From: a virus
Length of the DNA stretch: 28,501 nucleotides
Virus record (IMG/VR): IMGVR_UViG_3300047491_001112
Coordinates: 1-28,501 of that record
Direction: 5' to 3' (one strand)
The notes under the pieces were generated by a model. That model was not told the origin of the DNA. It did not search any database and saw only the letters and a list, made by a program, of their open reading frames with translations. Below, in pieces: positions 1 to 28,501 of the stretch. The translations under genes were made by a program, and so were the position numbers. Position 1 is the stretch's first letter. Each line of letters opens with the position of its first letter.

Positions 1-519
1 CTGCGTGATGCCGGGGTTCTGTCCCGGTCCGATTCCCGAGCCTATCAGTTCGACGGAAGATTTCAGTTCCACGTCATCCCGCCATTCGTCGCCCACAATA
101 CGAGACGCGGCACTGTAACGGAGCCATTTGTAGGGATCACGGGATTTTACCTCGGCTTCCGCAATCAGTCGTGCTTCCCCAACCGCTTCCATGATGTCGG
201 TGAAAAACTTGCGATAAGGATGGCGTTTGGAATGCCTTCCCTTATGCAACCATGCGGTGAAAGTGGGGTAACTCACCCCCAGGATTGCCGCTACCGTGGA
301 GAGGGATGCGCCAAGCCTCAGATTCGTGAGTGCCTGCAAGTAAATGTGTTTGTGGTATTGCATCAGGTCGGGGAGCTTGTAGCTTCCCCGTCCTTTGCGG
401 GGATTCTGAGCCACCACCCGGAATTTCTTTTTCCTTTTGCCGTTTGCAGTTGTGGTATTTTCATACCCCATTTCCGTATAGAGTACGTCTGCTTTTTCCC
501 CATCCTGATCGTGGCGCAT
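1..519 (-). CDS. terminase small subunit-like HTH protein (3' end off window)
   Basis: The reading frame is open from ATG at 519 to the left edge, giving 173 residues with the C-terminus missing. After a basic N-terminal tail (NGKRKKKFR) there is a helix-turn-helix segment around residues 50-80 (LRLGASLSTVAAILGVSYPT, followed by FTAWLHKGR), then a helical part and a W-L-R...SAASRIVGDEW block. Small terminase subunits and related phage DNA-binding proteins share this order: the N-terminal HTH binds the packaging site and the rest oligomerises. The large terminase would be expected next, to the left of the window. A weak Shine-Dalgarno (CAGGG) lies about nine bases before the ATG, inside a hairpin. 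It could instead be a phage transcription regulator; the missing C-terminus prevents a decision. Confidence 0.7.
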   Translation of the reverse strand, partial: MRHDQDGEKADVLYTEMGYENTTTANGKRKKKFRVVAQNPRKGRGSYKLPDLMQYHKHIYLQALTNLRLGASLSTVAAILGVSYPTFTAWLHKGRHSKRHPYRKFFTDIMEAVGEARLIAEAEVKSRDPYKWLRYSAASRIVGDEWRDDVELKSSVELIGSGIGPGQNPGITQ

Positions 520-524
520 AAAAA

Positions 525-569
525 TACCCTGTGAGGTAGGATCTTGGTCACCCTTACCCCCACAGGGTA
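525..569 (-). promoter_or_regulatory. leader hairpin hiding the ribosome binding site of the terminase-like gene
   Basis: On the minus strand TACCCTGTG (569-561) pairs perfectly with CACAGGGTA (533-525), with 27 bases between. The second arm contains the only plausible Shine-Dalgarno of the gene starting at 519, and TTTTT follows it directly before the ATG. The structure could mask the ribosome binding site or act as an intrinsic attenuator. Only the pairing is seen; the role is inferred. Confidence 0.4.
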
Positions 570-573
570 GCCG

Positions 574-590
574 TAATGTGGGATTAAATC
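574..590 (-). repeat. intergenic 17-bp element, copy 1
   Basis: Minus-strand GATTTAATCCCACATTA, one mismatch from the consensus GATTTAWTCCCACGTTA. It lies between the stop codon of the 83-residue gene (601) and the terminase-like start (519), in the direction of transcription. Confidence 0.7.
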
Positions 591-600
591 CACCCTTTTC

Positions 601-852
601 TTATTCCGGGTCCCTCCAAGGGGCGCCGATACCCAGGGAATCAAACCGTAAACGGTGCGGTTCACCGTGCGGGTAGGTCACCAAATGGGTGGTTGAGAGG
701 GTTTCCCGGACGATCCGTTTGGCTTCTGCGGCAGTCTTCGCCCACACGATGGCACACATGCCCAAGGGGACGCTGTAGGACTTGGCATCGGGGTCACGAA
801 CCTTCTTGGTGGTCTTTTTGGTCTTGGCGGTTTTGATGGTTTTGGTGGTCAT
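601..852 (-). CDS. small hypothetical protein, Lys/Thr-rich N-terminus
   Basis: 83 residues, not recognised. The first 18 or so residues are almost only Lys, Thr and Ala (TKTIKTAKTKKTTKKVR). A short folded-looking part follows, with an Ala-rich helix (WAKTAAEAKRIVRETLS) and a C-terminal PHGEPHRLRF segment. The ATG at 852 was chosen because the frame upstream runs into the preceding gene, which ends at 878; no strong Shine-Dalgarno is visible. It is third of three small leftward genes behind the promoter at 1437-1464. In many phages such promoter-proximal genes make early host-interaction proteins, but nothing in the sequence shows a function. Confidence 0.6.
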   Translation of the reverse strand: MTTKTIKTAKTKKTTKKVRDPDAKSYSVPLGMCAIVWAKTAAEAKRIVRETLSTTHLVTYPHGEPHRLRFDSLGIGAPWRDPE

Positions 853-877
853 GGTCTCGTCTGGGGTTGTAAGGTGT

Positions 878-1186
878 TCAGGACTTGATGCCAACACGGT
901 GGAATTCGATAGGACGGAATCCAGTGGGCGCCGTAATGTAGCCCATGCCATCCACATAGCTGTCAGGATGAGCGAGGTAGGCGACGTAACGACGGGTCTG
1001 TCCCCCTGCCTTCCGCATGTTGGCAAGTGCTTCCCGGAGCGTCTTTCCCTTACCCCAATAGTTCTGGCTGATGACGAGGATTTTGACCTCGGTCAGCGGC
1101 AGTGCCTTGTCCTCTGCCATGTAGGTCTTGGGTCGCAGATCATCGGTCAGTTCTGAGGCTTTCACAACTTTGGTCTGAGCAGTCAT
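878..1186 (-). CDS. small hypothetical phage protein
   Basis: 102 residues, not recognised. The ATG at 1186 is preceded by a purine-rich AAAGGGGG, which makes it better than the in-frame start 22 codons upstream that would overlap the preceding gene. The middle (GKGKTLREALANMRKAGGQTRR) reads as a basic amphipathic helix, and the C-terminal third is mixed beta/loop sequence (GMGYITAPTGFRPIEFHRVG). No membrane segment or signal peptide is seen. It sits between two other small genes in one leftward unit, suggesting an accessory early protein; this is inference from position only. Confidence 0.65.
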   Translation of the reverse strand: MTAQTKVVKASELTDDLRPKTYMAEDKALPLTEVKILVISQNYWGKGKTLREALANMRKAGGQTRRYVAYLAHPDSYVDGMGYITAPTGFRPIEFHRVGIKS

Positions 1187-1199
1187 GATTGTCCCCCTT

Positions 1200-1397
1200 T
1201 CACAGTCCGCAGGCGGTTCGGAAACGGTTGATGTCGAAACGCGGATTGTCATCCGCCAGGACTATGGCAGTCCGTTCCACCATCTCTTTCCACTGTTCCA
1301 TCTTGACTGCCCATTCATGGGAGTTCAGGCATTCTTCCGCAACGGGTTTAGTGTCGTTGAACATGCGGGCCAGAGCGATGTAGTGTTTTCTGCTCAT
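1200..1397 (-). CDS. small conserved phage protein (MSRKHYIALA...NPRFDINRFRTACGL type)
   Basis: 65 residues. It starts MSRKHYIALA and ends NPRFDINRFRTACGL. I recognise this architecture from a widespread family of 60-80 residue proteins in phages and genomic islands, with an N-terminal (T/S)RKH(F/Y)..LA and a C-terminal NPRFDR.RF..ACG. Their function is unknown. The ATG at 1397 has a good Shine-Dalgarno (GGAGAAAG) and is the first gene behind the sigma70-type promoter at 1437-1464. Length matches the family, and the gene appears intact. Confidence 0.8.
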   Translation of the reverse strand: MSRKHYIALARMFNDTKPVAEECLNSHEWAVKMEQWKEMVERTAIVLADDNPRFDINRFRTACGL

Positions 1398-1436
1398 GAT
1401 CTTTCTCCGGTGGGGTTTCTGTCCTTCACTACATAC

Positions 1437-1464
1437 ATCATACGCTAGGAATATCTAAAGACAA
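1437..1464 (-). promoter_or_regulatory. sigma70-type promoter for the left-end small-gene operon
   Basis: Minus-strand TTGTCT, 16-base spacer, TATGAT. The spacer contains AGATATT, as does the promoter at 2679-2706. It lies about 40 bases before the 65-residue gene and directs transcription leftward into genes at 1397, 1186 and 852. Confidence 0.75.
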
Positions 1465-1467
1465 TAT

Positions 1468-1560
1468 CTAACGATGATTTTTCTGGGAAAAATATTCCGT
1501 GGGTCGGGGTCGATGGAAGACGCCCACGGTCGCCTTGTAACGAGGGGGATCAGGATTCAT
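1468..1560 (-). CDS. possible 30-residue ORF
   Basis: ATG at 1560 opens a 30-codon frame beginning MNPDPPRYKATVGVFHRPRP and stopping four bases before the -35 box at 1459-1464. AAGG lies only two to three bases before the ATG, which is too close for a good ribosome binding site. The frame overlaps a terminator-like hairpin (1497-1529) and an A/T palindrome, so the sequence may be non-coding. I recognise no homologue and keep it only as a candidate. Confidence 0.2.
   Translation of the reverse strand: MNPDPPRYKATVGVFHRPRPTEYFSQKNHR
1477..1493. promoter_or_regulatory. A/T palindrome upstream of the 1437-1464 promoter
   Basis: ATTTTTC-TGG-GAAAAAT is a perfect 7-bp dyad. Its centre is about 21 bases upstream of the -35 box. 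Similar dyads lie at the same distance from two other promoters (2721-2735 and 15190-15205), suggesting a shared activator site or UP-like element. Confidence 0.45.
1497..1529 (-). terminator. terminator-like hairpin after the DUF932 gene
   Basis: Minus-strand CCGTGGG and CCCACGG form a 7-bp stem, with a smaller GTC/GAC stem possible in the 19-base loop, followed by AATATTTTT. It would end the leftward DUF932 transcript just before the next promoter. Confidence 0.5.
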
Positions 1561-1610
1561 TGCCTTAATCCAGTCCCCGGGCTCAACCCCTACACCCACT
1601 GACGACAAGA

Positions 1611-2633
1611 TCAGACCGCCATTTCCAGAGCGAGGTTGAATGCCTTTTCCTTCAACTCGGCTCCCTCACCGTTCATCAGGGAGAGGAAACGGTTGTCCAT
1701 GGCGGTGCGTTTATCGTTGGACCGTGTGCGGAAGATGTCGTAATGATCGATCGCCATCGTCACGCTGTTAAGCATCTGATACCACGTCCCACACATGTCG
1801 GGACGCTGGTTCGACGGGTGGCGGTAGGCATCACGGACCGCATCGACTTTCCGTTCCCAGTTGGTTCGCACACGTCCCTTGAGGACTTCTTTGCCGTCGG
1901 TTCCGATGGGGGCGGGGAACAATTGGGCGATGTAGTCGATGGATTCCGGTCGGGTGTAAGTGGTGCTGATGAGCTTCAGGCACCCTTCGTTGTATTTCTG
2001 GAATGCTTCTTTCGCCTGGATGATCGAAGCCCTGGCAGCAGTCAGCTTCTGTCCGATGTTTCCGGTATGGCGGATGGTCTGGAATTGTTCCCTGTTTCGT
2101 TCGCCAGAAGCGATGCGGAGCGTGTTGGCACATTCCACACGGGTGACACACGGGAACCACTTGAGAGTTCCGCCGCCGTCGAAACGGTCAGTCCACAGCA
2201 CATATTTGTCGTGGCGCTCACCCACGATGGGCGTCTTGTCCGCGTCGGGGATCTGTCCCAGGATCCAGATTTGACGACCACTATGCAGGACGCCAGCGGA
2301 AGCGTATCGCATTACGCCGTCCATCATGAGGGAATCCATCCACCCCAAGGCATCGCGAGGCTGCACGATGCGGTAACGGTCGGTCATGCCGCATCCGACC
2401 GTGACGCCGGTATCCTCGCGAACGGTACGGCGAAAGTCGGGAATTTCGACTCCCTTCTCGTCGTACAGTTTCTTGAGACTGTATTTGAAGTTGAGCAGAC
2501 CGCGTTCTCCCCAAACCTGTTCGGAAGTCAGGCACTGGTCGGTCATGTATTCCCTCTCACTGTCCCACCATGCGGGCGTAAGAGCGGTGAACGCTTCGGC
2601 TTTTCCATTCACATTGCTGATTTCGGCTGGCAT
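1611..2633 (-). CDS. DUF932 / phage-plasmid-like protein (TIGR03299 type)
   Basis: 340 residues, the usual length for DUF932 proteins, which are common on phages, plasmids and integrative elements and whose biochemical role is unknown. Family-like features are an N-terminal substrate-like region with PAWW, the VTVGCGMTDRYRIVQPRDALGWMDSL segment around residues 70-100, a central GRQIWILGQIPD, then R-V-E-CANTLRIA and a long helical C-terminal half containing the MCGTWYQMLNSVTMAIDH block. The ATG at 2633 has AAGGGGAC upstream. It is a single-gene unit with its own near-consensus promoter (2679-2706) and a terminator-like hairpin after it, so it is probably expressed early by host RNA polymerase. 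Confidence 0.88.
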   Translation of the reverse strand: MPAEISNVNGKAEAFTALTPAWWDSEREYMTDQCLTSEQVWGERGLLNFKYSLKKLYDEKGVEIPDFRRTVREDTGVTVGCGMTDRYRIVQPRDALGWMDSLMMDGVMRYASAGVLHSGRQIWILGQIPDADKTPIVGERHDKYVLWTDRFDGGGTLKWFPCVTRVECANTLRIASGERNREQFQTIRHTGNIGQKLTAARASIIQAKEAFQKYNEGCLKLISTTYTRPESIDYIAQLFPAPIGTDGKEVLKGRVRTNWERKVDAVRDAYRHPSNQRPDMCGTWYQMLNSVTMAIDHYDIFRTRSNDKRTAMDNRFLSLMNGEGAELKEKAFNLALEMAV

Positions 2634-2678
2634 GTCTGTCCCCTTGTCCCCGGTGTTGTTGTGTTCGACTCTGCCTAC

Positions 2679-2706
2679 ATCATATGCCCACCAATATCTT
2701 TGTCAA
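2679..2706 (-). promoter_or_regulatory. near-consensus sigma70-type promoter for the DUF932 gene
   Basis: Minus-strand TTGACA, 16-base spacer, TATGAT: a perfect -35 and a five-of-six -10. It is the best promoter match in the window. It points leftward to the start at 2633, leaving a 5' leader of roughly 40 bases. Confidence 0.85.
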
Positions 2707-2720
2707 TGATTCATATCCGG

Positions 2721-2735
2721 GATTTCTAAGAAATC
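2721..2735. promoter_or_regulatory. A/T palindrome upstream of the DUF932 promoter
   Basis: GATTTC-TAA-GAAATC is a perfect 6-bp dyad centred about 22 bases upstream of the -35 box. It matches the placement of the palindromes at 1477-1493 and 15190-15205. Confidence 0.45.
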
Positions 2736-3064
2736 GCAGAAAAGTAGAGTTGAGAGTATCCATGTGGGTTGATTCGGGGATGGATGGGACTTGCATGGGA
2801 GTTGGGGTATCAAACCCCTCATAGGTAGTGGGTGGTAAGAGACCACCCGGAAGAAGGACACCCCGGTCTAGAGGGTCGTAGCTGGAGAGTGTGCCAGGGT
2901 CGGTGGGTAACTCTTCTCTGTGCTTGAGCGGTCAAGCGAAAGGAACTACACAAATTCTGTTATCCAATGGAAGAGGTCCTGCCACATGGGAAAGCTGTAT
3001 GCAGCAGGACCTCAGAACCATCCGGGTTGACCAGACCCAGAACCCACCTGTCAGGAGATTCGGA
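2736..3064 (-). other. non-coding, hairpin-rich region; candidate structured RNA or 3' UTR
   Basis: No convincing gene is seen in this stretch. It contains at least four perfect or near-perfect hairpins: 2804-2818 (GGGGT/ACCCC), 2830-2848 (7-bp GGGTGGT/ACCACCC), 2922-2937 (6-bp stem, four-base loop) and 2973-3013 (15-bp stem). The two imperfect pairs of the long stem are G.U in the minus-strand RNA but A.C in the plus-strand RNA. This favours a leftward transcript, an extension of the operon ending at 3065. No tRNA fold could be completed on either strand. Confidence 0.5.
2973..3013 (-). terminator. long hairpin, possible terminator of the 3849-3065 operon
   Basis: On the minus strand the arm 3013-2999 pairs with 2987-2973 through 15 positions (two G.U), with an 11-base loop. 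The sequence that follows (TTCCATTGG) is only weakly T-rich, so this may be an RNA structure or processing site and not a classic intrinsic terminator. Confidence 0.45.
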
Positions 3065-3304
3065 TCACCTCGATGTTTTCTTGCCACCGGACCCGTAGGT
3101 TCCGTGGACGTTTTTCTTCCGACCGCTCTTGCCCGCATTCTTCGCCCTGGCTCCCATGGAAGCGATGGACGAGCGTTCGCTGGGCGTGAGGACTTTGGCC
3201 CTGGCGGGACCTCCCTTGACGCCTCCACGCCGTCCCAGAGCAACCGCAGCGGCGAGTTTCCCTCCGGGAGATTTGGTTTTCCGTTTACGCAGCTTGACAC
3301 TCAT
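3065..3304 (-). CDS. small basic protein with LGRRGGVKGGPARAK motif
   Basis: 79 residues, strongly basic, with Lys/Arg/Gly-rich ends. The centre (ALGRRGGVKGGPARAK, then LTPSERSSIASMGARAKN) matches a recurrent short motif of small bacterial and phage proteins (LGRKGG.KGGKARA..L..ERR.EIA..AA.AR). These are presumed nucleic-acid binding but not well characterised. The ATG (3302-3304) overlaps the stop of the upstream gene in ATGA, and AGGAG lies about 11 bases before it, so it is translationally coupled to the membrane protein. Together with the gene at 4797 it suggests a DNA-condensing or RNA-binding role. That is inferred from charge only. Confidence 0.65.
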   Translation of the reverse strand: MSVKLRKRKTKSPGGKLAAAVALGRRGGVKGGPARAKVLTPSERSSIASMGARAKNAGKSGRKKNVHGTYGSGGKKTSR

Positions 3305-3849
3305 ACGTCAATTTCTCCTTCCACTTCACCCAGATGTTCCTGAATGATCTGTATAACCCTCTTCCGCTCTTTCTCTGGGAGATAGGCTATGGCAAAGCAG
3401 GGTCTGGTCCTGACATTGGCATTCATGATGGCGATGTTATCGGAGAGCTTCTTCAACACATCCGTGTTGCTGTTAGTGGCTTCCACGCTGTTTTTGGTGA
3501 TTTCTACCGACTGGGTAGCAACCACCACCATCTCTTTGTTGATATCAAGTAGTTCACTTTGTTGGAAAGATTCCAGAGAGGTTACTCTGGTCCGGAGCGC
3601 AGTTACTTCTGTTTCCCGGTTGTTTTCCGCACGCCGGACATACATCAGCAGGTAAAAGAACCCCGATACCGCCAGGACTATCGCCAGTCCGAATTCGCTG
3701 ACGGCTTTCCAAGGAACGGGATCCTGCGGAGTGAAAGATTCCGCAAAGATCGGTGCTGTCATGGGATGGGTTTCAAACGACCCGTTCAACGAAGTGATCG
3801 TCGCGATCATGATGCCAAGAGCTACAGCCAGTGCCGATAGGTATTTCAC
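3301..3849 (-). CDS. two-helix membrane protein with coiled coil (possible holin or spanin)
   Basis: 182 residues from a GTG at 3849, chosen because AGGAGG sits five bases before it; an ATG six codons upstream (3867) has only a distant CAGGGG. Residues about 3-21 (YLSALAVALGIMIATITSL) form a signal anchor or first membrane helix. A short outside loop follows, then a second helix around residues 53-71 (GLAIVLAVSGFFYLLMYV). It is followed by RR and a long hydrophilic coiled coil (RETEVTALRTRVTSLES...). Two helices, a small hairpin topology and a charged cytoplasmic tail fit a phage holin or inner-membrane spanin, near peptidase and secreted-protein genes, but there is no diagnostic motif. It follows the hairpin at 3875-3904 directly. 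Confidence 0.6.
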   Translation of the reverse strand: MKYLSALAVALGIMIATITSLNGSFETHPMTAPIFAESFTPQDPVPWKAVSEFGLAIVLAVSGFFYLLMYVRRAENNRETEVTALRTRVTSLESFQQSELLDINKEMVVVATQSVEITKNSVEATNSNTDVLKKLSDNIAIMNANVRTRPCFAIAYLPEKERKRVIQIIQEHLGEVEGEIDV

Positions 3850-3874
3850 GTTGACCTCCTGTGTCATGGAACGT

Positions 3875-3904
3875 GGACCCCTGAGCGTTGGAACTCAGGG
3901 GTCC
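3875..3904 (-). terminator. perfect 11-bp hairpin after the 222-residue gene
   Basis: GGACCCCTGAG and CTCAGGGGTCC form an uninterrupted 11-bp stem with an 8-base loop. It has no T tract on the minus strand. Its geometry matches the hairpin at 4736-4765 (11-bp stem, 8-base loop), and the two bracket one gene. It could terminate, or protect and process, that gene's mRNA. Confidence 0.6.
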
Positions 3905-3940
3905 GGTTCATCAACCGCTCAGAGGCCCATAATCATCGGC

Positions 3941-4609
3941 TCAAGTGGTGGCGTAATACCCATTTGCCGCGACGAGACGACCGGCAGCAGTCGCGTTGGC
4001 ACAGTAGATGAGCAACGGACAGTACCGACTCACGTTGCTGTTGTTGTAATTGTAGGGATCCTGCCATTGCTGGATCTTGGATTCCGCCACTCCGCCGACT
4101 TCGTTGCCGAAGCGGGTCGTGTATGCCGTGTAATACGTCGCCAGGGCGACCTGCGGAGTAAAGGCGAAATGCACCGGACGGGCAGGTTCGTAGAACAACC
4201 AGACCCGGGAGGCAGCGGCAGCAGCGACAGCGTTTGTGCCGGTGAGCGTGACCACCTTGGTCGTGGTATTGATGGACGAGATGACATCGTAATCGACAGT
4301 GCCGTCATCCTGTTCCCAGGCAAGCCAATCGGAGGCAGCGAGATTCTCGGCAACACCAGCACTCGTTTTTCCGCTGTCCACGGCAGTCAGCGTGAGCGTG
4401 CTGGCGCCGGCAGCAGCAGCGGATGCCAACGTGGTCGTGGCGATGGGACGCATCACAATCAGTGTGTGTTGCGTGGTGCCGCTGGTATAGATGAGTTCGG
4501 TCAGACGGGTGATGTAATTCCGCTTGCCGGGGATGATCGCCGTAATAGCAGTTCCGGCGGTCTGAGTGGTTGAAGAAATCTGGAAACCACCCTTCATGAT
4601 GCGATCCAT
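3941..4609 (-). CDS. putative virion structural protein (decoration/surface-like)
   Basis: 222 residues from ATG at 4609, preceded by AAAGGG; an upstream in-frame start lacks such a site. The protein is rich in Ala, Thr and Ser. It contains the pattern ASAAAAGASTLTLTAVDS, then AASDWLAWEQDDGTVDYDVISS, then TTTKVVTLTGTNA. This 'SAAAAGATTLTV / aGDwiai..dDGT / TTTVTLT' beta-rich pattern recurs in phage head-decoration and tail structural proteins. No fold-specific catalytic residues are present. The gene is its own transcription unit, bracketed by two strong hairpins, with a sigma70-type promoter overlapping the 17-bp element; that suits an abundant protein. The exact virion role is unknown, and a major structural subunit cannot be excluded. 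Confidence 0.6.
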   Translation of the reverse strand: MDRIMKGGFQISSTTQTAGTAITAIIPGKRNYITRLTELIYTSGTTQHTLIVMRPIATTTLASAAAAGASTLTLTAVDSGKTSAGVAENLAASDWLAWEQDDGTVDYDVISSINTTTKVVTLTGTNAVAAAAASRVWLFYEPARPVHFAFTPQVALATYYTAYTTRFGNEVGGVAESKIQQWQDPYNYNNSNVSRYCPLLIYCANATAAGRLVAANGYYATT

Positions 4610-4700
4610 GACGTAACCCTTTCGTTGGTGGAGTGGCGGGTAGTTCGCTTCCTCCCATGATTCGGACCCGGGCACACCCCGGAATGACTACCAGCACCAG

Positions 4701-4729
4701 AGTGTAACGTGGGATTAAATCATAGTCAA
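4701..4729 (-). promoter_or_regulatory. sigma70-type promoter overlapping the 17-bp element
   Basis: Minus-strand TTGACT, 17-base spacer, TACACT. The spacer is filled almost entirely by the 17-bp element (4705-4721). It is the only visible promoter between the terminator at 4736-4765 and the gene starting at 4609. Confidence 0.5.
4705..4721 (-). repeat. intergenic 17-bp element, copy 2
   Basis: Minus-strand GATTTAATCCCACGTTA, an exact consensus copy. It lies between the -35 and -10 boxes of a likely promoter, a position typical of operators. Confidence 0.8.
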
Positions 4730-4735
4730 ATAAAC

Positions 4736-4765
4736 GACCCCCTGGACCGTGGATTCCAGGGGGTC
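4736..4765 (-). terminator. intrinsic terminator after the Lys/Ala-rich gene
   Basis: GACCCCCTGGA and TCCAGGGGGTC form a perfect 11-bp stem with an 8-base loop. On the minus strand GTTTATTTG follows. It closes the operon that ends with the gene at 4797. Confidence 0.8.
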
Positions 4766-4796
4766 ACTCCGAACAACCGCAGGCTACGCGGGTTGG

Positions 4797-5141
4797 TTAC
4801 TTCTTGCGGTTACTGCGACTGGTACCAGTAGGTTTGGCACCCTTGGCGCCAGCAGTTCCGGCAGCGGCAGCTTTCTTAGCGGCAGCACGTTTGCGTTTCT
4901 GAGCGCCGGAAAGCTGCTTCTTTGCCGCCGTAGAACGTGCCTGGGAGTTGACGGCTTCCCGTTTTCCCCGACCGGCAGTCTGAGCATTTTTCTTTTTCCG
5001 GCTTTTCGACTTCGCTTTCTTCTTCTGCGAGGAAGTCGGAGCCTTGGGAGCTTTCTTGTTTCCCTTGGCTTGTTTCGGCTTGCTTCGTGCGTCCGGTTTC
5101 AGTTTGGGTTTGGCAGCTTTTGCCGCTTTCTTCTTCGCCAC
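4797..5141 (-). CDS. histone H1-like Lys/Ala-rich basic protein
   Basis: 114 residues from a GTG at 5141, with AGGAG nine bases before it inside the end of the ParB-DUF4417 gene. Composition is almost wholly Lys, Ala, Pro, Ser, Arg and Thr (for example KPKQAKGNKKAPKAP and KKKAKSKSRKKK), with AAAKKAAAAGTAG near the C-terminus. It has no hydrophobic core, so it is probably disordered until it binds DNA or RNA, like histone H1 C-terminal tails and bacterial Hc1/AlgP-like proteins. Its stop is followed by a strong terminator. A DNA-packaging or nucleoid-binding role is inferred from composition; its coding status is supported by start coupling and compact spacing. Confidence 0.65.
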   Translation of the reverse strand: MAKKKAAKAAKPKLKPDARSKPKQAKGNKKAPKAPTSSQKKKAKSKSRKKKNAQTAGRGKREAVNSQARSTAAKKQLSGAQKRKRAAAKKAAAAGTAGAKGAKPTGTSRSNRKK

Positions 5142-5143
5142 GT

Positions 5144-6625
5144 TCAGGACTCCTGTCTGCGGACTTTATTCGCCCGATTGTTGGGTCGGGATACCCCTAT
5201 GGCGGGTAGAGTTTTCGATTCTACCGATTTCCGCTTCTTCTTCCTAATTCCGGTGTAGGACGGCAGGTTCCGGTACTCCGGACCTCGGGGGAGATAACCA
5301 TGGTATTTCCGTTCATGTTCCATCCCTCCGTAGATCACCACCACTTCCGGTTTCAGATATTCCACTGCCAGCGTGACGAATTTCCCGAAGTCCTTGTGGG
5401 CTTTCGGATCCTTCTTATCTAAGGTGCGACATTGCATGGAAATCACCGGACAGGGGACAGGCAGGGTTTCCAGAGTCAGACCTTCGATGATGTTCTGAAT
5501 CGAGGGGATTACCCGGATCCCCAGTTCCTGCCAGTAACGGGCACACCAGCGGGAACGGTAGATGTTCCAGAGGTTGAGGGGGAATGGGTAGTCCAAATAG
5601 GTGGAAAAGTCCGGTGAAATCACTGCCGACCAGTCTTCTTCCAACAGCAGGTTGGAGAAATCGGACGGGTACTCGTAAACGTACTCAAACCGCCAGTCCT
5701 GGGTGTAAAACCCAGTCACCCCTCCGTGGAACATCTCACTACGATCCGCGTAGGGGGGCTTAAACAGGAAACGACGTGCTGAGTGGCAGAATAGCGCGTC
5801 TTCCCTCAAAGTCTCGTCAGAGCGGTCCCAGGTGATTCTGGGGGCATCCTCGGGGCGGGCAAGCATCTCGGGTAAAAGATCCGGAATCTCCCAATCCGTC
5901 GAACCCTGGAAAAAGACCTCATCCTTCAATTCCGGTTTGGAAAACACGGAACTGTCTTCTTCCGAAGGTTGGAACCCCTGCTCCTCATCATCGTTGTCAT
6001 CCTCCTCGGGTTCCTCAGATTCCGGATACTCCCCATCTTCCTCAGACTCAAATTCCTCAGTCTTTTTCTGGGGAGAGAACATGGTTCTCGGGGATTGTCC
6101 CGTTGAAACCTGTTCTGCATACGCTTTCAGTTCTTCGTTGACCTTGGCGAGACGTTTGGAGTCCTTGGTTTTCAGACCCTTGAGAGCAGTCCGGTTGGCA
6201 AGCGTTAGACTCCGTAATGCCTGTTCGTCGGTCTGTGCCATGGCGGTAATAGGGTCCAGGGATGCCAGGATTAGCTTTTCCTGATCCTCGGACCAATTCC
6301 CTACCAAAACCGGCATGAGAGCATCGCCGTCCTTTTCGGCTTCCTGTTTCCGCATGTGACCGTCGATGATGCGACCGGTGCGTTCATTCAACAAAGCAGC
6401 GCCAGCCCATCCTACCTGAGACTTGAGTGCGGAATAGGTCTGACGCTGCCGGTTGGTGTGACTTCGCCAGTTGAGTGGGTTCTCCCGCAGTTCCGAAGGA
6501 CGCACCCAGACCAACCGCAGGGCTTCCGTAGTGCCTTCCGGCATACGGTCCAGCATTGGTAAGCGAGCCTTGGCGCCCTGGGTGCGGGCAACTTCACTAC
6601 GGGAAAGTTTCTTCTTGGTCTTCAT
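5144..6625 (-). CDS. ParB-like N-domain fused to DUF4417
   Basis: 493 residues from ATG at 6625. Residues about 35-130 form a ParB/Srx-like N-terminal domain: VRPSELRENPLNWRSH, then the GRIIDGHMRKQEAE motif at 84-97 in place of the GHRR box, and the NWSEDQEKLIL block. Residues 150-180 are helical and basic. Residues 188-228 form an acidic linker. From about 300 to 440 it reads as DUF4417 (GGVTGFYTQDWRFEYVYEYP, ISPDFSTYLDYPFPLNLWNIYRSR, QELGIRVIPS, PEVVVIYGG). ParB-N domains in phages bind DNA or hydrolyse nucleotides; DUF4417 has no assigned activity. No Shine-Dalgarno precedes the ATG, which overlaps the end of the 17-bp element. An alternative start at 6676 would add 17 residues within the upstream gene. 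Confidence 0.8.
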   Translation of the reverse strand: MKTKKKLSRSEVARTQGAKARLPMLDRMPEGTTEALRLVWVRPSELRENPLNWRSHTNRQRQTYSALKSQVGWAGAALLNERTGRIIDGHMRKQEAEKDGDALMPVLVGNWSEDQEKLILASLDPITAMAQTDEQALRSLTLANRTALKGLKTKDSKRLAKVNEELKAYAEQVSTGQSPRTMFSPQKKTEEFESEEDGEYPESEEPEEDDNDDEEQGFQPSEEDSSVFSKPELKDEVFFQGSTDWEIPDLLPEMLARPEDAPRITWDRSDETLREDALFCHSARRFLFKPPYADRSEMFHGGVTGFYTQDWRFEYVYEYPSDFSNLLLEEDWSAVISPDFSTYLDYPFPLNLWNIYRSRWCARYWQELGIRVIPSIQNIIEGLTLETLPVPCPVISMQCRTLDKKDPKAHKDFGKFVTLAVEYLKPEVVVIYGGMEHERKYHGYLPRGPEYRNLPSYTGIRKKKRKSVESKTLPAIGVSRPNNRANKVRRQES

Positions 6626-6641
6626 AACGTGAGAATAAATC
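6625..6641 (-). repeat. intergenic 17-bp element, copy 3, abutting a start codon
   Basis: Minus-strand GATTTATTCTCACGTTA, one mismatch. Its final TA are the base before, and the first base of, the ATG at 6625-6623, so the element replaces a normal ribosome binding site. Confidence 0.7.
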
Positions 6642-6647
6642 GATGGG

Positions 6648-7529
6648 TCAGGAAAGCCAGGGGTACCAGTACACATCCCGGACGCACCATGCTCCGCGAG
6701 AGACCATGGTAGCTACCTTGCGGCGGGAATCCCGTCCAAATCCCCGACTCCTACCGGTGGCGATCTGGTACTCAAAACCCCAGTTGATGTCCCAGGAATT
6801 GGCATAGTCCGAAAAAGGACCGTCATCCCAGGCGGGTCGGACGTGGCAGATGCAGTGCATGTCGCGTCCGCCGATACAGGGGAACCCTTTAATGAGTGCG
6901 GTGAACCATCCCTGCACCGTGGTCAGACGCTGATATTCCCGGATACGGAAGATCATCGCCGTCTCTTCAAAACCCTCGGAGGGTTTGATGCTGTAACCGG
7001 TGAAGGGGTGAACGCACTTGAATTTGCCTTCCGCCATCAGCTTCCGGTTTTCCGGAGTGTCGGCGGGAAGCTGCCCGTGCTTCATCATCCAGTCCAAGGC
7101 ACCCGGAACACTGGATCCGGAAGAACGGGTACCGCAATAACGGTAGGAACTGATGGGTGAGGGGATCACCACATTATGTACGCCGAACACCTTTCCGCCG
7201 ATGACGCTCATCCCCTGTCCGGCGGCATTGTGAACACAGGAAGGTTCTCGGCCCTGGGCGAAAATGTGTTTGATGAAGCGTTCCAGCCATCCATGCGGAC
7301 TGGCATCAATGGCGGCGATCCGATCCTTCCATTGATCTTCAGGAATCATGTCTTCCTGAGCTTCAAAGATGGGGGCTCCGTCCAATTCCGTATCAGCGGG
7401 AGGAACCCAACCGAACCCCATCTGACCGTTGTCCATCAGGACGCCGCAATCCGCCGCCAAGGCAGCAAAATCCACGTCCAGATACTTCTCGAAATCGTTG
7501 TTCTTGAACGAGGGAGAGGTATAGCTCAT
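6648..7529 (-). CDS. papain-like cysteine peptidase family protein
   Basis: 293 residues. Papain (C1A)-type features appear in order: Gln92 and Cys98 in AQGREPSCVHNA (oxyanion Gln and nucleophile), the PSPISSYRYCGTRSSGSSV and GALDWMMKHGQLP segment typical of the family, the repeated FRIREYQRLTTVQGWFTALIKG helix, then His225/His229 in GGRDMHCICH, and Asn244 in YANSWDINWG, the Asn-Ser-Trp triad signature. I have seen such proteins in planctomycete-associated phage sequences. The role may be peptidase activity in lysis, entry or maturation; which one is not shown. The ATG overlaps the stop of the upstream secreted-protein gene in ATGA, so the two are co-translated and probably act together. No signal peptide is seen. 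Confidence 0.7.
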   Translation of the reverse strand: MSYTSPSFKNNDFEKYLDVDFAALAADCGVLMDNGQMGFGWVPPADTELDGAPIFEAQEDMIPEDQWKDRIAAIDASPHGWLERFIKHIFAQGREPSCVHNAAGQGMSVIGGKVFGVHNVVIPSPISSYRYCGTRSSGSSVPGALDWMMKHGQLPADTPENRKLMAEGKFKCVHPFTGYSIKPSEGFEETAMIFRIREYQRLTTVQGWFTALIKGFPCIGGRDMHCICHVRPAWDDGPFSDYANSWDINWGFEYQIATGRSRGFGRDSRRKVATMVSRGAWCVRDVYWYPWLS

Positions 7530-8260
7530 TGCAATCCCCAGGACTTGATGAGGTCGAGGAATTTATCGGCCAGAACGGGCAGATTAGCGTGAGCCACGAA
7601 TGCCCCATCGGAAGACAGACCGACGATTTGAGGAAGCGGGTCGGTACCGACGAACTTCAGAGCTTCGACCGCTTTCTTCAGTGGCATCCCGTCCGGAGTC
7701 TGGGCGTCTTTGTCGATCAACAGAATTTTCTTCGACAGTTCCGGACTGTTCCGAATCACTTGCAGCAGCGCCTGGAAGTCCGGATTGCTGTCTGCCGATT
7801 CGTACAGGATCAGGGCCGAGACGGTCACTCCCGGCCCGGGAGTAGGGTTTGGCGTGGGTCCCGGAGGATTGGGTCTCGGTGGCATATATCGCGGTTTGAT
7901 GACAACCGTATGCTTTGCCAGAGAAATTTCCGGACTACCGTTGGCATTGGTCCCTCCAACGCACAGGAAGAAATGAAACTCCCGTGGTTTGACGGTTCCA
8001 TCCGGTTCCGGATCCAGTCCCGCGCTGAAGAAGACCTTGGTGTTGTTTTCCACTTGGGCAAAACTTTTGTCTGTTTCCGCCATCTCCCAGATGTATTTCT
8101 GTCCCTGGGACTGGGTGGCGTCCAAGATCACCAAATCGCCTTCACGGGATTCCTTGGGACCCGTGATAACCGCCTTGGGCGACTGGGCGGGCAGACTCTG
8201 CGTACCGAGAAGCAGAGTCACCACACCCAGATATACGAGAACGGAGCGAGAGGTTTTCAT
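7526..8260 (-). CDS. secreted PKD-like protein with thioredoxin-like C-terminus
   Basis: 244 residues. Residues 1-26 are a Sec signal peptide (MKTSR, hydrophobic VLVYLGVVTLLLG, then SLPAQS). Residues about 30-125 resemble a PKD/Ig-like beta sandwich (KAVITGPKESREGDLVILDATQS...YIWEM and the closing HTVVIKPR). Residues 127-145 are a Pro/Gly-rich linker (PPRPNPPGPTPNPTPGPG). The rest (VSALILYESADSNPDFQALL...KKILLIDKDAQTPDG...PQIVGLSSDGAFVAHANLP) has a thioredoxin-like pattern without a CxxC. I recall this PKD, Pro-rich, C-domain layout from planctomycetes. The product is exported and may contact the envelope. It is translationally coupled to the papain-like gene and sits just after a terminator. 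Confidence 0.7.
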   Translation of the reverse strand: MKTSRSVLVYLGVVTLLLGTQSLPAQSPKAVITGPKESREGDLVILDATQSQGQKYIWEMAETDKSFAQVENNTKVFFSAGLDPEPDGTVKPREFHFFLCVGGTNANGSPEISLAKHTVVIKPRYMPPRPNPPGPTPNPTPGPGVTVSALILYESADSNPDFQALLQVIRNSPELSKKILLIDKDAQTPDGMPLKKAVEALKFVGTDPLPQIVGLSSDGAFVAHANLPVLADKFLDLIKSWGLQ

Positions 8261-8271
8261 ACCGACTCCGA

Positions 8272-8287
8272 TTTTTCTGGAAGAAAG
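8272..8287. repeat. 16-bp repeat TTTTTCTGGAAGAAAG
   Basis: This exact 16-mer also occurs at 15190-15205 (beside a promoter) and 18973-18988 (within a gene); a 13-bp part occurs at about 16769-16781. All are in the same orientation. This copy lies between a terminator hairpin and the start at 8260. Confidence 0.5.
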
Positions 8288-8292
8288 AGAGA

Positions 8293-8337
8293 CCCATGAC
8301 GGAGTGCAACGGGCTGAGGCGCAGCATCCGTCACGGG
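8293..8337 (-). terminator. intrinsic terminator after the 102-residue gene
   Basis: On the minus strand CCCGTGACGGA (8337-8327) pairs with TCCGTCATGGG (8303-8293) through 11 positions with one G.T. TGC/GCA can extend it across a one-base bulge. A pyrimidine tract (TCTCTCTTTCTT) follows. Confidence 0.65.
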
Positions 8338-8347
8338 TGTCCCGTAA

Positions 8348-8656
8348 TCAGCCGATGTTTTCGTCCGCGTTGCAGACACGTTCCGCGAATACGCGGAGAC
8401 TTTCCTTCACGAATTTCCCGATCTGGGCGTCTAGCGGCGCCTCGATGAAGTCGGGGATCTGCGGGACGTTGAAGGACAGGGCGAGGTCGATGGCGCTGTC
8501 CGCCATGCTTAACAGCGAGTCTTTGTGTTCGCATCCCTCTTTCAGCAGGTTCGTCTTGAACCACATGCGGATCGAGCCGAGAGAAAGCAACTGATCCGGA
8601 CCCTGAGCCAGTTCCGTCACGTACTTCTGCATTGCGGCATACTTTTCTTCGGTCAT
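8348..8656 (-). CDS. small helical hypothetical protein
   Basis: 102 residues, not recognised. It is mostly helical by composition (MTEEKYAAMQKYVTELAQG, DSLLSMADSAIDLALSF, IGKFVKESLRVFAERV), slightly acidic, with two Cys and no membrane segment or signal. AAGGAG stands seven bases before the ATG at 8656. It is a one-gene unit: a TTGACA promoter overlaps the end of the primase-helicase gene upstream, and a terminator follows. Having its own host-type promoter within the phage replication cluster suggests early or independent expression. The function is unknown. Confidence 0.65.
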   Translation of the reverse strand: MTEEKYAAMQKYVTELAQGPDQLLSLGSIRMWFKTNLLKEGCEHKDSLLSMADSAIDLALSFNVPQIPDFIEAPLDAQIGKFVKESLRVFAERVCNADENIG

Positions 8657-8707
8657 GTCAAACTCCTTGGATGGTGGGAACCACAGTATTGGGTATGCAG
8701 TACATAG

Positions 8708-8736
8708 AGCGTACCGTACTTGCCGACCTGTGTCAA
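8708..8736 (-). promoter_or_regulatory. sigma70-type promoter for the 102-residue gene
   Basis: Minus-strand TTGACA, 17-base spacer, TACGCT. The -35 box overlaps the final codons of the primase-helicase gene. It directs transcription leftward to the gene starting at 8656. Confidence 0.65.
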
Positions 8737-11093
8737 ACCGCGTAAACCCGTTTGACGTGTCGTCTGCGGGTACGAATATTCACCGGTTGTTTCGGCACGG
8801 CATCCGCCAGAGGCTGGATGATTTCTGCCTCATTCCACAAACTCCAAATCTCGTCCGAAAGAGTCCACATTTCCGTAGGACGACCCTTGCGGGTGTGTTT
8901 AGACGGGGTTTGAGCCTTGACGACTCCGATGGTCTGCATGTCGGTCAGGCGCCGATGAAGACTGCTGTGCGGGATCTGCAAGCGATGTTCCAGTTCCTTG
9001 GCGGTCATCCCGGCGTAGGGAGTGCTGGCGGTACGGTTTTTTGGACAAGCCCGCTGATGCCTTGCCAGTTCCCGGGTGATTTCCAATTGGAATCCGCAAG
9101 CGGTATCCAGGGCGACTTTTTGCAACAATCGGTAATGGTCGTCGGAAATTTCCTTCTCGTCATCGAGAATCGCCAGTGCCATTCCCAACTTCACCAGTTG
9201 GGTTGCCAAACGGGAACCGATTTCCGGACGGGTACGGTAGAGCAATCCACCGTCCCGTTCACGGGCTATTCCTGTGCGTAACGCGGAAATAATTCGGGCT
9301 AATGCCACCAGTTTCTTCTCCAAATGGTCGGGTAGAATGGGGAGTGTCTTTCCGGATTCCCGGAATCTTTGCTTGGTGTGGTTCATAAACGCGATGGCGG
9401 AATCCGTCAGGTTCCGGGTGCGCTCTTTTTTCTTGTAGAACCCGTGCATGGCGGCACGGATGTGGGACGCTTCGTCGTGGGAATCCCCCAACAGTTCCAC
9501 CTTGAGAAATCGCTCACCCAGGGTGGATCGATTGTCCCGGTGAATCTCGTCGGTGACAGCAAAGACGCAGGAAAAATCCAGTTCCGGATAGTAGCGGACC
9601 TGATTGTTTCCGTAGGGGATGCGAACCACGCCGTCATACACGTCCCGGAGGATGCCGTACAGTTCCTCCTGCACCTGGGTGGGCATGGACAACACAGCGG
9701 TGTAATCCTTCACCACCAATGTCTTGTGATGCAGCAGAGGCAAAAAGGATACGTCTTCACCGGAATCGGTTTTCCAACCGCTGATGAGTGCCTTGGCAGT
9801 CAGCTTGGAAATGGCTTCCACATGCTGATTGCTGCGTCCGAACGCTTCCACGATGGTGGTCTTGCCCGAGCCCGGGGGACCCACGAGAAACATCCAGATG
9901 GGATCACCGGGAATTTCTTCCGAAAAGACTGCTGCCGTGACCAGACGCAAGGCATCCACGAAAGCGGGGTCCACATGCAGATTTTCACGGAAGTCCTGCA
10001 CCACTTCGCTGAATTTGGTACGGATAATATCGGGAATGATCGTCTCGTTGAGACGAGGGAGATTGTCCTCGGGGATCTCCCAGTTCTTCAGGTGTTTCAA
10101 CAGGGACGTTACGGCATAGGTGTACTGCGGAGTAGGAACAGCACGCGCTGCCGTAACGTAATCCCTGATGTCGAATTTAGTATCCGGTCCTGGGATGTCC
10201 AGACCGCAATCCAGAGTCACCGCCTCATCCGGCCACTGTAACCAGCGGATCGAACGGGGCGAAGGGCTGAGAGCAGCAAGCGACTCCGCTGCCTTAACCA
10301 TCCCGTCGTAACCCGGACGGATTGTACGAGCAGGTTTGCTCTTGGTGGCAGGACTGACAATTTTGGGTGGATCTTTGTCGTAGAGCAGAATGATTTCACG
10401 GGCTTGGAACATTTCCTGAAGATTCTTGCAGGACTTGCTGGACAGGAAAGTACATCCTGGCACACCGACGACCGAGAAATTCTCTGGGGAGAACAATTCT
10501 TTGAGACGCTGATCGGCGTCGTCTTTGCATTGCAGGTTCCCTGCGCGGAGCAGGTAGTCCCATGCCATGGCGTCCCATTCACCTTCGCAGACGTAAATAC
10601 GACCGCCAGGACGAATGAGATGACCACGATACAAATGGTTCTTGCAACCTTTCGTGGACAGTAAAGTGCGTGCATTCAGTTCCCCTTCAATAGGATTCCA
10701 AGTGCGTAAATTGGCAAGTTTGCCGTTGACGTTGTGAATCGGAATCAGCCAACGACCCTGCGAAGCGTCCCAGGCGAGGTCATGGCGTTTGAAGACTTTC
10801 CAGGGGATTCCCCGATCCTTGGCAAGTAGTTTGTAGTGGGTTTCTTCGGTCAAGTCTAACCAATACTGATGGTATTTTTCGAGAAATGTGTAAGCGTTGC
10901 CGGAAAGCATGCATGCCTTGCAGTCCCACTGACCTGTTTTGGGGTTGGCGTAGAAATGTAATTCTTTGCCGCAGAACGGACATTCCGCCAGCAGATTCTC
11001 TCCGCTCTTTCCGGAGAAAACGACTCCATGGAATTCGATGGGGTCTAATGGACGTGTAGTTTCGGTTTCCTGATCCTGTTTCTTCCTCGACAT
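8733..11093 (-). CDS. primase-helicase: zinc ribbon, Toprim, AAA+-like ATPase, winged helix
   Basis: 786 residues; ATG at 11093 has AGGAG upstream. Residues 38-61 are a zinc ribbon (Cys38, Cys41, Cys58, Cys61). Residues about 110-245 form a Toprim primase domain (RIYVCEGEWDAMAWDYLL with Glu170; LLYDKDP with Asp239 and Asp241). Residues 401-540 are an ATPase with Walker A GPPGSGKTT (405-413), an unusual Walker B KTLVVKDYT where DE would be expected, a sensor-like FAVTDEIHR, and GERFL with a possible Arg finger. Residues near 705-735 are a winged-helix segment (MTAKELEHRLQIPHSSLHRR). It would prime and unwind DNA at the phage fork and lies next to the DNA polymerase. Family members with KDFT-type Walker B motifs exist in other phages and mobile elements. 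Confidence 0.85.
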   Translation of the reverse strand: MSRKKQDQETETTRPLDPIEFHGVVFSGKSGENLLAECPFCGKELHFYANPKTGQWDCKACMLSGNAYTFLEKYHQYWLDLTEETHYKLLAKDRGIPWKVFKRHDLAWDASQGRWLIPIHNVNGKLANLRTWNPIEGELNARTLLSTKGCKNHLYRGHLIRPGGRIYVCEGEWDAMAWDYLLRAGNLQCKDDADQRLKELFSPENFSVVGVPGCTFLSSKSCKNLQEMFQAREIILLYDKDPPKIVSPATKSKPARTIRPGYDGMVKAAESLAALSPSPRSIRWLQWPDEAVTLDCGLDIPGPDTKFDIRDYVTAARAVPTPQYTYAVTSLLKHLKNWEIPEDNLPRLNETIIPDIIRTKFSEVVQDFRENLHVDPAFVDALRLVTAAVFSEEIPGDPIWMFLVGPPGSGKTTIVEAFGRSNQHVEAISKLTAKALISGWKTDSGEDVSFLPLLHHKTLVVKDYTAVLSMPTQVQEELYGILRDVYDGVVRIPYGNNQVRYYPELDFSCVFAVTDEIHRDNRSTLGERFLKVELLGDSHDEASHIRAAMHGFYKKKERTRNLTDSAIAFMNHTKQRFRESGKTLPILPDHLEKKLVALARIISALRTGIARERDGGLLYRTRPEIGSRLATQLVKLGMALAILDDEKEISDDHYRLLQKVALDTACGFQLEITRELARHQRACPKNRTASTPYAGMTAKELEHRLQIPHSSLHRRLTDMQTIGVVKAQTPSKHTRKGRPTEMWTLSDEIWSLWNEAEIIQPLADAVPKQPVNIRTRRRHVKRVYAV

Positions 11094-11104
11094 GACCCTA
11101 CTCC

Positions 11105-11121
11105 TAACGTGGGATTAAATC
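11105..11121 (-). repeat. intergenic 17-bp element, copy 4
   Basis: Minus-strand GATTTAATCCCACGTTA, an exact copy. It sits between the polymerase stop codon and the AGGAG of the primase-helicase gene; the start codon is 11 bases further on. Confidence 0.8.
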
Positions 11122-11127
11122 CTGGGG

Positions 11128-13086
11128 TTACAGTGTGTGTATCAAACAATTCTTCGGGAGTGGTATTTCGGTTTTATCCGCCCAGTTGGTGGTAGTCACC
11201 GAAGGGGATGCAGGGACCGGAACACCCAGAACCATGGCGGCAGCTTCCATCAGGTATTTCAAACGACGGATGATGGACGCAGCAAGTTTCGGACGAGAAT
11301 AATCCAGATCGAACACCAATTCGTCGTGGACCTGCATGGTGATGTGCGCGTCGTATCCGTGCGATTCCAACCATTCGTGACAGTAAATCATGGCGAGTTT
11401 CGCCATTTCACCGGCTGACCCCTGCACGAAGAAGTTGCAGCATTTCTGACGCCAGCCCTCTTCTCCCGGAGTGATCATCAACCGGTATCCGCCCAGGGTG
11501 GTGACATACCCGTTTTCGGAAACTTCCTGTACCCGTTTTTCAAGGAAAGCGTCAATCTGGGGGAACTGTCTGCGGATCTTGTGGTAGGCACCTTTTTGAT
11601 GGTAGGTGGAATCAGCCGTTTCTTCTTCCGCTCCGTAGATCAAAGCGAAATTTCCGTTCTTCGTCCAACCGTATTCGTCACTTTCCTTGGTAACATCGTC
11701 GCCCCATAACTCACGGGCGATAATCATGTGAACCGATTCACCGCGTTCAAAGGCTTCGATCAGGCGATGATCCTGAGCCGCGTAGGCGAAGATCCGCATT
11801 TCCTGATTGGAGTAGTCCATGGGGACCCAGATCCTGCCGGGAGCGGGTCCAAACACTACCCGCAAGCGGAATTCTTTCACGTCTTCCCCGTCATCACCTT
11901 CGACCGTCACCCCCTTGCTGATGTTTTGAGCATTCGGGTTGGACGAAGAGAAACGGGTGGTGCGGGTACCTACCTGATTGAAATTCGGAAACAACCGGTG
12001 GATGCGGCGGGAAACTTTATCGTCCACCGATTCCACGAGGTTTTGCAAATAGCCGGTAAGATACCGAATGGCGGTGCTGTATTTCCGGCTTTCCAAAAGT
12101 GCCGTGAGGTATTTGTGGGATTGGGATCGGGTGGGACAACGGTCATCCCGCAGGATGGTCAGGGTATTGCGGTCGGTGGAAGGTCCGGTATCCGTCCACG
12201 AAATTTCCGGTAGTCCCAGACAATCGTACAGAAATTCCCGCAGTTGCTTGGTGGAATTGAGATTCATATCCGCGCGTTTGAATTTGCGGTGAATCTTTTC
12301 ACAAATGTGAATTCTCTGATAATACTCCCGTTCGTAGCGTTCCAATTCCTGCACCAGAGCGTGCCGGTTGACGGTGATCCCCCTGGATTCCATGGAGTAC
12401 ACCACCGGCATCAACTGCATCTCTCTCTGATAGACATGCTCCAATTTCTGGACATTCAATTCCTCTTCGTGCATCCGTCGTAACAGCAGCGTCCGTTCCG
12501 CATCACGGATACCGTAAGTGGACAGCAGAGTATGCCATGGATGATCTTTGGGGTAATCTTCCTTCTCGGCTATTTGAGCGGGCATCCATGTGTCCATTTT
12601 GACGAACCCGGAACGGAGTCCCGGGAACATGGGATCACCCTCTTCGGCACGGCGCCAACCCAATTTTTTGGCGATGGCGCGGGCTTGTTTGGTGGCGTTC
12701 AGTAATTCCTGTTCGTCATCGTCAGGGATGTCGAGGTATTTGACGGACAGGTCTTTAAGCCCGTGCGGTTCTGATGAATCCAAGACATGGGAGGAAATGA
12801 GAGTGTCGTGAATCCGGTCGAAATGCTGGGAAAGCTGGATACCGATCTTTTCCAATGCTTTCAAGTCGAATTTAGCGTTGTGGAATACCCATTTACCGTG
12901 GGAATAAATCCAATTACGGATTTCCTTCACATCTTTCGGGTCAACTTGGACGATGCGGGTGAATGGATCCACTTTCCACGACCACCAGCGGATTTCTCCG
13001 AAGTCGTTGACGGTGGATACGAAGTAGGGCATACATCCGTGGACAAAATCCGGTCCGGTGCATTCCGTGTCAATAGCAAGCAACAT
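11128..13086 (-). CDS. family A DNA polymerase with 3'-5' exonuclease
   Basis: 652 residues, compact as in phage PolA enzymes without a 5' nuclease. The 3'-5' exonuclease motifs are complete: Asp6-Thr-Glu8, Asn70/Asp74 in FHNAKFDL, and Tyr191/Asp195 in YGIRDAERT. Polymerase motif A is VPMDYSNQEMR (Asp424). Motif B is WTKNGNFALIYGA (Lys476, Phe480, Tyr484). Motif C is MQVHDELVFD (His587, Asp588, Glu589). The residue aligned with E. coli F762 is Phe. The O-helix Arg normally four residues before the Lys is replaced by Tyr472. AGGAGG precedes the ATG at 13086. A strong terminator hairpin stands just upstream, so readthrough or an unseen promoter is needed. Confidence 0.95.
   Translation of the reverse strand: MLLAIDTECTGPDFVHGCMPYFVSTVNDFGEIRWWSWKVDPFTRIVQVDPKDVKEIRNWIYSHGKWVFHNAKFDLKALEKIGIQLSQHFDRIHDTLISSHVLDSSEPHGLKDLSVKYLDIPDDDEQELLNATKQARAIAKKLGWRRAEEGDPMFPGLRSGFVKMDTWMPAQIAEKEDYPKDHPWHTLLSTYGIRDAERTLLLRRMHEEELNVQKLEHVYQREMQLMPVVYSMESRGITVNRHALVQELERYEREYYQRIHICEKIHRKFKRADMNLNSTKQLREFLYDCLGLPEISWTDTGPSTDRNTLTILRDDRCPTRSQSHKYLTALLESRKYSTAIRYLTGYLQNLVESVDDKVSRRIHRLFPNFNQVGTRTTRFSSSNPNAQNISKGVTVEGDDGEDVKEFRLRVVFGPAPGRIWVPMDYSNQEMRIFAYAAQDHRLIEAFERGESVHMIIARELWGDDVTKESDEYGWTKNGNFALIYGAEEETADSTYHQKGAYHKIRRQFPQIDAFLEKRVQEVSENGYVTTLGGYRLMITPGEEGWRQKCCNFFVQGSAGEMAKLAMIYCHEWLESHGYDAHITMQVHDELVFDLDYSRPKLAASIIRRLKYLMEAAAMVLGVPVPASPSVTTTNWADKTEIPLPKNCLIHTL
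12894..12910 (-). repeat. copy of the 17-bp element inside the polymerase gene
   Basis: Minus-strand GATTTATTCCCACGGTA, one mismatch, in the same orientation as the intergenic copies. It encodes Ile-Tyr-Ser-His around residues 60-63, ahead of exonuclease motif II. It may be chance or a functional intragenic site. Confidence 0.5.
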
Positions 13087-13107
13087 GGTGACCTCCTGGG
13101 GTAGAGA

Positions 13108-13142
13108 AAGGCCCGGGAGTGTGGCAGGTCCTCCCGGGCCTT
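13108..13142 (-). terminator. intrinsic terminator between acidic-protein and polymerase genes
   Basis: AAGGCCCGGGAG and CTCCCGGGCCTT form a perfect 12-bp stem with an 11-base loop. On the minus strand TCTCT follows. It would limit transcription from the recombination genes into the polymerase. Confidence 0.75.
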
Positions 13143-13163
13143 GTCATGGGGAGCCGACCCATG

Positions 13164-14132
13164 TCATTCTTCGTAGATGATTTCGATGTCACTCCACGGA
13201 ACGGACTTGTAGTCCCTCTCGTTGGACGGACAACGGAGAGAGACCGTTTTTGCCTTGACGTTGACCGTCGTGACCTGACATTCCAGGGTTTTCTTGCTGC
13301 CCTTGGGTTTGTACATCACGGCGTCGTCCTTCTCAGGGACGGTATCGTCAGCTTCGTCTCCCTCGTCCTCGTCGTCCTCGTCGTCGTCTTCGTCAGATTC
13401 GTCCTCATCGGACTCTTCTTCCGAATCCTCTTCGGATTCTTCTTCCGAATCCTCTTCGGATTCTTCGTCTTCGTCCGGTTCGTCACCATCTTCTTCGTCC
13501 GACTCTTCTTCCTCGGATTCCTCGTCATCTTCTTCGGCGTCATCGTCTCCTTCTTCGTCGGAATCTTCGTCGTCGGTTTCTTCTTCCTCGTCTTCGTCTT
13601 CATCCGCTTCGGCGCCTTCTTCGTCGTCCAGACGCTTGTTGAGGAAGATATTGGCATATTCCTTGGTCCGTTTCACGGACAACTGAACTTCCGGTTTTTC
13701 CTCGCCCAGTTCCGCCATGATTTCGAGGAATTCCTCGTTCAATTCCAGACCCTCGGTGTCGTAACCGAGACGTTGCAGATCGATCATCAGACGTTCGATC
13801 AGTTCTTCCGCCGACACGGATTCGCCGTTTTTGAACTTCTTGTCCGCCAGAGAATGAAAGCGGTCGAAACGGAGGCCCTTCGCCTTGCCGCGACTTCCGA
13901 TCAATGACATGGAAACAAAGGGGTTGTTCTTCTTGTCCTTGCCCAGGGAGACCTGGGTGAGACGGGCGACGACGGTCTGACTTTCCCCGTCTTTCAGACC
14001 GAGCGCCTTGATGATCTTGGCGTTGTCCTGACGCGAAGAGTCCTTCACCTTACGGGCTTTATTCCAGGCGGATTGAAGACGCTTGGAAGCGGCGAGGAAC
14101 TCAGAGTGACCCTTACCTTTGGCCTTTGCCAT
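13164..14132 (-). CDS. putative ssDNA-binding protein with long acidic linker
   Basis: 322 residues from ATG at 14132 (GAAAGG upstream); a start 17 codons earlier would lie in the intergenic leader and lacks support. Residues about 50-170 form a basic/mixed domain with strands (QTVVARLTQVSLGKDKKNNPFVSMSLIGSR) like an OB-type or DUF669-like phage ssDNA-binding module. Residues 169-263 are almost uninterrupted Asp, Glu and Ser, including ESEEDSEE repeats. Residues 270-320 form a small C-terminal beta domain (DAVMYKPKGSKKTLECQVTTVNVKAKTVSLRC...PWSDIEIIY) resembling a Tudor/SH3-like fold. Acidic tails in T4 gp32 and T7 gp2.5 recruit replication partners. The position between Sak4-like and polymerase genes supports an SSB role; the domain assignment is inferred. 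Confidence 0.55.
   Translation of the reverse strand: MAKAKGKGHSEFLAASKRLQSAWNKARKVKDSSRQDNAKIIKALGLKDGESQTVVARLTQVSLGKDKKNNPFVSMSLIGSRGKAKGLRFDRFHSLADKKFKNGESVSAEELIERLMIDLQRLGYDTEGLELNEEFLEIMAELGEEKPEVQLSVKRTKEYANIFLNKRLDDEEGAEADEDEDEEEETDDEDSDEEGDDDAEEDDEESEEEESDEEDGDEPDEDEESEEDSEEESEEDSEEESDEDESDEDDDEDDEDEGDEADDTVPEKDDAVMYKPKGSKKTLECQVTTVNVKAKTVSLRCPSNERDYKSVPWSDIEIIYEE
13413..13462. repeat. tandem 24-bp repeat in the acidic linker
   Basis: Two near-identical 24-bp units (core TCTTCTTCCGAATCCTCTTC) encode the ESEEDSEE repeat of the acidic linker. The surrounding TCTTC/GTCCTC runs are simpler repeats of the same type, so the linker length may vary between related phages. Confidence 0.6.
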
Positions 14133-14179
14133 AACAGTACCTTTCAAGTGGGGTTGAAAATGGTTCGTAATGCCGCAGG

Positions 14180-15106
14180 TCATTCCACCCGACGGCGTTT
14201 TTTCTTCTTGGTGGTAGTTGCGGTGGTTTCCGGCTGATCCATGTCGTAGAGCTTGTTGTCAAACCCAAGCTGGATCTGCTGAAATGCTTCCTGGGCATTG
14301 GAACCCATGGGAATGATGGAAACCGGTCGTCCCTCGGGATCGAGAAAGTGACCGGGGACCTGATTGCTGCACACGATCTGATCGTTTCCACGGACCATCA
14401 TGGCGCGGTTACTGCCGTGGAATCCGTAGTAGAACACAAAATCACAAATGGTCTGAATGACCTTCCAGGCAGTCGGTGTGCAGGTTGCACAAACGATGTC
14501 GTACTCACCACCCAGACGGGAAATGATCTTTTTGTCCCGGGCATGGGAAATCAGCACCAACTGTTTTCCGGCATCGGAGACCAATGCCAATGCGTGTTCT
14601 AGTTCGTCTTTGATCCGCTGCCAGACTTGATGACCTTCAGAAGCAGCATTGGGATGGGACACTCCTTCTTCCCAGCAGGCATACTCGAAACATGCCTCAT
14701 AGGCACGGTCAATCGTGTCAAGAACGATGGTTTTCACGCTCTTGTCCTCCACTGCTTCCATCAGCAGCGGCAAGAACGGCGTGCAGGGTTTATCCATCTC
14801 GTTCCACGTCAACGGAGGCTGCATGGAACCGTCCTTGAGACGACGAGGGATTTGTCGGATGGGCAGGTTACGACGACCGCGCTCAAACATGAAAGTTAGA
14901 GCATTCGGCCATTGGGATGCCAGAGAAGTTTTGCCTACCCCCTTCTCTCCGTAAATGGCAAGGTGGTAGGAGAAGAAGTCCTCGGGCGGGCAGTTGATGT
15001 CTTCCAACGAGGGGATTCCCTCGTATTCGGGAATCTGCTTTCCCGGTGAGCCCTTTCCAAGACGCCTCTTCATTTGCGTCTTATTCACTTTCTTGGTTGA
15101 TGCCAT
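14180..15106 (-). CDS. Sak4-like RecA-fold ATPase (AAA_24 type)
   Basis: 308 residues. Walker A is GEKGVGKTS (residues 53-61) and Walker B is KTIVLDTID (Asp130), followed by RAYE. Then come GHQVWQRIKDE and QLVLISHARDK, the usual order for phage AAA_24 / Sak4 ATPases that promote single-strand annealing or exchange together with a phage SSB. A basic, disordered N-terminus (STKKVNKTQMKRRLGKG) and Lys/Arg-rich C-terminus (TKKKKRRRVE) flank the core. CAGGAG precedes the ATG at 15106. It is first behind the promoter at 15148-15175 and is followed by the acidic putative SSB, with a RecB-like nuclease upstream: a typical phage recombination set. Confidence 0.8.
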   Translation of the reverse strand: MASTKKVNKTQMKRRLGKGSPGKQIPEYEGIPSLEDINCPPEDFFSYHLAIYGEKGVGKTSLASQWPNALTFMFERGRRNLPIRQIPRRLKDGSMQPPLTWNEMDKPCTPFLPLLMEAVEDKSVKTIVLDTIDRAYEACFEYACWEEGVSHPNAASEGHQVWQRIKDELEHALALVSDAGKQLVLISHARDKKIISRLGGEYDIVCATCTPTAWKVIQTICDFVFYYGFHGSNRAMMVRGNDQIVCSNQVPGHFLDPEGRPVSIIPMGSNAQEAFQQIQLGFDNKLYDMDQPETTATTTKKKKRRRVE

Positions 15107-15147
15107 GTGAGTCTCCTGCGGGTGGTTTCGTCTCGGTCAGTATCCGA

Positions 15148-15175
15148 AGTATACGGATGTGTCTATCTAAGTAAA
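15148..15175 (-). promoter_or_regulatory. sigma70-type promoter for the Sak4-like gene
   Basis: Minus-strand TTTACT, 16-base spacer, TATACT. It points to the start at 15106, leaving a short leader with CAGGAG. A TTTCT/AGAAA palindrome lies about 23 bases upstream of the -35 box. Confidence 0.7.
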
Positions 15176-15189
15176 TACCCCCCTTTCAG

Positions 15190-15205
15190 TTTTTCTGGAA
15201 GAAAG
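15190..15205. promoter_or_regulatory. 16-bp repeat/palindrome upstream of the Sak4 promoter
   Basis: TTTTTCTGGAAGAAAG contains the dyad TTTCT-GGA-AGAAA, centred about 23 bases before the -35 box. It is an exact copy of the 16-mer at 8272-8287. Confidence 0.5.
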
Positions 15206-15219
15206 CTATTTCCGGTGTC

Positions 15220-15237
15220 GGGTGTCGAGGTACACCC
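15220..15237 (-). terminator. small hairpin after the RecB-like gene
   Basis: GGGTGT and ACACCC form a 6-bp stem with a 6-base loop, just downstream of the stop codon at 15256. There is no clear T tract, so it is a weak terminator or RNA end signal. Confidence 0.35.
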
Positions 15238-15240
15238 TTC

Positions 15241-15257
15241 CAGCGTGGGAATAAATC
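15241..15257 (-). repeat. intergenic 17-bp element, copy 5
   Basis: Minus-strand GATTTATTCCCACGCTG, two mismatches at the 3' end. Its first bases overlap the TGA stop codon of the RecB-like nuclease gene. Confidence 0.6.
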
Positions 15258-16509
15258 AGTCCGCCAGTTCCGGGAATACCTCTTTCCGTTTCTTCAGTCC
15301 GTAGGAACTCCCCCTGGTCAGGTACTCGAAAAACTCGCCCCTCTGGCCCGATCCAAGAGAGTCGTAGACTCCGAAGGGGCGCTGATAATGGATGTTCTGT
15401 AGGCGTGCTTTGAGGACTTGTTCCGTCCACGGCACTTTCCAATCGACCTGCTCTCCCCACGGGTCGAAAGGGTTGTGTTTCACAGAATCCCACCACTTCA
15501 CCACGATTTCAAGCAGGGGGTTCAAGCTCCGCAAACACCAGTTTTCCAAGTCCCCAGGTTCCAGGCAAGTTTTCCACCGCATAAAGTACCAAGACGGTCG
15601 TGCAGCCACATCATCTTGTACCCGAGCGTTGAATGAAGGGATAGTTTCCCCTTTCTTCGGGCGAAGTTGCGGACGACGAATCACGTTGTAAAGAATGCCC
15701 TGCGGAACCTCCATGAAACGGCAGGCCAACGTGACGCAATAGAACATGGATTGCAGGTCTTGGGACAACATGGATTGCAGGGAATCTTGGTCGATATTCC
15801 CCTTGGTCTTGTTCTCCTGCAACCAGATGCGGTTGTATCCGTTGGAATCCTTGGATTCGGACAGGTCCCGATAGGCTTCGTCCCAGCGACCGCGAAGAGT
15901 GATTTGCCGTCCCGACGGCAGGGGATACTGTACGCGGAAAGTTTCTTCCCGCGAAATGTAGACTTTCTTGGACGGGTCGTCTTCTTTCGCCCAGTATTTG
16001 ACGTACCCCTGGTAAACCGCTTCCACCATGGACATCAGGTTTTCAAACTCCTGAATCTGCTCAGGAGTCATGCGGCGATTTTCCTTGATGCGGGTCTGGG
16101 TGTACTCATCCAAGATGCGTGGGATTTCTTTTTCCCCGACTCCCGATGCCGCCATTTCCAGACAGTAGTGAAAAGCCGATCCAAATTCCAATGGCGCCGA
16201 GAGACCGGTTTCCGACCAACCCTCGACCATCGCCAGCCGGAATCGTTCCGGACAGGTCATGAACTTGCTGATGGCACTGTAGGTGATCCCGTCTCGGTCG
16301 AGGTCCCAGAGGGAATCCCCGGCAGTCTTATTACGGCGACGACTGGTCTTTGCCAGCTTGCCCAGAAATTCTTCGGATTCCGCTGCCGTAGGAATAAGCA
16401 GCTTCTGCTTATAAACGCGGCGTCGAGAAACTCGACGGGCACTGGTTTTATGCTCCCGTCTGGCGTTGAATTCAGATTTTTTGAATCGGATTTTCTTCTT
16501 TCTCGGCAT
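15256..16509 (-). CDS. Cas4/RecB-like PD-(D/E)XK exonuclease
   Basis: 417 residues; AGGAAAG precedes the ATG at 16509. After a basic N-terminus the fold reads as PDDEXK_1: ITYSAISKFMTCPERFRLAM (residues 75-94), LEFGSAFHYCLE with His114, LRGRWDEAY with Asp210, WLQENKTK with Glu232-x-Lys234, and SQDLQSMFY with the conserved Gln and Tyr near 253/257. The Cys of CPERF is single; no four-Cys iron-sulfur set is apparent, unlike classical Cas4. It probably degrades one strand at ends to feed the Sak4-like annealing system next door. Its first 38 bases overlap the end of the upstream PDDEXK-like gene. Confidence 0.8.
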   Translation of the reverse strand: MPRKKKIRFKKSEFNARREHKTSARRVSRRRVYKQKLLIPTAAESEEFLGKLAKTSRRRNKTAGDSLWDLDRDGITYSAISKFMTCPERFRLAMVEGWSETGLSAPLEFGSAFHYCLEMAASGVGEKEIPRILDEYTQTRIKENRRMTPEQIQEFENLMSMVEAVYQGYVKYWAKEDDPSKKVYISREETFRVQYPLPSGRQITLRGRWDEAYRDLSESKDSNGYNRIWLQENKTKGNIDQDSLQSMLSQDLQSMFYCVTLACRFMEVPQGILYNVIRRPQLRPKKGETIPSFNARVQDDVAARPSWYFMRWKTCLEPGDLENWCLRSLNPLLEIVVKWWDSVKHNPFDPWGEQVDWKVPWTEQVLKARLQNIHYQRPFGVYDSLGSGQRGEFFEYLTRGSSYGLKKRKEVFPELAD

Positions 16510-17011
16510 TCTGCTTTCCTCTCCTTTTGGGGGTTACGAGCTTTTTCTTCTTCCTCTGTTTGAGGGGGTTCTGGTCGGATTGGATCTGCGGTTTTCCACA
16601 GAGGTCAGGATCGCCCGCCAGAGTTCCCAGGAAGCCGCCGTTCGCACGAAACCACTCCCGGGCTACTTCCGGCAGGTCGTCAATGTGAACGACAACGAGG
16701 AACCCTTTTGAGCGTTTACGATGGAGTAGAATTAACGGACGTTTCTTCTGGGGTTTTCCTCCAGCTCTTTTTCTGGAAGAGTACAACTCCCACTCGAAAG
16801 GTGCTGCATTCTCTTTTGCCGCCTTTTCCGCCGTGTCGTCCCACAGAGTCCATGTCGCATTGCGGGCAGCGTACTTCTGCTCGATATACAAACGTGGGTG
16901 GATGGTATCTGAACGGGTCATTTTGGAGGCACCCCCCGACAGAGAATTCCGTTTGGTGCCGAAGGATGCCGCCCCCCTCCGTTCCGCCTGTTTCCATACT
17001 TTGTTGGGCAT
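16472..17011 (-). CDS. putative PD-(D/E)XK resolvase-like phage protein
   Basis: 179 residues from ATG at 17011 (AGAAGGG upstream); an in-frame start 24 codons earlier would read through the 17-bp element. The order KQAERRGAASFGTKRNSLSG, then TRSDTIHPRLYIEQK, then WTLWDDTAEKAAKENAAP, then KGFLVVVHIDDL matches a family of small phage proteins with SGG..TRSD-IH..-(Y/F)IE.K. Asp in RSD, Glu-x-Lys in IEQK and a following strand suggest a PDDEXK nuclease core, perhaps a junction resolvase. A Lys/Arg-rich insertion (SSRKRAGGKPQKKRP) and basic C-terminus are unusual. It sits in the recombination cluster and overlaps the RecB-like gene. Confidence 0.6.
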   Translation of the reverse strand: MPNKVWKQAERRGAASFGTKRNSLSGGASKMTRSDTIHPRLYIEQKYAARNATWTLWDDTAEKAAKENAAPFEWELYSSRKRAGGKPQKKRPLILLHRKRSKGFLVVVHIDDLPEVAREWFRANGGFLGTLAGDPDLCGKPQIQSDQNPLKQRKKKKLVTPKRRGKQNAEKEENPIQKI

Positions 17012-17025
17012 AGCCAACCCTTCTG

Positions 17026-17042
17026 TAAGGTGGGAATAAATC
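17026..17042 (-). repeat. intergenic 17-bp element, copy 6
   Basis: Minus-strand GATTTATTCCCACCTTA, one mismatch. It overlaps the TGA stop of the 157-residue gene and ends 14 bases before the next start codon. Confidence 0.7.
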
Positions 17043-17514
17043 ATCCGGTGAAACGGGCATCCTCGATACCGTACTTGCGACACAGTTCCACAATGTCCGC
17101 TTCGTGGAGTTCTTTGTTCCCGGTGCGGCTATCTACGGGATCACCGTGATGGTTGTACCGCAGGGAGATGACGGGAGGGGTTCCCTTGGAATTGAGAAGC
17201 TGTCCGGTGTTGAACAGTAATCTCCACCAGTTGACGCCCTGCCGTCCGGAATCCATGGACGTCAGCAGAGATGGGCGGTTGGAAAATTCCTCGCGGATGT
17301 TCTTTTCCAACATGACGTTGGTCAGCTTTTTTGACTTGGGGAGATTCTCGTTCAATTGGAACAAATTCCAGATGAAGAGGCGGACTCCCAGGGAAGACCG
17401 GCGACCCTTGGACCGACTCATGCTTTTGGTTGGTGGGTCCTCGATGGGAGTGAAGTCCAGAATTTCCTCCAAGGCTTTCATAGTCGTGATCTTGCGGCGT
17501 TTCTTGGTTGTCAT
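17041..17514 (-). CDS. hypothetical basic protein, first gene of the replication operon
   Basis: 157 residues, not recognised. The N-terminus is basic (MTTKKRRKITTMKALEEILD) and a second basic stretch follows (SMSRSKGRRSSLGVRLF). The middle is helical (LFIWNLFQLNENLPKSKKLTNVMLEKNIREEF). A WW-containing segment (GRQGVNWWRLLFNTGQLL) and an acidic C-terminal helix (KELHEADIVELCRKYGIED) complete it. GGAG precedes the ATG at 17514. It is the first gene behind the strong promoter at 17553-17580, upstream of nuclease and recombination genes. It might be a DNA-binding regulator or replication accessory; no HTH is certain. Confidence 0.65.
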   Translation of the reverse strand: MTTKKRRKITTMKALEEILDFTPIEDPPTKSMSRSKGRRSSLGVRLFIWNLFQLNENLPKSKKLTNVMLEKNIREEFSNRPSLLTSMDSGRQGVNWWRLLFNTGQLLNSKGTPPVISLRYNHHGDPVDSRTGNKELHEADIVELCRKYGIEDARFTG

Positions 17515-17552
17515 GATTCTGCTCCGGTGCGGTGTGTAGGTAGCGACACCGT

Positions 17553-17580
17553 ATTATAGCTGTAGGAAGAAGTGCGTCAA
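17553..17580 (-). promoter_or_regulatory. strong sigma70-type promoter, leftward, for the replication operon
   Basis: Minus-strand TTGACG, 16-base spacer, TATAAT (perfect -10). It starts the leftward operon at 17514. Its -35 box is one arm of a perfect dyad shared with the rightward promoter. Confidence 0.8.
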
Positions 17581-17594
17581 CCTGCACTTGACGC
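17574..17594. promoter_or_regulatory. dyad joining two back-to-back -35 boxes (candidate operator)
   Basis: GCGTCAA-CCTGCAC-TTGACGC is a perfect 7-bp inverted repeat. Each arm is the -35 box of one of the divergent promoters. One dimeric protein bound here would control both directions. Confidence 0.55.
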
Positions 17595-17615
17595 CAAGGA
17601 CAGTCTGCATATTAT
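17588..17615 (+). promoter_or_regulatory. rightward sigma70-type promoter for a short RNA
   Basis: Plus-strand TTGACG, 16-base spacer, TATTAT. It is the only convincing plus-strand promoter in the window. A plus-strand intrinsic terminator lies about 35-65 bases further on. Confidence 0.65.
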
Positions 17616-17621
17616 GGAGGT

Positions 17622-17681
17622 AGGCAGACTGATCCAAGTCTCCTGGGGTTCCCGGGCAGGTTAATCCTGTCCGGGTTTTTT
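17622..17681 (+). ncRNA. candidate ~60-nt rightward small RNA
   Basis: This is the predicted transcript from the plus promoter (start near 17622) to the terminator T tract (17676-17681). It can form a first hairpin with stem AGACT/AGTCT (17626-17641 region) and ends in the terminator hairpin. It has no ribosome binding site plus start codon. It runs head-on into the leftward virion operon, and its last bases are antisense to the stop codon of the glycosyltransferase-methyltransferase mRNA. The layout recalls lambda OOP RNA. Existence is inferred from promoter plus terminator, not shown. Confidence 0.5.
17651..17681 (+). terminator. plus-strand intrinsic terminator
   Basis: CCCGGGCAGG and CCTGTCCGGG form a 10-bp stem (one G.T) with a 5-base loop, followed by TTTTTT. 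The T tract is on the plus strand only, so it ends a rightward transcript. The hairpin may also help stop the leftward virion operon. Confidence 0.8.
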
Positions 17682-19341
17682 ATGCGCGGGATGCCCACCA
17701 TTGTCCGAGTTTCCCTGGAAGTTCCGGGTGATGCTGGATTTCAATGGTGGTGAAACCCTGGGCTTCCAAGAGAGATTGCAGTTCTTCCGCCGAATGGTTC
17801 ATTTCAGGTGTATGCCATTCTCCCACGCAATTTTGAACTCTCGACAAATCTTGTCGAAGCAGCACCCATTCCGACCCTTCACAGTCCAATTTCAGGGTGT
17901 GGATTTTCAGACCGCAAAGTCCTATCAGCCACCAGAATGGAATCGTCAGGCAGAACTGGCCTGATGTGTGGAGGTAATTTTCCCCTGTGTGGGTGCCTGG
18001 GGTAATGAAGGAATGTCCCAAGACATCCAAAGCAGCAGCATGAATACGGACAGATCGGTCCCCCCATTCCGCCATGTTCTGACACAGGCATTGGAAATTG
18101 AAATCATCAGGTTCCACGGAGAAGACCCGCATGGCGCCGCGAGTCAAACACTCGCTGGCGAAGCATCCGACATGCCCACCGATGTCTAGAACTACAGAAT
18201 TGCCTGGGAAGCGTTCCGGTAAGCGGTAAGTGTTCAACAGAACATTATCGGTCCAGATACCAATCTCTTGCGGGTTCCGCAACATCTTCCAGGCAGGTCC
18301 AGGGTAACGGGTTTCCCCCCTCCAGGCTTGACGCAGTTCCGATAGGTAGGCATCCACGAGATTTCCATGGACAAAACCCTCGGGGTGTTTGTTATATCCC
18401 AGAAGGTCCCATTTGGTCACCGGTTGGCAACGATGCTGAAAGACGACTTCTCCGGTGAAATCTTTTTGCAGGAAACATCCGCCGTCATTGTTGCCCAACC
18501 ATCCGCAGGAAGGTGGAACAGCATAAGTTGTGTGTGTACGGTTCCAGGCGAGGTAGAAGGTTGACTTGTCTCCGTAAATATACTGGTACCAGAAGTTGGA
18601 ATGGATGTTCATCAGTTTGCAGATTTGCAGCGCAGTCCAAGAACGCTTCTTGTCAATCAGCAACTGACCGGATTCCACCGGAATGTAACCTCCACGAACT
18701 TTAATTTTGTCTCGAAGTTTGTCGTAGAACTCGGCACCCTCTTTAGGGAATGGCAACCCCGCTGCCTTGAATGCCTGGGTGGTAATATCCCACCCTCCGT
18801 CTGAATAGAAATCCGGCCAGAGAATAGTTCCGGCTGCTTCGTATTCCTGTGTATCAAACAGGTAAGTCGGGTCTTTGACGGGAACCTGATCGGAATCGAG
18901 AAAGAGAACTTCCTGCCAAGGACAATGCAAAATGGAATAGACTTTGCATTCCCAACCACCCAAATGCGGTGGTTTTTCTGGAAGAAAGACACTGGCGTCC
19001 ACACAGGAAATGTCTGGCCCAATCCCCTCGATCAGGGATTGCATGTAGGGGTCCATCTCGGATCGGTCCAGAAACCAAACCTGAATCGGGAGTTTGCAAC
19101 CCAGGTGACGCAATAGTTTGCAGAGAACGTATCCACCGGAAAAATAGGTCTGACCACCGGCAATGGTGACGATACCCCGACCGGCATACTTATTTTCGGG
19201 ATATCTTGGAATGTGTGCCAGAGTGTCGGCTATCAGAGTTCGGTGAAAGTCGATTTGATCCTGTAGGTGCTTGTATCGGCGTTGACTGACAGTTTCACGC
19301 TGCTTTGCCAACATCAGTTCTACATCGAGATTTACCGGCAT
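17680..19341 (-). CDS. fused glycosyltransferase and FkbM-family methyltransferase
   Basis: 553 residues. Residues about 50-335 are a GT-A glycosyltransferase of the GT8/MNN1 (GT71)-like kind: GRGIVTIAGGQTYFSGGYVL, LPIQVWFLDRSEM, and WQEVLFLDSDQVPVKDPTYLFD with the metal-binding Asp149-Ser-Asp151. Later conserved-looking pieces are ESGQLLID and the FQHRCQPVTKW region. Residues about 380-545 are an FkbM-type SAM methyltransferase: VVLDIGGHVGCFA (383-395), VFSVEPDDFNFQCL, HAAALD, and LKLDCEGSEWVLL near 483-495. The protein could add and O-methylate a sugar on the virion or the host surface. It ends the virion operon. The ATG at 19341 follows the previous stop by three bases, with only a weak Shine-Dalgarno. 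Confidence 0.8.
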   Translation of the reverse strand: MPVNLDVELMLAKQRETVSQRRYKHLQDQIDFHRTLIADTLAHIPRYPENKYAGRGIVTIAGGQTYFSGGYVLCKLLRHLGCKLPIQVWFLDRSEMDPYMQSLIEGIGPDISCVDASVFLPEKPPHLGGWECKVYSILHCPWQEVLFLDSDQVPVKDPTYLFDTQEYEAAGTILWPDFYSDGGWDITTQAFKAAGLPFPKEGAEFYDKLRDKIKVRGGYIPVESGQLLIDKKRSWTALQICKLMNIHSNFWYQYIYGDKSTFYLAWNRTHTTYAVPPSCGWLGNNDGGCFLQKDFTGEVVFQHRCQPVTKWDLLGYNKHPEGFVHGNLVDAYLSELRQAWRGETRYPGPAWKMLRNPQEIGIWTDNVLLNTYRLPERFPGNSVVLDIGGHVGCFASECLTRGAMRVFSVEPDDFNFQCLCQNMAEWGDRSVRIHAAALDVLGHSFITPGTHTGENYLHTSGQFCLTIPFWWLIGLCGLKIHTLKLDCEGSEWVLLRQDLSRVQNCVGEWHTPEMNHSAEELQSLLEAQGFTTIEIQHHPELPGKLGQWWASRA

Positions 19342-19344
19342 AAA

Positions 19345-19758
19345 TCACTCGGTGGGTAGTGGTCGGGTATTTAATCCCGCATTACGGATGGCTAGGAGAA
19401 TCGCCTGTTCCACTGCCATGCGGAAGATGGGTTTCGCCAGACGGATCAGGTAACCGATCTTGCGGCTATCGGCTTCCATGTAAATCCGGTTGTAGATCCA
19501 TTCCATGTTTTCGCGGCACCATTCAGGACCTTTGAGGTTCATGGTGCAGGCGGTATCGCTGCAACGGCAACCGGTAACTTCCTTCTGTCCGAACCACTTG
19601 AAGATCCGTTTCAGTTCTGTTCCCGGACCGAATTCCGGACAGGGGTTCAACAGGGTGGTCATCGCTTCGTGCGAAGGAGGTGGTGAAGGAGGGATTTTGG
19701 AAGCCAGACGCTGTTGCATCTCTTCCATCATCCGTTGGACATCCATATCGACACTCAT
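19345..19758 (-). CDS. planctomycete-type helical protein with Cys motif
   Basis: 137 residues from ATG at 19758, chosen because GGAGG stands seven bases before it; an ATG two codons upstream is too close. The start overlaps the previous stop in ATGA. After a Met/Gln-rich helix and Pro-rich linker (KIPPSPPPSHE) comes FGPGTELKRIFKWFGQKEVTGCRCSDTACTMN, then GPEWCRENMEWI. I recognise this (GTELK..L...G....GC.C...A..MD..G..WC..N) from many planctomycete proteins, often next to or fused with glycosyltransferases, as here. The Cys residues could bind a metal. Function is unknown; the adjacency suggests a shared role with the glycosyltransferase gene. Confidence 0.65.
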   Translation of the reverse strand: MSVDMDVQRMMEEMQQRLASKIPPSPPPSHEAMTTLLNPCPEFGPGTELKRIFKWFGQKEVTGCRCSDTACTMNLKGPEWCRENMEWIYNRIYMEADSRKIGYLIRLAKPIFRMAVEQAILLAIRNAGLNTRPLPTE

Positions 19759-20300
19759 TCCCATACCTCCACTAAAATGCGTTTATCCGTAATGGGAGGG
19801 GTGGAGAAACCGCAGCAGTAGGGATCCGTAGTGGTGATTGTCAATTCTTTGCTGGCGGAAAACGGATCGCACTGACCCTGGGAATTCAGGACAGGGGTCA
19901 ACTGGAAAATCTGGTCGAAACAGGCAGTACCCCATTTGAAATGGGCATACCAGTTCCCGGAACTGCATTGCAGCCAGATATCAGTCAGGTCTTCGTAGAA
20001 CCCCGGGCAGTACCCGATGCTTTCGGATGCCTTGTACCACTGGTTTCCATCCCATTCCAGATCGAAGGTCAAAGGTGGATCCGGACAGGCGCATTTCCCA
20101 AGAGGGGAAATCTTGATGTGCATGGTCAGCGGATAGTAGGTCGGACCTTCTTTGTAGGGAGGAGGCCCCGGAATATTACGTCCGCAGCAGGTATTGCAGC
20201 AGCATCGCTGATGAATTGCCCACCCTGGGAGTCCGAACCGGTCTCGGAATTGATTCCGACGAAGATAATTCCCCCTCCATTTGTAAATCAGGAGTGTCAT
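19755..20300 (-). CDS. Cys-rich beta protein, planctomycete-associated type
   Basis: 181 residues. A basic N-terminus (KWRGNYLRRNQFRDRFG) leads to a Cys cluster (RCCCNTCCGRNIPGPP). Beta-rich sequence follows with regularly placed Cys: LTMHIKISPLGKCACPDPPLTFDLEWDG, YCPGFYED, WLQCSSGNWY, TACFDQ, QCDPFS and DPYCCGF, ending in ITDKRILVEVWE. I recall similar proteins (CCG..IP.TLH.T, C.C..G....L.WDG..W, C.PF..EF) as common in planctomycete genomes and their proviruses. Disulfides or metal binding are possible. It begins two bases after the stop of the 739-residue protein (TAA TC ATG), so it is probably co-translated and may be a virion component. Confidence 0.65.
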   Translation of the reverse strand: MTLLIYKWRGNYLRRNQFRDRFGLPGWAIHQRCCCNTCCGRNIPGPPPYKEGPTYYPLTMHIKISPLGKCACPDPPLTFDLEWDGNQWYKASESIGYCPGFYEDLTDIWLQCSSGNWYAHFKWGTACFDQIFQLTPVLNSQGQCDPFSASKELTITTTDPYCCGFSTPPITDKRILVEVWE

Positions 20301-20302
20301 GA

Positions 20303-22522
20303 TTACTGACCACTGGACCCGCTAGAACCTTCGCAATCGACACCGCAGATGATATTCTGTTCCGCCTGTGCCGTACTGACACCCGCCACGCAGACACCCT
20401 GGTAAACCGCTCGCAGACAGGTTCCGGTGTCGTAGAATCCGGTCACAATCAGTTGTGCCTCGAATTCCATGATGGTGGTTTCCGTGTCACCCTGACCGTC
20501 GGATTCCTCAAACAGGCAGGCAGTGGAAGCCTTGTAGACCAGTTTTGGGCAGTCGCCCTGCACATCCTGTTTGGAAACTTCCGTCACGAAACCGCGATGG
20601 TAAAGCGGAATTTCTTCTTTCCAATCGGGTTGCATACAAGACATCAGGGATACCTTGTCCAAAACATGCCCCTTGATGGCGCAGTCCCCAACTTGACCCT
20701 GTGAAGAAAACATCAGGAACTTGTCCGCCTGGGTCAATTCATTCTCCACGGGCACGTCAAAGGACCGGTGCTGAACCTGCACGATGAACCACGACTGCAT
20801 CCTGGGCCAATACTTCAGGAACACCCAGTACCCCTGTAGTCCGCTAAGGTGGAATAAATTCAATGCGGAAGTGGGGATACCCCCAGGGATAGTATACGGG
20901 TATTCCGAAAGGATCTCCACATCGGTGAGACTGCCACTGGCGTCATCGGGGCACATATTGCTTGCCAACTTCGCCAGAGCATCGTAAGCCATGTTGTAGG
21001 ACAAGTCCCCAGCAGTTATCCACTCCCGCAACTGTTGGTGATAGTGGGCAATGACCGTATCCCCGGAGAGCAATCCTTTGTTCCGGACTTCGTAGATCGT
21101 GGTGGGTTTGGAATTGTGGGGGATAACAGATACATTCCCATACCCATCTTTCTGGATGGAACATACCCGGGCCGAAGCACTGCCGTGCGGGTAGAGTTCG
21201 CTGTCCAGGCGGGCTACGCACCAGTAGTCCGGGTCGATGTGCTGACGGGAAATGTCGGCGGGACCGGCGTAATCGTAATCCTCAAACTTGCCGTGCATGG
21301 GCGCCGGGACCACATACCCGTGATGACTGTAAACCAGTTCCGTCACCAGTCCTGTACCTAAGTCATGCCAGATGACTCCGGAGAGCGTCCCGGAAGGGCT
21401 GATGTCCAGCACACCGTTGTAGATTTCGTGAAGCGGGTCTTTGTAAACGTAATTCAGCCAGCGCGCCGCCTTGAGAGCGGCGTGGGCTTCGCAGGCGGAT
21501 TCGTTGGTGATTGCCCCCGTGGAATCGAACAGGGCATCCATGGTGGCGTGCAGGACCTGCTGCGACCCTGGCACCGTTTCCACAGAAGCGAGAATGTCAC
21601 TGGTCTCCACCTGAACCACATGGAACATCCGGGAAAGACGATACTCCTTGGAGGTCTGCTCATCGGATAGACCATCTGTGGGGAAGTAATCGTCTTTTCT
21701 GGGAAAGAAAACCGTCACGGTCTCGGGGATCACCTGACCCTGCTTGGCGTGACTGCGGTCGATCAGCCGGTGACCCCACGTCGTTGTGGTGGTAGACGGA
21801 TCGGGGATGGAAGCTGAACGCGGTTCAATCGCGAAGGTTCCATCCAGAGAAGAAACTACCCAGTGGTCAATTTCCGCCAGGGCGCTGGTAATGGCATCCC
21901 AGGCATTCCAGCCCTGGAAGTCATAATTCTTGGGAGCATCGGAAGGAAGAGTGGCGAGGGTAAGGTCGATAGCTCCCATGCAGTCGGGAAGCAGATTCCA
22001 GAGGTCGGTAAGCATTTCCTCCCACGTCCAGGGAGTCCCTGCACCGTCCTGCGACGTGTGCATGTAGACCCCTCCGGTACGGTCGTGGAGAAGCATGTTG
22101 TAGGCATAGTTCACCGCACTCCGGGCAGCGGCATGACGGGCGTCCGCAAACTCCACGAGGTAGACGTTATCGTTGTCGTTCGTGGGATCATTGGAAGTCA
22201 GGACGGAAGTGATTTTGACGGGGCAGAGTCCGAAGACCTGTATCGTAGCATTAGTTTCCGTGTCGTGGATATTCGCCGTACAGACGTAACCCACCCCGTC
22301 CAGGGAAGTAACGCTGTAGGATTCGTAGATATCATCAAGATCACTCTTAGAAAGCAATAGGTAGGCTTTTCCCGCCACGGGTCCTGCTGAGATCCGTACA
22401 GAATTCGCCCAACCCTCCACATGATCCGTCCGTTGTCCGGATTGCCGCAAGGCACGCAAGATGTCCCTGGCGTCAATGACATCGATGCCGTCCAGTTGGA
22501 AACTGACGCTGTAGACCGCCAT
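20303..22522 (-). CDS. large putative virion structural protein
   Basis: 739 residues, not assigned to a family. GGAAGG precedes the ATG at 22522. The N-terminal 240 residues are strand-rich (AVYSVSFQLDGIDVIDARDILRALRQ; YVCTANIHDTETNATIQVFG; DNVYLVEFADARHAAARSAV). They include a W-rich helical part (TPWTWEEMLTDLWNLLP) reminiscent of tail or baseplate hub proteins. A Pro/Thr-rich loop (SIPDPSTTTTTWGH) and more beta segments follow. The C-terminal 130 residues contain several Cys and end in SSGSSGQ. There is no signal peptide or membrane segment. The place between the portal and Cys-rich genes in the virion operon supports a structural role; which part of the particle is unknown. Confidence 0.6.
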   Translation of the reverse strand: MAVYSVSFQLDGIDVIDARDILRALRQSGQRTDHVEGWANSVRISAGPVAGKAYLLLSKSDLDDIYESYSVTSLDGVGYVCTANIHDTETNATIQVFGLCPVKITSVLTSNDPTNDNDNVYLVEFADARHAAARSAVNYAYNMLLHDRTGGVYMHTSQDGAGTPWTWEEMLTDLWNLLPDCMGAIDLTLATLPSDAPKNYDFQGWNAWDAITSALAEIDHWVVSSLDGTFAIEPRSASIPDPSTTTTTWGHRLIDRSHAKQGQVIPETVTVFFPRKDDYFPTDGLSDEQTSKEYRLSRMFHVVQVETSDILASVETVPGSQQVLHATMDALFDSTGAITNESACEAHAALKAARWLNYVYKDPLHEIYNGVLDISPSGTLSGVIWHDLGTGLVTELVYSHHGYVVPAPMHGKFEDYDYAGPADISRQHIDPDYWCVARLDSELYPHGSASARVCSIQKDGYGNVSVIPHNSKPTTIYEVRNKGLLSGDTVIAHYHQQLREWITAGDLSYNMAYDALAKLASNMCPDDASGSLTDVEILSEYPYTIPGGIPTSALNLFHLSGLQGYWVFLKYWPRMQSWFIVQVQHRSFDVPVENELTQADKFLMFSSQGQVGDCAIKGHVLDKVSLMSCMQPDWKEEIPLYHRGFVTEVSKQDVQGDCPKLVYKASTACLFEESDGQGDTETTIMEFEAQLIVTGFYDTGTCLRAVYQGVCVAGVSTAQAEQNIICGVDCEGSSGSSGQ

Positions 22523-22536
22523 GGAGTGCCTTCCCG

Positions 22537-22553
22537 TAACGTGGGATTAAATC
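22537..22553 (-). repeat. intergenic 17-bp element, copy 7
   Basis: Minus-strand GATTTAATCCCACGTTA, an exact copy. Its first bases are part of the portal gene's TGA stop; the next start is 14 bases further on. Confidence 0.8.
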
Positions 22554-25173
22554 AGAAGTTCTCGGAACCCGGGTTGAATTCGCTGTCCTTGTCCCATTTG
22601 TCGATGGCACGCTGGATCACCCGATCATGGGTCAGATGAACAGGTTCCGTGGGTGCATCCATTCCGGAAAGGTATTCACCCAGGACCTCCTGCATGAATG
22701 CCTTGTCGGTGATCTGCATAGGACGTTCCGGCTGATCCTTAATCATCATCTCCCACATATCCTGTTCAACAGCTTTCTCGTCATCCCGATTCGTCCAGCG
22801 GAAGGACTGGTATTCGGAAGCCATGGAACGGGAGAAACGGTCGAAGCCGGGGAGGATTTCCTTGCCGCTTTTACCACCACCTTTGTGTTTGCCGGTGAAA
22901 TCCTTTCCGGCATTCTCCATGCGACGGAGACCGATGGGGGACAGACCGTAGGCATCATGGAACCGCTTGCGGATATCCATCTCCATCTTGTATTGCTCGT
23001 ACTGATCCGCGTAGCGGGTATTCCAATGCTCCCGGGCGAGGTCCTTGAAAGTCCCCACGTCCAGACCTTTGACCTCCTTGGCGAGTTTGGAAACTGCCTT
23101 CTCGAAAGTCGGGGCATAGGTCGGGTCGTAACGGGTGTAAGAAACCTTGGTGGGGACTCGTTCGTAGCCGGTGACTTTTCCGGTGTCTTTGTCCTTAATG
23201 GGTTTTTTCTTCATCACCGTTTTGGAGGATTCCGTACCGCCAGCCGATTGAGCCAGTTTGTCCATGGCTTTTTTGGCCCTGGCGCCGAATTCGGCTTCGC
23301 TTTGAAGCTCCTTGTGAGCTTCCTTCATGTATTCAAGAAAACCCTCCTGATCAGTGGGGTCCTTACCGGCAATGGTCTGTAGGATGTCCGTGATGGGGTC
23401 TGCCTCGCTCGGTAACGAGGGTGCAGACGGGTCTGGATCATTTTCCCAGGGAAACCCGCTGGCGCCGTCCTGGGCCTTTCCAGAGGCTTTCCCGTCGTCC
23501 TGCATTTCTCCCTTGGGTTTCGCATGGGGGCGCGCTCCCCCACGGCGAGGGGCTCCCTTGGGGCTACCTTTGGTCCCGGAATCCGAAGGTCGTCCCTTGG
23601 GACTACGAAGTCTGTCAAGGACTTCTCCCGCCTGAGAGATGTGCTTGCCATGTAATGCACGGGGACCTCCTGCCAAAACTTTGCCGTCTTTGGAAACAAA
23701 AACGTGCATCCCACCTTTGTGTTCGACTTTCTCTCCGTCCTCTCCTTCACCGGATTGACCGCCGATGGTTGTCCAGCTTCCGGACTTCCCGGCAACAACT
23801 GCCATACGGAGCGGTGCCTTGCGTTTCAGGGCGCGGGAACGACGGGATTCTAAACCGAATGCCTGTTGCCGGTCATTGGGGAACATCATCTCCGGGGAAC
23901 CCTTTCCACCGGGAGGCTGGGAAGTTTGATTCATTCCCGGAGGACCCCCTCCACCCCCTTCTTCTGGAGGAATAGGATTGCCTTCCTCGTCGTATTCCTG
24001 TTGAGGCTGATTGGGGTTCTGGTCCTGGGGTTTGTTCTCGTCCAGTTCGTCAGTCAAAGGCAGGACGTTGATTTCGTAATTGAGGTCGTCCCCGAAATTC
24101 ATGGTGACCAGCGGACGGAGAATCTGCTTGTCGATGTCGGAGACAAGCCATTGCACCAATTCCTGAAGCGTGGAAAAGAACGCCAGTTGTGGGACTTTAC
24201 GTCCGCTGCTGCTGCCGAATCCCTGATTACCACCCGCGTCGATGACTTCGTTGGGGATACCCATGCCTTCCAGCACTTCACGACGAAGGAGGTCGCCGTA
24301 TTCCAGCAAGCCGGTCGGGACGGCATTGGCCGAAGGAGGTTCATACTCCCAGGACCGTTTGGTGTCCTGCATGGTGTTGGGCAGGGCAAGTGTTCCACCG
24401 GCACGCTTCTTTTCCAAAAGTTCCCGGGCAAGATCCCGGTTTGAGACGACCGTGCCTTCTTTGGTGCGTACCGTTCCAGGCGGGTGATAGATGATGCCAC
24501 CCTCAAAGGAGTTCTTGTAAAACCAGAGTCGCCGGATGTCGCGATAGCCGCCGTCCGACCACTGCTCCCACCAGGGGATGTGGCATCCGTACAAACGGCT
24601 CATACCGTACCAGGGGTGCTTCTCCCGTCCGTGAACATGCCAGAACGCTTTGGGACCTCCCAGGAAGATTTTTCCACGGGCGCCCCCTCCTCCAACCGTG
24701 GTGGCTTCCTGATCGCTGAATTGGGGGACGTTATCCACGGTCATGCCTTGGAATTCACCCTGCTTGGTAATGGCACGGCAGTCGAGCGGTTCCAAGTCAC
24801 GGAGAATATCGAAATGCACCCGACCGTCTTCCAGGCGGTAGAGAACTTCCGAAGCGGAGTAACCCCATTCCACCGCTTTCAAAGCGCGGGAAGCACTGTT
24901 CTTCCAGAACCGTTTCAGATTTTTCTGGATGAAATTCTGGATGTCGGCGGAAGGTGCCTCGATTTCAAACTTGGCGGATGTGAGGATCGGACCCTTGATG
25001 AGCCACAGTCCGAAGATGATGCGAGGGTCCGTCAGCATCTCGCGGATAATGAAGGACGAGAAAGGCGGACGGGTCCGGTGAATGGAGAAATGGCTGGGGA
25101 GATAGGACGGCAGATAGTCGGCAGTACGCGGACCACCCAGCAGTTCGGAGGGTTTGTAATGCTTCTTTGTCAT
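22552..25173 (-). CDS. portal protein (DUF935-like) with long C-terminal extension
   Basis: 873 residues; CGGAGAAAG precedes the ATG at 25173. Residues 1-375 read as a DUF935/Mu gp29-like portal: EMLTDPRIIFGLWLIKGPILTS, then FEIEAP, ALKAVEWGYSASEVLY, WHVHGREKHPWYGMSRL, LLEYGDLLRREVLEGMGIPNEVI, and DIDKQILRPLVTMNFG. Portals form the dodecameric DNA channel at one head vertex. Residues 378-430 are a Pro/Gln/Gly-rich linker with GGGGG. The next part has a small beta motif (HKGGMHVFVSKDGKVLAGGP) and low-complexity Lys/Gly/Pro sequence. The last 270 residues are helical (EGFLEYMKEAHKELQSEAEFG; MEMDIRKRFHDAYGLSPIGLRR). This extension roughly doubles the usual 450-550 residue length and could be a fused head-morphogenesis or scaffold-type part. 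Confidence 0.8.
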   Translation of the reverse strand: MTKKHYKPSELLGGPRTADYLPSYLPSHFSIHRTRPPFSSFIIREMLTDPRIIFGLWLIKGPILTSAKFEIEAPSADIQNFIQKNLKRFWKNSASRALKAVEWGYSASEVLYRLEDGRVHFDILRDLEPLDCRAITKQGEFQGMTVDNVPQFSDQEATTVGGGGARGKIFLGGPKAFWHVHGREKHPWYGMSRLYGCHIPWWEQWSDGGYRDIRRLWFYKNSFEGGIIYHPPGTVRTKEGTVVSNRDLARELLEKKRAGGTLALPNTMQDTKRSWEYEPPSANAVPTGLLEYGDLLRREVLEGMGIPNEVIDAGGNQGFGSSSGRKVPQLAFFSTLQELVQWLVSDIDKQILRPLVTMNFGDDLNYEINVLPLTDELDENKPQDQNPNQPQQEYDEEGNPIPPEEGGGGGPPGMNQTSQPPGGKGSPEMMFPNDRQQAFGLESRRSRALKRKAPLRMAVVAGKSGSWTTIGGQSGEGEDGEKVEHKGGMHVFVSKDGKVLAGGPRALHGKHISQAGEVLDRLRSPKGRPSDSGTKGSPKGAPRRGGARPHAKPKGEMQDDGKASGKAQDGASGFPWENDPDPSAPSLPSEADPITDILQTIAGKDPTDQEGFLEYMKEAHKELQSEAEFGARAKKAMDKLAQSAGGTESSKTVMKKKPIKDKDTGKVTGYERVPTKVSYTRYDPTYAPTFEKAVSKLAKEVKGLDVGTFKDLAREHWNTRYADQYEQYKMEMDIRKRFHDAYGLSPIGLRRMENAGKDFTGKHKGGGKSGKEILPGFDRFSRSMASEYQSFRWTNRDDEKAVEQDMWEMMIKDQPERPMQITDKAFMQEVLGEYLSGMDAPTEPVHLTHDRVIQRAIDKWDKDSEFNPGSENF

Positions 25174-25197
25174 GACTTTCTCCGTCCTCGATCCTTC

Positions 25198-25476
25198 TTA
25201 GGATTCGTCTCCGAATGATTCAGTCCCGGATTTGGTTTTCATGGTAGCCAGGATGAAATCCGCTTCCGCTTTTTCCGCCTGTTCCACATCTCCGGTGGAT
25301 GCTAAGACCAAGTTGTAAAGGTGATCGCTCGTCAGAGTTCCCTGCACACGGCGGGCTTGAAGTTCCTCTTCCGCCCGGAACCCCGCTTCCAACAGATGCA
25401 GGTAGTAAATCATGTGCTGCGGAAGTTCCAGGGCATTGACGCCGTAGGAACGGTAGACTCTGGCGAGCGGTTTCAG
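25198..25476 (-). CDS. -1 frameshift extension of the tail assembly chaperone-like gene
   Basis: 92 residues beginning LKPLARVYRSYGVNALELPQ, in the -1 frame relative to the gene at 25473-25754. The frame has no ATG, GTG or TTG near its 5' end; the first Met is 21 codons in and has no good Shine-Dalgarno. A ribosome that slips at G GGA AAC (25482-25476) enters it exactly at CTG 25476, giving a 93+92 = 185-residue fusion. The product is helical (MIYYLHLLEAGFRAEEELQARR; EQAEKAEADFILATMK) with an acidic end, similar in style to the T part of lambda gpGT. Initiation at CTG or at ATG 25413 are weaker alternatives. Confidence 0.65.
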   Translation of the reverse strand: MKPLARVYRSYGVNALELPQHMIYYLHLLEAGFRAEEELQARRVQGTLTSDHLYNLVLASTGDVEQAEKAEADFILATMKTKSGTESFGDES

Positions 25477-25754
25477 TTTCCCAGGATTTCCTTCATGACT
25501 TTGTTGACGCGAACGGCAATCAGGTATGCCTGAAAGGGGGTAATTGGTCCCGTTGCACGGGCGGACAACGCAGCGGCATATCTTTCGCACCACTCAGACC
25601 GGTCCCGCATCAGTTCTTCCTGGGGGATACCTGTCTGGGATGCCGCCAATTCCTGATCGAGGGTGATAATGTCCTCGGTCAGGATGGTCACCCCTTCCGG
25701 ATTGCAGACTTCCAGAATGGTGTTTTCGGGAATGGTCATGGTCAGCTTGGTCAT
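25473..25754 (-). CDS. tail assembly chaperone-like protein (G-type product)
   Basis: 93 residues; TAGGAG stands seven bases before the ATG at 25754. It is strand-rich at first (TKLTMTIPENTILEVCNPEG), then helical (EELMRDRSEWCERYAAALSA; FQAYLIAVRVNKVMKEILG). It ends GGA AAC TGA, where the last two sense codons with the preceding G form a canonical slippery heptamer. Length, size ratio and slippery site match the phage tail chaperone pair (lambda gpG/gpGT), whose two products coat the tape measure protein during tail assembly. A candidate tape measure end lies two genes upstream. Sequence similarity to known chaperones was not recognised; the call rests on architecture. Confidence 0.6.
   Translation of the reverse strand: MTKLTMTIPENTILEVCNPEGVTILTEDIITLDQELAASQTGIPQEELMRDRSEWCERYAAALSARATGPITPFQAYLIAVRVNKVMKEILGN
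25476..25482 (-). promoter_or_regulatory. programmed -1 frameshift slippery site G GGA AAC
   Basis: The minus-strand heptamer GGGAAAC lies in the X XXY YYZ register of the 93-codon frame, directly before TGA. After a -1 slip, reading continues CTG AAA CCG for 92 codons. No clear pseudoknot was found downstream; the adjacent stop codon may itself favour slipping. Confidence 0.7.
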
Positions 25755-25764
25755 AAGGTTCTCC

Positions 25765-25781
25765 TAACGTGGGAATAAATC
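25765..25781 (-). repeat. intergenic 17-bp element, copy 8
   Basis: Minus-strand GATTTATTCCCACGTTA, an exact consensus copy. It overlaps the TGA stop of the 685-residue gene and ends next to the TAGGAG of the chaperone-like gene. Confidence 0.8.
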
Positions 25782-27837
25782 AGGCATAATTCTGGGGTTG
25801 TGCGTTATGGACGGCGTTACCGGAAAGATAAGTCCCGGAAACCAATCCTGTAATGCGGAAAGGGATTCTCCATGTGGCGACGTAAATCGGACTGGTATTG
25901 GATCGGACGTATTCGCGGTGGGACCATTCACCGCCTTCGCGATATGCGGGTTGTCCTGCGAAAGATTGCAGGGTGGGGGTCGGAATGGAGTAATAGGCCC
26001 TGACAGCGTAGCCGACCATGGTCACGATGTACTGGGAGTCTCCACGGATTTGAATGGAATGCGGGTTGGCATCCCGTCCTGTGTTGGAGACGTTGTTGGC
26101 TATCTGGAACCCGCCTGCTGCTGCATTCGTGTAAACGGATTGGGTGTGGATGTTTTCGTCAGAGACGTTCCGGATGCGGGCGTAAGCCACCGTGTTGGGA
26201 ATTTCGAGGATGTAGAAAGCGTTGTAAAAATCGATCCAGCTTTGTTCCGGAGTGGCTGGCGCCGGGGTAAATAGTTTGGCGGCATCAATGGTGCTTTGGG
26301 CAATGACGGTTCCGCCTACCGGACCTGTGGCAGTTCTATCGGGACTTGCCCAGGGAGATCCCGGAGCCGGGACAGGTTGCTGCGGTTGATCCGGGGGGAT
26401 ATTGGGAGGAACACAGGCTAGACGGGCATTGGAAACGGAAGGCAGAGTGCCCGACATATAATTCCCACCGCTGGTGATTGAATTGGCGTAACTGCAAGAG
26501 TTCACCAGCAGATCGTATTCACCGGTTCCGGTAGGGGTCAGTCTCAAACCGGCACTGCCACGGGAGTGATGCACATCCACTGCCAGAGAAAGGGAGTGGT
26601 TGTCCCAGTTCAGTTTTCCATTAACCGTATCGTCCAGCATCATGAAGATACGGGAGGATTTCCACAGGTCTTCCAGCCTGCTTCCGACGAGATACTCGAA
26701 AGTGAAGGAGAATTCCCGGCGGAAGATTTTCTCCTTCATGGTCAGGCTGATGGGGAAGTACCAGCAGTTCTTTTTGACTTCCAGACGCTGGGCACGTTCT
26801 TCGGGAGATTCGTTCGGCTTGATTTCTTCCGGCATCCCGGGGACCGGAGGTTTGTCGGGATGTCCGATGGAAAGCCACGAAAGTCGGTCTTTCACCACCA
26901 TGATGAAGACGTTGTAGGCATGGTTGCGTCCGACGCAGGGAGCCAGCTTCACATTGCCGCTGATACTACTGCGCCAGGTACGCATTCCCTGACCGTGGTA
27001 CAGACCCTTCTGACCGAATGACGATGACATGGAATGATCGATATCCATATCCACGACATACGGAGGGTAGGGGTTGGGGGAGGGAATTTCCGTGTCTTGA
27101 ATCCGGAAACGGAGAACCGCTTTGGTCTTGTCCAGGGACCATTCCTGATTCCGGCGAAACCCGGGAATGGGGAGAATGTTCTGCGAGATTTTTTCCCGCC
27201 ACAAATCCGCCATGATGTAGACGTAATTTTTGATGGCGATGTTGATCCGGTCGTGATAGTTCCCGGCGAACTGGACCGAATAGTATCCGGCCAGAGTCAG
27301 TTCACCGTTGATGGACCGGACCGACATTCCGTCCTCGTTGATGTTCCACGAGGCTTCCCAGTTGTAACTGTGCGGATACCAGGGATAGGCCCTGGAATAA
27401 GTGCTGAGACAATTTTCCAGTTGAATCCGACAGGTCCAGACCACGCGTACCGCCCGATTAGCGCCGATGGGTTCCCAGACCAAGACGGAAGGTTGCGGTG
27501 TGTAATTCAACCCGTACACGGAAGTGCCGACGGTTGCTCCTTCCGGAACATTCACGGCAACGAATCCGAATCCCTGAAGCATGAAGGTCAACGGACCTCC
27601 CGCTTCGGACAGAGCGATGCGGATAAGTTCCAGGGAGTTGTCGGCGCTGGTGGTACCCTTAATGGGCAAGTCACTAGTGGTGACTACGAACTCCACCGTC
27701 AGGTTGATTTCCGTCCAGCGGACTACCCGGTGAGCAGGATCGTACTGCGGTTCCAGAAGCGCCTTGGAAGATAGTGCGGGCGGGAAAGTGATTCCGTTGT
27801 AAGTGACTTCTCCGACGCTGATAAGTCTGCCAGCCAT
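25780..27837 (-). CDS. large putative tail/baseplate structural protein
   Basis: 685 residues from ATG at 27837, chosen over an ATG 28 codons upstream because AGGAGG precedes it and the longer form would overlap the upstream gene. The protein is beta-rich throughout (AGRLISVGEVTYNGITFPP; NLTVEFVVTTSDLPIKGT; GPLTFMLQGFGFVAVNV; VRSINGELTLAGYYSVQFAG). A Pro/Gln-rich linker (PPNIPPDQPQQPVPAPGSP) lies near residue 490, and a C-terminal domain (NAFYILEIPNTVAYARIRNV...; ATWRIPFRITGLVSG) follows. No catalytic motif or signal is seen. Position between a tape measure-like end and the chaperone-like gene supports a tail or baseplate component. It could equally be a major virion protein of another type; no homologue is recognised. 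Confidence 0.6.
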   Translation of the reverse strand: MAGRLISVGEVTYNGITFPPALSSKALLEPQYDPAHRVVRWTEINLTVEFVVTTSDLPIKGTTSADNSLELIRIALSEAGGPLTFMLQGFGFVAVNVPEGATVGTSVYGLNYTPQPSVLVWEPIGANRAVRVVWTCRIQLENCLSTYSRAYPWYPHSYNWEASWNINEDGMSVRSINGELTLAGYYSVQFAGNYHDRINIAIKNYVYIMADLWREKISQNILPIPGFRRNQEWSLDKTKAVLRFRIQDTEIPSPNPYPPYVVDMDIDHSMSSSFGQKGLYHGQGMRTWRSSISGNVKLAPCVGRNHAYNVFIMVVKDRLSWLSIGHPDKPPVPGMPEEIKPNESPEERAQRLEVKKNCWYFPISLTMKEKIFRREFSFTFEYLVGSRLEDLWKSSRIFMMLDDTVNGKLNWDNHSLSLAVDVHHSRGSAGLRLTPTGTGEYDLLVNSCSYANSITSGGNYMSGTLPSVSNARLACVPPNIPPDQPQQPVPAPGSPWASPDRTATGPVGGTVIAQSTIDAAKLFTPAPATPEQSWIDFYNAFYILEIPNTVAYARIRNVSDENIHTQSVYTNAAAGGFQIANNVSNTGRDANPHSIQIRGDSQYIVTMVGYAVRAYYSIPTPTLQSFAGQPAYREGGEWSHREYVRSNTSPIYVATWRIPFRITGLVSGTYLSGNAVHNAQPQNYA

Positions 27838-27838
27838 A

Positions 27839-28501
27839 TCAAGGACCTCCTGCACCGGCAGCACCGGCAGCACCTGCAGCAGCGGGAGGAGTGAACTTGG
27901 TTCCGCCTCCGTAACGGACATGATCCGGAATCGGGTTTAACAGGAATTTCTGAATATCCGCCAAAGTGTTTGCATCAATATCCACTTCGGACTTTTTCAA
28001 AAGTTCGGAAATAATCTCCAGAAAGTCCAGCATCTGGGCAACTTGAACTGCTGCTGCCGGAAAGGTGACAGTCAGGGCAACTTGAATTGCATCGATTACA
28101 TCCGTCATCGCCGGGGTATTACGGGAAATCAATTCGATCATTCTGCTGATCGTGAGGAGTGCCTGCAAAACGGCTTTCAGATCCGGCATGATCGCTTTGG
28201 TGAGGTTGGTGGAAATGTCTATCCAAATTGCTTCAAGCTGACCGCGCATCCGAACTGTTTCACCCAGGTCCTCACCGATTACATCCGCCCGATACAACAA
28301 ATGTTCCAGAATACGGATCTGATTTTCAGCGGAAGATACGGCAACATCCGGGGAAAGACCTTCCACCGATTCCTCGATGGCTTTCACCCCTTGTTTGATT
28401 TCTTCGATGGTGCGGAAGAAACTGCTGACGGCAATTCCAGCCACATCGGAAACACCGGGGAAAGGAATCAGACTGGTGGCGGCACGCACAGTGGATGAAG
28501 C
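27839..28501 (-). CDS. C-terminal part of a helical virion protein, possibly tape measure (5' end off window)
   Basis: The frame is open to the right edge, so the N-terminus is missing; about 220 residues are visible. A GTG at 28489 could act as a start but lies only 12 bases from the edge, and nothing shows it is used. Most of the sequence is amphipathic helix (EIKQGVKAIEESVEGL; QLEAIWIDISTNLTKAIMPDLKAVLQALLTIS; QMLDFLEIISELLKKSE). It ends in a Gly/Ala tail (AAAGAAGAAGAGGP). Long helical composition next to tail genes suggests the end of a tape measure protein. The stop TGA is one base before the next ATG, and AGGAGG for that gene lies inside this one. Any coiled structural protein remains possible. 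Confidence 0.5.
   Translation of the reverse strand, partial: ASSTVRAATSLIPFPGVSDVAGIAVSSFFRTIEEIKQGVKAIEESVEGLSPDVAVSSAENQIRILEHLLYRADVIGEDLGETVRMRGQLEAIWIDISTNLTKAIMPDLKAVLQALLTISRMIELISRNTPAMTDVIDAIQVALTVTFPAAAVQVAQMLDFLEIISELLKKSEVDIDANTLADIQKFLLNPIPDHVRYGGGTKFTPPAAAGAAGAAGAGGP

Follow-up and report, generated by a model that had tools for sequence, protein, structure and literature searches.

The minus strand of positions 4701-4729 in the 28,501-nucleotide stretch of viral DNA analysed here (the window) very probably carries a genuine sigma70 promoter, as judged by its conservation in a related phage, and the promoter spacer holds one copy of a repeated 17-bp element. We tentatively interpret this element as an operator- or stoperator-like site for a predicted phage DNA-binding protein. 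Read along the minus strand, the compound site consists of TTGACT (4729-4724), the dinucleotide AT, GATTTAATCCCACGT and TACACT (4706-4701), giving a spacer of 17 nt. The last two bases of the element (4721-4705) overlap the -10 box, and the rest of the spacer behind the AT is filled by the element. An earlier note on this DNA had described TTGACT-N17-TACACT with the element lying between the boxes; its coordinates and sequence proved exact, with the qualification of the 2-nt overlap, and the terminator that it placed upstream of the gene was also found (Table 1).

The gene served by this promoter encodes a 222-aa protein for which structure prediction gave a poor model (pLDDT 34). Folding of its 95-nt leader revealed no terminator-like hairpin with a T-run, and a covarying stem considered in the same leader was unsupported by the folds. 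On the other side of the terminator (4767-4734) lies a minus-strand gene for a small Lys/Ala-rich, histone-like basic protein (4797-5141).

Table 1. Coordinates in the window of the compound site, further sigma70 promoters and copies of the 17-bp element.
Feature	Positions	Strand	Remarks
17-bp element GATTTAATCCCACGTTA, promoter-spacer copy	4705..4721	-	exact consensus copy
-35 hexamer TTGACT	4724..4729	-	TTGACA at G004 site
-10 hexamer TACACT, TA shared with element	4701..4706	-	TAAACT at G004 site
Intrinsic terminator of upstream gene	4734..4767	-	-24.0 kcal/mol hairpin, then TTTATTT; 13 nt before element
Gene served, 222-aa protein	3941..4609	-	without database relatives; 60% identity to 224-aa G004 ortholog
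Sigma70 promoter TTGACA-N16-TATGAT of DUF932 gene	2679..2706	-	without element
Sigma70 promoter TTGACG-N16-TATAAT of 157-aa gene	17553..17580	-	without element
Sigma70-like promoter TTTACT-N16-TATACT of Sak4-like gene	15148..15175	-	without element
Element copy, 1 mismatch; hairpin and T-run directly after	574..590	-	
Hairpin ACCCTGTG...CACAGGGT, then ATTTTT	526..568	-	5 nt downstream of 574 copy; fold
Element copy upstream of ParB-like/DUF4417 gene	6625..6641	-	
Weak element copy GAATTATTTCCGCGTTA within primase-helicase gene; G004 copy at same position	9279..9295	-	
Element copy, then GGAG and primase-helicase start	11105..11121	-	
Element copy within DNA polymerase A gene	12894..12910	-	
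Element copy over exonuclease gene stop codon	15241..15257	-	
Element copy over 157-aa gene stop; next gene's start 14 nt on	17026..17042	-	
Element copy over portal gene stop	22537..22553	-	
Element copy over 713-aa gene stop	25765..25781	-	

The window derives from an uncultured tailed phage; its minus strand carries genes for DNA polymerase A, a primase-helicase, a Sak4-like annealing protein, a PD-(D/E)XK exonuclease, a ParB-like/DUF4417 protein and the portal. IMG/VR contig 3300042261_001514 is identical to the window over their overlap and adds 6,971 bp. A second contig from the same sample, 3300042261_001681, encodes terminase and capsid proteins and probably belongs to this phage too: its content is complementary, though there is no overlap. 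The closest fuller relative is the collinear G004 (IMG/VR 3300044490_000059, 57.6 kb, extended by G005), with 78% identity in the terminase and 55% in the primase; G008 (IMG/VR 3300042540_000560, 54.1 kb) is distant, its terminase being 44% identical. The window phage is incomplete and its relatives are probably near complete. No cultured close relative was found, and a terminase search for a host or provirus across 84,980 genomes returned none.

The promoter is judged real on the strength of the orthologous site in G004, and not on window statistics alone. Within the window, matches to 9 of the 12 sigma70 hexamer bases occur at chance frequency (10 found against 7.2 expected, and 7 against 8.0), and when flanks were shuffled 5.9% of the sets yielded such a match at some element copy. 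These figures would suit a coincidence in which the T-run of the terminator supplies TTGACT and the element its own TA. However, upstream of the orthologous 224-aa gene G004 reads TTGACA-CG-GAATTAAATCCACAC-TAAACT, with the same register, 2-nt gap and 17-nt spacer, and again a -10 box that begins with the last TA of the element. The hexamers score 9/12 in the window and 10/12 in G004. Both boxes accompany only one of the 14 copies in the window phage, the one at 4701-4729, and none of the other 19 copies in G004; their joint occurrence by chance at the orthologous copy has a probability of ∼6e-4. We accordingly hold a coincidental match to be highly improbable. The hexamers, their spacing within the 16-18 nt range and their conservation are those of a sigma70 promoter.

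The window phage and G004 share at least five sigma70 promoters, of which only the one at 4701-4729 contains the element. The four element-free promoters precede the DUF932, 157-aa, Sak4-like and post-terminase genes; for the Sak4-like ortholog, a sigma70-like promoter lies upstream in both G004 and G008. The strongest sigma70 promoters of the window, at 2706-2679 and 17580-17553, have no element, which is not expected of a repressor of all early transcription. Since these conserved promoters are able to supply transcription, the remaining element copies need not be promoters themselves.

The element is a non-palindromic, oriented sequence whose information content is confined to 17 bp. Scanning the window with up to three mismatches gave 10 matches against 0.06 expected, nine of them on the gene-sense (minus) strand. 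The known parts of the window phage contain ∼14 copies, all in gene sense and including one weak intragenic copy; one extra match, at 19368, is antisense. Shine-Dalgarno sequences often stand directly 3' of the element, and the base that follows it is mostly C or T in both the window phage and G004. In the window phage, G004 and G008 taken together, terminator-like hairpins directly follow four copies and closely precede two.

In G004 the consensus has shifted jointly in all copies to GAATTATTCCCRCACTA, with ∼20 copies in sense and one in antisense orientation. Seven of the 14 positions have a counterpart in G004 by synteny mapping, and the pair at the ParB-like junction brings the number to about eight; these shared positions persist despite sequence turnover between the two phages. 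The weak primase-helicase copy differs between them by two synonymous changes (GCG TTA in the window phage, GCA CTA in G004), each of which runs toward the consensus of its own phage. Given the joint shift and these consensus-directed synonymous changes, the simplest explanation would be a single shared recogniser acting in trans. Genes of G008 are preceded by an oriented motif, TAATAAATTCCRCATTGCATAGG with TATATA after it (L060-L062; ∼10 sense and 3 antisense copies), and its sequence suggests that it may be homologous to the element as a distant counterpart.

To calibrate placement we used two known systems, the 33 stoperators of Bxb1 and the 17 promoters of T7, alongside 12 copies in the window phage and 20 in G004. 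Downstream, a start codon is reached within 25 nt at 5/12 copies in the window phage, 10/20 in G004, 16/33 in Bxb1 and 4/17 in T7, and an upstream stop codon is overlapped or no more than 12 nt away at 8/12, 10/20, 17/33 and 9/17, respectively. Intragenic copies number 2/12 and 5/20 in the two phages (7/32 together), 3/33 in Bxb1 and 1/17 in T7. Sense orientation was found for 9/10 matches in the window and 20/21 in G004, and in the Bxb1 control 31/33 sites share one orientation. Placement is thus compatible with both classes and fits Bxb1 stoperators slightly better than T7 promoters. Because T7 promoters likewise overlap stop codons, and one of them lies within the helicase gene, the placement is compatible with a promoter role as well.

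Published stoperators are asymmetric, oriented and intergenic, one of them overlaps a promoter, and their consensus varies between phages (PMC9283540, PMC6550527, PMC5712189). The element resembles the Cluster A sites of this kind (L5 gp71, Bxb1 gp69) in being a short asymmetric sequence in tens of copies that is oriented with transcription, sits at short gene junctions and gene ends with stop-codon overlap, covers a sigma70-type promoter with one copy (4701-4729, conserved in G004) and drifts jointly in consensus between relatives. It differs in measuring 17 bp rather than 13 bp, in its unrelated sequence and in having more intragenic copies; moreover, no recognisable repressor or integrase accompanies it here, and the promoter that bears it drives an isolated gene and not an early operon.

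In the reading we favour, 4701-4729 would be a host-type sigma70 promoter of the 222-aa gene whose spacer holds one 17-bp protein-binding site with a direction. A DNA-binding protein encoded by the phage may bind the spacer copy and block RNA polymerase as at an operator, and the same protein at the promoter-less copies at gene ends may slow or stop transcription that began at sigma70 promoters further upstream, as Cluster A stoperators do. The element family, its orientation, its joint consensus shift between relatives and the conserved sigma70 boxes around the spacer copy are read directly from the genomes; we infer the protein, the block of RNA polymerase and the timing of that block. The stoperator-like role is favoured by the four copies directly before and the two just after terminator-like hairpins, and by the ability of sigma70 promoters to feed the units that end at elements. 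Counted against it are the element-free strongest promoters, the several intragenic copies, and the lack of an integrase, HTH_3 repressor or other recognisable regulator in the contigs and relatives. The earlier note had proposed an operator here with the other copies as dispersed roadblocks. This proposal is partly supported and is now the leading model: the promoter is conserved in G004, and orientation, spacing and placement are stoperator-like by comparison with Bxb1, but the strongest promoters lack the element. We do not claim membership in an L5-type stoperator system, since operators at the main early promoters were absent when tested and no repressor was identified. Stoperator control is not known outside mycobacteriophages and other phages of Actinobacteria. 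Were the element stoperator-like, the same mode of control would operate in an uncultured phage lineage unrelated to these, through a recogniser outside the known repressor types; were it promoter-like, it would indicate that transcription is redirected in a novel way. In both cases the related phages, whose elements drift jointly, offer a ready comparative set.

The main alternative, unlikely in our estimate, takes each element as a promoter for phage-modified transcription with RNA starting at or just past its 3' end, made either by the host polymerase together with a phage factor that escaped recognition or by a very diverged phage polymerase. The site at 4701-4729 would then be a dual promoter in which the element coexists with the sigma70 promoter. 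The parallels with T7 phi promoters are considerable: a 17-bp upstream block in one orientation, stop-codon overlap, gene starts 10-17 nt downstream (11-14 nt in some T7 cases) and one copy within the primase-helicase gene. Also in keeping with such a role, a Shine-Dalgarno sequence often comes directly after the element, 7-9 of the 17 bases agree with T7-group promoters, a weak similarity, and the strongest early promoters have no element. In contrast to the T7 group, however, no cognate single-subunit RNA polymerase was found in the incomplete window phage, in G004 with G005 or in G008, and neither a conserved purine start nor G/purine initiation right after the 17-bp block is seen, C or T mostly following instead; the element also coexists with sigma70 boxes. 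The four copies directly before terminator-like hairpins, spread over three phages, further argue against every copy being a promoter. The earlier note had offered as its alternative that the element is itself the promoter and the sigma70 match chance; the chance match is contradicted by the orthologous site, and the promoter role is weakened. The specific version in which an uncultured lineage without recognisable RNA polymerase or sigma factor has its own promoter class, read by a novel polymerase or factor and including one dual promoter, is somewhat less probable still.

Roles at the RNA level or in antitermination have less in their favour. A signal in the transcript near the ribosome-binding site, acting in translation or processing, would accord with the restriction to sense orientation and with the 10-19 nt that separate many copies from a start codon, and has a precedent in the Start-Associated Sequences (SAS) of Cluster K mycobacteriophages (PMC3203893), which are likewise repeated, oriented and near start codons; the related ESAS pair sigma70-type boxes with a repeated motif. 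Yet SAS are 13-bp sites that include the Shine-Dalgarno sequence 3-9 nt before starts and ESAS contain inverted repeats, whereas the element has neither feature, lies upstream of the Shine-Dalgarno sequence and is partly intragenic. Some copies are 54-134 nt from a start, within genes or before terminators, and the one at 4705-4721, being in a promoter spacer, would be absent from a transcript of that promoter, making an RNA-level role improbable. An antiterminator of the lambda Q or AlpA type might instead load at the element, binding between -35 and -10 and then travelling with RNA polymerase. The spacer position is that of the AlpA and Q binding elements (PMC7969949), and the phage's transcription units do contain terminators. 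This likeness is confined to 4701-4729: those elements are described at promoters, but 13 of the 14 copies in the window phage are without promoter boxes, and the leader of the 222-aa gene has no terminator-like hairpin with a T-run. We therefore consider antitermination very improbable. Single-strand nick sites as in phage tf (PMC3517423) were also considered and not preferred, given the association of the element with gene starts and stop codons.

T7-type RNA polymerase (PF00940) was absent from G000, G001, G002, G004, G005 and G008, the window phage being incomplete, with a T7 positive control at E=1e-109, and a six-frame search for RNA polymerase motifs B and C found none. Sigma70 region 2, tyrosine or serine recombinase (integrase or resolvase) and HTH_3, the repressor domain covered, were not found in the incomplete phage contigs or the relatives. 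When 87 proteins left without assignment in the window, G004 and G008 were scanned, the best 25 families included no polymerase, integrase or repressor. The 157-aa gene (17041-17514, minus strand) has its own strong sigma70 promoter, is 55% conserved in G004 and has no database relatives. Cluster A phages have the gene order rep - unknown - Cas4, which the order of 157-aa gene, unknown gene and exonuclease recalls. By this analogy the 157-aa protein is a candidate for the binding protein, possibly an L5-type repressor as its gene order suggests; it has no PDB match and its predicted fold is poor (pLDDT 43).

Several other sequences were noted. Exact matches to the element in the Anaerolineales bacteria HSG25/HSG24 were rejected as a sign of a host sequence: they belong to a dispersed repeat with long conserved flanks, TAGCGTGGG-GATTTATT-CCCACGTTA (L063, L064, L066 and others; at least ∼90 bp), where the matching bases make up one arm of a hairpin, and they give no host clue. 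This is probably a coincidental mobile-type repeat. IMG/VR contig 3300033571_008402 (L013) and the contigs behind L124, L126 and L128, with one or two matches each, were taken as chance. G004 contains ∼7-8 copies of a palindromic repeat, CCGGGAATTTCCCGG / CCGGGAAATTCCCGG (L054-L056; for example at 32371, 32407 and 37998), which has no relation to the 17-bp element and may be a symmetric operator or a structural repeat. The DNA polymerase gene is directly preceded by a strong hairpin with a T-run (13110-13140, minus strand), also in G004 and G008; no promoter is visible after this hairpin, which suggests that polymerase expression may be controlled by read-through. The low-complexity TTC/TCG-rich stretch at 13354-13629 encodes the acidic tail of a minus-strand 339-aa protein. 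Finally, the minus-strand gene at 17680-19341, present in G004 too, encodes a protein whose N-terminal half matches mannosyltransferase (PF11051) and whose C-terminal half matches an FkbM-type methyltransferase.
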